From Mycolicibacterium confluentis (GTDB lineage Bacteria; Actinomycetota; Actinomycetes; Mycobacteriales; Mycobacteriaceae), in NCBI RefSeq assembly GCF_010729895.1, contig NZ_AP022612.1, positions 1,302,001 through 1,366,000 on the forward strand: 64,000 bases of DNA, given 5' to 3'. Under the pieces are notes generated by a model that saw nothing but the letters and a program-made list of their open reading frames with translations, did no database searches and had not been told where the DNA came from. The translations under genes and the position numbers were made by a program. Position 1 is the stretch's first letter, and the number at the start of each line of letters is the position of its first letter. Positions 1-64,000 of the stretch are shown here, piece by piece.

Positions 1-46
1 CGACATCAACCACATTCTGAAGCCGCAGTTCGGTCAGTGGGACTGA
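1..46 (+). CDS. C-terminal end of an upstream gene (partial)
   Basis: The first bases read as one open frame (phase starting at base 2) that encodes the last fifteen residues of a protein ending in Lys-Pro-Gln-Phe-Gly-Gln-Trp-Asp before a TGA at 44-46. By synteny with M. tuberculosis the gene in front of fas on the same strand is Rv2525c, a Tat-exported DUF1906 protein. The fragment is too short to confirm that, so the identity is inference only. Confidence 0.4.
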   Translation, partial: DINHILKPQFGQWD

Positions 47-64
47 CCGGAAACGGCCTTCACA

Positions 65-107
65 TTACTGATCAGTAAGATTTGCCAGCAAACTTTATTT
101 CAAAAGT
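65..107 (+). promoter_or_regulatory. Stacked inverted repeats, probable FasR operator
   Basis: Three inverted repeats follow each other. The first is the perfect 14-base palindrome TTACTGATCAGTAA at 65-78. The second is TTTGC-CA-GCAAA at 81-92. The third is ACTTT (92-96) facing AAAGT (103-107). The TetR-family activator FasR is known to bind inverted repeats upstream of the mycobacterial fas-acpS operon, so this is the natural candidate site. The match to the published FasR sequence was not checked. Confidence 0.55.
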
Positions 108-518
108 CCTCCGCCGAGTGATGCACTGGCGAACCGAGCAGGTGCTTGGGCACGCCCCACGCGGGACTTTGGAAACCGGCGAATTCACAGGTTACGATTC
201 GATAACAATCGTGCTGTGATCTGCGGAGTTATACCTACTCGGGCGTAACCACCCGCCAACAGGACGTTTGTCCTCCAGCTTGCGAGGCCTGCTTGAGCGC
301 CGCGTTACCCACGCCACGGTTACTGCTGCGTAGAACTCGCTAGTAACCAATTGGCGGCGGAAAATGGCCATAGCTCTTATGACACTCTTAGTGCAGCCGG
401 TTCGCACGCGAGAAGAGGTCTTCAGAGCCGACCTCGAGGACGAGCCGGTTGGTCCCATGCCGGACCACACGGTAGGCGCCGTGCGCACGGCGGGCTCACA
501 GAAGAGCCGCCGACCAAC

Positions 519-542
519 ACCTCCCGCAGAGCTGCGGGAGGT
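519..542 (+). promoter_or_regulatory. Perfect hairpin in the fas leader
   Basis: ACCTCCCGCA (519-528) and TGCGGGAGGT (533-542) form a perfect 10-bp stem with a GAGC loop, about 75 nt upstream of the fas start. No U-tract follows, so it does not look like an intrinsic terminator. It could stabilise or structure the leader mRNA; no function is shown. Confidence 0.4.
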
Positions 543-616
543 CGCGGGCCGACAAGGTGCGCAGTACAAGCAGTGAAGACGATGACGCCGCAGAGAGCTA
601 CAGGGAGACATACAAG

Positions 617-3600
617 GTGACGATTTTCGAGCACGACAACGTATCTGCCGAATACGACGGTTCAACCAACCACGATGGCAGCGCTGCCGGGCCCGCACAG
701 TCGACTCACGCCCTGGTCGATCGACTCTCCGCCGGCGAGCCCTTCGCCGTCGCCTTCGGGGGACAGGGCAGCGCCTGGCTGGAGACGCTCGAGGAGCTGG
801 TCTCCTCGGCAGGCATCGAGTCCGATCTCGCCACCCTGGCCGGTGAGGCCGAGCTGCTGCTCGAGCCCGTCGCCCGTGAACTCGTCGTGGTTCGCCCGAT
901 CGGCTTCGAGCCGCTGCGCTGGGTGCGCGCGCTGGCAGCCGAAGAGCCCGTGCCGACCGACAAGCAACTGACCTCCGCCGCCGTCTCCGTGCCCGGCGTG
1001 CTGCTGACCCAGATCGGTGCCGTGCGGGCGCTGGCCCGTCAGGGCCTGGATCTGGCCGCCACTCGCCCGGTCGCCGTCGCGGGTCACTCGCAGGGCGTGC
1101 TGGGCGTCGAGGCCCTCAACGCCGGCGGAGCTAAGGACGTGGAGCTGTTGGCGCTCGCGCAGCTGATCGGCGCCGCAGGCACCCTGGTGGCCCGTCGCCG
1201 CGGCATCGCGGTGCTCGGCGACCGCCCGCCGATGGTCTCGGTCACCAACGCCGACCCCGAGCGCATCTACGAACTGCTCGAGGAGTTCAGCCAGGACGTC
1301 CGGACGGTGCTGCCGCCCGTGCTGTCGATCCGCAACGGCCGCCGTTCCGTGGTCATCACCGGCACCCCCGAGCAGCTGTCCCGCTTCGAGCTCTACTGCC
1401 AGCAGATCGCGCAGAAGGAAGAGGCCGAGCGGAAGAGCAAGATCCGCGGCGGCGCCGTCTTCGCGCCGGTGTTCGACCCCGTGCAGGTCGAGGTCGGCTT
1501 CCACACCCCGCGTCTGTCCGACGGCGTCGACATCGTCGGCGGCTGGGCTGAGCAGGTCGGCATCGACGTCGAACTGGCCAAGGCGATGACCAAGGCCATC
1601 CTGATCGACCAGGTCGACTGGGTCGACGAGATCACCGCGCTGCACGAGGCCGGCGCCCGCTGGATCCTGGATCTGGGCCCCGGCGACATCCTGACCCGCC
1701 TCACCGCGCCGGTGATCCGGGGCCTCGGCATCGGCATCGTGCCCGCCGCCACGCGCGGCGGTCAGCGCAACCTGTTCACCGTCGGCGCCGTGCCCGAGGT
1801 GGCCAAGCCGTGGTCGAGCTACGCCCCCCAGGTCGTCACGCTGCCCGACGGTTCGGTGAAGCTGTCGACCAAGTTCACCCGCCTGACCGGTCGCTCGCCG
1901 ATCCTGCTCGCCGGGATGACCCCGACGACGGTCGACGCCAAGATCGTGGCGGCCGCGGCCAACGCGGGACACTGGGCCGAACTCGCAGGCGGCGGCCAGG
2001 TCACCGAGGAGATCTTCGCCGGCCGCGTCGAGGAGCTCACGACGCTGCTCGAACCGGGTCGCTCCATCCAGTTCAATTCGCTGTTCCTCGATCCGTACCT
2101 GTGGAAGCTGCAGGTCGGCGGTAAGCGCCTGGTGCAGAAGGCGCGCCAGTCCGGCGCCCCGATCGACGGCCTGATCGTCACGGCGGGCATCCCCGAACTC
2201 GAAGAGGCCGTCGAACTGATCGGCGAACTCAACGACGTCGGCATCAGCCACGTGGTGTTCAAGCCCGGCACCGTCGAGCAGATCCGCTCCGTCATCCGGA
2301 TCGCCAACGAGGTGCCCACCAAGCCCGTGATCGCCCACATCGAGGGCGGCCGCGCCGGCGGGCACCACTCCTGGGAGGATCTCGACGACCTGCTGCTGGC
2401 CACCTATTCGGAACTGCGTGGCCGCTCCAACATCACGGTCTGCGTCGGTGGCGGCATCGGCACGCCAGAGCGCGCCGCCGAATACCTGTCCGGCCGCTGG
2501 GCGCAGGCCTACGGCTACCCGCTGATGCCGGTCGACGGCATCCTGGTCGGCACCGCTGCCATGGCGACCCTCGAGGCCACCACCAGCCCGCAGGTCAAGC
2601 AGATGCTGGTCGAGACCAAGGGCACGGACACCTGGGTCGGCGCCGGGAAGGCGCAGGGCGGCATGGCTTCCGGCCGTAGCCAGCTCGGTGCGGACATCCA
2701 CGAGATCGACAACACGGCCTCGCGCTGCGGTCGACTGCTCGACGAGGTGGCCGGTGACGCCGACGCCGTCGCCCAGCGCCGCGACGAGATCATCGCCGCG
2801 ATGGCCAACACCGCCAAGCCGTACTTCGGCGACGTCGCCGAGATGACCTACGAGCAGTGGCTGAACCGCTACGTCGAACTGGCGATCGGTGACAACGATT
2901 CGACCGCCGACACCAGGCGCGAGGACTCGCCGTGGCTCGACGTCACGTGGCGGGACCGCTTCGCCGAGATGCTGCAGCGTGCCGAGGCCCGGCTCAACGC
3001 CGTCGACTCCGGTCCGATCGAAACCCTCTACGGCGCAACCGAACAGGGTGAGCGGCTGCTGGAGGACCCGCAGGCCGCGATCGCCGCGCTACTGGCCGCA
3101 TACCCCGACGCCGCGACCGTCAAGCTGCACCCGGCCGACGTGCCGTTCTTCGTCCAGCTGTGCAAGACGCTGGGCAAGCCGGTGAACTTCGTCCCGGTCA
3201 TCGACAAGGATGTCCGCCGGTGGTGGCGCAGCGACTCGCTGTGGCAGGCCCACGACGCGCGCTACTCCGCCGACCAGGTCTGCATCATCCCCGGCACGCA
3301 GGCCGTCGCGGGCATCACGCGGGTCGATGAACCGGTCGGTGAACTGCTCGACCGTTTCGAGCAGGCCGCGATCGACGAGGCCGTGGCCGCCGGAGCGCAG
3401 CCCAAGCCGGTGATCTCGCGTCTGCAGAACGTCACCAGCCCGCTGGCGCTGGTCCTCGACGCCCCCGACGTGCTGTGGGCCGGCCGCATCGCGACCAACC
3501 CGGTGCACCGCATCGCTGCCCCGTCCGAATGGCTTGTGCACGAGAACAAGTCCGCGACCAACCACGCCACCGGCGCTCGCCTGGAGATCGTCGGCGAGAA

Positions 3601-6600
3601 GGTCGTGTTGAGCCTTCCGCTGTCGGGCACCTGGATCGAGATTCCGTTCACCCTGCCGGCCACCACGGTCGACGGTGGCGCGCCCGTCGTCACCACCGAG
3701 GACGCCTCGACCGCGATGCGGTCGGTGTTGGCGATCGCGGCCGGCGTCGACGGACCCGACGCGCTGCCCGAGGTGGTCGACGGTTCGACCACCGCCACCG
3801 TCGAGTGGGATCCCGAGCGGGTCGCCGACCACACGGGTGTCACCGCGACGTTCGGTGCGCCGCTGGCGCCGACGCTCACCGTCGTCCCCGACGCGCTCGT
3901 GGGCCGCTGCTGGCCCGCCGTATTCGCCGCGATCGGTGCGGCCGTCACCGACGACGGATTCCCGGTCGTCGAGGGCCTGCTGAGTCTGGTCCATCTCGAC
4001 CACGCCGCCCAGCTGGTCGCCAAGCTGCCGGCCGAGACCGCGCAGTTGACCGTCACCGCAACGGCTTCGGCCGCCTACGACACCGAGGTCGGCCGCGTCG
4101 TACCGGTGTCGGTCTCGGTGAAGGATGCCGACGGAACCCTGCTCGCCACGCTCGAGGAGCGCTTCGCGATCCGTGGCCGCACCGGTGCCGCCGAACTGGC
4201 CGACCCGGTCCGGGCCGGGGGAGCGGTGTCCGACAACGCCACTGACACGCCCCGCCGTCGTCGCCGCGACGTCACCATCACCGCGCCGGTCGACATGCGA
4301 CCGTTCGCCGTGGTCTCCGGTGACCACAACCCGATCCACACCGACCGGTCCGCAGCACTGCTGGCCGGCCTGGAATCGCCCATCGTGCACGGCATGTGGC
4401 TGTCCGCCGCCGGCCAGCATGTGGTCACCGCGACCGACGGCAAGCCGGTACCCCCGGCCCGTCTGCTCGGCTGGACCGCCCGCTTCCTCGGGATGGTGCT
4501 GCCCGGCGACGAGGTCGACTTCCGCGTCGACCGCGTCGGCGTCGACCTCGGCGGTGAGGTGCTCGAGATCTCCGCGCGTGTCGGTTCCGACCTGAAGATG
4601 TCGGCGACCGCACGCCTGGCCGCGCCCAAGACCGTCTACGCCTTCCCCGGACAGGGCATCCAGTCCAAGGGCATGGGCATGGAGGTGCGCGCCCGCAGCA
4701 AGGCCGCCCGCAAGATCTGGGACCGGGCCGACAAGTTCACCCGGGAGACCCTGGGCTTCTCGGTGCTGCACGTGGTGCGGGACAACCCGACCAGCCTGAT
4801 CGCCTCGGGTGTGCACTACGAGCACCCCGAAGGCGTTCTCTACCTGACGCAGTTCACCCAGGTCGCGATGGCCACCACGGCCGCAGCGCAGGTGGCCGAG
4901 ATGCGCGAGCAGGGTGCGTTCGTCGAGGGCGCCATCGCGTGCGGCCACTCCGTGGGTGAGTACACAGCGCTGGCCTGTGTCTCGGGCGTCATCGAACTCG
5001 AAGGCCTGCTGGAGGCCGTGTTCCACCGCGGTTCCAAGATGCACGACATCGTGCCGCGTGATGAGCGGGGCCGTTCCAACTACCGCCTCGCCGCGATCCG
5101 TCCTTCGCAGATCGACCTCGCCGACGATGACGTCAAGGACTTCGTCGACGAGATCGCCGAGCGCACAGGTGAATTCCTGCAGATCGTGAACTTCAACCTG
5201 CGTGGGTCGCAGTACGCGATCGCCGGAACCGTGCGCGGTCTGGAGGCGCTGGAGGAAGAGGTCGAGCGTCGTCGCGAAATCAGCGGTGGCAAGCGGTCGT
5301 TCATCCTGGTGCCCGGTATCGACGTGCCGTTCCACTCCAGCGTGCTGCGAGTGGGTGTGGATGACTTCCGGCGGAGCCTCGAGCGGGTGCTGCCGCGGGA
5401 CCGGGATCCGGAGCTCGTCGTCGGGCGCTACGTCCCGAACCTGGTGCCCCGGCCGTTCACGCTGGACCGCGATTTCATCCAGGAGATCCGCGACCTGGTG
5501 CCGGCCGAGCCGCTCGACGAGGTGCTCGCGGACTACGACACCTGGCGTAACGAGAAGCCACGCGAGTTGATGCGCAAGGTCGTGATCGAGCTGCTGGCCT
5601 GGCAGTTCGCCAGCCCGGTGCGCTGGATCGAGACCCAGGACCTGCTGTTCATCGAGGAGGCCGCGGGCGGACTCGGGGTGGAACGGTTCGTCGAAATCGG
5701 CGTGAAGAACGCGCCGACCGTCGCCGGACTGGCCACCAACACGCTCAAGCTGCCCGAATTCGCCCATAGCACCGTCGAGGTGCTCAATGCCGAGCGCGAT
5801 GCCGCGGTGCTGTTCGCCAGCGACACCGATCCCGAGCCCGAAGAAGTCGAGTTCGACAGTGCCCCAGCGGCTCCCGCCGCAGAGACTCCTGCGGCCGAGG
5901 CCGCGCCCGCTCCGGTTGCCGCACCCGCGGCACCGTCGGGTGGGCCACGACCCGATGACATTGTGTTCGATGCCGCCGACGCCACGGTCGCCCTCATCGC
6001 GCTGAGCGCGAAGATGGGGCTGGATCAGATCGAGGCGCTGGACTCCATCGAATCGATCACCGACGGTGCGTCCTCGCGACGCAACCAGCTTCTGGTCGAC
6101 CTGGGCTCCGAGCTCAACCTCGGCGCCATCGACGGCGCCGCCGAGGCCGACCTGGGTGCACTCAAGGGGCAGGTCACCAAGCTGGCCCGCACCTACAAGC
6201 CCTTCGGCCCGGTGCTCTCCGACGCGATCAACGACCAGCTGCGCACGGTCTTCGGGCCGTCCGGCAAGCGCCCGGCCTACATCGCCGAGCGGGTCGCCAA
6301 GGCCTGGGAGCTCGGACCCGGCTGGGCCAAGCACGTCACCGTCGAGGTGGCGCTGGGCACCCGTGAGGGTTCGAGCGTCCGCGGCGGTGCACTGGGCGGC
6401 CTGCACGAGGGTGCGTTGGCCAGTGCGGCCGAGGTCGACAAGGCGATCGACGCCGCGGTCTCCGCGGTCGGTGCCCGCAAGGGCATCCCGGTCAGCCTGC
6501 CGTCGGCTGGCGGTGCCGCGGGCGGGGGTGTCGTGGACTCCGCCGCTCTCGGTGAGTTCGCCGAGAAGGTCACCGGCCCCGACGGCGTGCTCGCCTCAGC

Positions 6601-9600
6601 GGCGCGGCTGGTGCTGGGACAGCTCGGCCTGGACGCTCCGGTCTCCGCCCCGGAGACGGCCTCCGACGCCGAACTGATCGACCTGGTGACGACCGAACTC
6701 GGTTCGGACTGGCCGCGTCTGGTCGCTCCCGCGTTCGACGCCAAGAAGGCCGTCGTATTCGACGACCGCTGGGCCAGCGCCCGCGAGGACCTTGTCAAGC
6801 TGTGGCTGGCCGACGAGGGCGACATCGACGCCGACTGGCCGCACCTGTCGGAGCGGTTCGAAGGTGCCGGCCACGTGGTCGCCACGCAAGCCAACTGGTG
6901 GCAGGGCAAGTCCCTGGCCGCCGGCCGCAACGTCCACGCGTCGCTGTTCGGCCGCATCGCCGCGGGCGCCGAGAACCCGGGCAAGGGCCGCTACAGCGAC
7001 GAGGTCGCCGTGGTGACGGGCGCCTCGAAGGGCTCGATCGCCTCGTCGGTCGTGGGTCAGCTGCTCGACGGTGGTGCCACCGTCATCGCGACGACCTCCA
7101 GGCTGGACGACGACCGGTTGGCGTTCTACAAGGAGCTCTACCGCGACAACGCGCGCTTCGGTGCGACGCTGTGGGTGGTTCCGGCGAACATGGCGTCGTA
7201 CTCCGACATCGACAAGCTGGTCGAGTGGGTCGGTACCGAGCAGATCGAAAGCCTTGGGCCGCAGTCGATTCACCTCAAGGACGCCCAGACCCCGACGCTG
7301 CTGTTCCCGTTCGCCGCACCGCGTGTGGCCGGGGACCTGTCCGAGGCGGGCTCTCGCTCCGAGATGGAGATGAAGGTGCTGCTGTGGGCCGTCCAGCGGC
7401 TCATCGGCGGGCTGTCCACCATCGGTGCCGAGCGCGACATCGCCTCGCGACTGCACGTCGTGCTGCCGGGCTCGCCCAACCGTGGGATGTTCGGCGGTGA
7501 CGGCGCCTATGGCGAGTCGAAGGCCGCGCTCGATGCGCTGGTCAACCGCTGGCACGCCGAGTCGTCGTGGGCCGAGCGGGTCACGTTGGCGCACGCGCTG
7601 ATCGGCTGGACCAAGGGCACGGGCCTGATGGGCCACAACGACGCCATCGTCGGTGCGGTCGAGGAGGCCGGTGTCATCACCTACACCACCGCCGAGATGG
7701 CAGCCATGCTGCTGGATCTGTGCACGGTGGATTCGAAGGTGACCGCAGCGGTCGCGCCGATCAAGGTCGACCTCACCGGCGGCCTCGGTGACATCCAGCT
7801 CGACATGGCCGAGTTGGCCGCCAAGGCGCGCGAGGAGATGCTGAGCGAATCCGCCTCCGACGACGACGATCTGGATGCCGGCACCATCGCGGCTCTGCCG
7901 TCGCCGCCGCGGGGCTACACCCCGGCGCCGCCGCCGGTGTGGGATGAGATCGACGTCGACCCGGCCGACCTGGTGGTCATCGTCGGTGGTGCTGAACTCG
8001 GACCGTACGGATCGTCGCGCACGCGCTTCGAGATGGAGGTCGACAACGAACTGTCGGCCGCCGGCGTTCTCGAGCTGGCGTGGACCACGGGCCTGATCAA
8101 GTGGGAGGACGACCCGAAGCCGGGTTGGTACGACTCGCAGACAGGCGAATTGGTGCCCGAGGCCGAACTGGTCGAGCGTTACCACGACGCCGTCGTGGAG
8201 CGGTGCGGTATCCGTGAGTTCGTCGACGACGGCGCGATCGATCCCGATCACGCGTCGCCGCTGCTGGTCAGTGTGTTCCTGGACAAGGACTTCTCGTTCG
8301 TCGTGTCCAGCGAGGCCGACGCACGTGCCTTCGTGCAGTTCGACCCCGAGCACACCGTCGCCCGCCCGGTCCCGGATTCCGGCGACTGGGAGGTGATCCG
8401 CAAGGCGGGCACCGAGATTCGCGTCCCGCGCAAGACCAAGCTGTCGCGGACCGTGGGAGCGCAGATCCCGACCGGCTTCGATCCGACCGTGTGGGGCATC
8501 AGCCCGGACATGGCGGGCTCGATCGACCGTGTCGCGCTGTGGAACATCGTGGCCACCGTCGACGCGTTCCTGTCCTCGGGCTTCACGCCGACCGAACTGA
8601 TGCGGTGGGTGCACCCGAGCATGGTGGCCTCCACACAGGGCACCGGCATGGGTGGCATGACCTCGATGCAGACCATGTACCACGGCAACCTGATGGGCCG
8701 CTCCAAGCCCAACGACATCCTGCAGGAAGTCCTGCCGAATGTGGTTGCCGCACATGTGATGCAGTCCTTCGTGGGCGGCTACGGCGCGATGGTCCACCCG
8801 GTCGGCGCATGCGCCACCGCGGCGGTGTCGGTCGAAGAGGGTGCCGACAAGATTCGACTGGGCAAGGCCGATCTGGTGGTCGCAGGCGGCTTCGACGACC
8901 TGACGCTCGAGGCGATCATCGGCTTCGGTGACATGGCGGCCACCGCCGACACCGAGACGATGCGCGCCAAGGGCATCAGCGACTCGAAGTTCTCGCGCGC
9001 CAACGACCGGCGTCGGTTGGGCTTCCTCGAGGCCCAGGGTGGTGGCACCATCCTGCTGGCTCGCGGTGATCTCGCGGTCAAGATGGGCCTGCCCGTGCTC
9101 GCGGTGGTCGGCTACGCGCAGAGCTTCGCCGACGGTGTGCACACCTCGATCCCGGCTCCTGGCCTCGGTGCCCTGGGCGCCGGTCGTGGCGGCAAGGACT
9201 CGGTGCTCGCGCGATCGCTGGCCAAGCTCGGCGTCGGCGCCGACGACATCGCGGTGATCTCCAAGCACGACACCTCGACGCTGGCCAACGACCCGAACGA
9301 GACCGAACTGCATGAGCGTCTGGCCGACTCGATGGGCCGGGCACCGGGCAACCCGCTGTTCGTGGTGAGCCAGAAGACGCTCACGGGCCACGCCAAGGGC
9401 GGTGCCGCGGTGTTCCAGATCATGGGTCTGTGCCAGATCCTGCGCGACGGCGTCATTCCGCCGAACCGCAGCCTGGACTGCGTCGACGACGAGTTGGCCA
9501 CCTCCGGTCACTTCGTGTGGGTTCGTGACACGCTGCGGTTGGGCGAGAAGTTGCCGCTCAAGGCCGGTCTGGTGACCAGCCTCGGGTTCGGGCACGTGTC

Positions 9601-9862
9601 GGGCCTGGTGGCGCTGGTGCACCCGCAGGCGTTCCTGGCCTCCCTCGATCCCGCCGAGCGGGAGTCCTACCTGGAGCGTTCGCAGGAGCGCGTCCTGGCC
9701 GGACAGCGTCGACTGGCCTCGGCGATCGCCGGCGGCAAGCCGATGTACGAGAAGCCTGCCGACCGTCGCTTCGACCACGACTCGCCGGAGAAGATGCAGG
9801 AGGCCGCCATGCTGCTGGATGCGGCCTCGCGCCTCGGCGATGGCGATGTCTACATCCGTTAG
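617..9862 (+). CDS. fas: Type I fatty acid synthase
   Basis: A cytoplasmic multidomain enzyme of 3081 residues that makes the C16-C26 acyl-CoAs feeding membrane lipids and mycolate synthesis. Domains appear in the usual bacterial FAS-I order: acyltransferase (GHSQG, Ser158), FMN enoyl reductase (GGRAGGHHSW near 575), dehydratase (SGDHNPIHTD near 1230), malonyl/palmitoyl transferase (GHSVG, Ser1445), an Ala/Pro-rich linker near 1750-1780, acyl carrier domain (phosphopantetheine Ser1819 or Ser1820 in DGASSRRN), ketoreductase (VTGASKGS near 2130; AYGESK near 2297) and ketosynthase (Cys2732 in GACATA, with SKHDTS and TGHAKGG later). The frame is open from an ATG at 557, but GTG 617 is chosen: AGGGAG lies 9 nt before it, and the following MTIFEHD matches the recalled M. 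tuberculosis N-terminus. It is followed after 9 bases by acpS. Confidence 0.98.
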   Translation: MTIFEHDNVSAEYDGSTNHDGSAAGPAQSTHALVDRLSAGEPFAVAFGGQGSAWLETLEELVSSAGIESDLATLAGEAELLLEPVARELVVVRPIGFEPLRWVRALAAEEPVPTDKQLTSAAVSVPGVLLTQIGAVRALARQGLDLAATRPVAVAGHSQGVLGVEALNAGGAKDVELLALAQLIGAAGTLVARRRGIAVLGDRPPMVSVTNADPERIYELLEEFSQDVRTVLPPVLSIRNGRRSVVITGTPEQLSRFELYCQQIAQKEEAERKSKIRGGAVFAPVFDPVQVEVGFHTPRLSDGVDIVGGWAEQVGIDVELAKAMTKAILIDQVDWVDEITALHEAGARWILDLGPGDILTRLTAPVIRGLGIGIVPAATRGGQRNLFTVGAVPEVAKPWSSYAPQVVTLPDGSVKLSTKFTRLTGRSPILLAGMTPTTVDAKIVAAAANAGHWAELAGGGQVTEEIFAGRVEELTTLLEPGRSIQFNSLFLDPYLWKLQVGGKRLVQKARQSGAPIDGLIVTAGIPELEEAVELIGELNDVGISHVVFKPGTVEQIRSVIRIANEVPTKPVIAHIEGGRAGGHHSWEDLDDLLLATYSELRGRSNITVCVGGGIGTPERAAEYLSGRWAQAYGYPLMPVDGILVGTAAMATLEATTSPQVKQMLVETKGTDTWVGAGKAQGGMASGRSQLGADIHEIDNTASRCGRLLDEVAGDADAVAQRRDEIIAAMANTAKPYFGDVAEMTYEQWLNRYVELAIGDNDSTADTRREDSPWLDVTWRDRFAEMLQRAEARLNAVDSGPIETLYGATEQGERLLEDPQAAIAALLAAYPDAATVKLHPADVPFFVQLCKTLGKPVNFVPVIDKDVRRWWRSDSLWQAHDARYSADQVCIIPGTQAVAGITRVDEPVGELLDRFEQAAIDEAVAAGAQPKPVISRLQNVTSPLALVLDAPDVLWAGRIATNPVHRIAAPSEWLVHENKSATNHATGARLEIVGEKVVLSLPLSGTWIEIPFTLPATTVDGGAPVVTTEDASTAMRSVLAIAAGVDGPDALPEVVDGSTTATVEWDPERVADHTGVTATFGAPLAPTLTVVPDALVGRCWPAVFAAIGAAVTDDGFPVVEGLLSLVHLDHAAQLVAKLPAETAQLTVTATASAAYDTEVGRVVPVSVSVKDADGTLLATLEERFAIRGRTGAAELADPVRAGGAVSDNATDTPRRRRRDVTITAPVDMRPFAVVSGDHNPIHTDRSAALLAGLESPIVHGMWLSAAGQHVVTATDGKPVPPARLLGWTARFLGMVLPGDEVDFRVDRVGVDLGGEVLEISARVGSDLKMSATARLAAPKTVYAFPGQGIQSKGMGMEVRARSKAARKIWDRADKFTRETLGFSVLHVVRDNPTSLIASGVHYEHPEGVLYLTQFTQVAMATTAAAQVAEMREQGAFVEGAIACGHSVGEYTALACVSGVIELEGLLEAVFHRGSKMHDIVPRDERGRSNYRLAAIRPSQIDLADDDVKDFVDEIAERTGEFLQIVNFNLRGSQYAIAGTVRGLEALEEEVERRREISGGKRSFILVPGIDVPFHSSVLRVGVDDFRRSLERVLPRDRDPELVVGRYVPNLVPRPFTLDRDFIQEIRDLVPAEPLDEVLADYDTWRNEKPRELMRKVVIELLAWQFASPVRWIETQDLLFIEEAAGGLGVERFVEIGVKNAPTVAGLATNTLKLPEFAHSTVEVLNAERDAAVLFASDTDPEPEEVEFDSAPAAPAAETPAAEAAPAPVAAPAAPSGGPRPDDIVFDAADATVALIALSAKMGLDQIEALDSIESITDGASSRRNQLLVDLGSELNLGAIDGAAEADLGALKGQVTKLARTYKPFGPVLSDAINDQLRTVFGPSGKRPAYIAERVAKAWELGPGWAKHVTVEVALGTREGSSVRGGALGGLHEGALASAAEVDKAIDAAVSAVGARKGIPVSLPSAGGAAGGGVVDSAALGEFAEKVTGPDGVLASAARLVLGQLGLDAPVSAPETASDAELIDLVTTELGSDWPRLVAPAFDAKKAVVFDDRWASAREDLVKLWLADEGDIDADWPHLSERFEGAGHVVATQANWWQGKSLAAGRNVHASLFGRIAAGAENPGKGRYSDEVAVVTGASKGSIASSVVGQLLDGGATVIATTSRLDDDRLAFYKELYRDNARFGATLWVVPANMASYSDIDKLVEWVGTEQIESLGPQSIHLKDAQTPTLLFPFAAPRVAGDLSEAGSRSEMEMKVLLWAVQRLIGGLSTIGAERDIASRLHVVLPGSPNRGMFGGDGAYGESKAALDALVNRWHAESSWAERVTLAHALIGWTKGTGLMGHNDAIVGAVEEAGVITYTTAEMAAMLLDLCTVDSKVTAAVAPIKVDLTGGLGDIQLDMAELAAKAREEMLSESASDDDDLDAGTIAALPSPPRGYTPAPPPVWDEIDVDPADLVVIVGGAELGPYGSSRTRFEMEVDNELSAAGVLELAWTTGLIKWEDDPKPGWYDSQTGELVPEAELVERYHDAVVERCGIREFVDDGAIDPDHASPLLVSVFLDKDFSFVVSSEADARAFVQFDPEHTVARPVPDSGDWEVIRKAGTEIRVPRKTKLSRTVGAQIPTGFDPTVWGISPDMAGSIDRVALWNIVATVDAFLSSGFTPTELMRWVHPSMVASTQGTGMGGMTSMQTMYHGNLMGRSKPNDILQEVLPNVVAAHVMQSFVGGYGAMVHPVGACATAAVSVEEGADKIRLGKADLVVAGGFDDLTLEAIIGFGDMAATADTETMRAKGISDSKFSRANDRRRLGFLEAQGGGTILLARGDLAVKMGLPVLAVVGYAQSFADGVHTSIPAPGLGALGAGRGGKDSVLARSLAKLGVGADDIAVISKHDTSTLANDPNETELHERLADSMGRAPGNPLFVVSQKTLTGHAKGGAAVFQIMGLCQILRDGVIPPNRSLDCVDDELATSGHFVWVRDTLRLGEKLPLKAGLVTSLGFGHVSGLVALVHPQAFLASLDPAERESYLERSQERVLAGQRRLASAIAGGKPMYEKPADRRFDHDSPEKMQEAAMLLDAASRLGDGDVYIR

Positions 9863-9871
9863 GGTCTGCGT

Positions 9872-10261
9872 GTGGCGATAGTCGGAGTCGGGATCGACGT
9901 GGTGTCCATTCCAGATTTCGCCGAGCAGGTCGACCAGCCCGGGACGGTGTTCGCTGAGACGTTCACGCCCGGGGAGCGCCGCGACGCCGCCGACAAGAGT
10001 TCGGTGGCGGCGCGGCACCTGGCGGCCCGCTGGGCGGCGAAGGAAGCGGTCATCAAGGCGTGGTCGGGGTCGCGGTTCGCGCAGCGCCCCGTACTGCCGG
10101 AGGCGATTCATCGCGATATCGAGGTGGTCACCGACATGTGGGGCAGGCCGAAGGTGCGCCTCACCGGTGACATCGCCAAGCATCTCGCGGAGGTCACGAT
10201 CCACGTGTCGCTGACCCACGAGGGGGATACCGCCGCGGCGGTGGCGATCCTGGAGAGCTGA
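9872..10261 (+). CDS. acpS: Holo-[acyl-carrier-protein] synthase
   Basis: A 129-residue phosphopantetheinyl transferase that moves 4'-phosphopantetheine from CoA to the serine of acyl carrier domains. The family signatures are present: GIDVVSIPDF with the metal-binding Asp near residue 8, and AAKEAVIKAW with the conserved Glu. It starts at a GTG 9 bases after the fas stop, so the two genes are almost certainly cotranscribed. This suits its role of activating the FAS-I carrier domain, since bacterial FAS-I lacks the built-in transferase of the fungal enzyme. Confidence 0.95.
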   Translation: MAIVGVGIDVVSIPDFAEQVDQPGTVFAETFTPGERRDAADKSSVAARHLAARWAAKEAVIKAWSGSRFAQRPVLPEAIHRDIEVVTDMWGRPKVRLTGDIAKHLAEVTIHVSLTHEGDTAAAVAILES

Positions 10262-10287
10262 CGGGCTCACCCAGTTCCCCGCGAGCG

Positions 10288-10336
10288 GCCCGCTCTTTCC
10301 CGCGAGCGGGCTGGGGTCCCCGCTTGCGGGGCGTTT
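10288..10336 (+). terminator. Double hairpin after fas-acpS
   Basis: GCCCGCTC (10288-10295) pairs with GAGCGGGC (10304-10311), and CCCCG (10318-10322) pairs with CGGGG (10327-10331). A short T-run follows at 10334-10336. It sits 26 bases after the acpS stop and probably ends the fas-acpS transcript. Confidence 0.5.
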
Positions 10337-10450
10337 GTACGGGACACGCCGGGGTTCTGCGTACAAGATGGGACGCTCGCGACTCGTTTCGCACCCGTCT
10401 GCCGCCCAGCGCGCACCCACGTACGCGACACGCCGGGTGATGTGTACGTC
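10333..10450. repeat. Two copies of an intergenic repeat with GTAC flanks
   Basis: Copy one (10333-10379) has TTGTAC (10335-10340) facing GTACAA (10361-10366) around GGGACACGCC, followed by GGGACGCTC. Copy two (10421-10450) has GTAC, then GCGACACGCCGGG, then GTAC. A third related copy lies at 52533-52579. They look like members of a short dispersed palindromic element, not coding sequence. Confidence 0.5.
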
Positions 10451-10513
10451 ACTGCACGCTGGACGGGGCTTGCCGCGCGTTCGGCGGCCTGGCGGCCGAC
10501 TAACCTCGTCCCC

Positions 10514-11854
10514 ATGAGTGATCTGCAGGCGCGCGTGCGTGAGATCCTGCCGTCGGTGCGCGCCGATCTCGAGGACCTGGTCCGCATCGAATCGGTGTGG
10601 GCCGACCCCGAACGCCGTGACGAGGTGCACCGCTGCGCACAGGCCGTGGCCGACCTCTTCACCGGTGTGGGGTTCGACGACGTCCGGATCGTGAGCGAGG
10701 GCGGCGCCCCCGCGGTGATCGCCAAGCATCCCGCACCCGCCGGTGCCCCGACCGTGCTGCTCTACGCCCACCACGACGTGCAGCCCGAAGGGGATCGCAT
10801 GCAGTGGCTTTCCGAGCCCTTCGAGCCGACCGAGCGGGACGGCCGCCTCTACGGTCGCGGCACCGCGGACGACAAGGCCGGCATCGCAACGCATCTGGCG
10901 GCCATGCGCGCTTTTGACGGCAAGCCGCCGGTGGGTGTGACGGTGTTCGTCGAGGGTGAGGAGGAGTCCGGCTCGCCGTCGCTCGGGCGTCTGCTGGCCG
11001 CCCACAAGGACGACCTCGCTGCCGACGTCATCATCATCGCCGACTCCGACAACTGGAGCGCGGACATTCCCGCCCTCACGGTGTCGCTGCGCGGCCTCGC
11101 CGACTGTGTCGTCGAGGTGGCGACCCTGGACCACGGCCTGCACTCGGGTCTGTGGGGCGGTGTGGTGCCTGACGCGTTGAGCGTGCTGGTACGGCTGCTG
11201 GCCAGCCTGCACGACGACGACGGCAACGTCGCGGTGGCAGGCCTGTACGAGGGGACCGCAGCCGACGTCGACCGTGGCCCGGACTGGGTGCGCGAGGAGT
11301 CCGGCCTGCTGGACGGCGTCGAGCAGATCGGTACTGGCTCAGTGGTGCAACGGATGTGGGCCAAGCCCGCGATCACGGTGGTCGGCATCGACACCACGCC
11401 CATCGCCAAGTCGTCCAACACCCTGATCCCCAGCGCAAAGGCCAAGGTGTCCATGCGGGTGGCCCCCGGCGGCGACGCGGCGGCGCACCTGGCCGCACTG
11501 CGCGCCCACCTGGAGAGCCACGTCCCGTGGGGTGCCAAGGTCACCGTCACCGAGGGCGACGTCGGCCAGCCCTACGCGATCGACGCCAGCGGCACGGTCT
11601 ACGACGCTGCCCGCGTCGCGTTCGAAAAGGCCTGGGGCACCGCACCGGTCGATATGGGGATGGGTGGGTCCATACCGTTCATCGCAGAGTTCGCCGCCGC
11701 GTTTCCGGCCGCCACGATTCTGGTGACCGGCGTGGAGGATCCGGGCACACAGGCGCACAGCATCAACGAAAGCCTGCACCTGGGGGTGCTGGAGAAGGCC
11801 GCGACGGCCGAGACGCTGCTGCTGGCGGCGTTGGGTGCCGATTCGCCGCGCTGA
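10514..11854 (+). CDS. M20/M25/M40 family metallopeptidase (dipeptidase)
   Basis: A 446-residue zinc peptidase of the ArgE/DapE/CNDP type, probably cytoplasmic and acting on dipeptides or other small amides. Visible motifs are LYAHHDVQP (first metal His and the following Asp), YGRGTADDKAG (bridging Asp), EGEEESGSPS (catalytic Glu and metal Glu) and a late GTQAHSINE (metal His). The frame opens earlier at 10442, but the ATG at 10514 is chosen because homologues begin near MSDLQARV and the upstream part overlaps the intergenic repeat. It is the positional equivalent of Rv2522c. The substrate is unknown. Confidence 0.88.
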   Translation: MSDLQARVREILPSVRADLEDLVRIESVWADPERRDEVHRCAQAVADLFTGVGFDDVRIVSEGGAPAVIAKHPAPAGAPTVLLYAHHDVQPEGDRMQWLSEPFEPTERDGRLYGRGTADDKAGIATHLAAMRAFDGKPPVGVTVFVEGEEESGSPSLGRLLAAHKDDLAADVIIIADSDNWSADIPALTVSLRGLADCVVEVATLDHGLHSGLWGGVVPDALSVLVRLLASLHDDDGNVAVAGLYEGTAADVDRGPDWVREESGLLDGVEQIGTGSVVQRMWAKPAITVVGIDTTPIAKSSNTLIPSAKAKVSMRVAPGGDAAAHLAALRAHLESHVPWGAKVTVTEGDVGQPYAIDASGTVYDAARVAFEKAWGTAPVDMGMGGSIPFIAEFAAAFPAATILVTGVEDPGTQAHSINESLHLGVLEKAATAETLLLAALGADSPR

Positions 11855-11983
11855 CGACCTATCCGTTGTCGCTTCGAGACCGTCGCCAGCCGAGGTGGCA
11901 GAGGAGGACGCTGACGGCGAGGTAGAGCGCGGCGCCGACCCAGAGGGATGACGCGCTCCACCCCGATATGTTCGCCGGCTGAG

Positions 11984-12457
11984 TCAGACCGAGATGTCGC
12001 GGCGCAGCTTGGCGACGTGTCCGGTGGCCTTGACGTTGTACTGTGCCACCTCGACATTGCCCTTCTCGTCGACGACGAACGTCGAGCGGATGACGCCCTG
12101 CACGGTCTTGCCGTACATCTTCTTCTCGCCGAAGGCGCCCCACTCGGTGAGGACCTTCTTCTCGGGGTCGGACAGCAGCGGGAAGTTCAGCCCTTCGGCG
12201 TCCCGGAACTTGGCGAGCTTCTCGGGCTTGTCGGGGGAGATGCCGACGACGTCGAGTCCGGCCTCGTTCAGCTCAGCCAGGCTGTCGCGGAAATCGCAGG
12301 CCTGCTTGGTGCAGCCGGGCGTGGACGCGGCGGGGTAGAAGTACACGACGACCTTGCGGCCCTTGAAGTCGGACAACTTCACGGTGTTGCCGTCGGCGTC
12401 GGGCAGGCTGAACGACGGTGCTTTGTCGCCGGCTTCGAGTCGTGTGGTCGCGGTCAA
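11984..12457 (-). CDS. bcp: Peroxiredoxin, bacterioferritin comigratory protein type
   Basis: A 157-residue thiol peroxidase (PrxQ/BCP class) that reduces hydrogen peroxide and organic hydroperoxides in the cytoplasm. The active site reads [17 protein letters not shown], with the peroxidatic Cys preceded by Thr-Pro-Gly and a second Cys five residues on, as is typical of atypical 2-Cys members. The frame is open from an ATG at 12529, but a TTG at 12457 is chosen: GGAGGG lies 8 nt before it and the length then equals the 157 residues of the M. tuberculosis protein. It is divergent from the DUF3618 gene across about 107 bases. Confidence 0.9.
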
Positions 12458-12564
12458 GGTCGGTTCCCTCCTGTCCACCGGTGCGTGGATATCGCTCGGT
12501 GCTGATCTAGGGTAGTGCGGCAGGGGCACACAGCAGCGTGGCCGGTACGACTTGGAGGATGAGC

Positions 12565-12792
12565 GTGGCGGATCGAGATCCCGAAGAGATCAAGAAGGAG
12601 ATCGATCAGGCGCGCACGCAACTCGCGTCGACGGTGGACCTGTTGGCGGAGCGCGCGAACCCGCAGCGAATCGCCGACGATGCCAAGGCGAAGGCGCTGG
12701 CATTCGTGCAGAAGCCAGCCGTGACGATCTCGCTGGCGGGCCTGGGACTGCTCACGGTCGCGTTGGTGATCCGCCGGATCCGCAACCGCTGA
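12565..12792 (+). CDS. DUF3618 small membrane-anchored protein
   Basis: A 75-residue protein with an acidic/basic amphipathic N-terminal helix ([20 protein letters not shown]), the motif LAERANPQ, and one C-terminal membrane segment ([18 protein letters not shown]) ending in Arg-rich residues. This is the typical layout of the actinobacterial DUF3618 family, equivalent to Rv2520c. The GTG at 12565 is preferred: GGAGG ends 6 nt before it, whereas the in-frame upstream ATG at 12559 begins at the last bases of that site. Function unknown. Confidence 0.85.
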
Positions 12793-13367
12793 TCGATCCG
12801 TCGCTACCGGCGACGAAACCACCCGAACGACCACTGGAACCCCGGCGGATTGGCCGACATCCCGATGCGGCTGCAGCTTCTGATCTGAACCGGGGGCTGT
12901 GAAGTTAGCGCGTGGTGGGCGCCGGGGGTTCCCATAGCGTCACCGAGATGGCGGTGTGCCGTCGACATAGCTAAACCTCGTTGGGTTGCGGCGTGGGCTG
13001 GGAACGATATCGACAATGTGCTGCAGCTAACTCGATGCTAACACCGTTATCGGCGATATTCCCAGTAAAAGTGGCGTAAACCCACAAGATTGCAAAGTTC
13101 CCGTTACCGGCGGTTCCGTTTGCCAGCCTAGCCCGCACCGCAACTCGGGGGTTGTCCAGCGCATATTGTCGCTGGTGAAGATCTTGGTCTGGGATCGAGA
13201 GGGACCGGCTGGGCGACGGTTGCTGACCGCGAGATGTGTGTCCTGCCCGATGAAACCACCGCCCGAGGATGCCTCCGACGCGGTGGAGTGCAGGTTTGGG
13301 CACACCGCCTACGCGGTGGAGAGCTGGCGTGGGAACACCGCCTGCGCGGTGGAGTGCAGCCCAGAAA
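12793..13367. other. Gene-free stretch of lower G+C
   Basis: About 575 bases between the DUF3618 gene and the tRNA-Lys terminator hold no supportable gene. The part around 13000-13110 is clearly more A+T rich than the surroundings. Open frames here lack ribosome binding sites and recognisable domains. In M. tuberculosis the equivalent position carries the PE26 gene, which is absent here. The right end contains a 33-base tandem repeat. Confidence 0.6.
13256..13351. repeat. 33-base tandem repeat with CACCGC/GCGGTG hairpins
   Basis: CACCGC-CTAC-GCGGTG (13303-13318) recurs exactly 33 bases later as CACCGC-CTGC-GCGGTG (13336-13351). A related earlier unit ends with GCGGTGG at 13280-13286, also 33 bases before. 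Each unit can fold as a short hairpin. The block lies just downstream of the tRNA-Lys terminator. Confidence 0.6.
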
Positions 13368-13405
13368 CACTTCAGGCCAGGCGGGTGTCCGCCTGGCCTG
13401 AAGTG
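13368..13405 (-). terminator. Strong terminator of tRNA-Lys
   Basis: A perfect 17-bp stem (13368-13384 with 13389-13405) closes a 4-base loop. On the minus strand it follows the tRNA 3' end by 4 bases and is followed by a short T-rich stretch (TTTCT), so it should end the tRNA transcript. Confidence 0.8.
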
Positions 13406-13409
13406 ACTG

Positions 13410-13482
<73 letters not shown>

Positions 13483-13597
13483 GTTTGGTGCGTGTGAGAC
13501 ACTATCAGGCATCGCGGCGTGGAATGAAATCGATATTCCCACCTGCGCAAATGTTCTGCGTGACGATGCGGTCGCGCGTGGTGTCCAAATCTGCCCT

Positions 13598-13603
13598 TAG
13601 ACT
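13598..13603 (+). promoter_or_regulatory. Candidate -10 box for the L,D-transpeptidase gene
   Basis: TAGACT fits the mycobacterial SigA -10 pattern TAnnnT and lies 49 bases before the ATG. No good -35 hexamer is visible, which is common in mycobacteria. Confidence 0.35.
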
Positions 13604-13652
13604 GTTGCCAAGAATTCCTGGGGTGGCTCCGGCTGTGAGGTGGGACAAAAAT

Positions 13653-14873
13653 ATGTGGCAGGTCCGTTCTGTGACCCGTCCGCGTGGTGGTCGACGTTGG
13701 CTGGCGGCTCTGCTGCTGGTCCCGGCTGTGGTGCTGGGGGTGAGCGCGTGCGGCGCGGGGTCGGAGTCAGCCGAGCCCCAGCGGATCGCCGACAAGGGCA
13801 CCCCGTTCGCTGATCTGCTCGTGCCGAAGCTCTCGGCCTCGGTCACCGACGGGGCCGTGGGTGTGGCGGTCGACAAGCCGGTCACGGTGACGGCCGAGGA
13901 CGGTGTCCTGGGCTCGGTGTCGATGGTCAACGAAGAGGGCACCGCGGTGTCGGGCAAGCTCAGCCCCGACGGCCTGACGTGGTCCACCGACGAACCCCTC
14001 GGATACAACAAGCACTACACCCTCGAGGCGCGGTCACTGGGCCTCGGCGGTGAGACGACCCAGACGATGGCTTTCGAGACGCACTCGCCGGACAACCTGA
14101 CGATGCCGTATCTGATGCCGAACGACGGTGAGACGGTCGGCGTCGGACAGCCCATCGCGGTGCGGTTCGACGAGAACATCCCCAACCGAGTCGCCGCCGA
14201 GCGTGCCATCAAGGTCACCACGAATCCGCCTGTGGAGGGCGCGTTTTACTGGCTGAACAATCGTGAAGTGCGCTGGCGGCCGCAGCATTACTGGAAGCCC
14301 GGCACCACCGTCGACGTCTCGGTGAACACCTACGGCATCGACCTGGGCGATGGCCTGTTCGGGCAGGACAACGTGAGCACGCACTTCACCATCGGTGACG
14401 AGGTGATCGCGACCGCGGACGACAACACCAAGACGATCACCGTCCGGGTGAACGGCGAGGTCGTCAAGACCATGCCGACCTCGATGGGCAAGAACAGCAC
14501 GCCCACCAACAACGGCACCTACATCATCGGCGACCGGTTCGCCGAACTGGTGATGGACTCGTCGACCTACGGCGTCCCGGTGAACTCGCCCAACGGTTAT
14601 CGCACCGAGGTCGAATACGCGACACAGATGTCCTACAGCGGCATCTATGTGCACGGCGCGCCGTGGTCCGTCGGGAGTCAGGGGTACTCGAACGTCAGCC
14701 ACGGATGCCTGAACGTGAGCACCAGCAACGCGCAGTGGTTCTACAACAACACCAAGCGCGGCGACATCGTCGAGGTGAAGAACACCGTGGGCTCGACACT
14801 TCCCGGCACAGACGGGCTGGGGGACTGGAACATTCCGTGGTCCCAGTGGAAGGCCGGCAACTCCAGCGCCTGA
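13653..14873 (+). CDS. ldtB: L,D-transpeptidase lipoprotein (LdtMt2/LppS type)
   Basis: A 406-residue envelope enzyme that makes 3-3 cross-links between meso-diaminopimelate residues of peptidoglycan and is carbapenem-sensitive. The N-terminus has Arg-rich residues, a hydrophobic stretch and a lipobox (GVSAC), so it is a lipoprotein. Two immunoglobulin-like domains (about 50-250) precede the YkuD catalytic domain, whose SHGCLN motif carries the nucleophile Cys352; the upstream His lies in YVHGAPW. The frame opens at 13485, but ATG 13653 gives a length close to the 408-residue M. tuberculosis orthologue Rv2518c and places the signal peptide correctly. Confidence 0.93.
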
Positions 14874-14966
14874 CGGCCCAATGTGGCGGGTTGACCCGTG
14901 AAACGGTGGGCTTCGCGATAGCGTGCGGATAACTAACGTCCGCGTCAGACGCATCGGAGGCCGCTG

Positions 14967-17024
14967 GTGAACCGTCCTTCTCTCCTGCACCGTGTCGCGC
15001 GACGCACGGTCGCAGTCGGCGCCGCAGCGGCGATGCTCAGTGTGGCCGCCGCGTCCCATGGTCCGGTGCTGGTGTCGGCGGTCACGCCGAAACAGGTTGG
15101 CATCCCGTTCCTCCTGACGGGTGTGAGCACCACACAGACGGGAGCTGGAATCGTCCAGAGTCCCTCCACGTTGGGTGTCGCCGACTCTGACCTCTACACG
15201 ATGTCGGACGCCGAGATCGACAAGACGCTGACCAAGTTGGCGGAATTGGGCGTGACGGACATCCGGGTCGCTGTCCCGTGGGTGTACATGGAGAAGCGCA
15301 ACGACCAGTACGACTGGACCAAGATGGACTACGTCGTGCAGACCGCGAATGCCAAGGGCATCAACGTCGTCGGGGTCATCACTGCGACGCCCACGTGGGC
15401 GGGGTTCCCACTCAACGGGCACTCCGACCCGCAGGAGTACGCCGAGTTCGCAGGCGCGGTCGCCGACCGTTATGACGGCGTCGTCGACACCGACGCCCAC
15501 GGCGATCAGACCCACGGCAAGATCTCGGCCTACGAGATCTGGAACGAACCCAACGGAGCCCTGTTCTACAACCCGGTCAGCGCGTCGTCGTACACCGCGA
15601 TGCTCAAGGCCGCCTCTCCGATGATTCGCGACGCCGACCCCGACGCGGTTGTCATCGCCGGCGTACTGGGTTCGGTGATCACCATCCCGGGCCTGTCGCA
15701 GAACCCGGTGTCCTTCTTCCGTGAGATGTACGAGAACGGCGCTGCGGACTACTTCGACGCTCTGTCCTACCACCCGTACAACCCCACGATGCCGTTCTCC
15801 CAGGGTGCCGGCCTGGCCAATTCTCCGTTGAATCAGGTCAATGCACTGCGCGCCTTGATGGTTCAGTACGAGGGCGAAGGCACCACCAAGAAGATCTGGA
15901 TCACGGAATATGGGGTGCCGACCAACGGTCCCGTGACCGAGCAGCATCAGGCCGACTTCATCCGCGACCTCGTGGTGGCCTGGCAGAACGTCGAGGGCGC
16001 GGGCCCGATCTTCATCTACAGCACACGGGACATCAACTCCGGTGGCTTCGACGACGAAGAGAACTTCGGCATCTTCTACAGCGACTGGGACGAGAAGAAG
16101 GTCGTGCAGACCATCCGAGATCTCTACGCCGACTTCGCCGACGACGGTGAGCTGACGCCGTTCCAGGCCGCCATCCCCAAGATCAGTGACTTCCAGCAGT
16201 TGTTGATGCTCGGCCGCCAGCTCATCAGCTTCCTCCTGATCGTCCCCAGAGCTGTTGTGCAGTTTGCCGTTTCGGCGGTCACCGCTCTGGTGCGCGCTGT
16301 GGTCGACACCGTCGGTTCGGCGCTGGGACTCACGCGGAAGTCCGTGGCGGCCGCGACGGGCGCCGCCATCGACGAACGGGCCGCTTCGGTGGCAACCGAT
16401 CCTCATGACGAAACCTCGCGACAGGGACGGGACTTCGTGCGGTTGGCGCGGGAATCTGCGCGTGAGTTGGTCGAGCCGCACCGCGGGTCGATCGAGGGGT
16501 CGTCTGACGCGGACCAGTCCGTCACCGACGCGCAGCTAGGACAGTCCGCGGTCGAGGTGGGGCAACTCGCTGTAGACCTCACGCCGGTCGGGGACAACGA
16601 GGGACAGTCCGGTGTCGACCTCAAGCCCGCGGCCGAGGCTGGGGGTGACGGGGGACAGGCTGTCGACCTCAAGCCCGCGGCCGAGGCTGGGGGTGACGGG
16701 GGACAGGCTGTCGACCTCAAGCCCGCGGCCGAGGCTGGGGGTGACGGGGGACAGGCCGTCGACCACAAGCCCGGACCCGAGGCCGAGGCCAAGCCGGACT
16801 TCAGGCAGGTTCTCAAACAGCGCCGGGCCGATCTGCGAGATCAGATCAAGGACCGCGTGCTGCTCGCCCAACGGGGTCCCGCGGGCGCCGGAGGGGGGCG
16901 CGGGAATGGGACTGATACTGCTGATCCCGGGTCGGCGTCGTCGCTTGTGGAAACCCCGACTGACCAGGCGAATTCGGCAGGCCCTGCGACGGCCGACTCG
17001 GGGCAGGCCGCCGATCCGGACTGA
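14967..17024 (+). CDS. Secreted clan GH-A glycoside hydrolase with repeat-rich tail
   Basis: 685 residues starting at GTG with CGGAGG 6 nt upstream. A signal peptide (RRTVAVGAAAAMLSVAAA) is followed by a TIM-barrel of the clan GH-A type. The acid/base Glu194 lies in IWNEPN and the probable nucleophile Glu314 in WITEYGVPT, as in GH5/GH39-like enzymes. After the barrel comes a hydrophobic stretch (about 415-455), a charged segment, and a tail with three near-identical 16-residue repeats (VDLKPAAEAGGDGGQA) plus a degenerate fourth. The tail is low complexity and may be a spacer or wall-binding extension. The substrate cannot be told from sequence; arabinan, glucan or other cell-envelope polysaccharides are possible. 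Confidence 0.82.
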   Translation: MNRPSLLHRVARRTVAVGAAAAMLSVAAASHGPVLVSAVTPKQVGIPFLLTGVSTTQTGAGIVQSPSTLGVADSDLYTMSDAEIDKTLTKLAELGVTDIRVAVPWVYMEKRNDQYDWTKMDYVVQTANAKGINVVGVITATPTWAGFPLNGHSDPQEYAEFAGAVADRYDGVVDTDAHGDQTHGKISAYEIWNEPNGALFYNPVSASSYTAMLKAASPMIRDADPDAVVIAGVLGSVITIPGLSQNPVSFFREMYENGAADYFDALSYHPYNPTMPFSQGAGLANSPLNQVNALRALMVQYEGEGTTKKIWITEYGVPTNGPVTEQHQADFIRDLVVAWQNVEGAGPIFIYSTRDINSGGFDDEENFGIFYSDWDEKKVVQTIRDLYADFADDGELTPFQAAIPKISDFQQLLMLGRQLISFLLIVPRAVVQFAVSAVTALVRAVVDTVGSALGLTRKSVAAATGAAIDERAASVATDPHDETSRQGRDFVRLARESARELVEPHRGSIEGSSDADQSVTDAQLGQSAVEVGQLAVDLTPVGDNEGQSGVDLKPAAEAGGDGGQAVDLKPAAEAGGDGGQAVDLKPAAEAGGDGGQAVDHKPGPEAEAKPDFRQVLKQRRADLRDQIKDRVLLAQRGPAGAGGGRGNGTDTADPGSASSLVETPTDQANSAGPATADSGQAADPD
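16614..16772 (+). repeat. 48-base in-frame tandem repeat
   Basis: Units begin at 16614, 16662 and 16710, each 48 bases, with a degenerate fourth start at 16758. The first three are almost identical at the DNA level, including synonymous positions. This indicates recent duplication inside the glycosidase tail. Confidence 0.9.
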
Positions 17025-17025
17025 C

Positions 17026-17041
17026 TGTGGTCCAGATCACA
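17026..17041 (+). promoter_or_regulatory. CRP-like binding site
   Basis: TGTGGTCCAGATCACA matches the CRP pattern TGTGA-N6-TCACA with one mismatch. It sits two bases after the glycosidase stop and about 90 bases before the CsbD-like gene, as expected for a regulator of that pair. Confidence 0.45.
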
Positions 17042-17132
17042 AATGTTTCAAAGTTCTCCTATGTGGAACCTCGACAGAGAGGTCTCGACAGCGACTCCGC
17101 CCCAACGAGGCGGAGAGGAGAGGAGAGTCCAC

Positions 17133-17690
17133 ATGGCCGAGGACGGCACAGCAGACGAGGCGCGCAAGGGTTTCGTCGCGTCGATCAAGGGCAGGGCGAA
17201 AGAGGTTGTGGGTGCCATCACCCGTAACGATTCATTGACCGCAGAGGGTCAGCTGGAGCGCCATGAAGCCCAGGAGCGACGCGAGGCCAGCGCGCTTCAG
17301 TCGGTGGCCGACGCGCAGGACGAACAGGCGGAGCAGTTGGCTGACGCAGCAGAGATCGCTGGAGCGCAGCAGCGTGGCGCGGCCCATGTCCGCGCCGCGG
17401 CGACGCAGCAGCAGATTCGTGAGGAGCAGATCGCGCAGCGGAAGACCGCTGAGCAGGCCGCACGAAACGATGCCGCACGGGAGAAGGCTGCCGCTGAGCA
17501 GGCCGCGGAGGCGCAGGCCGCTCAGGCCGCCAACCGCGAGGAGCAGGAGCGCAAGGTCGCCACCGCCCAATACGGCGAGGCGCTCGATGAGTACCAGCAG
17601 TCCCTGTCCGACGCGGATCGGGCCGAGGCTGAGGCCAAACGCATCCGTAAGCAGGCCGACGAGCTGACTGAAGACGCTGACCTGCCGTGA
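17133..17690 (+). CDS. CsbD-like N-terminal domain with long alpha-helical tail
   Basis: 185 residues. The first 50 (KGFVASIKGRAKEVVGAI, TRNDSLTAEGQLE) resemble the CsbD stress-protein fold. The rest is almost entirely Ala, Glu, Gln and Arg with heptad character and is predicted coiled coil. ATG 17133 is chosen over the upstream ATG at 17043 because a purine-rich GGAGAGGAGAGGAGAG lies just before it. It is followed after 28 bases by a second coiled-coil gene, so the two probably act together. CsbD-like proteins are usually stress induced; the exact role is unknown. Confidence 0.75.
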   Translation: MAEDGTADEARKGFVASIKGRAKEVVGAITRNDSLTAEGQLERHEAQERREASALQSVADAQDEQAEQLADAAEIAGAQQRGAAHVRAAATQQQIREEQIAQRKTAEQAARNDAAREKAAAEQAAEAQAAQAANREEQERKVATAQYGEALDEYQQSLSDADRAEAEAKRIRKQADELTEDADLP

Positions 17691-17718
17691 AGGCAGCAGC
17701 GGAGAAGAGGAGTGTCCA

Positions 17719-18396
17719 ATGAATCTGGCTCAGATTCCCTTTGCGCTGTTACGGACGCAGTACCGGATCGCGCGATTCCCGTTACACCTGATCGAACAGC
17801 GCATCGTGTCCAGGATCGACGAGGAGGCGCCGGCACGACTTCTGTTTGAACGCTCGTTCGGTGCACTCGACGCCGCGGTCGGAGGCATTCTCGGTGACTC
17901 CGATCTTGAGATGCGCGGAGTCGCGATCGCCCAGCGCAGCACGGCCCGATTCGAGGCCAAGATCCTCGCGGAGGAGGCCGAGCAGGAGCGTGAGCGGGCC
18001 CGCAGACGCCTTGAGAAGGAGAGCGAGCGCGCCGCGGAGGTACACGACGAGGCGCACCGCGCGAAGCTGGACAAGCAGCGCAACGCCCGAGCCGCCGCCG
18101 CGCAGCGTAAGCAGGTCGCCGAGGAGGCGGCCACCAAGCGGACCGTCGCGGCCAAGGAGCGGGCCGACGAGGTCGCCGCACAGCGCCGGAAGTCCGCACA
18201 GTCGACCACGCGTGCCGAGGAGGCGCGCATCGAGGCCGCCGAGCGATCTGCCGTCGCGGTCGCCGAGGCCAAACAGGACGACGCGAAGACTCGACGCAAC
18301 GAGGCGGCACGCAAGCGCTCCGAGGCGGCGAAGGCCGAGGCCTTGGCCGAGACCGAGAAGCAGAAGCGGCAGCAGGCCCGCGCCGACAACGGCTGA
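17719..18396 (+). CDS. Coiled-coil protein, often annotated 'IF2 family'
   Basis: 225 residues with a start supported by GGAGAAGAGGAG. The N-terminal 70 residues contain a short hydrophobic/amphipathic part (MNLAQIPFALLRTQYRIARFPLHLIEQRI) and a globular-looking segment. From about 75 to the end it is a continuous highly charged Ala/Glu/Lys/Arg coiled coil. Mycobacterial relatives are often labelled as IF2-family initiation factors, but no GTPase motif is present, so that name reflects only low-complexity similarity. It lies directly after the CsbD-like gene and before a strong terminator. Function unknown. Confidence 0.75.
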   Translation: MNLAQIPFALLRTQYRIARFPLHLIEQRIVSRIDEEAPARLLFERSFGALDAAVGGILGDSDLEMRGVAIAQRSTARFEAKILAEEAEQERERARRRLEKESERAAEVHDEAHRAKLDKQRNARAAAAQRKQVAEEAATKRTVAAKERADEVAAQRRKSAQSTTRAEEARIEAAERSAVAVAEAKQDDAKTRRNEAARKRSEAAKAEALAETEKQKRQQARADNG

Positions 18397-18407
18397 GCCC
18401 GATATGA

Positions 18408-18443
18408 CAGAAGCGCCGCCCACTTTCGTGGGCGGCGCTTCTG
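18408..18443. terminator. Bidirectional terminator
   Basis: A perfect 16-bp stem (18408-18423 with 18428-18443) with a TTTC loop lies between the coiled-coil gene on the plus strand and tRNA-His on the minus strand. It can serve both transcripts. Confidence 0.8.
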
Positions 18444-18450
18444 CAGTTGG

Positions 18451-18524
18451 GGTGGCTGACGGGACTCGAACCCGCGACAGCCAGGATCACAACCTGGTGC
18501 TCTACCAACTGAACTACAGCCACC
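18451..18524 (-). tRNA. tRNA-His (anticodon GTG)
   Basis: The minus strand gives a complete cloverleaf with acceptor GTGGCTG/CAGCCAC, the extra 5' G (position -1) opposite C73 that marks tRNA-His, anticodon loop TTGTGAT and T-arm GGGTTCGAGTCCC. Confidence 0.95.
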
Positions 18525-18566
18525 ATTGCTGCGTCCGGCGGACCGGCGTGTGCAGCGTGGTCGATC

Positions 18567-19202
18567 TTAACTGGTCGGAGGCTCTGGAGCCGAATCGGTA
18601 TCCGTCGGCGGGCCGAGTTCGGCCGCAACTGCGGCGATATCGCTGGTGGCGGGCCCGGGCGGGGCCACGAACGCCGTCGCACGGTAGTACTTCAACTCGC
18701 GGATCGACTCGTGGATGTCGGCCAGGGCGCGGTGCGCGAGGCCTTTTTCGGGCTGGCCGAAGTAGATCCGCGGATACCAGCGCCGGCACAGTTCCTTGAT
18801 CGAACTGACGTCGATCATCCGGTAGTGCAGGTAGTTGTCGAGCGCAGGCATGTCACGTGCGATGAACCCGCGGTCGGTGGCGATCGAGTTGCCGCACAGT
18901 GGTGCGGTCTTGGGCTGCTTGACGTGCTGCTTGATGTAGTCGAGCACCATCTTCTCGGCCGTGGGTACGTCCACCGTCGAGGCCCTGACCTCGTCGGTCA
19001 GACCGGACCGGGCATGCATCTTCTTGACGACGTCGATCATCCCGGCCAGTGCCGCGTCCTCGGCGTGGATCACCACATCGATGCCCTCACCCAGCACATT
19101 GAGTTCGGCGTCGGTGACCAGCACAGCAATCTCGATCAGCCGGTCAGACCCCAGGTCGAGGCCCGTCATCTCACAGTCGATCCACACCAATTCGTCGCGC
19201 AC
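18567..19202 (-). CDS. orn: Oligoribonuclease
   Basis: A 211-residue 3'-to-5' exoribonuclease that degrades 2-5 nt RNA fragments and pGpG. The DEDDh active site is complete: [10 protein letters not shown] (Asp, Glu), SIATDRGF (Asp), and [10 protein letters not shown] (His, Asp). The frame is open to 19391, but the GTG at 19202 gives the conserved start ([14 protein letters not shown]) and a length like the 215-residue M. tuberculosis protein. The C-terminal 30 residues are a Pro/Thr/Asp-rich tail typical of mycobacterial Orn. Confidence 0.95.
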
Positions 19203-19216
19203 AGCGCTTAACAGTA
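19203..19216 (-). promoter_or_regulatory. -10 box implying a leaderless orn transcript
   Basis: On the minus strand TACTGT (19216-19211) fits TAnnnT and lies 8 nt before the GTG. There is no ribosome binding site between them. This spacing would put the transcription start at or next to the start codon. Confidence 0.4.
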
Positions 19217-19345
19217 GGCGTACTTCAGCCTGCTCACGCAGCACCCCACCGCTGCAGGCGACTCCAAGCGGGAGTCGGGCAAGTAAGGTCGTGCATTGCT
19301 GCACCGCGCGCACTGGCAACGAATCTGGGCGAGAGGACCTCGGCT

Positions 19346-20929
19346 GTGAGCACTGAAACCACCGACACGGGATCGGCGATGACCCCCGCACAGCACATCG
19401 CCGCCGGCTACTCGGTGGACGGTCCGGCGCTCGAGTTGGGCTCCGTCGTCGTCGACGGAGAGGTGGACCCCACGTGTCGGGTGCGCATCCCGCTCAAGAC
19501 GGTGAACCGCCACGGACTGGTGGCGGGCGCGACGGGCACCGGCAAGACCAAGTCGCTGCAGGTGCTCGCCGAGCAGTTGTCGGCCGCCGGGGTCCCGGTG
19601 CTCATGGCCGACGTCAAGGGTGATCTGTCCGGGCTGTCGAAACCCGGTGTGTCCAACGACAACACCACGCAGCGCGCCGCCGACACCGCCGACGAGTGGA
19701 CGCCGACGGGCTTCCCGGTGGAGTTCCTGTCGCTGGGCACCGATGGCATCGGCGTCCCGGTGCGCGCGACGATCACCAGCTTCGGACCCATCCTGTTGTC
19801 GAAGGTGTTGGGCCTCAACCAGACTCAGGAGTCCACGCTCGGCCTGATTTTCCACTGGGCCGACCAGAAGGGCCTGCCGCTGCTGGATCTCAAGGACCTG
19901 CGGTCGGTGATCCAATACCTGACCAGTGCCGAGGGCAAGCCGGAACTGAAGGCGCTGGGCGCGGTGTCGAGCACGACGGCCGGGGTGATCCTGCGTGCGT
20001 TGATCAACCTCGAAGCCGAAGGCGCCGACACCTTCTTCGGTGAGCCGGAACTCAACCCCGACGACCTGATGCGCGTCGACGCGCAGGGCCGCGGTGTCAT
20101 CACGCTGCTGGAACTGGGCGCCCAGGCCGCCCGCCCGGTGATGTTCTCGACCTTCCTGATGTGGGTGCTGGCCGACCTGTTCACCTACCTGCCCGAGGTC
20201 GGCGACCTGGACAAGCCCAAGCTGGTGTTCTTCTTCGATGAGGCGCACCTGCTGTTCAACGACGCCTCCAAGGCGTTCCTGGAACAGGTCGAGCAGACCG
20301 TCAAGCTGATCCGCTCCAAGGGCGTCGGGGTGTTCTTCTGCACGCAGCTTCCGACCGACATCCCCAACAACGTGCTGTCTCAGCTCGGCGCCCGGGTGCA
20401 GCACGCGCTGCGCGCCTTCACTCCCGACGACCAGAAGGCACTGTCGAAGACCGTCCGGACCTACCCCAAGACCAAGGTGTACGACCTCGAGTCGGCGCTG
20501 ACGTCGTTGGGTATCGGCGAGGCCGTCGTCACCGTCCTCTCGGAACGGGGCGCCCCGACGCCGGTGGCCTGGACGCGGATGCGCGCGCCGCGGTCACTGA
20601 TGGACACGATCGGCCCGGATGCGATCTCGGCCGCCGCGAAGGCCAGCCCGCTGCAGGCTGAGTACGGCCAGACCATCGACCGCGACTCGGCCTACGAGAG
20701 ATTGGCTGCCGCGTTGGCCCCGCCACCGGCGAAGGACGAACTGCCGCCCGTGCCGACCGGAATCGACATCCCCCCGATGCCCGCACCGGCTGCCCCGCCG
20801 GAACCGGGCTTCCTCGACAAGATGATGGAGAGCCCGGCGTTCAAGAGCGCGATGCGTTCGGCGGGCACGGTGATCGGCCGCGAGATCACCCGCAGCATCT
20901 TCGGCACGGGCCGCCGCCGCAAGCGGTGA
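19346..20929 (+). CDS. HerA/DUF853-type ATPase
   Basis: 527 residues with a Walker A ([10 protein letters not shown], near residue 60) and Walker B ([12 protein letters not shown], near 298), followed by a sensor-like FFCTQLPTD. This matches the DUF853 helicase-HerA-like family (equivalent to Rv2510c). The C-terminus has a Pro-rich linker and an Arg/Lys-rich end. A GTG start follows a GAGAGGA site. HerA-like ATPases are DNA or protein translocases, but no nuclease partner such as NurA is present nearby, so the role here is open. Confidence 0.85.
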
Positions 20930-20950
20930 GACCGGGCCGCAAGCGGTGAC

Positions 20951-20993
20951 TTCGGCGCGGTTTCCGGCGCTGTGCGCCTGGAAACGCGCCGAA
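20951..20993. terminator. Bidirectional terminator/palindrome
   Basis: A large imperfect palindrome: TTCGGCGCG (20951-20959) with CGCGCCGAA (20985-20993), inner TTTCC/GGAAA with offset bulges, and GGCGC/GCGCC around a TGT loop. It lies between the convergent ATPase and cmrA genes. Confidence 0.65.
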
Positions 20994-20998
20994 ATCGC

Positions 20999-21805
20999 TC
21001 AGTCGCCGCCGAGCTTCTTGTAGACCGCGCCGACGATCGGGGCGACGATGGCCCGCGGGGCGTACCCGCTGGCCACCGACATGGCCTTGGACGTCAGACC
21101 GGGGACGACGCGCATCCGGTTGTGCTCGAGCGCGTCGAGCGACACCCGGGCGGTGTATTCGGTGTTGATCCACAGGAAGTCCGGGATCAGCTTCTCCACC
21201 AGGGAACGTTCGGTGGCGTCGGGCAACTCGGTGCGCACGGGCCCGGGCGCCAGCAGCGTCACATGGACGCCGGCGCTCTTGACCTCGCCGCGCAGTGACT
21301 CGCTGAACGTGTTGGCGAAGGCCTTGCTGGCGGCGTAGGTCGCGTTGTTCGGAATCGGCGAGTTGCCTGCCGCGGACCCGGAGATCAGGATGCCGCCCGC
21401 GCCGCGTGCGATCATTCCGGGCAGCACCGCAAGTGTAAGGTCATGCACCGCAATGGCGTTCAGTTGAACCTGGGCCTTCTCGACGGCCGGATCCAGCTTG
21501 GCGACGGGTCCGAAGGTGGCCGTACCTGCGTTGTTGCACAGGATCGAGATGGGCCGGCTGGCCAGTTCTTCGGACAGCGCATCGCGGCCGGCGACGTCGG
21601 TCAGGTCGACGGCACGCACCTCGACGGTGACGCCGTAACGCTCGGTGAGCCGCTCGGCCAGGCCGGTCAGCACGTCACCGCGCCGGGCCGTCACGATCAG
21701 GCTGTGGCCGCGGGCGGCGAGTTCGGTGGCCAGGGCCTCGCCGATGCCCTGCGACGCGCCCGTGACGACCGCGCGAGCATCCGGACTGGGTGGGGGTACA
21801 GGCAT
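20999..21805 (-). CDS. cmrA: Mycolate reductase (short-chain dehydrogenase)
   Basis: 268 residues, the same length as M. tuberculosis Rv2509. That enzyme is known as the mycolate reductase that reduces the 3-oxo group of freshly condensed mycolates to the mature hydroxy acid. Sequence motifs are those of an NADPH-dependent SDR: VTGASQGIGEALA near residue 14-26, NNAGTATFG near 92, catalytic Ser and YAASKAFANTF (Tyr/Lys) near 155-160. It is divergent from an MFS gene with only 42 bases between the start codons. Confidence 0.9.
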   Translation of the reverse strand: MPVPPPSPDARAVVTGASQGIGEALATELAARGHSLIVTARRGDVLTGLAERLTERYGVTVEVRAVDLTDVAGRDALSEELASRPISILCNNAGTATFGPVAKLDPAVEKAQVQLNAIAVHDLTLAVLPGMIARGAGGILISGSAAGNSPIPNNATYAASKAFANTFSESLRGEVKSAGVHVTLLAPGPVRTELPDATERSLVEKLIPDFLWINTEYTARVSLDALEHNRMRVVPGLTSKAMSVASGYAPRAIVAPIVGAVYKKLGGD

Positions 21806-21847
21806 GCGGCAATCGTAGACAAGGCCGCACTGGATAGAGTGCCGGGC
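21806..21847. promoter_or_regulatory. Compact divergent promoter region, both sides leaderless
   Basis: In 42 bases, TACGAT on the minus strand (21817-21812) lies 6 nt before the cmrA ATG, and TAGAGT on the plus strand (21834-21839) lies 8 nt before the MFS ATG. The -35 region of each would overlap the other promoter, so the two may compete for polymerase. Confidence 0.45.
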
Positions 21848-23164
21848 ATGACTGAGGCGCCGACCGGCGTACGCAGATCTCGTATCGCCGCCTGGGCGCT
21901 GTGGGACTGCGGTTTCGTGGGCCTCAACGCGATCGTCGTGACGTTCGTGTTCTCCGTCTACCTCACAGAGTCTGTGGGGGAGGGCATGCCGGGCGGGGCA
22001 TCGCCGACGAGCTGGCTGGGCCGCGCCCTGACCATCGCGGGGTTGACCGTCGCCACCCTGGCCCCCGTGATCGGGGTGTGGGTGCAGGCTCCGCAACGGC
22101 GGCGCCGCGCGCTGACCATCCTGACGGGTCTGGCGGTCGTGTTGACCGCGGCCATGAGCCTGATCCGCGACGACCCCCGCTATCTGTTCGCGGGCCTGGC
22201 GCTGCTGGCCGCCACGGCCGCGTGTGGAGATCTGGCCGGGGTGCCGTACAACGCGATGCTGCGGCAGTTGGCGACTCCCGCGACGTCGGGTCGGATCTCC
22301 GGATTGGGTTCGGGCGCAGGGTTTCTCGGCAGCGTCCTGTTGCTGTTGCTGGTCTACGTAGGCTTCATCATGGGGGACGGACCGCAGCGCGGCCTTCTGG
22401 GGATCCCCGCCGACGACGGACTCAACATCCGCCTGGTGATGGTGGTCGCGGCGGTGTGGTTCGCGTTGTTCGCGCTGCCGTTGCTGTTCACCGCGCACCA
22501 CCTCACCCCACTCGACGCGGCCCCGCACGTCCCGGTGAGCATGCTCGGGGCCTACCGGCGGGTGTGGGCCGACCTGGTCGCGGAATGGCGACGTGACCGC
22601 AACCTGGTGTACTACCTCGCCGCCAGCGCGATCTTCCGCGACGGACTGACCGGGGTGTTCACGTTCGGCGCGGTGCTCGGGGTGTCGGTGTACGGCATCT
22701 CGCAGGCCGACGTGCTGATGTTCGGTGTCGTGGCCTGCATCGTGGCGGGGTTCGGCGCGGTGGTCGGCGGACTCGTCGATGACCGAATCGGGTCCAAGCC
22801 CGTCATCGTGGGGTCGCTGACCGTCATGATCGCCGTCGGACTGACGCTGCTCTCAGCGTCGGGACCCACCGCATTCTGGCTCTGCGGGTTGGCGCTGTGC
22901 CTGTTCCTGGGCCCCACGCAGGCCTCGGCGCGGACGCTGCTGCTGCGCCTGACGACCGACGGTCGAGAGGGCGTCGCGTTCGGCCTCTACACGATGACCG
23001 GAAGGGCGGTCTCATTCCTGGCGCCCTGGCTGTTCTTCCTGTTCGTCGACGTGTTCAACGCCGATCGTGCCGGCCTGGGCGGAATCCTGGTGGTACTGGT
23101 CGTGGGCCTGGGCGCGATGCTGGTGGTACGGGCGCCGCACCAACGGCACGGAGTCGAGAACTAG
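21848..23164 (+). CDS. MFS transporter, UMF1-like
   Basis: 438 residues with about 12 hydrophobic segments, starting with AAWALWDCGFVGLNAIVVTFVFSVY and a central loop rich in charged residues. The WDxG-type start after a short cytoplasmic head resembles UMF1/autophagy-protein-22-like MFS members; the M. tuberculosis equivalent is Rv2508c. The frame is open from 21443, but ATG 21848 is the start consistent with the membrane topology. Substrate unknown. Its stop overlaps the stop of the next, convergent gene. Confidence 0.82.
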   Translation: MTEAPTGVRRSRIAAWALWDCGFVGLNAIVVTFVFSVYLTESVGEGMPGGASPTSWLGRALTIAGLTVATLAPVIGVWVQAPQRRRRALTILTGLAVVLTAAMSLIRDDPRYLFAGLALLAATAACGDLAGVPYNAMLRQLATPATSGRISGLGSGAGFLGSVLLLLLVYVGFIMGDGPQRGLLGIPADDGLNIRLVMVVAAVWFALFALPLLFTAHHLTPLDAAPHVPVSMLGAYRRVWADLVAEWRRDRNLVYYLAASAIFRDGLTGVFTFGAVLGVSVYGISQADVLMFGVVACIVAGFGAVVGGLVDDRIGSKPVIVGSLTVMIAVGLTLLSASGPTAFWLCGLALCLFLGPTQASARTLLLRLTTDGREGVAFGLYTMTGRAVSFLAPWLFFLFVDVFNADRAGLGGILVVLVVGLGAMLVVRAPHQRHGVEN

Positions 23165-23919
23165 CCTGCCGCAGCGCAGATCGTCAGGCCCGAACTCGTG
23201 CGCTCCCGGACCGATTGGCCATCCACCGTCACGGTGCACGTGACGTCGCGGCCGACGTTGAGGATCGTGACACTGGCCGCGGTCGACGCGGGCGGGGACA
23301 ACGTCACCTCCTTGGTCCACGGCAGGACGACGTTGAACTCCATCTGCAGAATTCCGCCGGAGTCGACGTAGGTGATGCTGATCGCACGTCCCTCGCCGGT
23401 CACGCTGTAGACCACGGTCTGCGTCGGCCCCGACTCGGTGGTGGTCGGCGACTCCGTCGGCACCCTGGGCACAGGAGGAGGAACCGAGGTCGCTGTGCGG
23501 GGCGGGGTCCGCGTCGTGGTGGTCGGCGCTGAACCGGTCGGCTGCGGCATGGTCGGCAGGGGAGTCACCGCGGAGTCCTGCTTGGAGGCTCCGTTCGCGA
23601 TCACGAGGGCCACCACGAGGCCGATCACCAGCAGCACCGCGGCGCCCGCGAGCAACCACAACCAGCGTGGCGACCGCGGCGGTTCGGGCGGCAACTCGGA
23701 TTGGTCCTGGCCGGGGGCCTGGTACTGGGTCTGGGTCCAGTGCGGTGGCAGTTGGCGGGTTGCGTCCTGCCCGGGCGGCGGGGTGTAGCTGGGGTAACTG
23801 AACTGCCCGGCGTATGCGGGATCGGGATTCCCGGTGTTCCGGTCTCCCAGGGGTTCCGTTGGTGGCGACCACCCCGACCATCTCGGATCGGGACCCTGGG
23901 GCCACTGGGGATCGCTCAT
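23161..23919 (-). CDS. MmpS-like single-pass membrane protein
   Basis: 252 residues: a Pro/Gln-rich cytoplasmic head, one membrane segment near 90-110 (WLWLLAGAAVLLVIGLVVALVI), a Thr/Pro-rich spacer, and a C-terminal extracytoplasmic beta domain (YSVTGEGRAISITYVDSGG) like that of MmpS proteins. ATG 23919 is preferred because GAGGTGG lies just upstream. It is positionally equivalent to Rv2507. No mmpL gene is nearby. Its stop codon overlaps that of the MFS gene by three bases. Confidence 0.75.
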   Translation of the reverse strand: MSDPQWPQGPDPRWSGWSPPTEPLGDRNTGNPDPAYAGQFSYPSYTPPPGQDATRQLPPHWTQTQYQAPGQDQSELPPEPPRSPRWLWLLAGAAVLLVIGLVVALVIANGASKQDSAVTPLPTMPQPTGSAPTTTTRTPPRTATSVPPPVPRVPTESPTTTESGPTQTVVYSVTGEGRAISITYVDSGGILQMEFNVVLPWTKEVTLSPPASTAASVTILNVGRDVTCTVTVDGQSVRERTSSGLTICAAAG

Positions 23920-23980
23920 GACCACCTCATGACTTGCAGGCTACCTGCGGATCGGAGACTGCCGGTCGGCAAGGCGCAAT

Positions 23981-24008
23981 TATCCTATGTGACAAAGCAC
24001 AAAGGATA
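23981..24008 (+). promoter_or_regulatory. Long inverted repeat, candidate operator
   Basis: TATCCTATGTG (23981-23991) faces CACAAAGGATA (23998-24008), an 11-bp inverted repeat with one mismatch and a 6-base spacer. It is about 80 bases upstream of the S9 peptidase start and markedly A+T rich. The core TGTG/CACA spacing is too short for CRP. The regulator is unknown. Confidence 0.5.
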
Positions 24009-24089
24009 TTGAGTGGTGTGCTCGCGGCTGCCTGCGACGCGCCCATCGTAGGTAGCCTGCGAAAGGCCGGACGGCGAGGAGGACTGACT

Positions 24090-25973
24090 GTGGGATCGCA
24101 GGTGCGCCATGTGCGCGCGATCTACGGTCCGTCGTTGTCCCCTGACGCCACGGCGTTCGCCCACATCGTCGACGACGGCGGTTACCCGCGGGCCGTGCAA
24201 CGCTTCCTGCGGGGCTGGCGCGCATCGTCGTCCCGCGACGTCGAACTTCCGGTGGAGGGCCCGGTCACGCGCGTCATGCACTCCGCCGACGGCCACTGGC
24301 TGGCCTGCGAGGTGGCCCCCGAGGGTGGTTCGCGCACGCAGATCTGGGTGGTCACCACCGATCCCGACGATCGCGCCGCGCGACGGATCGACGCGTTGGG
24401 CTCGCAGGACCCGCACACCACCGACGGCACTGCGGAACTCATCGGCTGGGACGGCACCACGGTCGCGGCGATCCTCACCGGCGACGACGGTGTCGGACAG
24501 TCCTGTCTGATCGACCCGGCCACCGGCGATCGGGTGGTGCTGGACCGCCGTTCGGCCGGGCGGCTCGTGGACTCCTGGGCCGGTGCGGCCCTGATCAGAG
24601 TCGGGCCGAGGGGATATCGGGAACTGCTGATGCTGCACGGGCTCACCGAGATCGCGCTGCTGCCCTACGATCCCGGCTCCACCACCGATGCCGGCGTGAT
24701 CCTCGACGACCACCATCCGCGACGCCTGAGATATGGGCCGGACGGCGAATCCACCAAGCTCTACCACCCGGCCAAGGAGTACGGGTCCGACAGCACAGCG
24801 GGTTTCGTGCGCGCACTGATCCGCAGCGACAACGGCACCGACCACGCCAGGCTGCTCGAGGTCACTGTGACCGAGGACGGGGTCACCTATCAGGTGGTGG
24901 CTGAGCGCGAGGGGGTCGAGTTGGACGAGTTCGTCATCAGTGACGACCTGTCCACCGTGGCCATGCTGTGGAACATCCACGGCTGCAGTGAATTGCAGGT
25001 CATGCAGTACGCCGATCGTACGATGAGCCGGATGATCCCGCTGCCGGGCCTGGTGGCCAGTGAGCTGTCGATCAGCGCCGGCGGTTCGATGGTGGCGGTG
25101 ACGGTCGAAAGCCCTTCGCAGCCACGCACTGTCGAGCTCGTGGACACCCGGTCCTGGGAGTGGGAGCCCGTCGACCGGGTGCCGATGTCGGGTCCGCTGG
25201 CCGAGCAGCCGATCCTGGAGACCGTGACCGCCCGCGACGGTCTGACCCTGACGGGGTGGCTGTACGCGCCACCGGCGGGGGCACCGGACCGTGGAACCCT
25301 GATCTATCTGCACGGCGGTCCCGAGGGCCAGTCGCGGCCCGGGTACAGCGAGGTCTTCCCGCTGCTGCTGGACGCAGGAATCACGGTCTTCGCGCCCAAC
25401 GTGCGCGGATCGGGCGGCTTCGGACGGACCTTCATGCACGCCGACGATCGCGACAAACGGTTCGCGGCCATCGACGACGTCGCTGACTGCGTGCAGCACC
25501 TGATCGCTCGCGGACACGCCCACCGCGACCGGGTGGCGTGTGCCGGGTGGTCCTATGGGGGCTATCTGACGCTGGCCGCCTTGACCTTCCACCCCGATCT
25601 GTTTGCCGCCGGAGTCAGCGTGTGTGGCATGAGCGACCTCAACAGCTTCTATCACAACACCGAAGCCTGGATCGCGGCGGCGGCCCAGCCGAAGTACGGG
25701 CACCCCGTCAGTGACCGCGCTCTGCTCGAGGAATTGTCGCCGCTGCAACGGGTCGACGCGCTCACCGCGCCACTGCTGCTCGTGCACGGGGGGCATGACA
25801 CCAACGTCCCGGTCAGTGAGTCCGAGCAGATGTATGCCGCGTGCAGGGATCGCGGGCTCAACGTGAGCTATCTGGTGTTCGACGACGACGGTCATGAGAT
25901 CGCGAAACGAGAGAACCGCGTTCGGCTTGCCGAGGCCATTCGGGACTGGGTGGGAACAGCGTTTTCGCGCTGA
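24090..25973 (+). CDS. S9 family prolyl oligopeptidase-like serine peptidase
   Basis: 627 residues. The first 360 form a beta-propeller-like region, and the C-terminal third is an alpha/beta hydrolase with the catalytic Ser in GWSYGGY, Asp in HGGHDTNVP and His in DDDGHEI. The oxyanion motif YLHGGPEGQSRPG precedes them. This is the layout of the S9C acylaminoacyl/prolyl oligopeptidase group. The frame opens earlier at 23934, but GTG 24090 has a textbook AGGAGG 7 nt before it. No signal peptide is seen, so it is probably cytoplasmic. Physiological substrate unknown. Confidence 0.88.
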   Translation: MGSQVRHVRAIYGPSLSPDATAFAHIVDDGGYPRAVQRFLRGWRASSSRDVELPVEGPVTRVMHSADGHWLACEVAPEGGSRTQIWVVTTDPDDRAARRIDALGSQDPHTTDGTAELIGWDGTTVAAILTGDDGVGQSCLIDPATGDRVVLDRRSAGRLVDSWAGAALIRVGPRGYRELLMLHGLTEIALLPYDPGSTTDAGVILDDHHPRRLRYGPDGESTKLYHPAKEYGSDSTAGFVRALIRSDNGTDHARLLEVTVTEDGVTYQVVAEREGVELDEFVISDDLSTVAMLWNIHGCSELQVMQYADRTMSRMIPLPGLVASELSISAGGSMVAVTVESPSQPRTVELVDTRSWEWEPVDRVPMSGPLAEQPILETVTARDGLTLTGWLYAPPAGAPDRGTLIYLHGGPEGQSRPGYSEVFPLLLDAGITVFAPNVRGSGGFGRTFMHADDRDKRFAAIDDVADCVQHLIARGHAHRDRVACAGWSYGGYLTLAALTFHPDLFAAGVSVCGMSDLNSFYHNTEAWIAAAAQPKYGHPVSDRALLEELSPLQRVDALTAPLLLVHGGHDTNVPVSESEQMYAACRDRGLNVSYLVFDDDGHEIAKRENRVRLAEAIRDWVGTAFSR

Positions 25974-26020
25974 ACACGGACAACTTTGCATGCGTCAGCA
26001 AATGATGACGAAAATGTGAT

Positions 26021-26045
26021 GTTTGGGAAACTTTCGGTCGGGTAA
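26021..26045 (+). promoter_or_regulatory. SigF-type promoter
   Basis: GTTT (26021-26024), 15 bases, then GGGTAA (26040-26045). This matches the mycobacterial SigF consensus GTTT-N15-17-GGGTA. It lies 42 bases upstream of the first of two small membrane-protein genes. Confidence 0.65.
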
Positions 26046-26087
26046 ACCTCTGTCCGCCAGACGGTGCGGAGCGAATGGAGGGCATAC

Positions 26088-26288
26088 ATGCGACTTATCA
26101 CCGTGATCGCTGTTGTTTGGCTGTTGGTCGGAGTCTTCGCCACGTTCCAGCGGGGCTATTTCGAGGACTCCGAAACCAACTGCGCCACTGCGGGAACGAT
26201 CGCGCTCACGGTTGTCGCCGGTCCGCTGAACTACGCCGGTGTCAACCCGAAAGTCGAGGACTGCAGACTGCCGCAACCCAGCCAATAG
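26088..26288 (+). CDS. Small membrane protein (66 aa)
   Basis: One N-terminal hydrophobic helix (LITVIAVVWLLVGVFA), then a short domain with two cysteines (ETNCATAGT and VEDCRLP) and a second hydrophobic patch (IALTVVAGPLNYAG). GGAGGG lies 5 nt before the ATG. The gene is less G+C rich than its neighbours. It sits behind the SigF-type promoter, so it is probably a stress or stationary-phase protein. Function unknown. Confidence 0.75.
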   Translation: MRLITVIAVVWLLVGVFATFQRGYFEDSETNCATAGTIALTVVAGPLNYAGVNPKVEDCRLPQPSQ

Positions 26289-26342
26289 TCAAGAGTTTCA
26301 AGCACATTCGTTCGTGGGAAAACAACTGAAAGGGAGTTCGTC

Positions 26343-26498
26343 ATGATTGTCCTCGGAGCAATTCTGCTCATCCTTGGATTCGTTCTGCACATCAACATCC
26401 TGTGGACCATCGGCATCATTCTGCTGGTCATCGGCGCGGTGCTGTGGATCCTGGGTTCCGTGGGCCGTCCGGTCGGCGGACGCAAGTACTGGTATTAA
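26343..26498 (+). CDS. Miniature membrane protein (51 aa), DUF6131-like
   Basis: Two hydrophobic helices (IVLGAILLILGFVL and ILWTIGIILLVIGAVLWIL) are followed by GRPVGGRKYWY. This pattern recurs in many actinobacterial proteins of about 50 residues. AAGGGAG lies 7 nt before the ATG. It is probably cotranscribed with the 66-residue gene 54 bases upstream under the same SigF-type promoter. Its stop overlaps the stop of the convergent TetR gene. Function unknown. Confidence 0.75.
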   Translation: MIVLGAILLILGFVLHINILWTIGIILLVIGAVLWILGSVGRPVGGRKYWY

Positions 26499-27124
26499 CT
26501 CTCGGCTGAACGCAGCGCGGCGAGTGTCATCGCCCGCAGCACAGACCGCGAGCGCAAGCCGGCCGGTGTTCCACCGGCCGGCTTTGTGCTGTACGGGGTG
26601 GAGTTCATCAGGCCGAACGCGGCGTGGGCCATGAGTCGCGCGTCGGACTCGTCGCGCTTGGGGTCGAGGCGGCGCAGCACGCGGACCCAGATCTCGACGT
26701 ACTGCCGCTGACTGCGCCGCACTTGCCGCAGGGCGGGTGCGGGCAGATGGCTCAGGTCGCGGTCCTGGATCCGGATCAGGCCCGGCTCGCCGAGAGTGAA
26801 GTCGAGATGGAAGTCGATGAGCGCGTAGAGCGCGGCGACGGGATCGTCCCCGGCGTCGTCGACGACGGCCCGTCCGCCGACCAGGAGTCGCGTGCTGACC
26901 TCGTCGAGGAGTTCGACCAGCAGCGCTTCCTTGTTGGGGAAGTGGCGGTAGATCGCGGGCCCGCTGACATCGGCCGCCGCACCGATGTCCTCAAGGCGCA
27001 CGGCCAGGAATCCACGTTCGGCGAACTGGCGTTCGGCGGCAGCCAGAAGCTGAGAACGCCGATCCGACTTCTGTCGGGAACGGCGGCTGACCGTCGGATG
27101 GTTCTCGTCGGTGGCGGCAGGCAT
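26495..27124 (-). CDS. TetR family regulator of branched-chain acyl-CoA catabolism
   Basis: 209 residues with an N-terminal TetR helix-turn-helix (RLEDIGAAADVSGPAIYRHFPNKEALL, about 43-70) and a ligand-binding C-terminal domain. It is the counterpart of Rv2506. It is divergent from accD1, with an extended inverted repeat filling the 92-base gap, so it most likely represses itself and the downstream leucine-degradation operon. The inducer is probably an acyl-CoA intermediate, which is an inference from context. Confidence 0.88.
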   Translation of the reverse strand: MPAATDENHPTVSRRSRQKSDRRSQLLAAAERQFAERGFLAVRLEDIGAAADVSGPAIYRHFPNKEALLVELLDEVSTRLLVGGRAVVDDAGDDPVAALYALIDFHLDFTLGEPGLIRIQDRDLSHLPAPALRQVRRSQRQYVEIWVRVLRRLDPKRDESDARLMAHAAFGLMNSTPYSTKPAGGTPAGLRSRSVLRAMTLAALRSAES

Positions 27125-27158
27125 CAGGCCTCGCTATCGAAGAAGTCTGGACACTTCG

Positions 27159-27199
27159 GTTAATGATGACTAACATACCATGAGTTAGTCGTCATTAAC
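27159..27199. promoter_or_regulatory. Extended nested operator between TetR and accD1
   Basis: GTTAATGATGACTAAC (27159-27174) faces GTTAGTCGTCATTAAC (27184-27199): 16-bp arms with one mismatch and a 9-base spacer. Each arm also begins with GTTA and ends with TAAC, so it may hold two regulator dimers. It ends 17 bases before the accD1 ATG. Confidence 0.65.
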
Positions 27200-27207
27200 T
27201 GATTTGA

Positions 27208-28767
<1,560 letters not shown>

Positions 28768-28774
28768 GGAATTG

Positions 28775-30775
28775 ATGTTCGATACGGTCCTGGTTGCCAA
28801 CCGCGGCGAGATCGCGGTCCGCGTCATCCGCTCCCTGCGCCGCCTGGGCATCCGGTCGGTGGCGGTCTACAGCGAAGCTGACGCCGGAGCACTGCACGTC
28901 CTCGAAGCCGACACCGCGGTGCTGATCGGCCCCGCCGCCGCACGGCAGAGCTACCTCAACATCGACGCCGTGGTCGACGCCGCCGTGCGCACTGGCGCTC
29001 AGGCCGTCCACCCCGGCTACGGATTCCTGTCGGAGAACAGTCAATTCGCGCAGGCCCTGGCCCAGGCTGGCATCGTGTTCATCGGCCCGCCCGCGCCCGC
29101 GATCGCGACCATGGGCGACAAGATCACGGCCAAGGCCACCGTCACAAAGTTCGGTGTCCCGGTGGTTCCCGGCATCGCCCGACCGGGTCTAACCGACGGT
29201 GAACTGATCGCCGCGGCCGACGACATCGGCTATCCCGTCCTGGTCAAGCCGTCGGCAGGCGGCGGCGGCAAGGGCATGCGGTTGGTGCACGACGCAGCCG
29301 ACCTGCCCGCCGCGCTCGCGGGCGCACGTCGCGAATCGGCGGCCGCATTCGGTGACGACACCCTGTTCCTCGAGCGATTCGTGCTGCGGCCCAGGCACAT
29401 CGAGGTGCAGGTGCTGGCCGACCAGCACGGCAACGTGATCCACCTCGGCGAGCGCGAGTGCAGCCTTCAGCGCCGCCATCAGAAGGTCATCGAGGAGGCG
29501 CCGTCGGCGCTGCTGGACGCCGCGACCCGGGAGCGGATCGGTGCCGCCGCGTGTGACACCGCGCGCAGCGTGGACTACGTGGGTGCGGGCACCGTCGAAT
29601 TCATCGTCTCGGCCGATCAACCCGACGAGTTCTTCTTCATGGAGATGAACACCCGCCTCCAGGTCGAGCACCCCGTCACCGAACTGGTCACCGGGTGGGA
29701 CCTGGTGGAGTGGCAGGTGCGCATCGCGGCCGGCGAACCGCTGCGGGCCCGCCAGCAGGACATCGAACTGCGCGGCCACGCGGTCGAGGCCCGCGTGTAC
29801 GCCGAGGATCCGGCCAACGGCTTCCTACCGACCGGCGGTACGGTGCTCGACCTCGTGGAACCGGGCGGGCCCGGTATCCGGGTGGACTCCGGTCTGCGGG
29901 TCGGCACGGTCGTCGGCAGCGACTACGACCCGATGCTGGCCAAGGTGATCGCGCACGGCGCGACGCGCCAGGACGCGTTGAGCGGACTCGACGGCGCCCT
30001 GGCCCATACGGCCGTCCTGGGCGTCGTCACCAATATCGACTTCCTGCGCTTCCTGCTGACCGACGCCGACGTCGTCGCTGGACAGTTGGACACCGGACTG
30101 CTGGATCGCCGCGTCGGGGACTACCTGGCCAAGCTGGCGCCGTCGGCCGACGACTCGGCGTTCATCGCCGCCGCGGCCTACCGGTGGCTGCAGTTGTGGG
30201 CGGCCTCCGGCGACGACCTGTGGACGAAACCCTCGGGATGGCGGGGCGGTGAGCATGCACCCACGGTGCTGCGTCTGCGTTCGGGGGAGCGCACCGATCA
30301 CGTGGGAATCGCCGGGACGCCGGACGGGGCCACCGTCACCATCGAGAACGCCGGGCAGCACACCCTGACCGCCGCGCTCGACGGTGACCAGATCAGGCTC
30401 GTCATCGACGGCGTCTCCCAGCGCTACCGCGTCGCCGACGCCGACCACCGCATCTGGCTGGCCGCACCGGGTGGTGTGGCGTGGGTCGACGAGGTCCGCG
30501 AGGCCCCCGTCCGACCCGACGACGAGCACAGCGGCGACGCCGAACTGGTGAGCCCGATGCCCGGCGCCGTCGTGGCCGTCAACGTCGAAGACGGCGCCGA
30601 CGTGGCCGCGGGCACCGTCGTGGTGGCCGTTGAGGCGATGAAGATGGAGCATTCGCTGACCGCGCCGGTCGACGGTGTGGTGAAAATTCTTGTCGCCGTG
30701 GGCGATCAGGTCAAAGTGGGTCAGCCGCTGGCAACGGTGACGGCCTCCGAACAGGAACAGAAGGACCAGAGCTGA
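28775..30775 (+). CDS. accA1: Biotin-dependent acyl-CoA carboxylase alpha subunit
   Basis: 666 residues combining biotin carboxylase and biotin carboxyl carrier. The N-terminal domain ([19 protein letters not shown]), ATP-grasp loop ([11 protein letters not shown] near 170) and catalytic region ([21 protein letters not shown]) are present. The C-terminus carries the biotinylation motif EAMKMEHS with Lys623. It partners AccD1 as methylcrotonyl-CoA carboxylase. GAGGA just upstream serves as ribosome site, and its TGA overlaps the fadE19 ATG by one base. Confidence 0.94.
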
Positions 30776-31938
30776 TGACCGACTATCTGTCGACGGGCAG
30801 CCTGCCCGACGAATACGCACAGCTGGCCAAGACCGTCCGCGACTTCGCGCAGAGCGTCGTCGCCCCCGTCGCGGCCAAACACGACGAGGAGCACTCGTTC
30901 CCGTACGAGGTCGTCGCCGGTATGGCCGACATGGGCCTGTTCGGGCTGCCCTTCCCCGAGGAGTACGGCGGAATGGGCGGTGACTACTTCGCGCTGTGCC
31001 TGGCGCTGGAGGAACTCGGCAAGGTTGACCAGAGCGTGGCCATCACGCTCGAGGCCGGGGTGTCGCTGGGCGCCATGCCGGTGTACCGGTTCGGCAACGA
31101 GGCGCAGAAGCGGGAGTGGCTGCCGCTGCTCTCCAGCGGCAAGGCGCTGGGTGCCTTCGGCCTGACCGAGGCCGGCGGCGGCAGCGACGCCGGTGCCACC
31201 AAGACCACCGCGCGCCTCGACGACGGGCACTGGGTGATCAACGGGTCCAAGCAGTTCATCACCAACTCCGGCACCGACATCACCAAGCTCGTCACGGCGA
31301 CCGCCGTGACGGGTGAGAAACCGGACGGCAAGAAGGAGATCTCGTCGATCCTGGTGCCTGTGCCGACCGACGGGTTCACCGCCGAACCCGCCTACAACAA
31401 GGTGGGCTGGAACGCCTCCGACACGCACCCGCTGAGCTTCGACGATGTGCGCGTGCCCGAGGAGAACCTGCTCGGCGAACGCGGTCGCGGCTACGCCAAC
31501 TTCCTGCGCATCCTCGACGAGGGCCGGATCGCGATCGCGGCGCTCTCGGTCGGTGCCGCGCAGGGCTGTGTCGACGAGTCGGTGAAGTACGCCAAGGAAC
31601 GTCAGGCGTTCGGCGCTGCGATCGGCACCTATCAGGCCATCGCTTTCAAGATCGCCCGGATGGAGGCCCGCGCGCACGCGGCCCGCACGGCGTACTACGA
31701 CGCCGCGGCGCTGATGCTGGCCGGCAAGCCGTTCAAGAAGGCCGCGTCGGTGGCCAAGATGGTGGCCAGCGAAGCGGCCATGGACAACTCGCGTGACGCC
31801 ACCCAGATCTTCGGCGGCTACGGGTTCATGAACGAGTACTCCGTCGCCCGCCACTACCGCGACAGCAAGATCCTCGAAATCGGGGAAGGGACAACCGAAG
31901 TGCAGCTCATGCTGATCGGCCGGGAGCTGGGCCTGTGA
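30775..31938 (+). CDS. fadE19: Acyl-CoA dehydrogenase (isovaleryl-CoA dehydrogenase type)
   Basis: 387 residues, FAD-dependent. It contains LTEAGGGSDAG, the FAD-binding INGSKQFITNSG stretch, the KERQAFGAAIGTYQAI motif, and the C-terminal GGYGFMNEYSVARHYRD followed by ILEIGEGTTEVQ. In this operon it should oxidise isovaleryl-CoA to 3-methylcrotonyl-CoA, the substrate of AccA1/AccD1, passing electrons to ETF. It is translationally coupled on both sides (1-base overlap upstream, 4-base overlap downstream). Confidence 0.92.
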   Translation: MTDYLSTGSLPDEYAQLAKTVRDFAQSVVAPVAAKHDEEHSFPYEVVAGMADMGLFGLPFPEEYGGMGGDYFALCLALEELGKVDQSVAITLEAGVSLGAMPVYRFGNEAQKREWLPLLSSGKALGAFGLTEAGGGSDAGATKTTARLDDGHWVINGSKQFITNSGTDITKLVTATAVTGEKPDGKKEISSILVPVPTDGFTAEPAYNKVGWNASDTHPLSFDDVRVPEENLLGERGRGYANFLRILDEGRIAIAALSVGAAQGCVDESVKYAKERQAFGAAIGTYQAIAFKIARMEARAHAARTAYYDAAALMLAGKPFKKAASVAKMVASEAAMDNSRDATQIFGGYGFMNEYSVARHYRDSKILEIGEGTTEVQLMLIGRELGL

Positions 31939-32450
31939 CCGAGACCCCGAAGCAGTCCGGGCGGGACGGTGGGAAGCGTATCGTCGAACAGCGTGGCCTG
32001 TGGTTCGAGGAGTTCGAAACCGGTGTGCTGTACCTGCACCGGCCCGGCCGCACCGTCACCGAGGCAGACAACGTCCTGTTCACCACGCTGACCATGAACA
32101 CCCAGGCGCTGCACCTGGACGCGGCGTTCTCCGATGCGCTGCCGCCGTTCAACCAGCGGCTGGTGAACTCGATGTTCACGCTGTCGACGCTGGTCGGCCT
32201 GTCCGTCGCGCAGCTGACCCAGGGCACGATCGTCGGCAACCTCGGTTTCTCCGAAATCGCCTTCCCCAAGCCCCTTTTCCACGGCGACACGCTGTACGCC
32301 GAGTCCGAGGTGGTCGACAAGCGGGAATCCAAGAGCCGACCCGGTGAGGGCATTGTGACGTTCGCGCACACCGGACGCAATCAGCACGGCGACATCGTTG
32401 CGACAGCCTCGCGCAAGACCATGGTGCGCAAGAAGCCGGCGGGGGAGTAG
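31935..32450 (+). CDS. MaoC-like (R)-enoyl-CoA hydratase
   Basis: 171 residues with a hot-dog fold: FEEFETGVLYLHRPGRTVTEADNVLFTTLTMNTQALHLD carries the hydratase Asp/His-type motif. GTG start overlapping the fadE19 stop (GTGA). It is equivalent to Rv2499c, reported together with Rv2498c in itaconate and leucine dissimilation. Here it may hydrate itaconyl-CoA or 3-methylglutaconyl-CoA; sequence does not decide which. Confidence 0.85.
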   Translation: MTETPKQSGRDGGKRIVEQRGLWFEEFETGVLYLHRPGRTVTEADNVLFTTLTMNTQALHLDAAFSDALPPFNQRLVNSMFTLSTLVGLSVAQLTQGTIVGNLGFSEIAFPKPLFHGDTLYAESEVVDKRESKSRPGEGIVTFAHTGRNQHGDIVATASRKTMVRKKPAGE

Positions 32451-33251
32451 ATGGCACTGACGAATTCCGGTCCGGCCTGGCTGTTCTGCCCGGCAGATCG
32501 CCCCGAGCGTTTCGAGAAGGCCGCCGCGGCAGCCGATGTCGTGATCCTCGACCTCGAGGACGGCGCCGGGGACAAGCCGGCCGCGCGCGAGGCGCTGCTG
32601 AGCACGCCGCTGGACCCGGCCCGCACGGTGATTCGCATCAACGCCGGCGACTCACCCGAGCAGAAACTCGACCTCGAGGTCCTCGCCAAGACCGACTACC
32701 GGTGCGTCATGCTGCCCAAGTGCGAGTCCGCCGACCAGGTGACCGCGCTCGCGCCGCTTGACGTGGTGCTCATCGTCGAGACGCCGCTGGGTGCGCTCAA
32801 GGTCGACGAGACCGCCGCGGCCGCCAACACCTGGGGCGTCATGTGGGGTGCGGAGGACCTGTTCGGATTCCTGGGCGGCACCGCCAACCGCTTCCCGGAC
32901 GACTCCTACCGCGACGTCGCCAAGTACGTGCGGTCCCGATCGCTGCTGGCGGCCAAGGCCTACGGCAGGCAGGCGCTCGATTCGGTGTACATCGACATCA
33001 GGAATCTCGACGGCCTCCGTGTCGAGGTCGACGACGCCGTCGCGGTCGGATTCGACATCAAGGTGGCCATCCACCCCAGCCAGATCGCGGTCATCCGCGA
33101 CGGCTATGCGCCCTCGGCTGAACAGGTGGAGTGGGCGCGACACGTGCTCGCGGCCGCCAAGGATCAGCCGGGCGCATTCGCTCACGAGGGCATAATGGTG
33201 GATGCACCAGTGTTGAGGCGGGCTGAGCGAATCGTCCAGCTTGCGCCCTGA
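32451..33251 (+). CDS. citE: CitE-like beta-hydroxyacyl-CoA lyase
   Basis: A 266-residue TIM-barrel with the HpcH/HpaI-CitE signatures: DLEDGAGDKPAAR (metal Asp/Glu), VIRINAGD, LPKCESADQV, LIVETPLGAL and MWGAEDLFGFLGG. The M. tuberculosis orthologue Rv2498c was shown to be a bifunctional lyase for HMG-CoA (leucine catabolism) and citramalyl-CoA (itaconate dissimilation), and this operon context fits that. The alpha and gamma citrate lyase subunits are absent, so it is not true citrate lyase. ATG follows the maoC TAG without a gap. Confidence 0.9.
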   Translation: MALTNSGPAWLFCPADRPERFEKAAAAADVVILDLEDGAGDKPAAREALLSTPLDPARTVIRINAGDSPEQKLDLEVLAKTDYRCVMLPKCESADQVTALAPLDVVLIVETPLGALKVDETAAAANTWGVMWGAEDLFGFLGGTANRFPDDSYRDVAKYVRSRSLLAAKAYGRQALDSVYIDIRNLDGLRVEVDDAVAVGFDIKVAIHPSQIAVIRDGYAPSAEQVEWARHVLAAAKDQPGAFAHEGIMVDAPVLRRAERIVQLAP

Positions 33252-33313
33252 CATCGGACGCCAGCAGGCAGCCGCCACAAGCGGGTGACTCGGACCGGCC
33301 CCGCGCTGGAGCT

Positions 33314-33326
33314 GACCCATTGGGTC
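33314..33326. promoter_or_regulatory. Short palindrome in front of bkdA
   Basis: GACCCA-T-TGGGTC is a perfect 6-bp inverted repeat about 42 bases before the bkdA GTG, within the only sizeable gap (116 bases) in the catabolic cluster. It may be an operator for separate control of the keto-acid dehydrogenase genes. Confidence 0.3.
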
Positions 33327-33367
33327 TGACGACCAAACATGTCGTCGGCGACCTGAAGGAGGCGGCT

Positions 33368-34468
33368 GTGGCTGGGTCCGATCATCTCTCAACGCTGCAC
33401 GATGTCCCTGATCTGGAGCCGGTGCAACTCCTCGCCCCCGACGGGGCCGTCACCTCCGAACAGCGTTTTCGTCGCGACCTGCCTCCCGAAACCCTGGCCT
33501 GGCTCTACGAGACCATGGTCGTCACGCGGGAACTCGATGCCGAACTGACCAACCTGCAGCGACAGGGTGAGCTCGCGCTGTACGCGTCGTGCCGAGGGCA
33601 GGAGGCCGCCCAGATCGGTGCGGTGGCGCCCTTGCGCAAGACCGACTGGCTGTTCCCGCAGTACCGCGAACTCGGGGCCTTTCTGCTGCGGGGCATCACC
33701 CCCGCACAACTCGGAGCGGTGTGGCGGGGAAGCTGGCACGGCGGATTGGGCTTCACCGCCAAGCACTGCGCACCGATCTCGATCCCGATCGGCACGCAGC
33801 AGTTGCACGCCGTAGGGGCGGCCATGGCCGCTCAACGCCTGGGCGAGGACTCGGTGACGGTCGCGTTCCTCGGCGACGGCGCCACCAGCACGGGTGACGT
33901 GCACGAGGCGCTCAACCTCGCCGCGGTGTTCGCCGCGCCGTGCATCTTCTACGTGCAGAACAACCAGTGGGCGATCTCGGTGCCCATCGAACATCAGGTT
34001 GCCGGGCCGTCGATCGCGCACCGGGCCTCCGGTTACGGAATGCCGGGCATCCGGGTGGACGGCAACGACGTCCTGGCCTGTTTCGCGGTCATGGAGCAGG
34101 CCGCGCGACGCGCCCGCGACGGCCGTGGGCCAACCCTGATCGAGGCCGTCACGTACCGCATGGGCCCCCACACCACCTCCGACGACCCGACCCGCTACCG
34201 CGACGCCCGCGAGGTCGAGGACTGGCAGGCGCGCGACCCGATCGCGCGGTTCCGCACCCACCTGCAGAACATCGGAGGGCTGACCGAACGTCTGGAACAG
34301 CGCGTCGCAGCCCATGTCGCGCGGGTGCGCGCCGAACTCCGCGACGTGATCGTCGATGCACCGGATCCGGACGTCGGCGAGATGTTCGACAACGTCTACG
34401 CCGAGATCACCCCGGACCTGGCTGCCCAGCGCGACCAGTTGCGGGCCGAACTGGCGAAGGAGGCCTGA
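33368..34468 (+). CDS. bkdA: Branched-chain 2-oxoacid dehydrogenase E1 alpha subunit
   Basis: 366 residues, thiamine diphosphate-dependent. The ThDP motif is GDGATSTGDVHEALNLAAVF ending in YVQNNQWAISVP, and YRMGPHTTSDDPTRYR is the phosphorylation-loop-like region of E1 alpha chains. GTG 33368 is chosen over an upstream TTG because AAGGAGG lies 5 nt before it and the length matches Rv2497c (367). With BkdB and BkdC it converts valine, leucine and isoleucine keto acids to acyl-CoAs, feeding the fadE19 operon upstream. Confidence 0.92.
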   Translation: MAGSDHLSTLHDVPDLEPVQLLAPDGAVTSEQRFRRDLPPETLAWLYETMVVTRELDAELTNLQRQGELALYASCRGQEAAQIGAVAPLRKTDWLFPQYRELGAFLLRGITPAQLGAVWRGSWHGGLGFTAKHCAPISIPIGTQQLHAVGAAMAAQRLGEDSVTVAFLGDGATSTGDVHEALNLAAVFAAPCIFYVQNNQWAISVPIEHQVAGPSIAHRASGYGMPGIRVDGNDVLACFAVMEQAARRARDGRGPTLIEAVTYRMGPHTTSDDPTRYRDAREVEDWQARDPIARFRTHLQNIGGLTERLEQRVAAHVARVRAELRDVIVDAPDPDVGEMFDNVYAEITPDLAAQRDQLRAELAKEA

Positions 34469-34469
34469 G

Positions 34470-35534
34470 ATGACGCAGCTTTTCGACCGGCCGCCGTTGC
34501 AGGGGGACGACGTTCCGGATCCCGTGCCGCCACTGCTGACACCGATGCCTGCTGCGACCGAGGTGACCATGGTGGCCGCCATCAACCGCGCACTGCATGA
34601 CGCGATGGCCGGCGATGACCGCGTGCTGGTCTTCGGGGAGGACGTCGCAACACTCGGCGGGGTGTTCCGCGTGACGGAGGGCCTGGCCGAAACCTTCGGA
34701 GTGGAACGGTGTTTCGACACCCCGCTGGCCGAGTCTGGGATCATCGGCGTGGCCGTCGGGATGGCGATCCGCGGGCTTGTGCCGGTGCCCGAGATCCAGT
34801 TCGACGGCTTCAGCTATCCGGCGTTCGATCAGATCGTCAGCCATCTCGCGAAGTACCACATGCGCACCCACGGCGACGTGGACATGGCGGTCACGGTGCG
34901 GATCCCGTCGTTCGGCGGCATCGGTGCCGTCGAGCATCATTCCGAGTCCACCGAGACGTATTGGGCACACACCGCGGGTTTGAAGGTCGTGGTGCCGTCG
35001 AATCCGGCCGACGCCTACTGGCTGCTGCGATATGCGATCGCCAGTCCTGATCCGGTGATCTTCTTAGAACCCAAGCGGCGCTACTGGACTCGGGGGATCG
35101 TCGACGTGGGTGTGCCCGGCCTGCCGATCGGTGAGGCCGCGGTGGCGCGCAGTGGCACGGACGTCACGGTCGTCACCTATGGGGGCCTGGTGGCCACCGC
35201 GATCTCGGCCGCGGAGGTGGCGGCCGAAGACCACGGGTGGAGTCTCGAGGTCGTCGATCTAAGGTCGCTGAACCCGCTGGACTTCGACACGGTCGCGGAG
35301 TCGGTGCGCCGCACCGGTCGCTGTGTGGTGATGCACGAAGGGCCACGCACACTGGGATTCGGCGCCGAACTCGCGGCCCGCGTCTCCGAGGAGTTGTTCT
35401 ACGACCTGGAGGCTCCGGTGTTGCGGGCCACCGGGTTCGACACGCCCTACCCACCCGCCAGACTGGAGAAACTCTGGCTGCCGGGTCCGGATCGGCTGCT
35501 GGACTGTGTGGAACGGGTGATGGAGATGCCATGA
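34470..35534 (+). CDS. bkdB: Branched-chain 2-oxoacid dehydrogenase E1 beta subunit
   Basis: 354 residues with [37 protein letters not shown] and [18 protein letters not shown], all hallmarks of transketolase-like E1 beta chains. A Pro-rich 30-residue N-terminal extension precedes the conserved start of the fold. ATG lies one base after the bkdA stop. It overlaps bkdC by four bases (ATGA). Confidence 0.92.
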
Positions 35535-36721
35535 GCGACTTCCTGGTTCCCGACCTCGGCGAGGGTCTCGAAGACGCCACTGTGACGAGTTGGAGTGTCG
35601 CGGTCGGCGACACCGTCGAACTGAACCAGACCCTGTGCACATTGGAGACCGCCAAGGCGCAGGTCGAGATCCCCAGCCCGTACGCGGGACGGGTGGCCGC
35701 GCTCGGTGGCGCCGAGGGTGACGTGCTGGCGGTGGGGGCGATGCTGGTGCAGATCGACACCGTGGCCGCTGCGGAACCGTCGGAACCGTCAGGGCACTCA
35801 GAGCCGGGTACGCCGAAAAACAATAGGGTGCAGGAGAGCAACGGCGCCAGCCCACGAAATCCCGTGCTCGTCGGCTATGGGGCCGACGCCGCGTTCGACA
35901 CCAGCAGACGACGGGCCAGGGCTAAGCCGTCGGTGCGCAGGCTTGCCTCGCAACTGCGGGTGGACCTCGAGAACGCGCCCGCCGGGCCAGGTGGAGTGGT
36001 GTCCCGAGAATCCGTACTCGCGGCGGCCGAGAAGGGGCCCGGGGCCGGTGAGGTCACCGAGGTCCGGGGTGTGCGCGCCGAGATGGCCAAGCGGATGACG
36101 TTGTCGCGCAGTCAGATCCCCGATGCGCACGCCAGCGTCGACGTGGACTGCGTGCGGCTTCTTGAAGTCCATGAGCGGTTGTCGGTGAGCGCGTTCGCCC
36201 TGACGCTGAGACTCACGGTGCTGGCGCTGACACACCATCGGCTGCTCAATGCGACATGGGTGGACGCACACGATGGCCCGCAGGTGCATGCCCACCCGGT
36301 CGTGCATCTGGGTGTCGCGGTGGCGGCGCCCCGCGGCCTGCTGGTCCCCGTGGTCCGCGACGCCGACCGACTCACCACGCGGCAGTTGGCCGACGAAGTG
36401 TCGCGGCTGGTCGAGAGCGCACGCGCGGGCACGCTGAAACCCGTTGAGCTGCAGGGTTCGACGTTCACGGTGTCAAACTTCGGTGCGCTCGGCCTGGACC
36501 GGGGAGTGCCGGTGATCAACCATCCCGAGGCCGCGATCCTGGGCATGGGGTCGATCAAGCCCAGGGCCGTCGTGGCTGACGGGGCGGTCGTGGCACGTTC
36601 CACCATGACATTGACCTGCGCCTTCGACCATCGGGTGGCCGACGGCGCGCAGGCGGGTGCGTTCCTGTCGGAGTTGCGGTCGCTGATCGAAGCCCCCGAG
36701 ACCGCGCTGCTTGACCTGTAA
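35531..36721 (+). CDS. bkdC: Dihydrolipoamide acyltransferase (E2) of the branched-chain complex
   Basis: 396 residues: an N-terminal lipoyl domain with modified Lys42 in [10 protein letters not shown] (the common DKA is TAK here), an acidic/Pro linker, a peripheral subunit-binding domain ([18 protein letters not shown]), and the catalytic domain ending in [17 protein letters not shown] with the active His and Asp. It completes bkdABC; no lipoamide dehydrogenase gene is present in the window. Its stop codon abuts the stop of the convergent enoyl-CoA hydratase gene with no gap. Confidence 0.92.
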
Positions 36722-37477
36722 CTACTTGCGCTGCGCGGCCTTCAGCCGGTCCTGGAACTCCGGCGACTGGATCGACTGAGCCTGCGGGCCGAGTTCGGTG
36801 CGCATCGCGGTGTGGTGCAGGTCGGTGTCGACGGCGCCGGGTGTCGCCGTGGCACGCATCGTCGCCTTGGTCGCGAGCACCACCTCACGGGGCGCGGATG
36901 CGGGGCCCGATGCCAGTTCCAGGGCCGCGGCCACGGGGTCGTCAGCGACCTGCAGTGCCAGGCCGTGTTCGACCGACGCCTGCGCATCGAATCGCATGCC
37001 GAACAGCAGTGCCGCGCGTGCGACCTGAGGTCCGACTCCGCGCTGCAGCATCCACGTGGCGCCGCCGCCGGGATGGATGCCGAGTTTCTGGAAGCGCGGG
37101 TCGAACATCGCGTGGGGCCCGGCGATCCGGACGTCGGCGGCCAGGGCGAGGTTGAGGCCCGCGCCGACCGCGGCGCCGTTGACCGCGGCGATCGTCGGCA
37201 GCGTGCATCCTGCGATGGCCATGAAGCCGTCGTAGATCCGCAGCAGACCCTCTTCGGCCGCGGCACCCAACGCGCTCAGGTCCGCTCCCGCACAGAACGC
37301 CTTACCCGCGCCGGTGATGACGAGCGCGTGCACGTCGGGGTCGGCCTCGGCGCGTTCGACCGCGGCACGCAACTGCGCTGACATCGCGTCGGTGACGGCG
37401 TTGCGCCGGTCGGGGTCGTTGACCGTGAGCAGGGCGACCTTGTCTTTGACGGCGTAGAGCACGAGATCTGAACTCAT
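36722..37477 (-). CDS. echA14: Enoyl-CoA hydratase/isomerase family protein
   Basis: 251 residues of the crotonase fold: the first oxyanion-hole segment [11 protein letters not shown] and the second [27 protein letters not shown] are clear. The usual catalytic Glu pair is not obvious after [17 protein letters not shown], where one Glu appears replaced by Gly/His, so activity could differ from classic hydratases. Equivalent in position to Rv2486. ATG 37477 is taken; a GTG three codons upstream is also possible. Confidence 0.82.
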
Positions 37478-37609
37478 GCTCGGCACGCTACCCCGCCCCC
37501 GTTTTCACCTACACGGACACAGGGCCGCAGAAGCGCGAGTGGATCGCGTCATGTCATCGATCTCGGCATCCGGGTGACGTGCCCTGGCAGCAGTGGCACC
37601 GTGGACGTC

Positions 37610-38029
37610 ATGACTACCGCAGACTCCCTGCACGGCGACCCGCACGTCGACCGCTACCTCGAGACCGACGGGGCCGACGGTTACCACTGGAACGGCACCG
37701 AGATCCTGATCCTGTTCACCAAGGGGCACAAGTCCGGGAAGCCGCGCAGGCACGCGCTGATCTTCCGGACGTGGGGCGACGACGCCTACCTCGTCGTCGC
37801 GTCCAAGGGCGGCAACGACGCCCCGCCGGCCTGGTTCCGCAACCTCGAGGCCGACCCGAACGCGGAGGTGCAGATCAAAGCCGACCGTTTCCCGGTCCGC
37901 GCACGAATCGCGGCCGACGATGAGAAACCGGCGATGTGGGACAGGATGCTCGAGGTCTGGCCCGACTACGCCGAGTACCAGAAGAAGACCGACCGGGTCA
38001 TTCCGGTTGTGGTGCTGGAGCGGGCCTGA
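37610..38029 (+). CDS. Deazaflavin (F420)-dependent nitroreductase family protein
   Basis: 139 residues of the Ddn-like split-barrel family: LILFTKGHKSGKPRRHALIF and YLVVASKGGNDAPPAWFRNLEADP, ending in DRVIPVVVLER. Such proteins use coenzyme F420H2 to reduce quinones or other substrates. ATG 37610 is taken instead of the GTG at 37574, because the conserved family start follows MTTAD. Its last 32 bases overlap the end of the convergent TspO-like gene. Confidence 0.85.
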   Translation: MTTADSLHGDPHVDRYLETDGADGYHWNGTEILILFTKGHKSGKPRRHALIFRTWGDDAYLVVASKGGNDAPPAWFRNLEADPNAEVQIKADRFPVRARIAADDEKPAMWDRMLEVWPDYAEYQKKTDRVIPVVVLERA

Positions 38030-38819
38030 CGCGTCGACGTGGCACCGTGATCAACAGTGAGGCCACCACTACGGTCGCGCCGGCCAGTGCGGCCACCAGG
38101 ATCGAGGTCGTCTCGCTGAGTCGGACCGCAACCGCGATCAGCGCCCAGGCGATCACCGCGACGTAGGCGGCGTCGGCGTACAGGAAGCTCATCACCAGGC
38201 CCAGCGCGGTCGCGACCACGATCATGATCACGCCCCACGTCGGCTCGGAGATGCCGAAACCGTCCCACCCGGCGTCCTTGAGCGTGATGGTCGCGTTGGC
38301 GATTGTCGCCACCGAGATCCAGCCCAGGTAGATGCGGAACGGGACGTGCACGGCCCACAACTCCAACGTCGAGGACGGGGTGCGGGCGGCCTGCAGGCGG
38401 TAGATGACGATCAGCGCCGCGAGCAGCACGACCATAAGCAGCATGCTGAGCGGGAACTGGGTGTGATGCCAGGCGAACAGCCATGAGCAGTTCGCGACCG
38501 CGGTGAGCAGGTACCAGGGTGCGATGGTGCGGGCGGTGTCGGCATCGCGGCCACGCACGACCGCCACCCACAGATACACGGTGTAGGCGATGAGCCCCGT
38601 GTAGATGAGGCTCCAGATGCTGAAGGCGTAGCCCGCGGGGGAGAAGTACACGTCGAAGTCACGGGTGACGTCGCCGGTGGTCTTGCCGTTGATGGGCAGT
38701 CCGTTGGCCAGGGCGTTCACCAGCAGGGTGACCGCGGTGGCCAGGGTGACCAGACTGGCCAGCAGAACGTCGGTTGACGTCCTCTTCTGCACCTCGGGAC
38801 CGGCGGCGGGCGACGACAT
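37998..38819 (-). CDS. TspO/MBR-like tryptophan-rich membrane protein
   Basis: 273 residues with about seven hydrophobic segments. The motif FSPAGYAFSIWSLIYTGLIAY resembles the core of the TspO/tryptophan-rich sensory protein family, but the protein is much longer than classic TspO (about 160). The ribosome site AAGGAG lies 5 nt before the ATG. It overlaps the Ddn-like gene tail-to-tail. A SigF-like promoter may drive it. Ligand unknown. Confidence 0.7.
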   Translation of the reverse strand: MSSPAAGPEVQKRTSTDVLLASLVTLATAVTLLVNALANGLPINGKTTGDVTRDFDVYFSPAGYAFSIWSLIYTGLIAYTVYLWVAVVRGRDADTARTIAPWYLLTAVANCSWLFAWHHTQFPLSMLLMVVLLAALIVIYRLQAARTPSSTLELWAVHVPFRIYLGWISVATIANATITLKDAGWDGFGISEPTWGVIMIVVATALGLVMSFLYADAAYVAVIAWALIAVAVRLSETTSILVAALAGATVVVASLLITVPRRRVRPAPAPQPE

Positions 38820-38854
38820 GTGGGCTCCTTTGCATCACAGATGTGGCTGGATCT

Positions 38855-38880
38855 ATGCCCATTTGTTCCTGGGTTCAACC
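38855..38880 (-). promoter_or_regulatory. SigF-like promoter of the TspO-like gene
   Basis: On the minus strand GGTT (38880-38877), 16 bases, then GGGCAT (38860-38855). It resembles the SigF pattern with a C in the -10 element and sits 35 bases before the start codon. Confidence 0.3.
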
Positions 38881-38977
38881 GCGTTACGGACAGCATCACA
38901 GAATTCGTTTTCGTCGCCGGGGGTCTCCCGCCTACCCTGATTAGCCGCCGACGACAGAACAACTGAGGAGTGTGGGT

Positions 38978-40423
38978 ATGGGCACCGGGCTGACAGCCGA
39001 CACCGTCGCGTCGGTACGACGGGCCCAACCCAGCGCCAACGTGATCATCGCACTGCTGGTCTCCTCGGCATTCGTCATGATCCTCAACGAGACGATCATG
39101 AGCGTCGCGCTGCCCGCCCTGATCGTCGACTTGAACACTTCCGCGAGCACCGCGCAGTGGCTCACCAGCGGCTACATGTTGACCATGGCCGTGGTCATTC
39201 CCATGTCCGGCTCACTGCTGCAACGCTTTTCGGCCCGATCCGTCTTCCTGGGAGCGATGTCGGCGTTCTGCGCTGGCACCCTGATCGCGGCGCTGGCACC
39301 GGGTTTCGCGGTGCTGCTGGCGGGACGGATCGTGCAGGCGTGCGGCACCGCGGTGATGATTCCGCTGCTGATAACGACCGTGATGAAGTTGATCCCCGCG
39401 CATCGGCGCGGGCAGATGATGGGGACCATCTCGATCGTCATCGCGGTGGCCCCGGCGGTGGGGCCGACGCTGTCCGGATTCATCCTGGGCTCACTCGACT
39501 GGCGATGGACGTTCTGGACCGTACTGCCCATCGCGTTGGCGGCCCTGGCCGCAGGCGTGGTGTGGCTGTGGGTCGACGACGAACAGGAGGAGCCGACGCC
39601 CATCGACGCGGTGTCGGTGCCGCTGTCGGCGATCGCGTTCGCCGGCCTGGTGCTGGGGCTGTCCCTTTTCGGCGAGTCCGGCCACGGTGGGCAGATGATT
39701 CCCGCGTGGGTGCCGATGGTGATCGGCGCGGTCGCCATGGTGGCCTTCGGGGTGCGGCAGGTGCGCCTGCAGCGGCAGGATCGCGCGCTCCTCGATCTGC
39801 GGCCGTTCACCCACCGACGGTTCTCGGTGTCGCTGGGCCTCGTGGTCCTCGGCTGCGTGGGGCTGTTCGGCGCGATCATCATGGTGCCGCTGTACGTCCA
39901 GGATGTTCTGGACAAGAGCGCGTTGGTGGCCGGGTTGGCGACGCTGCCGGGCGGCGTGCTGATGGGGATCGCGGGCCCGCTGGTCGGGCGGGTCTACGAC
40001 CGTCGCGGCGCGCGGGTGCTCGTGGTGCCGGGATCAATGCTCCTGTGCGCGTCGCTGTGGGGGTTGACGCTGCTGACCGCGTCGTCGCCGATCTGGCAAC
40101 TCGTGGTCCTGCAGTCGATCATGATGGTCGGCCTTGCGCTGATTTTCACCCCGTTGCTGACCGACGCGCTCGCCGTCCTGCCGGACCGGTTGTACTCCCA
40201 CGGCAGCGCCATCCTGACGACGCTCCAGCAGGTCGGGGGAGCGGCGGGCATTGCGCTGCTCGTGACGGTGATGACCAACGCATCGCACTCGGGCGGTGCG
40301 CCGGACATGCCCGGCATCCATACGGCCTTCCTGGTCGCTGCGATGATCAGCGTGGTTGCGGTGTTCGCGGCGTTCTTCACGGCGTCGGAGCCGAGTCCTG
40401 CGGGTGGGACGCCGACGCACTGA
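38978..40423 (+). CDS. DHA2-type multidrug efflux MFS transporter
   Basis: 481 residues with 14 predicted membrane segments. The early motif NETIMSVALPALIVDL (drug:H+ antiporter signature) and QWLTSGYMLTMAVVIPMSG, plus RIVQACGTAVMIPLL and AVGPTLSGFILGSLDWRWTFW (motif C) are typical of EmrB/QacA exporters. ATG 38978 has GAGGAG 7 nt before it; a GTG at 38972 is also in frame. Substrate unknown. It lies divergent from the TspO-like gene. Confidence 0.88.
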   Translation: MGTGLTADTVASVRRAQPSANVIIALLVSSAFVMILNETIMSVALPALIVDLNTSASTAQWLTSGYMLTMAVVIPMSGSLLQRFSARSVFLGAMSAFCAGTLIAALAPGFAVLLAGRIVQACGTAVMIPLLITTVMKLIPAHRRGQMMGTISIVIAVAPAVGPTLSGFILGSLDWRWTFWTVLPIALAALAAGVVWLWVDDEQEEPTPIDAVSVPLSAIAFAGLVLGLSLFGESGHGGQMIPAWVPMVIGAVAMVAFGVRQVRLQRQDRALLDLRPFTHRRFSVSLGLVVLGCVGLFGAIIMVPLYVQDVLDKSALVAGLATLPGGVLMGIAGPLVGRVYDRRGARVLVVPGSMLLCASLWGLTLLTASSPIWQLVVLQSIMMVGLALIFTPLLTDALAVLPDRLYSHGSAILTTLQQVGGAAGIALLVTVMTNASHSGGAPDMPGIHTAFLVAAMISVVAVFAAFFTASEPSPAGGTPTH

Positions 40424-40462
40424 GGGCGGGCCTTCCCGGCAGATTTGCGTGATGGGACGTCG

Positions 40463-40540
40463 CTAAGTGAAGTCAACTCCGCCCTTTAACTTCACTTAGT
40501 GCGCTAAGTGAAGTTAAAATGGGCCGGTGACTTCACTTAG
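40463..40540 (+). promoter_or_regulatory. Four-half-site operator overlapping the fic promoter and start
   Basis: The 11-mer CTAAGTGAAGT occurs at 40463-40473 and 40504-40514, and its exact reverse complement at 40489-40499 and 40530-40540. Like copies are 41 bases apart, and each forward-reverse pair encloses a 15-base spacer. The middle two extend to a perfect 15-bp inverted repeat (40485-40499 with 40504-40518) with a 4-base spacer. The -10 box TAAAAT (40515-40520) lies inside it, 6 nt before the fic GTG, and the last half-site is within the first fic codons. This looks like tight autoregulation of a leaderless gene. Confidence 0.75.
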
Positions 40541-41699
40541 CCCTGTCTCCTACGAGAACGTTCGTTGGGAGCCTCAGGGCAGGCGGCACGCGGGCCAAAC
40601 GCTGCCCAAGTACGGCACCTATCACCCGGCCGTGCCAGCAGGCATCACGGACTTGACCCTGGATCTGCCTCCCGCGGTATGGGCGGAAGCTGAGTCCGCC
40701 AGTCGTGAGATCGCTCGATTCGACGCCGAACTCGGCGGCGAGATTGCACCGTTTGCTGCCGTGTTGCTCCGATCGGAGTCGGCCGCGAGTTCGCAGATTG
40801 AAAATTTGACGGCATCGGCGCGCGCGATCGGCGAGGCTGAGTTGCCCGGCGGCAAGGCCAAGCGCAACGCGCAAATCATCGTTGCCAATACCGCTGCGAT
40901 GCAGGCCGCACTCGCTCTGTCCGACGTCGTGGACGCTGACGCCGTCCGAGCGATGCACAGCGCGTTGATGATCAACGATCCGAGACACACGCCCGGCGAA
41001 TTCCGTACGGAACCGGTGTGGATCGGCGGTGGGGCGACTCCGATCGGTGCGACGTTTGTCGGTCCGCGCCACGAGTTGATCCCTGCGGCGATTGATGACC
41101 TGATCGCCTTCGCGCAGCGGGACGATGTCCCCGCGTTGCCGCAGATTGCGGTGAGTCATGCACAGTTCGAGACGATCCACCCCTTCACCGACGGAAATGG
41201 CCGCACGGGCCGCGCATTGGCACAAGCCATGCTGCGCAACAAGGGTTTGACGCGTCAGGTGACGGTGCCCGTCTCGGCTGGGTTGCTTGCCGACGCCGGT
41301 GCGTACTTCGACGCATTGACGAACTATCGCGAAGGTGATGCCGCGCCGATTGTCGAGCGCTTCTCGCAGGCCGCGATGCTGGCGATCGCCAATGGTCGGC
41401 GACTGGTCACCGAGATCCGCGATATCCGCGGCGCCTGGAAGGGCGTCATCACCGCGCGTTCCGATTCGGCGGTGTGGAAGGTGGCCGATTTGTTGACCCG
41501 CCGCCCAGTGGTGAACGCTGCGCTCGTGGCGCAGGAGTTGGGCATCGAATCCACCAATGCTCACCGCTATCTCAACCCGCTTACCGAGGCGGGAATCCTC
41601 GTCGAGACAACCAATGGGCCACGCAACCGGGTGTGGCGTTCACCGGAAGTCCTCGCGGCGATTGACGCTTTTGCGGAACGTGCCGGGCGCCGAGGCTGA
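40527..41699 (+). CDS. Fic family protein adenylyltransferase with C-terminal winged helix
   Basis: 390 residues. The central Fic core carries HPFTDGNGRTGR with catalytic His218, which transfers AMP to protein hydroxyls. An N-terminal inhibitory helix is present: SSQIEN, with Ser88 and Glu92, fits the [S/T]xxxE[G/N] rule of self-inhibited class II Fic proteins. The last 75 residues (VWKVADLLTRRPVVNAALVAQELGIESTNAHRYLNPL) form a helix-turn-helix/winged-helix domain, which could bind the operator array at its own promoter. Base composition is less G+C rich than neighbours, suggesting transfer. Target protein unknown; no antitoxin gene is adjacent. Confidence 0.92.
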   Translation: MTSLSPVSYENVRWEPQGRRHAGQTLPKYGTYHPAVPAGITDLTLDLPPAVWAEAESASREIARFDAELGGEIAPFAAVLLRSESAASSQIENLTASARAIGEAELPGGKAKRNAQIIVANTAAMQAALALSDVVDADAVRAMHSALMINDPRHTPGEFRTEPVWIGGGATPIGATFVGPRHELIPAAIDDLIAFAQRDDVPALPQIAVSHAQFETIHPFTDGNGRTGRALAQAMLRNKGLTRQVTVPVSAGLLADAGAYFDALTNYREGDAAPIVERFSQAAMLAIANGRRLVTEIRDIRGAWKGVITARSDSAVWKVADLLTRRPVVNAALVAQELGIESTNAHRYLNPLTEAGILVETTNGPRNRVWRSPEVLAAIDAFAERAGRRG

Positions 41700-41745
41700 T
41701 TGAACGCCGTTGCCTCCACGCATTCGCTGCGTCTGTCGAGCGTGC

Positions 41746-42573
41746 TCAGGCCTTCGGCGCGGTCACTTTCCAGAAGTCCGTCACCAGTTGCAGGATGCGT
41801 GCACGGTCGACCAGCAGTGGCGAGACGTGGCCCGTGCCGGCGACCTCTTCGACGCGACAGTCGGCGATGGCAACACAGGTGCGGCGGGCTTCGTCGGGCC
41901 GCCACCCTGTCACGTCATCGCGCACGGGCATCATCAGCGTGGGCACCTTGATTTCGGCGAGCAGGTTCTCGACACCCGAGCGCATCAGCATCATCGAGCG
42001 CATCGCGTGGTTCATTCCGCGGCGGTCGGCGTCCCGAAACGACGCCACCACCGCAGCAGCCTGCTCTGGTTGTGCGGCAAGGGAATCCGGGCCGACCAGC
42101 GAGTCGAACAGCAGCTTCACGAGGATGTCGGTCGGGCCGGTGAGCCGGTGCAGGCCGACCAGCGGCCCAATCTTGAGCTTCTCGCCGAAAGTCAGTCCCT
42201 GAACCGGGGTGCCGATGGTGGTCAACGTCCGCAACCGCGATCCCGCCGCCAATCGGATACCGACGTGCCCACCCCAGGCGTTGCCGACCCAGTCCACCGG
42301 GTCGGTGAGGCCCAGGCGGTCCAACGCCTGGAGCGCACTACCCGCCACCTCGTCGAAGCTGAAGTCGCGCGGCACCGGGTCGCTTCTGCCGTGTGAGGGT
42401 CCGTCGATGGCGTACACGGTGCGGTGTCGCGCCAAGTCGTCGATCAGGGAACCCCAGGATCGTGAGTCGACGAACAGGCTGTGCCACAACACGGCCGGGG
42501 GGCCGGTGCCAGTGCGTTGCACATGGAGGCGACCGAGGTCGGTGCGGACGAACTCGGAGTGGGGCGCGCCCAT
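41746..42573 (-). CDS. Alpha/beta hydrolase-fold protein lacking the nucleophile serine
   Basis: 275 residues. The fold is clear: VLWHSLFVDSRSW (oxyanion region), YAIDGPSHGRSD, VGNAWGGHVG (nucleophile elbow), MMPVRDDVTG (acid) and GTGHVSPL (catalytic His). The elbow residue normally Ser, Asp or Cys is Ala99 here (codon GCC), so it may be inactive as a classic hydrolase or do non-covalent chemistry. GGAGG lies 5 nt before ATG 42573. It is divergent from a MarR gene across 59 bases that contain two palindromes, so the MarR protein probably controls it. Confidence 0.85.
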   Translation of the reverse strand: MGAPHSEFVRTDLGRLHVQRTGTGPPAVLWHSLFVDSRSWGSLIDDLARHRTVYAIDGPSHGRSDPVPRDFSFDEVAGSALQALDRLGLTDPVDWVGNAWGGHVGIRLAAGSRLRTLTTIGTPVQGLTFGEKLKIGPLVGLHRLTGPTDILVKLLFDSLVGPDSLAAQPEQAAAVVASFRDADRRGMNHAMRSMMLMRSGVENLLAEIKVPTLMMPVRDDVTGWRPDEARRTCVAIADCRVEEVAGTGHVSPLLVDRARILQLVTDFWKVTAPKA

Positions 42574-42588
42574 CACAACCTCCAATTG

Positions 42589-42609
42589 TTTCGGAATCCG
42601 AAATTTCGG
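42589..42609. promoter_or_regulatory. Overlapping palindromes, probable MarR operator
   Basis: TTTCGG-AAT-CCGAAA (42589-42603) and the perfect 12-mer CCGAAATTTCGG (42598-42609) share the CCGAAA half-site. They lie between the divergent hydrolase and MarR starts, a classic location for MarR autoregulation. Confidence 0.55.
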
Positions 42610-42632
42610 TAACCGTAGTATTCTCGTATGCC

Positions 42633-43097
42633 GTGACTTCGTCAAGAGGCCTGCCGCAGGACCGGCAGGCGGTCGGGCAGCTTCTTGTGAGGTTGTTGCG
42701 CGAGTTTCGCCAGGACCTCGGTGCCGAGCGGGAGTGCGCGGGGTTCGGAGATGTCCGGGAACCGCATTTCCAGCTCTTCGGCAATATCCGCATGGGCGGA
42801 GTCCGGCTGACCGAGTTGGCCGACCGCGCACAGTTGAGCCTTGCCGCAACCTCTGAACTGGTCAACGACCTGGTCGACCTCGGCTACCTCGTCCGTCGTC
42901 CGGACCCGGCGGACGGAAGAGCGAAGCTGATCGACCTGACCGAGCGCGGCCGGGATCTGATGGGGATGGCCGGCGCCAAGGTGGCCGACATCGAGCAGCG
43001 GTGGTCGACGCTGGCGGGGGAGGCGGACTTCGCGCAGATGTGCGCCACTATGCAGCGCCTGTTGGACGGGCTGAATCCGGACGATTCGCGGGGCTGA
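42633..43097 (+). CDS. MarR family transcriptional regulator
   Basis: 154 residues with the winged-helix core GGVRLTELADRAQLSLAATSELVNDLVDLGYLVRRPDPADGRAKLIDLTERG. The start is inferred as GTG 42633: an upstream frame exists to 42393, but it overlaps the divergent hydrolase, and TATTCT at 42619-42624 is placed 8 nt before this GTG, suggesting a leaderless message. The likely target is the adjacent alpha/beta hydrolase gene and itself. Confidence 0.83.
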   Translation: MTSSRGLPQDRQAVGQLLVRLLREFRQDLGAERECAGFGDVREPHFQLFGNIRMGGVRLTELADRAQLSLAATSELVNDLVDLGYLVRRPDPADGRAKLIDLTERGRDLMGMAGAKVADIEQRWSTLAGEADFAQMCATMQRLLDGLNPDDSRG

Positions 43098-43119
43098 TAG
43101 GCCCCACGTGCAGAAAAAG

Positions 43120-43193
43120 CGCCCCCGGCAGGAATCGAACCTGCGACCTAGGGATTAGAAGGCCCTTGCTCTATCCAACTGAGCTACGGAGGC
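43120..43193 (-). tRNA. tRNA-Arg (anticodon TCT)
   Basis: On the minus strand acceptor GCCTCCG pairs with CGGGGGC (one G-U), the D-arm is TAGCTCAGTTGGATAGAGCA, the anticodon loop CTTCTAA gives TCT, and the T-arm is CAGGTTCGATTCCTG. A run of five T follows the 3' end and can terminate it. It borders the accessory block at 37.6-43.1 kb. Confidence 0.94.
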
Positions 43194-43371
43194 AACGCGC
43201 AGGTCAGTGTATCCAACGGGAATCCACGCCGCGGAAGGCGCGGGGCACGCCGGGGGGAATGTGTTTGCGCGACCACAAGAGTGGTTATGGTGTGAGCCAT
43301 GGCACAACTGCTGATCGGTTGGCCGCAGTCGGGCATCGGGGCCCGAACCTGATTGCGAGGGTGCATCTGCC

Positions 43372-44628
43372 ATGACCGCGACGCCGATGTCGATGTCGAT
43401 GTCCGAACGCGCTACACGCGTCGGAGCAGGGGTTTTCCAAGCGGCGCGGGGCTTGGCCGGTGATCCGGTCGGGACGGCGCAGGCGGCCTCGGTATTGATG
43501 CGTGGGGCCCCGAGATTGGCCCTGTGGATGGCCGGATGGGCGCTGACGGAGTTTCCGCTGCGGGTCCTCACCGGCCACGCGCTGTCTGCGGTGGACGTCT
43601 CTCACGTGCACCGATACACCAACCACCTGGCCGGACAGCGTGCTGACCTGGTGCTGCGGGAGGCGCTGACCGAAGTGCATGGCGAGGACTACGCCGACCG
43701 CGTCGCGCATCCCGTCACCGATCCCGCGGCCCGGCGCCACAGCGTCGCCGGCGTGCTGTACGCCGCGCAGCGCAGCAGGTACGCGGCCGTCACCCGCAAC
43801 GTCTCCTATGGCCCCGGTGGCCGTGACCATCTGCTCGACATCTGGCGTCGTCCCGATGTGACACCCGATCAGCGCGCGCCCGTGCTGCTGCAGATCCCCG
43901 GTGGCGCGTGGGCGATCAGCGAGAAGCGCGGGCAGGCGGTCCCGTTGCTGAGCCGGATGGTCGAACTGGGCTGGATCTGCGTCACCATCAACTACAGCCG
44001 CAGCCCGAGGTCGGCCTGGCCGGCGCACATCGTCGACGTCAAACGGGCCATCGCATGGCTGCGGGAGAACATCGCCGACTACGGGGGCGACCCGAACTTC
44101 ATCGCGATCACCGGGGGTTCGGCGGGCGCGCACATCGGTTCCCTGGCGGCGCTGACCGCAAACGATCCCCAGTTGCAGCCCGGATTCGAGGGTGTCGACA
44201 CCCGAGTGCAGGCCGCGGTCCCGTACTACGGCGCCTACGACCTGACCGACCAGGACAACATGTGCGAGCTGATGCTGCCGTTCCTGGAGCGGTTCGTCAT
44301 GAGGGCCCGGCTGGCCGACGCCCCGGCGCTGTACCGGGCCGCCTCGCCGATCGTCCACGTCCACCGTGATGCACCGCCGTTCTTCGTGCTGCACGGGCGC
44401 AACGACGCCGTCATCCCGTACACCCAGGCGCGCGCGTTCGTCGAGGCCCTGCGGGACGCCGGCGCCCCCAGGGTCGGGCACGCCGAACTGCCGAACGCCC
44501 ATCACGCCTTCGACACGGTGGCCACGGTGCGGTCCCAATTGGTGTGCGACGCGGTCTCCGACTTCCTCGGGGTCACCTACGCCGAGCACAGGGCCTCACT
44601 GCCGGAACTGGTGCACAGCGCCGGATGA
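43372..44628 (+). CDS. lipQ: Hormone-sensitive-lipase-like esterase
   Basis: 418 residues. The catalytic Ser is in GGSAGAHIG, the acid in HGRNDAVIP and the His in NAHHAFD. The oxyanion motif, usually HGGG, reads IPGGAWAI here. The N-terminal 150 residues include a hydrophobic stretch (LALWMAGWALTEFPLRVL) that may attach it to the membrane. It corresponds to Rv2485c (LipQ) and sits upstream of an acyltransferase operon, so it may act on storage or membrane lipids. Confidence 0.87.
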   Translation: MTATPMSMSMSERATRVGAGVFQAARGLAGDPVGTAQAASVLMRGAPRLALWMAGWALTEFPLRVLTGHALSAVDVSHVHRYTNHLAGQRADLVLREALTEVHGEDYADRVAHPVTDPAARRHSVAGVLYAAQRSRYAAVTRNVSYGPGGRDHLLDIWRRPDVTPDQRAPVLLQIPGGAWAISEKRGQAVPLLSRMVELGWICVTINYSRSPRSAWPAHIVDVKRAIAWLRENIADYGGDPNFIAITGGSAGAHIGSLAALTANDPQLQPGFEGVDTRVQAAVPYYGAYDLTDQDNMCELMLPFLERFVMRARLADAPALYRAASPIVHVHRDAPPFFVLHGRNDAVIPYTQARAFVEALRDAGAPRVGHAELPNAHHAFDTVATVRSQLVCDAVSDFLGVTYAEHRASLPELVHSAG

Positions 44629-44817
44629 GCCGCCGCTGAAGCCAATTCGTCGGTGCGCCATCGCTTTTGATGGCAGGTGAAGGCCGGGTTCTGCACAGGT
44701 CAGCGCGGGTCCCGCACCCAGGTGATCCGTACAATCAGCTGCCGCGGCACCGCGGCTGGGACTAGCGTGGTGTTTGGTGTGCGGTCAGCGTGAGACGGCG
44801 GGAGGAGTGAGCGACCG

Positions 44818-46305
44818 GTGGATGATTCCTTCGATGCCACGCAGCTGTCCGACGAACTGAGTGCGGTCGACCAGTTGCTGCATCGCGGCGAGGCGAATCC
44901 GCGCACCAGGTCGGGGATCATGGCCCTCGAGGTGCTCGACAAGGCGCCCGAATGGGAGCGTTACCGCGCGACGTTCGAGAACGCCTCGCGTCGGCTCCCG
45001 CGGCTGCGGCAGAAGGTCGTCGTACCGACGCTGCCGACGGCAGCGGCCCGTTGGGTGATCGACCCCGACTTCAACCTCGACTTCCACGTCCGCCGAGTGC
45101 GCGTGCCGGAACCCGGCACCCTGCGTCAGGTGTTCGACATGGCCGAGATCATCCAGCAGTCGCCCATGGACATCACCCGGCCGCTGTGGAGCGCCACGTT
45201 GATCGAGGGGCTGCAGGGCGGCCGGGCCGCCCAGATCCTGCACCTGAGCCATGCCGTCGCCGACGGGGTCGGCACAGTCGCGATGTTCGGGGAGATCTAC
45301 GACCTCGAACGCGACGCCGCGCCGCGACCGAGGGCCCCGCTGCCGATCCCGCAGGACCTGTCGGCCAACGACCTGATGCGCAGGGGCATCAACGACCTCC
45401 CGGGCACAATCGTCGGCAACATCCTTGGCGTCGTCAGCGGTGCGATCGGCATGGCGGGCAAGGCCATCGCCCGCCCCGGGTCGGTGGTCACCGGCGCGTT
45501 GAGCTACGCGAGTTCCAGTCGCCGCGTCACCCGACAGGCGGCCCCGCCGTCGCCACTGCTGCGCCGGCGCAGCCTGTCGACCCGCACCGAGGCCATCGAC
45601 ATCAAGCTCTCCGATCTGCACCGGGCCGCCAAGGCCGCGGGCGGATCGATCAACGACGCCTACCTCGCGGGCCTCTGCGGGGCGCTGCGGCGCTACCACG
45701 AGGCGTTGGGAGTGCCGATCGCCTCACTTCCGATGGCAGTGCCGGTGAACCTGCGCTCGGACTCCGACCCCGCGGGCGGAAACCGTTTCGCCGGTGTGAA
45801 TCTCGCCGCGCCCATCGGAGTCGCCGACCCGGCCGAACGCATCCACAGAATCCGCACCCAGATGACGCAGCGGCGCGAGGAGGTCGCACTTGACGTCGTC
45901 GGGGCGGTGGCCCCGCTGTTGTCACTGCTGCCCGACGCGGTCCTCGAGTCCATGACCGGAAGTGTGATCGTCTCCGACGTGCAGGCCAGCAACATCCCGG
46001 TGTTCTCCGGGGACACGTTCATCGCGGGCGCACAGGTGTTGCGGCAGTATGGAATTGGGCCGCTTCCCGGTGTCGCCATGATGGTGGTGCTGGTGTCGCG
46101 CAGCGGTTGGTGCACGATCAGCACTCGGTACGACCAGGCCTCGGTCACCAACGGCGACCTGTTCGCGCGCTGCCTGCTCGCGGGCTTCGACGAGGTGCTG
46201 GCACTGGTCGGTGACCCGACGCCGGTGTCGGCGCCCGCGTCCTTCTCCGCGCCGTCGGAGAGCACTCAGCAGAACCCCTCGGACAATGGAACGGCGGTTT
46301 CATGA
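44818..46305 (+). CDS. Wax ester synthase/diacylglycerol acyltransferase (WS/DGAT)
   Basis: 495 residues of the WS/DGAT family, which makes triacylglycerol from diacylglycerol and acyl-CoA (equivalent to Rv2484c). The N-terminal condensation-like half carries SHAVADG (144-150); the usual HHxxxDG has Ser for the first His, while the catalytic second His145 and Asp149 remain. The C-terminal half has SDVQASNIPVFSG and GPLPGVAMMVVLVSR, typical of the family. GTG start with GGGAGGAG upstream. Overlaps the next gene by four bases. Confidence 0.9.
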   Translation: MDDSFDATQLSDELSAVDQLLHRGEANPRTRSGIMALEVLDKAPEWERYRATFENASRRLPRLRQKVVVPTLPTAAARWVIDPDFNLDFHVRRVRVPEPGTLRQVFDMAEIIQQSPMDITRPLWSATLIEGLQGGRAAQILHLSHAVADGVGTVAMFGEIYDLERDAAPRPRAPLPIPQDLSANDLMRRGINDLPGTIVGNILGVVSGAIGMAGKAIARPGSVVTGALSYASSSRRVTRQAAPPSPLLRRRSLSTRTEAIDIKLSDLHRAAKAAGGSINDAYLAGLCGALRRYHEALGVPIASLPMAVPVNLRSDSDPAGGNRFAGVNLAAPIGVADPAERIHRIRTQMTQRREEVALDVVGAVAPLLSLLPDAVLESMTGSVIVSDVQASNIPVFSGDTFIAGAQVLRQYGIGPLPGVAMMVVLVSRSGWCTISTRYDQASVTNGDLFARCLLAGFDEVLALVGDPTPVSAPASFSAPSESTQQNPSDNGTAVS

Positions 46306-48008
46306 GCTCAGCGCGTGCCCTTCGGCTGCCCGGATCGGTGGCCGAGGTGAAAGCCAGCCCGCCTGGCCCGAAGATCGGCGCCTTCTTCGACCTGGACGGA
46401 ACCCTGGTCGCGGGCTTCACGGGAGTCATCCTGACCCAGGAGCAGTTCCGCAGGCGTGAGATGGGCATCGGCGACCTGGTCGGCATGATCCAGGCCGGGC
46501 TCAACCACCAACTGGGAAGGCTCGAGTTCGAGGACCTCATCACCTCGGCGTCGAAGGTCATGCGGGGGCGGTCGATCACCGACATGGATGAGGTGGGGGA
46601 GCGCCTGTTCCGTACCAAGATCGAATCCCGGATCTACCCGGAGATGCGGGAACTCGTGCGCGCGCACCTCGACCGCGGGCACACCGTCTGCCTGAGTTCG
46701 TCGGCGTTGACCATCCAGGTGGAACCCGTCGCGCGCTTCCTCGGCATCCCCAACACCCTGACCAACCGGTTCGAACTCGACGACGACGGCGTGCTCACCG
46801 GCGGCATCGTCCGCCCCATCCTGTGGGGCCCGGGCAAGGCCAATGCGGTGCAGAAGTTCGCCGCCGAACGCGGAATCGACTTGAAGGACAGCTACTTCTA
46901 CGCCGACGGCAACGAGGACGTCGCGCTGATGTATCTGGTCGGCAACCCGCGGCCCACCAACCCTGAGGGCAAGATGGCCGCCGTCGCACGGCAACGGGGT
47001 TGGCCCATCCTGAAATTCACCAGTCGCGGCGGTCCGGGTCTCACCGGAACCATCAAGGCGCTGGCCGGTGTCGGAGCCGCCGTGCCGATCGCCGCCGGTG
47101 CGGTCGGCTGGGGCCTGCTGACCCGCAGCCGACGCCGCGGCGTCAACTTCTTCACCGGCAACTGGGGCCAGTTGCTGTTGGCCGCCAGCGGTGTTCAGCT
47201 CAACGTGCTGGGGCGCGAGAACCTGACCGCGCAGCGGCCCGCGGTGTTCATCTTCAACCACCGCAACAACTTCGACCCCGTCATCACCAGCGCGCTGGTC
47301 AAGGACAACTACACCGGGGTGGGGAAGAAGGAGCTCGAAAGCGACCCCATCGCAGGCACTCTCGGCAAGCTCATGGACGCGGTGTTCATCGACCGCGATG
47401 ACACCGAGTCGGCCGTGGCGGCGCTCAAACAGGTCGAGGACCTGACCCGCAAGGGCCTGTCGATCGTCATCGCCCCGGAGGGCACCCGGCTCGACACCAC
47501 GACCGTCGGCCCCTTCAAGAAGGGACCGTTCCGGCTTGCGATGGCGGCCGGTATCCCGATCGTCCCCGTGGTGATCAGGAACGCCGAGGCCATCGGGTCG
47601 CGTGATTCCACCCTGATGAATCCGGGTACCGTCGACGTCGCGGTGTTCCCACCGATCTCGGTGCAGGACTGGACTGTCGACGATCTGGGTGACCGGATCG
47701 CGGGCATCCGACAGCTCTATCTGGACACGCTCGCCGACTGGCCGGTCGAGGAGTTGCCCAGCGTGCAGCCTTACCTGCTGCCCGCGGGTGAGAAGCCCAA
47801 GAAGGCGGCGAAGAAGGCCGCCAGGAAGGCGCCGGCCAAGAAGGCCGCCAAGAAGGCACCGGTCAAGAAAGTGGCCGCGGAGAAGGCGCCGGCCGAGAAA
47901 GTGGCCGCGAAGAAGACCGCCGCTAAGAAAGCCCCCAAGAAGGCGCCCGTGAAGAAGACCGGGCCCGTGGTGGCCGAGGCCGATGACACCGGTCAGGGCC
48001 AGCCGTGA
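46302..48008 (+). CDS. plsC: HAD phosphatase fused to 1-acylglycerol-3-phosphate acyltransferase
   Basis: 568 residues in three parts. An N-terminal HAD hydrolase ([11 protein letters not shown] near 27, [11 protein letters not shown] near 130, [12 protein letters not shown] near 205) could act as a phosphoserine/phosphatidate-type phosphatase. A PlsC domain follows (NHRNNFD as the HX4D motif near 323; APEGTRLD near 390). A tail from about 500 is a Lys/Ala/Pro-rich stretch like a histone H1 or HupB C-terminus. Equivalent to Rv2483c. It sits between WS/DGAT and PlsB2, so the operon could run from glycerol-3-phosphate acylation to triacylglycerol. Confidence 0.9.
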
Positions 48009-50353
48009 CGGGAGTCAGGAAATCCGGTGAGCTGCCGGAGGTGACGATCAGCGGCGACGCGCTGGTGCTCGCGTCCGTCTCGTCGCCGGCAGAGGCCGCC
48101 CTCCTCAACGACTGGATGCGCACGCAGCGTGCGAACCATCCCGAAGCCCAGATCGACGTGCTGCAGATGCCTGGCGAGGATCCGCCGCCGGGCGTGGTGG
48201 CCAGCCTGGTGGAGGAACTGCAGACCGGCGACGACCGTTCAGTGGTGCCAGTGCGGGTCTTCTGGGTGCCGGGCGGTCTGCCCACGCGGGTCAAGATCGT
48301 CGGCCTGTTGTCAGGCCGGGACACCTACCGTCCGCCGGAGATTCTGCAGCGCGGAATTCTGCGGCGGGACAAGAGCCGTGCCCGGGTGGTCGCGGGTGAG
48401 CCCGCCAAAGTGTCCGAGCTGCGCCAGCAGTGGCAGGACACCACGGTGGCGGACTCGCCCCGCGATTTCGCGCGATTCGTGCTGCGCCGCGCCAGCCTGG
48501 CCATCGAGCGGATCGAGCTTCGGCTTCTGGGGCCGGAGTACAAGTCGCCGCGGTTGATCAAGCCGGAGATGCTGGCGTCGAGCCGCTTTCGCGACGGGCT
48601 GGAGGGGATCCCTGGCGCCACGGTCGAGAAGGCTGGGGAGATGCTCGACGAACTGGCGACTGGGTGGAGTCGGTTCTCCGTTGACCTGATGCCCAACCTG
48701 GGCCGCGCGATCTTCAGCCGCGGTTTCGATCCCAACATCGACTACGACGGCACCGAGATCGAGTCGTTGCGGCGCGCGTTGGAAGCCCACCCAGCCGTTC
48801 TGCTGTTCTCGCACCGGTCCTACCTCGACGGCGCGATCGTGCCGGTGGCCATGCAGGAGAACAGGCTTCCGCCGGTGCACACCTTCGCCGGCATCAACCT
48901 GTCCTTCGGATTCATGGGTCCGCTGATGCGGCGCTCAGGTGTCATCTTCATCCGCCGCAAGCTCGACGATCCGCTGTACAAGTACGTGCTGCGGCAGTTC
49001 GTCGGTTACATCGTGGAGAAGCGGTTCAACCTCAGCTGGTCGATCGAGGGCACCCGGTCCCGTACCGGAAAGATGTTGCCGCCCAAGCTCGGTCTGCTGG
49101 CCTATGTCGCCGACGCGTACCTCGACGGCCGCAGCGACGACGTCCTGCTGCAACCGGTGTCGATCAGTTTCGACCAACTGCACGAGACCCGCGAGTACGC
49201 CGCGTACGCGCGCGGCGGTGAGAAGACGCCCGAGGGTGTCAGCTGGCTCTACAACTTCATCAAGGCCCAGGGCGAACGCAACTTCGGCAAGATCTATGTG
49301 CGCTTCCCACCCGCGGTGTCGATGCGTCAGCATCTGGGCCCGCCGCACGGGGAGTTCGAGAAGGATCCCGACGCGAAACGTCTTGCGCTGCAGAAGATGG
49401 CGTTCGACGTGTCGTGGCGCATTCTGGAGGCCACGCCGATCAACGCGACGGGTCTGGTGTCGGCGCTGCTGCTGACGACGCGCGGTGTCGCGCTCACACT
49501 CGATCAGGTGCACCACACGTTGGCGCCGTCGCTGGACTACCTGGAGCGCAAGGGCACGCCGATGACCGAATCGGCGCTGCGCCTGCGGACGCCCGAAGGT
49601 GTGCGGTCCGCCCTCGACGCACTGTCCGGAGGCAATCCCGTGACCCGGGTCGACAGTGGACGAGAACCGGTGTGGCGCATCGCTTCCGCAGATGAGCACG
49701 AGGCGGCGTTCTACCGCAACTCGATCATCCACGCCTTCCAGGAGACCTCGATCGTCGAGTTGGCCCTGGCGTATGCGGGCCGCGCGGAGGGTGACCGGCT
49801 TGAGGCGTTCTGGGCCCAGGCGATGCGCCTGCGCGATCTGCTGAAGTTCGAGTTCTACTTCGCCGATTCGGCGAGGTTCCGCGAGAACATCGCGCAGGAG
49901 ATGACCTGGCACGCCAACTGGGAGGCGCAGGTGGCCGCCGGGAGTGAGGGCATCGAGCGCCTGCTGTACGACAAGCAGCCGCTGATGGCGCACGCGATGC
50001 TGCGGCCGTTCATCGAGGCCTACGAGATCGTCGCGGACGTGCTGCGCGACTCGCCGGCCGACGTGTCGGAGAAGGACCTGACCGACCGGGCGCTCGGGGT
50101 GGGCAGCCAGTTGGCGGCCCAGCGCCGCGTGCGGAGCAGTGAGTCGGTGTCGGCGCTGCTCTTCGCGACGGCCCGGCAGGTCGTGGCCGACCAGGGTCTG
50201 CTGACACCGGCGCCCGACCTGGCCGAACGTCGCGAGGCGTTTCTGAAGGAACTGCGCGGCATCATGGCCGACATGCACAGAGTGCACATGATCTCGCGGC
50301 GGCACTTCCTCGAGCGGGACGCCGCACGCAGCGAGTCGGCCGACTCGGCCTGA
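48005..50353 (+). CDS. plsB2: Glycerol-3-phosphate acyltransferase
   Basis: 782 residues of the PlsB family, acylating glycerol-3-phosphate at sn-1 at the membrane. Block I is [10 protein letters not shown] (HX4D), block II near [15 protein letters not shown], block [14 protein letters not shown], and a later [13 protein letters not shown] start overlaps the preceding stop (GTGA). Third gene of the acyltransferase operon; a strong hairpin follows. Confidence 0.94.
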
Positions 50354-50369
50354 TCCCGTCGGCGTCGCC

Positions 50370-50414
50370 GGGCGTCGCCCAACTGACGGCGCCGGGCGAC
50401 GCCCAGAGTTTCTT
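50370..50414 (+). terminator. Terminator of the acyltransferase operon
   Basis: GGGCGTCGCCC (50370-50380) and GGGCGACGCCC (50394-50404) form an 11-bp stem, 17 bases after the plsB2 stop. A T-rich stretch TTTCTTCTTC follows. Confidence 0.7.
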
Positions 50415-50514
50415 CTTCACCCATCGGCCCAGGGACGGGTGCGAACACCTCAACTCTGCGGCGCAGGGAGGCAGGCGACGTGGATCACCACGGCGGTGGT
50501 CATACGCTGGAACG

Positions 50515-52515
50515 ATGACCGCATCCGTCCGCACCCGTTCGATCTCGGTGTGGCCGCTGCTGCTCGGCGTGGGCCTGCTGGCCGGATTGACGGCCGCGGC
50601 CCTGGCGGCGCTGGCGTTGGCCGACGCGCTCACCGCGAGTGGACTGCCAGACCCAGGACCGGTCACGACGGTCGGCCTGCCGTTCGTCCGGGCTGCGGGA
50701 GAGATCGCCGCGGCGTGTGCGATTGGAAGCTTCCTGTTCGCGGCCTTCTTCGTACCGCCCCAGCAGAACGGTGTACTCGACGCCGCGGGCTACCGGGCCC
50801 TGCGCACCGGGACCGTCGCGATGGGGTTGTGGGCGGTGTGCGCGGCGCTGCTGGTCCCGCTGACGGTGTCCGACGTGTCGGGTCAGCCGCTGCGGGAACA
50901 CCTCAGCGTTATCGAGTTGTGGTCAGCCGCGGGTTTCGTCGACACCGCGAGTGCGTGGCGCTGGACCGCCGTCCTGGCCGCGCTGTTGACGCTGTGCAGC
51001 ATCCCCGTCCTGCGCTGGTCGTGGACTCCGGCGCTGTTCGCCGGCGCGCTGGTGACCATGCTGCCGTTGGGCCTGACCGGCCACTCGTCGGCCGGCGGGG
51101 CACATGACCTCGGCACCAACAGCCTGCTGATCCACCTCGTGGCGACGACGGTGTGGGCCGGCGGCCTGCTGGCGCTGCTCGCGCACGCACTGCGCGGCGG
51201 TGAACACGGTGCCCTCGCAGCGCGCCGGTTCTCGTCGGTGGCGCTGTGGTGCTTTGTGGCGGTCGCGGCCTCGGGGCTGATCAACGCGCTGCTGCGGATG
51301 CGTCCGGCCGACCTGCTGAGCACGGGGTACGGCGCGTTGATCCTGGCCAAGATCGTCGCCCTGGGAGCGTTGGGCGTGCTGGGGTGGCAACAGCGGCGCT
51401 CCGGCGTCGCAGCCCTGCAGGCGCAGCCGTCGTCCCGCGGTCCGCTGATCCGGCTGGCCGTGACCGAGGCGGTTCTCTTCGGGCTGACGTTCGGGGTCGC
51501 AGTCGCGTTGGGACGCACCCCGCCGCCACCACCGATCAACCTCAACCCGACCGTCCCCGAAGTCGAGCTCGGCTACGACTTCTCCGGCCCACCGACCGTG
51601 GCGCGCCTGCTGTTCGACTGGCGCTTCGACCTGCTGTTCGGCACGGCCGCACTGGTCTTCGCGGTGGTGTATCTGGCCGGAGTCCGCCGCCTGCGCAAGC
51701 GCGGCGACGCGTGGCCCCCGGGGCGTGTGCTGGCCTGGTTGCTGGGCTGCGCGACGCTGCTGGTGGCCACCTCGTCGGGGCTGGGCCGCTACATGCCGGC
51801 GATGTTCAGCATGCACATGGCCGCCCACATGCTGCTGTCGATGCTGGTGCCGATCCTGCTGGTGCTCGGCGCGCCGGTGACGCTGGCCCTGCGGGCGCTG
51901 CCGACGGCTGGCCGCGACGGTCCACCGGGCCTGCGGGAGTGGCTGCTGGCGGCGCTGCACAGCCGGTGGTCGAAGTTCTTCACGAACCCGATCGTGGCGA
52001 CGATCATGTTCGTCGCGGGTTTCTACGGCCTGTACTTCGGCGGCATCTTCGACGCCGCGGCCGGAAGTCACGCCGGCCACGTCGCGATGAACATCCACTT
52101 CCTGCTGTCGGGGTACCTCTTCTATTGGGTCGTGATCGGGATCGATCCGACGCCGCGGCCCATCCCGCCGCTGGGCAAGCTGGGCATGGTGTTCGCGTCG
52201 CTGCCGCTGCACGCGTTCTTCGGCGTGGTGCTGATGGGCATGAACACCGTGCTGGCCGAGGGGTTCTACCGCTCGCTGCTGCTGCCGTGGCCCAAAGACC
52301 TGCTGGAAGACCAGAAGCTGGGCGGCGGCATTGCGTGGTCGGCCGGTGAGGTGCCGCTGGTCGTCGTGATGATCGCGCTGCTGATCCAGTGGACCCGCAG
52401 CGACCGCAGGACCGCCAAGCGCCTCGACCGTGCCGCCGACCGCGACGACGACGCGGACCTCGCGGCCTACAACGCGATGCTGGCCAAGCTGTCCCAGCAC
52501 GACCGGAACCCGTAG
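50515..52515 (+). CDS. CopD/CtaG fused copper-related membrane protein
   Basis: 666 residues, largely hydrophobic with about 14-16 membrane segments. The first half resembles CopD copper-resistance proteins (RAAGEIAAACAIGSFLFAA, LIHLVATTVWAGGLLALL) and the second half CtaG/caa3-type assembly proteins (FSMHMAAHMLLSMLVPILLVLGAP, MNIHFLLSGYLFYWVVIGIDP). His/Met pairs in membrane helices suggest copper handling for cytochrome oxidase assembly. TACGCT lies 6 nt before the ATG and there is no ribosome site, so the transcript may be leaderless. Relative of Rv0102. Confidence 0.85.
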   Translation: MTASVRTRSISVWPLLLGVGLLAGLTAAALAALALADALTASGLPDPGPVTTVGLPFVRAAGEIAAACAIGSFLFAAFFVPPQQNGVLDAAGYRALRTGTVAMGLWAVCAALLVPLTVSDVSGQPLREHLSVIELWSAAGFVDTASAWRWTAVLAALLTLCSIPVLRWSWTPALFAGALVTMLPLGLTGHSSAGGAHDLGTNSLLIHLVATTVWAGGLLALLAHALRGGEHGALAARRFSSVALWCFVAVAASGLINALLRMRPADLLSTGYGALILAKIVALGALGVLGWQQRRSGVAALQAQPSSRGPLIRLAVTEAVLFGLTFGVAVALGRTPPPPPINLNPTVPEVELGYDFSGPPTVARLLFDWRFDLLFGTAALVFAVVYLAGVRRLRKRGDAWPPGRVLAWLLGCATLLVATSSGLGRYMPAMFSMHMAAHMLLSMLVPILLVLGAPVTLALRALPTAGRDGPPGLREWLLAALHSRWSKFFTNPIVATIMFVAGFYGLYFGGIFDAAAGSHAGHVAMNIHFLLSGYLFYWVVIGIDPTPRPIPPLGKLGMVFASLPLHAFFGVVLMGMNTVLAEGFYRSLLLPWPKDLLEDQKLGGGIAWSAGEVPLVVVMIALLIQWTRSDRRTAKRLDRAADRDDDADLAAYNAMLAKLSQHDRNP

Positions 52516-52532
52516 CTCCGCGACGGGCCGTG

Positions 52533-52579
52533 TTTGTACAGAGACACGCCGCGTTTCGCGTACCAAGGCGGACGCTCAC
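52533..52579. repeat. Copy of the GTAC-flanked intergenic repeat
   Basis: TTTGTAC (52533-52539), then GACACGCCGCG and GCGTACCAA, followed by GGACGCTC. It matches the copy at 10333-10379 over most of its length and lies just after the CopD/CtaG gene and before the convergent allophanate hydrolase gene. Confidence 0.5.
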
Positions 52580-52627
52580 CGAGGAGAGAGTGCACGCTCG
52601 GCGAGGACTGAGCGGCCGCTCGTCGGC

Positions 52628-54253
52628 TCAGACCTGCCCGGCCGCGATCGCCGCGGGCCAACTGCCGTACGCGCTGATGTCGCGGCCCGCGTCGGCCGCG
52701 GCGCCGTCGCATCCGAACCCGGTGACCCACGTGCCGTCGGCCAACTCCACCTTGCCCAACTGCATGGGTGCGGGCAGCTGAGCCAGGAACCGGCCCAGGG
52801 CCGCAGGGGAGAGCAACCAGCGCTGACCCGTGAGCGCGGTGCCGTCGGCATCGTCGGGCACTCGGCCGATCGCCGGTTTGGGCGGCACGGTGTCCATCGC
52901 CGTCATGCGGTAGCGCGGCGCGGTGACGACCTCACCGGCCCACCGGGCGCCCAGGTCGGTCAGTTGATGCGTCAGCGGGCCGCCCAGCAGATGCGCGCCG
53001 AACACCACGAGTTCGGTGTTCGGGGCCACGGCCAGCGGCCAGGCCTGCTGCCGTGACTCGTCGCCGGTGATCAGCGCGGCGATGTCCAGGGCCACCGCGT
53101 CCTCGAAGGCCCGAGCCAGGACCGTGACGCCGAACTGTGCGGCGGCGGCCATCCCCGCCGGCACCGCGACGCCGCACAGGTCGAACAGATTGCAGAAGTT
53201 GGTGTAGGTGCCCATCCGCGAATTGACCCCCACCGGGTCCGCGGCGACGTCGGCCAGACGTGGATGCATCGGCGCGGTGGGGACCAGCAGCGCGTCGGCG
53301 CCGGCCAGGTGGGTCATGGCCTCGTCACGCAGGCGGGCCACCTCGCGACGGTCGCTGACCAGGCGGTGCGCCGGGTGCTCACGGGCCGCGGCGATGATGC
53401 CCTTGACCACGGGGTCCACCGCGGCATCGGGCTGGCCGTCGATGAATTCGCCTGTGGCGGCGTAGCGTTCGCTGACCAGTGCACCGTCGTAGAGCAGTTT
53501 GGCGGCGGCCAGGAACGGGGCGATGGGCACGGTGATGATCTGCGCGCCCGCGGCTTTCAGGCGGGCCACCGTGGTGTCGAACGCCGCATGCCAGGTCGCG
53601 TCCAGCTCGGGCAGTTCGTCGGGGATCGCGACGACGGGTTGTGGGGGCGCGGCCAGTCTCGCGTCGCTTGGCCATGTTCGGCCCGCCGCGCCACTGGCCA
53701 TGGCCGCCATGGCCCGGTCGGCCACGTCCAGGTTCGACGCGAAAATGGTGACACAGTCATAGGATTCGCACGCCGGGACGACGCCGTCGGTGCTGATGAC
53801 GCCGACGGTGGGCTTGATTCCGACGATGCCCTGCAGCGCGGCGGGCACCCGGCCCGACCCGGCGGTGTCGGTGCCGATCGCGATGTCGACCTCGCCGGTG
53901 GCCACGGCGACCGCCGAACCCGAACTCGAACCACCGCTGATGAACTCCGGCCGTCGGCTGTCGGGCACCGCGCCGTGGGGTGAGCGGGTGCCCACCAGTC
54001 CGGTGGCGAACTGGTCGAGGTTGGTCTTGCCGACCACGACTGCACCCGCTGCGCGCAGGGCGGCGACCACTGCGGCGTCGCGTTCGGGGGAGTACGCGAA
54101 CTCCGGGCAGGCGGCCGTGGTCTTCAGGCCTGCGGCGTCGACGTTGTCCTTGACAGCCAGTCGCAGGCCGGCCAGCGGGCCACCCGCGGCACGGCTTGCG
54201 GCGAGATCCGCCTCGACGTCGGCCTGGGGTCTGCGGCTGATCCATACGGACAT
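52628..54253 (-). CDS. atzF: Allophanate hydrolase
   Basis: 541 residues. The amidase domain has the Ser-cisSer-Lys triad: Lys in RLAVKDNVDAAG, cis-Ser in ISGGSSSGSAVAVA, and nucleophile Ser in GTDTAGSGRVPAAL. A second C-terminal domain (FGAHLLGGPLTHQLTDLGA) is the allophanate hydrolase C-terminal domain that finishes urea-1-carboxylate degradation to CO2 and ammonia. No urea carboxylase gene is in the window. On the minus strand TAGTTT lies 6 nt before the ATG, so a leaderless message is likely. Confidence 0.9.
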   Translation of the reverse strand: MSVWISRRPQADVEADLAASRAAGGPLAGLRLAVKDNVDAAGLKTTAACPEFAYSPERDAAVVAALRAAGAVVVGKTNLDQFATGLVGTRSPHGAVPDSRRPEFISGGSSSGSAVAVATGEVDIAIGTDTAGSGRVPAALQGIVGIKPTVGVISTDGVVPACESYDCVTIFASNLDVADRAMAAMASGAAGRTWPSDARLAAPPQPVVAIPDELPELDATWHAAFDTTVARLKAAGAQIITVPIAPFLAAAKLLYDGALVSERYAATGEFIDGQPDAAVDPVVKGIIAAAREHPAHRLVSDRREVARLRDEAMTHLAGADALLVPTAPMHPRLADVAADPVGVNSRMGTYTNFCNLFDLCGVAVPAGMAAAAQFGVTVLARAFEDAVALDIAALITGDESRQQAWPLAVAPNTELVVFGAHLLGGPLTHQLTDLGARWAGEVVTAPRYRMTAMDTVPPKPAIGRVPDDADGTALTGQRWLLSPAALGRFLAQLPAPMQLGKVELADGTWVTGFGCDGAAADAGRDISAYGSWPAAIAAGQV

Positions 54254-54404
54254 GTCGCAAAACTAGCGCTTGACAGGTATTCGCGCGACTCCACAGTTGC
54301 GACTTCATCCACAGTCCGCCGTGGCGGTCGTCCCGAGGCGCCTTCGGATGTCGGACCCGTCGGGCGGACTGGGGTCAGCAACCGCACAACGAAAGGACCC
54401 CGCA

Positions 54405-54845
54405 ATGTTCGAAACACCCATCACCGTGATCGGCCGCATCGTCACTGACCCGACCCGGCGTCACGTTGGCGATCAGGACGTCGTCAAGTTCCGGCTGGCC
54501 AGCAATGCGCGTCGACGCACCGCCGACGGCACCTGGGAGCCCGGGAACTCGCTGTATCTGGCGGTCAACTGCTGGGGCAAGCTGGCCACCGGCGTCGCCG
54601 GCAGCCTGGCCAAGGGTGACGCGGTGATCTGCGTCGGGTCGGTCCACACCGCCGAATACGACGACAAGGAGGGCAACCGCCGGTCGTCGCTGGAGATGCG
54701 CGCGACCAGCGTCGGCCCGGACCTGTCCAGGTACCTCGTGGAACTCAAGCGGGTCGAGGAGCGGCCCGGTCCGGGCCCCATCCTGGATGCCGCAGACGCG
54801 TCGGACGAGCGGGAGGACGAGCAGGAACACGACACCGCGGCCTGA
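54405..54845 (+). CDS. ssbB: Paralogous single-stranded DNA-binding protein
   Basis: 146 residues with an OB-fold (ITVIGRIVTDPTRR, VKFRLASNARR, LYLAVNCWGKLATGV, GDAVICVGSVHTAEY). It lacks the Gly-rich region and the conserved acidic DxDxPF tip of canonical SSB and ends in an acidic tail. These traits fit mycobacterial SsbB (Rv2478c). ATG 54405 with AAAGGA upstream is used; the longer frame to 54270 has no support. Confidence 0.9.
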   Translation: MFETPITVIGRIVTDPTRRHVGDQDVVKFRLASNARRRTADGTWEPGNSLYLAVNCWGKLATGVAGSLAKGDAVICVGSVHTAEYDDKEGNRRSSLEMRATSVGPDLSRYLVELKRVEERPGPGPILDAADASDEREDEQEHDTAA

Positions 54846-54856
54846 CACCGACCGGG

Positions 54857-54885
54857 ACGTGACGGGTCCGCCGCACCCGTCACGT
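54857..54885 (+). terminator. Terminator after ssbB
   Basis: ACGTGACGGGT (54857-54867) and ACCCGTCACGT (54875-54885) form a perfect 11-bp stem with a 7-base loop, 11 bases after the ssbB stop. Confidence 0.65.
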
Positions 54886-54956
54886 TCGGCGGCGCCGGCT
54901 GACCCGCCTAGGATGGTCGCGAGTATTCCTGCCGACCAGAAAGGCGACACTGCGGC

Positions 54957-56630
<1,674 letters not shown>

Positions 56631-56679
56631 TGTGACGGCTGCGCGTCGGTGGCCGCAGCAGGCGACTCCGACGAGGCAC

Positions 56680-56693
56680 CTACAGCGCTGTAG
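56680..56693. promoter_or_regulatory. Palindrome next to the gdh ribosome binding site
   Basis: CTACAGCGCTGTAG is a perfect 14-base palindrome that ends three bases before the AGGAG (56696-56700) of gdh. It could be a repressor site or a small hairpin occluding translation. Confidence 0.45.
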
Positions 56694-56707
56694 TCAGGAG
56701 TGACCGC

Positions 56708-59700
56708 ATGACGGTGAATCCCGGGGCCGAGACGGCCGAGACGTCCCACGCTCGTCCACCGGTCCCGGACAGACTCCCCTCGACGGCGGTCGACCGACTC
56801 CGGCAGGCGTTCCTCGGCACCTACCGCGGCCCACACGGCGACGCGCCCGAGACCGACATCGGTACCGGGGGAGCGGACGGCGCCGCCGCGGTCTCGGATG
56901 CGCTGCTGGCGGCGCACGTCAGCCTGGGACAGCGACGCCGGGACGGCGAGACCGCGGTGGCCGTCGTCGGCGACGCGGCGCAGGGTTCGGCGCTGCTGGT
57001 GGTCACCGACCAGTCCGAGATGCTGATGGACTCGGTGACGGTGCTGCTGCACCGCCTCGGGGTGGCCTACGTGGCGATCATGAATCCTTCGTTCGAGGTG
57101 CGCCGCGACGGTGACGGTGAGCTTCTCGACATCGAACCGGCCACCGCGGATGAGACGGACCGGCTCGTCGAGACCTGGGTCCAGGTGGCGCTGTCGCCGA
57201 CGGTGGATCGGCGCGCGCTGGACAAGGCCCAACGCCTCATCCCCGACGTGCTGGCCGACGCCCGCCAGGTGACCCGGGACTCCGTACCCATGTCCCAACG
57301 ACTGCAGGAACTCGCCGATGCGCTCGACGGCGACACCGGCGACCGTTTCCCCGGCGCCGACCGTCGCGACGTGGCCGGGTGGCTGCGGTGGCTGGCCGAC
57401 GGTCATTTCGTGCTGTTGGGCCACCAGCGCTGCGAGGTGCGCGACGGGCACGTCGCCGTGGACGAGGCCAGCCGACTGGGCGTGCTGAAGTTGCGGGACG
57501 ACGAACTGCCGCGGCTCACCGGTGACGACGATCTGTTGGTGTTGGCCCAGGCGACGATCCCCAGCTACCTGCGGTACGGCGCGTACCCGTACATCGTCGC
57601 CGTGCGTGAACGCGGCGCAGCGGGCACGGTGATCGAGCACCGCTTCGTCGGGTTGTTCACGGTGACCGCGATCAACGCCAATGTCATGGAGATTCCGCTG
57701 ATTTCGCGTCGCGTGCAGGACGCCCTGGCAATGGCGGCCAAGGACCCCAGCCAACCCGGGCAGCTGCTGCTGGACGTCATCCAGACCGTGCCGCGCTCGG
57801 AGTTGTTCGCGTTGTCGGCCCAGGAACTGCACGACATGGCGATGGTCGTGATCGAAATGGGTTCCCGGCGCCGCACGCTGCTGTTCGCGCGGGCCGACCG
57901 ACTCGGCCACTTCGTGTCCTGTCTGGTCTACCTGCCGCGCGACCGCTACACCACGGACGTGCGCCTGGAGATGCAGGACATCCTGGTCCGCGAGTTTGGC
58001 GGGGTGGGCATTGAGTACGCCGCTCGAGTCAGTGAATCACCTTGGGCGCTGGTGCATTTCACGGTCAAGCTGCCTGACCGCACGCAACCGGAGGGCATCG
58101 ACGTCTCCCTGGAGAACGAGACGCGGATCCAGGCGCTGCTCACCGAGGCCGCCCGCACCTGGGGCGATCGCCTGCTCGGTGCGGTGCTCGCCGATCCGAA
58201 CGAGCGGGCCACCGCGGAGCACTACGCCGCGGCGCTGCCCGAGTCCTACCGTCAGGTCGTCGCTCCCGCGGATGCGCTGGCCGACATCGCGGTCATCGAA
58301 AGCCTGAGCGCCGACGCCGTCAAGTTGGTCCTGACAGCGGACTTCGAGACCCGGCACCACCAACTCAACTGGTATCTGGGCGGTCGGTCGGCGTCGCTGT
58401 CGGAACTGCTGCCGATGCTGCAGTGCATGGGTGTGGTGGTGCTGGAGGAACGGCCCTTCACGGTCACACGGCCCGACGGTCTTCAGGTGTGGCTCTACCA
58501 GTTCCGCATCTCACCGCGCCCCGAGATCCCGGCCCCCGGACCCGATGAGATCGACGGGGTGGCCGAGCGGTTCGCCGACTCCGTGACCGCCATCTGGCAG
58601 GGTCGCGTGGAGATCGACCGGTTCAACGAACTGGTGCTGCGGGCGGGGCTGACGTGGCAGCAGGTCGTGATCATCCGCGCCTACGCGAAATACCTGAAGC
58701 AGGCCGGTTTTCCGTACGGCCAGTCGCACATCGAGACCGTCATCAACGACAACGCGAAGACCGCGCGGTCGCTGGTCGAACTCTACGAGGCGCTGTTCGA
58801 CCCTGAGCAGTCCGACGCGACGAAGTCAGCGGCGCAGGCGGCCGCCGCGGCCGTGGCCGCCGACATCGACGCCCTGGTGAGCCTGGACACCGACCGGGTG
58901 CTGCGCGCATTCGCCTCCCTGATCCAGGCCACACTGCGCACCAATTACTTTGTGACAAGGCCGGAGTCGGCACGAAGTAAAGGGGTGCTCGCGACCAAAC
59001 TCAATCCCGGTCTGATCGACGAACTGCCGTTGCCCAGGCCCCGATTCGAGATCTTCGTCTACTCACCCCGGGTCGAGGGCGTGCATCTGCGCTTCGGCGC
59101 GGTGGCGCGCGGTGGACTGCGCTGGTCGGATCGACGCGAGGATTTCCGCACCGAGATCCTCGGCCTGGTCAAGGCGCAGGCGGTCAAGAACGCCGTCATC
59201 GTGCCGGTCGGCGCCAAGGGTGGCTTCGTCGTGAAGCATCCGCCTGCGCCCATCGGTGACCCCGCGGCAGACCGCGAAGCCACCCGCAACGAGGGTGTCG
59301 CGTGCTACCGCCTGTTCATCGCGGGACTGCTCGACGTGACCGACAACGTCGAGACCGCGACCCGCGCGGTCGTGCCGCCGCCACAGGTCGTCCGCCGCGA
59401 CGGCGAGGACGCCTACCTGGTGGTTGCGGCCGACAAGGGCACCGCGACATTCTCCGACATCGCCAACGACGTCGCCAAGTCCTACGGATTCTGGCTGGGC
59501 GACGCGTTCGCGTCCGGCGGATCGGTCGGCTACGACCACAAGGCCATGGGCATCACCGCCAGGGGTGCGTGGGAGAGCGTCAAGCGACACTTCCGCGAGA
59601 TGGGGATGGACACGCAGTCGCAGGACTTCACCGTCGTCGGCGTCGGGGACATGAGCGGTGACGTCTTCGGCAACGGAATGCTGCTGTCCGAGCACATTCG

Positions 59701-61540
59701 GCTGATCGCGGCGTTCAACCACCTGCACATCTTCGTCGACCCCACCCCGGATGCCGCGTCGTCCTGGCAGGAGCGCCGGCGCCTGTTCGATCTGCCGCGG
59801 TCCACGTGGGACGACTACGACAAGTCGTTGATCTCCGCCGGCGGTGGGGTTTTCAGCCGCGAGCAGAAGTCCATTCCGATCAGCGCCGAGATGCGCAGGG
59901 CGCTGGGCATCAGTGCCGAGGTCACCGAACTGACCCCGCCCGCACTGGTCAAGGCGATCCTGATGGCGCCGGTGGACCTGCTCTGGAACGGCGGCATCGG
60001 CACGTACGTCAAGGCCGAGACCGAATCCGATGCCGACGTCGGTGACCGCGCCAACGACTTGGTGCGCGTCAACGGAAATCAGGTGCGCGCCAAGGTGATC
60101 GGGGAGGGCGGCAACCTCGGCGTCACGTCCCGTGGTCGTGTCGAGTTCGACCTCGCCGGTGGCCGGATCAACACCGACGCCCTGGACAACTCTGCCGGTG
60201 TGGACTGCTCCGACCATGAGGTCAACATCAAGATCCTCGTGGATTCGCTTGTCACACTGGGCAAGGTCGACGCAGGCGAACGGTCGGCGCTGCTGGAGTC
60301 GATGACCGACGAGGTCGGCGCACTGGTGCTCGAGAACAACGCGGAGCAGAACGACCTGATGGGCACCAGTCGTGCCAACGCCGCGGCCCTGCTCAACGTG
60401 CACGCCCGCCAGATCAAGGAACTCGAGCACACCCGCGGCCTCAACCGCGACCTCGAGGCCCTGCCCGCCGACAAGGAGATCAGGCGGCGCATCGACGCCG
60501 GGATCGGTTTGACCTCACCGGAACTGGCGACGCTGATGGCCCACGTCAAGCTCGCGCTCAAGGACGAGTTGCTGGCCAGCGAACTGCCCGACCAGGAGGT
60601 GTTCGCGTCCCGGCTGCCGAACTACTTCCCCCGGCAGTTGCGAGACCGCTTCACCGCCGAGGTCCGCAACCATCAGCTGAGTAGCGAGATCATCACGACC
60701 ATGCTCGTCAACGACATGGTCGACACGGCCGGAATCACCTACGCCTACCGCATCACCGAGGACGTCGGGGTCGGCTACGTCGACGCCGTGCGGACGTATG
60801 CGGCCACCGATGCGATCTTCGGCATCGGCGACGTGTGGCGGCAGATTCGGTCCGCATCGCTGGAAAACGACATTCCCGTGCACATTTCGGACCGGATGAC
60901 GCTGGACCTGCGCAGGCTCATCGATCGTGCTGGCCGCTGGCTGCTGAACTACCGCCCCCAGCCGCTGGCCGTCGGCGCCGAGATCAACCGGTTCGCGGCC
61001 AAGGTCGCCGCACTGACGCCGAGAATGCGCGAGTGGCTGCGCGGGGACGATCTGGCGATCGTCACTAAGGAGGCCGACGAGTTCGCGGCCCACGGCGCCC
61101 CGAAGGATCTGGCCTTCATGGTGAGCACAGGTCTCTACCAGTACAGCCTGCTCGACGTGATCGACGTCGCCGACATCGTGGACAGGGACGTCGTCGAGGT
61201 GGCTGACGCCTACTTCGCGCTCATGGACCATCTCGGCACCGACGGTCTGCTGACCGCGGTGTCGGGGCTGCCCCGCGATGACCGGTGGCACGCCCTGGCT
61301 CGTCTGGCCATCCGGGACGACCTCTACAGTTCGTTGCGCATGCTCACCCTTGACGTGCTCGCGGTCGGCGAGCCCGAGGAGAGCGGCGAGGAGAAGATCG
61401 AGGAGTGGCAGCAGACCAACTCCTCGAGGTTGGCGCGGGCGCGGCGGACGCTCGGCGAGATCAATGCCGACGGCGCGCACGACCTGGCGACGCTGTCGGT
61501 GGCGGCGCGCCAGATCCGCAACATGACGAGAACGAGTTGA
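56708..61540 (+). CDS. gdh: NAD-dependent glutamate dehydrogenase, 180-kDa class
   Basis: 1610 residues, equivalent to Rv2476c. The enzyme converts glutamate to 2-oxoglutarate and ammonium. A long N-terminal region holds ACT-like segments. The catalytic core (about 720-1230) contains [28 protein letters not shown] and the substrate-binding Lys in [12 protein letters not shown], then the NAD-binding part with [18 protein letters not shown]. The C-terminal third is helical. In mycobacteria this enzyme is controlled by the FHA protein GarA. A palindrome sits just before the ribosome site AGGAG. Confidence 0.95.
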
Positions 61541-61557
61541 ACGGGAGCAACAGGTAA

Positions 61558-61974
61558 ATGCCTGGGGAGCACTACGTCACACCGGTTCCGGTGCGCTGGT
61601 CGGACATCGACATGTATCAGCACATCAACCACGCCACGATGGTGACCATCCTCGAAGAGGCACGAGTCCCGTTCCTGTCGGAGGCCTTCGGGCCGACGAT
61701 CACCACCACCGGGTTGTTGATCGCTGAGGTGAAGGTGTCCTACAAGGGCCAGCTGCGTCTGGTGGACACGCCCCTGCAGGTCACCATCTGGGTGAAGAGG
61801 CTGCGCGCCGTGGACTTCACGCTGGGCTACGAGGTGCGGTCGGTCAGCGCCGAGCCGGACTCGCGGCCCGCGGTGATCGCCGAGACGCAGTTGGCGGCGT
61901 TCGACATCGAGGAGCAGAAGCTGGTGCGGCTGTCGCCGGACCATCGCGCATACCTGGAGCGGTGGTTGCGGTGA
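61558..61974 (+). CDS. 4-hydroxybenzoyl-CoA thioesterase-like hot-dog protein
   Basis: 138 residues of the 4HBT fold: RWSDIDMYQHINHATMVTILEEAR carries the conserved Asp and the HINHA motif. Such proteins cleave acyl-CoAs. It begins 17 bases after gdh and overlaps the next gene by four bases (GTGA), so it belongs to the gdh operon. Counterpart of Rv2475c; the acyl-CoA substrate is unknown. Confidence 0.85.
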   Translation: MPGEHYVTPVPVRWSDIDMYQHINHATMVTILEEARVPFLSEAFGPTITTTGLLIAEVKVSYKGQLRLVDTPLQVTIWVKRLRAVDFTLGYEVRSVSAEPDSRPAVIAETQLAAFDIEEQKLVRLSPDHRAYLERWLR

Positions 61975-62666
61975 TATCCCCCCACCGGGGAAACGGCCGA
62001 AGCGACAGCGGGGAGTCCGAATTCGGTCTCTGGCCGGCGGGTCCGGCCGATCGCGCCGATTTGGCGACGTTCACCGACCGGGCGCTGCGCTTGGACGAGG
62101 CCGCGGTGGTGCGGCTGCGTGCTCGTGGAGCGGACCGCGTGGTCGCTTGGGTGGCAACGGGTTTCGATGTGCTGGCCAGTAGGGTGGTGCACGGTCGGGT
62201 GAATCCGGCTGACCTGTCGGCCGGTGCGGACGCGCTGGCTCGTGGGCTTGTCGCCGCCACCGAACGCGTCGAGCCGGGGTTCCCGATGGACTCGGCGTGG
62301 CGCGGGGTGCTGCCGCCGGACAAAGGTTTTGTGCACATCGACGACGTTCCCGCGCGCGTGATGCTCGATCTCGCCGCGCGGGGCGCCGAACTCGCGCGTG
62401 AACACGGCAGTGCGCACGGCCCGCCGGCCTCCCTGCTCGATCAGGAGGTGCTTGTCGTCAGTGCACCGGGTGGTGATCTGAGTGTGGGTGTCCCGATGCG
62501 CTGCGTCTTCGCGCTGACGGCGATGGGTTTCCTGCCGCAGCGCGCCGAGGCCGTGCCTGCCGACGAGATCGTGCGCGTGCGGATCCTGCCCGCGTGGCTT
62601 CGCATCGACGCCCGGTTCGGGTCGGTGTACCGGCGACGGGGCGATCCTGCGGTGGTGCTGCGCTAG
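61971..62666 (+). CDS. Conserved mycobacterial hypothetical protein
   Basis: 231 residues starting at GTG 61971, overlapping the thioesterase stop; another GTG at 61962 is in frame. The protein is soluble and Ala/Val/Arg-rich, with a helical first half and VHGRVNPADL, RVEPGFPMDSAWRGVLPP and IDARFGSVYRRRG as striking stretches. No known domain is recognised. Its position after the thioesterase matches Rv2474c. Function unknown. Confidence 0.75.
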   Translation: MISPHRGNGRSDSGESEFGLWPAGPADRADLATFTDRALRLDEAAVVRLRARGADRVVAWVATGFDVLASRVVHGRVNPADLSAGADALARGLVAATERVEPGFPMDSAWRGVLPPDKGFVHIDDVPARVMLDLAARGAELAREHGSAHGPPASLLDQEVLVVSAPGGDLSVGVPMRCVFALTAMGFLPQRAEAVPADEIVRVRILPAWLRIDARFGSVYRRRGDPAVVLR

Positions 62667-62771
62667 ACACCTGCGCCGCGGCGCCTTGACGAGCGCGACA
62701 CTTAAACCGCCGCGAAGACACGCCGTGCGGGCTCGCAATGGTTGAAGTCTCGGCGCCAGCGGCGGGTCAGG

Positions 62772-63176
62772 TCAGAAGGGGGCGTTCACCATCGACTGCG
62801 CGGCCATCTCGAGGTAGTCGAGCAGCGCGCGCCGGTGCGCGTCGTCGAGAGTCTGTGTGTCGATCTCGGCGACCGCGGTGTGCATGCAGCGCAGCCACGC
62901 GTCGCGCTCGAGGAATCCGATGCGGAATGGGTTGTGGCGCATGCGCAGTCGCGGGTGTCCACGCAGTTCGGAATAGGTCCTCGGGCCGCCCCAGTACTGC
63001 TCGAGGAACATGCGCAGGCGCTCCTCGGCCCCGTCGAGGTCATCCTCGGGGTACAGCGGCCGCAGGATCTCGTCGTCGCGCACCAACTCGTAGAACCGCG
63101 AGACGATCTTGGCGAACGTTTCGTGGCCCCCGACGGCGTCGTAGAAGGTCTGCTGTGGCTGTTCCATCTCCACCAT
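62772..63176 (-). CDS. glbO: Truncated haemoglobin, group II
   Basis: 134 residues: [63 protein letters not shown] and [13 protein letters not shown]. The WGGPxxYSxxRGHPxLRMRH block, with the proximal His, identifies trHbO, which binds oxygen and associates with the membrane. The first ATG (63176) is used, though an ATG three codons in is possible; neither has a good ribosome site. It lies 6 bases after the stop of the DUF4190/sensor gene and is probably cotranscribed. Confidence 0.93.
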
Positions 63177-63182
63177 TGTGTC

Positions 63183-64000
63183 TCAGGACGGAATCCGCGC
63201 CAGGATCCGGTCGGTGATCACGTCGGGTTCGGTGGTCGCGGTCGGCGAGACGACGGCGATGTCGACCACGACGCTGCCCTTGACTGCCAGAACCCGGTAC
63301 TGCGGCACACCGGGACCGGCGGTGATGGTGCTCCGCACCGCGACGCGTTCGGGCCCGCCGGTCGGAGTGCCGATGTCCCAGGTGATGGTGCCGCTCGGCG
63401 ACGTCAGCGTGAATGACCTGCCCGCGCACTGCTGCCACTGGGTGCGGCTGTCGGCCACGAACTTCCTGGCCGCGGCGGCGTCGTCGAAGCCGACCGCGAC
63501 CTGATCAACGATGGTGACGACGCTGTTGTCGCTGAAGCTGGCCCGCTTGTAGTCGCGACCACCCTTGCCCTCGTACACAGTGTCGATGCCCGCGGCGACC
63601 GCACTGAGGCATTCCTCGGGTTCGGCGGTGACGTCCTTGTCGGAACCGGAACCCGAACCTGACCCGCTCGACGACGACGGGGACAGGCCGGGGGTCTTCA
63701 TGATGGTTCTGACCTCGTCGAGGCTCAGCAGCACGTTGGAGATGTCGACGCGGGACTGCTTCGGTGCGGTGGTTCCGGGCGGCGCTGCGGGGGCAGGCAT
63801 CGTCAGCGAGGGTTCATCGCCGGCGACCGTCGTCGTGCCGTCGCCCGACCGGTCCGCGACCGTCAGGGTCGCCACGAGCGCGAGCACCGCGAAGACGATG
63901 ACCGCATACGACAGCGTCATCCCGATCAGCGCGCGCTCGCGGCCGCGTTCATGGCTCTGCTTGATCTGCCCCAGCGCCAGGTGTCCCAACAGCGCCCCGA
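63183..64000 (-). CDS. DUF4190 membrane protein with extracytoplasmic sensor domain (partial)
   Basis: The frame is open through the window edge, so the N-terminus is missing. It begins in the DUF4190-like GHLALGQIKQSHERGRERAL region, continues with one membrane helix (TLSYAVIVFAVLALVATLTV), a Ser/Gly low-complexity spacer (SSSSGSGSGSGSD) and a C-terminal domain with CLSAVAAGIDTVYEG, QWQQCAGRSF and VVVDIAVVS, resembling the PknH-type extracellular sensor domain with paired Cys. Function unknown. It probably shares a transcript with glbO downstream. Confidence 0.75.
   Translation of the reverse strand, partial: GALLGHLALGQIKQSHERGRERALIGMTLSYAVIVFAVLALVATLTVADRSGDGTTTVAGDEPSLTMPAPAAPPGTTAPKQSRVDISNVLLSLDEVRTIMKTPGLSPSSSSGSGSGSGSDKDVTAEPEECLSAVAAGIDTVYEGKGGRDYKRASFSDNSVVTIVDQVAVGFDDAAAARKFVADSRTQWQQCAGRSFTLTSPSGTITWDIGTPTGGPERVAVRSTITAGPGVPQYRVLAVKGSVVVDIAVVSPTATTEPDVITDRILARIPS

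Follow-up and report, generated by a model that had tools for sequence, protein, structure and literature searches.

The fic Gene and Its Protein

The window, which here means the whole stretch of 64,000 nucleotides that was analyzed, contains a fic gene at positions 40527..41699 of the forward strand. An array of repeats fills the gap between an MFS gene and fic, and the next long frame downstream of fic lies on the opposite strand. The fic gene encodes 390 amino acid residues, which probably constitute a class II Fic protein and AMP transferase, as judged from its motifs. The codons of the Fic motif, HPFTDGNGRTGR, are located at 41178..41213 on the forward strand; the motif fits HPFx(D/E)GN(G/K)RxxR, a consensus followed in 114 of the 115 related loci described below, and the protein scores 66.5 bits against PF02661, for which the cut-off is 24. 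The residues S88-SQI-E92-N93, encoded at 40788..40805 on the same strand and located N-terminal to the Fic core, fit the (S/T)xxxE(G/N) inhibitory motif of class II Fic proteins. Serine or threonine at residue 88 and glutamate at residue 92 are found in 115/115 loci, and asparagine or glycine follows at residue 93 in 97 of them.

The protein aligns over nearly its whole length with SoFic of Shewanella oneidensis (PDB 3eqx, 3zcn), to which it is 17–18% identical; the score against the SoFic equivalog model NF046030 is 60.3 bits, below the cut-off of 550. The M. marinum (Mycobacterium marinum) Fic structure, PDB 7cb8, represents a protein that is less closely related than the orthologues of the present comparison.

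The winged helix proposed for the C-terminus in the original prediction is supported by the AlphaFold2 model, in which residues 316–385 (codons 41472..41681, forward strand) have a mean pLDDT of 87. The modelled helix-turn-helix consists of helices at residues 316–323 and 331–338, a putative recognition helix at residues 342–354, and a strand at residues 369–371. The codons of the recognition helix, which is delimited by the model and by the covariation described below, are located at 41550..41588 on the forward strand, with those of R347 at 41565–41567. The Pfam search gave no helix-turn-helix and listed only Fic (PF02661) and Fic_N, the latter below its cut-off.

Half-Site Array and Predicted Promoter

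The array consists of four exact copies of the 11-mer CTAAGTGAAGT, which are referred to as half-sites 1 to 4. Half-sites 1 (40463..40473) and 3 (40504..40514) are on the forward strand, and half-sites 2 (40489..40499) and 4 (40530..40540) are on the reverse strand, with gaps of 15, 4, and 15 bp between them, so that copies of the same orientation are 41 bases apart in both cases. The inner pair extends into a perfect dyad at 40485..40518, as read from the sequence, where arms of 15 bp (40485–40499 and 40504–40518) are separated by 4 bases; the entire 38-nt arms of the array are 84% complementary. No match was obtained in 100 dinucleotide shuffles of the window, and the exact 11-mer occurs four times in the genome of 5,876,557 bases, each time in this array. 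The four exact half-sites with their 41-base phasing, and the perfect 15-bp inverted repeat of the inner pair, thus stand as originally described. When one mismatch was allowed, 9 more scattered sites were found genome-wide, compared to 32 for the reversed control pattern, which indicates that the word is not common elsewhere in the genome. A scan of viral contigs with a 14-mer matched at least 120 stretches, with one match each among those listed, and was uninformative at this length.

The promoter scan of positions 40300–40700 gave a single sigma-70-like promoter, TTCACT (40491–40496) and TAAAAT (40515..40520, forward strand) separated by 18 bases, where shuffled sequence gave a mean of 0.1. 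The −35-like hexamer is located inside half-site 2, and half-site 3 abuts the −10 box. The −10 box ends 6 nt before the GTG start codon at 40527..40529 on the forward strand; therefore, half-site 4 falls within codons 2–5 of fic. This agrees with the prediction that the −10 box lies in the array and the last copy in the coding start. From the spacing to the −10 box, the GTG is also the predicted transcription start. A frame of four codons, ATG GGC CGG TGA, overlaps the start codon at 40519–40530; it is probably meaningless because it precedes the predicted transcription start and is missing in most of the orthologues inspected.

The spacing between the −10 box and the start codon was compared among 196 fic loci including that of the window; 80 of them came from named contigs and were the top-ranking entries of a longer list. 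Removal of 12 repeats left 184 distinct loci. A TAnnnT box is present 4–9 nt before a candidate start in 126 of the 184, at 6 nt before ATG or GTG in 115 and at each of the other spacings in 1–6 loci; 58 loci are without such a box and 11 have it at another spacing only. With the repeats kept, 133 of the 196 loci have the box and 121 have it at 6 nt. In mycobacteria, an ATG or GTG at the 5′ end of the transcript is reported to be enough for translation (PMC4633059). The layout and its conservation suggest that the fic promoter is probably leaderless, as originally claimed, where the 5′ end of the transcript is that predicted from the 6-nt spacing in 115/184 loci.

The overlap of half-site 4 with the coding start is reflected in codon usage. 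The 27 close orthologues compared have ACT as codon 2 in 22 cases, TCA as codon 3 in 25, and CTT as codon 4 in all 27; elsewhere in these genes, ACT, TCA, and CTT are chosen among their synonyms at frequencies of 6.8%, 10.6%, and 5.4%, respectively. This indicates that half-site 4 places rare codons in the start of fic and that the DNA word is kept in addition to the protein.

Conservation of the Layout in Related Loci

A survey of the genus (198 genomes) gave homologues of fic in 65 at an E value of 1e-40 or better, and in 49 of 298 genomes of an order sample and 51 of 394 genomes of a class sample at 1e-60, where the samples share genomes. In the close orthologues (at least 78% identity), CTAAGTGAAGT recurs in the same places with some changes; L039 and L053, two close relatives in Mycobacterium records, are both 85% identical to the fic of the window. 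In orthologues of 59–67% identity, the exact 11-mer is gone and the layout recurs with other words. One example combines TAGCGACACTTA...TAAGTGTCGCTA with a start-proximal ATGGCGACACTT; in another, TAGCATCACTTA...TAAGTGATGCTA is accompanied by GTGGCATCA. The original prediction proposed to look for the same 11-mer before fic genes of related genomes, an expectation which holds in the close orthologues and fails in the more distant ones. Its proposal to count missing repeats as evidence against the idea is too strict, because the same architecture is found there with a different word.

The register of the half-sites was scored with half-site 3 set at −23 to −13 relative to the start, and inverted and direct partners were evaluated over the surrounding 60–100 bases. 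In the 121 loci with the 6-nt spacing (6 repeats among them), the best inverted partners were at sums of −51 (0.657) and −10 (0.635), and the best direct partner among the offsets tested was at −41 (0.467), the offset of half-site 1 from half-site 3, against a median of 0.24. The same top three were obtained for 23 representatives with less than 60% protein identity (inverted −51, 0.589, and −10, 0.498; direct −41, 0.506), where the background is approximately 0.25 with a standard deviation of approximately 0.05. The best partner positions in the related loci are those of the array in the window.

Among the 115 distinct loci, at least 7 of 11 bases match between half-sites 2 and 3 in 82, between 3 and 4 in 71, and between 1 and 3 in 43; at least one such match among half-sites 2–4 is present in 93 loci and lacking in 22. 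The corresponding numbers for the 23 representatives are 14, 7, and 7. In a control where half-sites were swapped between loci, matches of at least 7 of 11 bases were reached in 6.7%, 2.8%, and 4.0% of cases for the three pairs, respectively.

These results bear on the possibility that the inverted repeat acts as RNA, either by terminating the transcript of the upstream MFS gene or as another hairpin. The inner dyad, with 15-bp arms and 4 bases between them, would suit an RNA hairpin, and paired changes would be compatible with RNA as well. However, the terminator scan found no terminator-like site in 40300–40700, the register is locked to the −10 box and start codon of fic, and half-sites 1 and 4 carry the same word even though they lie outside the inner hairpin. 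Nor is the MFS gene a conserved upstream neighbor of fic. A role as RNA is thus considered highly improbable.

The remaining 69 of the 184 distinct loci are outside the 6-nt class; many have other palindromes by eye, and some, including L022, L041, and L240, deviate by one base in the spacing. Mycobacterial Fic paralogues (L309–L315, 35–38% identity) show by eye TAACTCGGACTA-type repeats, the last of which runs into an AGGAG before the start, a leadered-looking layout as if an operator overlapped the ribosome-binding site.

Covariation with the Recognition Helix

The distance between the half-site words of different loci was correlated with the distance in successive 14-residue stretches along the whole protein, with correction for how far the Fic cores had diverged (partial r). 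The scan along the protein was performed on the 82 of the 115 loci where half-sites 2 and 3 match at 7 of 11 bases or more. The best stretch was residues 341–354 (ESTNAHRYLNPLTE), with a partial r of 0.41 when the loci were thinned at 80% (34 loci) and 0.44 at 70% (27 loci); over all 82 loci, the best stretch was 347–360 with a partial r of 0.38. The whole recognition helix gave 0.25 for the 82 loci and 0.34 and 0.36 after thinning at 80% and 70%, and none of 5000 permutations was as high in each case. At 60% thinning, which leaves 15 loci, the value for the helix was 0.156, 356 of 5000 permutations were as high, and the stretch 101–114 was marginally first.

Mutual information (APC-corrected) was calculated for 390 × 12 residue–base pairs on the same loci thinned to 34. 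The top pair, by a narrow margin, was R347 with position 6 of the half-site (0.33); the following pairs, with I73 (0.32) and Q17 (0.31), are nearly tied and lie outside the winged helix. Residues 330–372 contribute 8 of the top 30 pairs, where 3.3 are expected, and 18 of the top 100, where approximately 11 are expected. In half-site 3 of the 115 loci, arginine at residue 347 is accompanied by G or T at position 6 in 82/93 cases, and another residue is accompanied by neither base in 21/22. The corresponding numbers for the 34 thinned loci are 22/22 and 12/12, and alanine at residue 344 is paired with a T at half-site position 7 in 10/14 thinned loci. Tree-independent contrasts for R347 never ran in the wrong direction, and on average 2.5–3.5 of 7 changed together, which is not significant. 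A scan of single columns, in which half-site 2 was placed one base off, mostly ranked columns outside the recognition helix first.

The overall tendency suggests that the putative operator word drifts with the recognition helix in each lineage, while the spacing, the −10 box, and the start codon stay fixed.

Association of the Dyad with fic and Neighboring Genes

Within the genus, the dyad was found with up to three mismatches in 29 of 198 genomes, compared to 5 for the reversed pattern, and in 26 of the 29 it adjoins fic or a remnant of fic. The other three genomes (G055, G093, and G150) have the dyad without a recognizable fic, and G053 has one extra dyad approximately 1.8 kb from a full-length fic. 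Conversely, 23 of the 25 full-length close fic copies listed (78–100% identity) have the dyad, and those of G162 and G184 are without it at that stringency. This indicates that the array sites are dedicated to the fic gene.

The genes around fic were compared in the flanks of 109 loci, 29 of the genus with flanks of up to 1.5 kb and 80 others with flanks of up to 3 kb. Homologues of the neighboring MFS, hydrolase-like, and MarR-type genes (E value of 1e-8 or better) were missing from these flanks, except for one MFS match of 31% (L118). An alternative reading is that a regulator encoded elsewhere binds the array and controls fic; the MarR-type protein encoded at 42393–43097, approximately 0.7 kb beyond fic, is such a candidate by its position. 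It was rejected as the regulator of the array because it is not conserved beside fic in these 109 loci, in common with the other two neighbors. More generally, a shared regulator should have other sites, but the exact 11-mer is unique to the array in the genome, and the changes in the word track the recognition helix of Fic, which argues against an outside regulator. Control by such a protein is therefore rated as improbable.

In the FicTA and VbhTA type II modules, inhibition is exerted by a small protein encoded apart from the enzyme. The fic locus of the window resembles these modules in that a Fic enzyme would be kept in check, and differs from them in that the Fic chain itself contains the inhibitory motif and that the three neighbors are not conserved. 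Among these neighbors and the long frames considered, no adjacent conserved antitoxin gene of the kind that defines a type II toxin-antitoxin system was found. The suggestion that the locus works without a separate antitoxin is consistent with the intramolecular motif and with the finding that the three neighbors include no conserved partner gene.

As the recognition helix covaries with the word, the sites are dedicated to fic, and the neighbors are not conserved, the winged helix of Fic itself is the best candidate for binding the array.

Proposed Autoregulation by Fic

The architecture, conservation, covariation, and dedication of the array are computed results. With high probability, they reflect an operator to which Fic would bind through its C-terminal winged helix and repress its own, probably leaderless promoter, making a one-gene autoregulatory unit. 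The spacing of half-sites 1–4 suggests that they could seat two dimers. Half-site 2 would cover the −35 region, half-site 3 abuts the −10 box, and half-site 4 would cover +4 to +14 of the predicted transcript. Because of these positions, Fic on the array would obstruct RNA polymerase, and the enzyme would be kept scarce. The original proposal that Fic is both enzyme and repressor is therefore retained in part: the operator-like architecture, the covariation, and the dedicated sites support a role of its own winged helix, and the binding and repression are expected from them.

Repression of its own gene by a Fic protein has a precedent in CccR of Yersinia pseudotuberculosis, a secreted effector with a Fic domain and a helix-turn-helix, which acts through palindromes near −35 and −10 as demonstrated by EMSA, footprinting, and a lacZ fusion (PMC9755527). 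The fic locus of the window shares with CccR the Fic domain, the C-terminal helix-turn-helix, and palindromes over its own promoter, here a predicted one with a presumed operator role. In the footprint of CccR, a pair of 10-bp repeats is separated by 26 bp, whereas the half-sites here number four, measure 11 bp each, and are spaced by 15, 4, and 15 bp; moreover, the promoter here is probably leaderless and the array reaches into the coding region. The geometry of CccR is thus not matched, yet this is not required for working like CccR. In the literature found, CccR is the only Fic protein whose own operator has been mapped.

The second related system is CbFic2 of Coxiella burnetii (PDB 8cil), a class II Fic protein with a winged helix that mediates DNA binding (PMC10628234); the Fic protein of the window is of the same make-up, and its DNA binding is predicted. 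For CbFic2, a change from an AMPylating monomer to a deAMPylating dimer on DNA was proposed in the same study, which offers a biochemical precedent for the link between AMPylation state and transcription suggested in the original prediction. Such a precedent, together with an inhibitory motif of the same type in the Fic protein of the window, points to a variant in which binding to the array is also, or mainly, a switch of the enzyme: the DNA-bound dimer would be a deAMPylase or inactive, and the free monomer would be an AMPylase. The operator would then be an allosteric ligand, and the expression level would set the activity. On the other side, the regulatory and toxic activities of CccR were reported to be independent (PMC9755527), and a single operator in the genome leaves room for just a few Fic molecules. 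This switch, which extends the self-repression described above and is compatible with it, is considered possible but rather unlikely.

Self-repression by a Fic protein with a helix-turn-helix is known from CccR; the locked leaderless layout of four half-sites running into the coding start, together with a word that drifts with its putative reader, looks new. Among the open-licence papers listed for Fic with promoter repeats, with leaderless genes, and with Actinobacteria and palindromes, none appears to describe actinobacterial Fic operators. Here, a signal taken from sequence alone picks out the putative operator, its promoter, and the helix that would read it together in more than 100 loci, nearly all of which are actinobacterial. 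The pairing of word and recognition helix is directly testable by swaps, and the array provides a handle on the question raised by CbFic2, whether specific DNA binding alters the activity of a Fic enzyme.

A broader reading, put forward tentatively and with low probability, is that actinobacterial Fic proteins with a winged helix form a large family of one-gene switches with operator-shaped first codons. Their operator words could diversify freely because each protein would serve essentially one site, its own, and would amount to a natural recognition code, in which R347 goes with G or T at position 6 of the half-site, other residues go mostly with C, and alanine at residue 344 goes with T at position 7. 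If DNA-bound Fic in this family were also catalytically different, the promoter would thereby read and reset the AMPylation capacity.

Additional Dyads and fic Remnants

In the locus L325 of G055 (2084–3560), there are five half-sites in register but no fic, and a transposase-like frame on the opposite strand, IS30-like by inspection, ends 8 bases beyond them; it looks as if an insertion element had left the operator behind or separated it from its gene. Lone dyads with similar flanks, not directly before fic, are found in L327 of G093 (2185–2210), where the dyad follows two short genes resembling a nucleotidyltransferase/HEPN pair by inspection, and in L329 of G053 (1597–1622). These two dyads may be relics, or the operator may have been put to another use there.

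The locus L018 has a second set of half-sites at 1329–1406, exactly 105 bases upstream of the array proper (1434–1511), including a copy like half-site 4 in an apparent copy of the fic start, as if the operator had been duplicated in tandem along with the gene start. A second dyad is also present approximately 75 bases further out in L331 (the L033 locus). Several genomes of the genus carry broken or truncated copies of fic (L330, L321, L322, and L328), and the array is still recognizable in L330; fic seems to have been gained and lost often in the genus.
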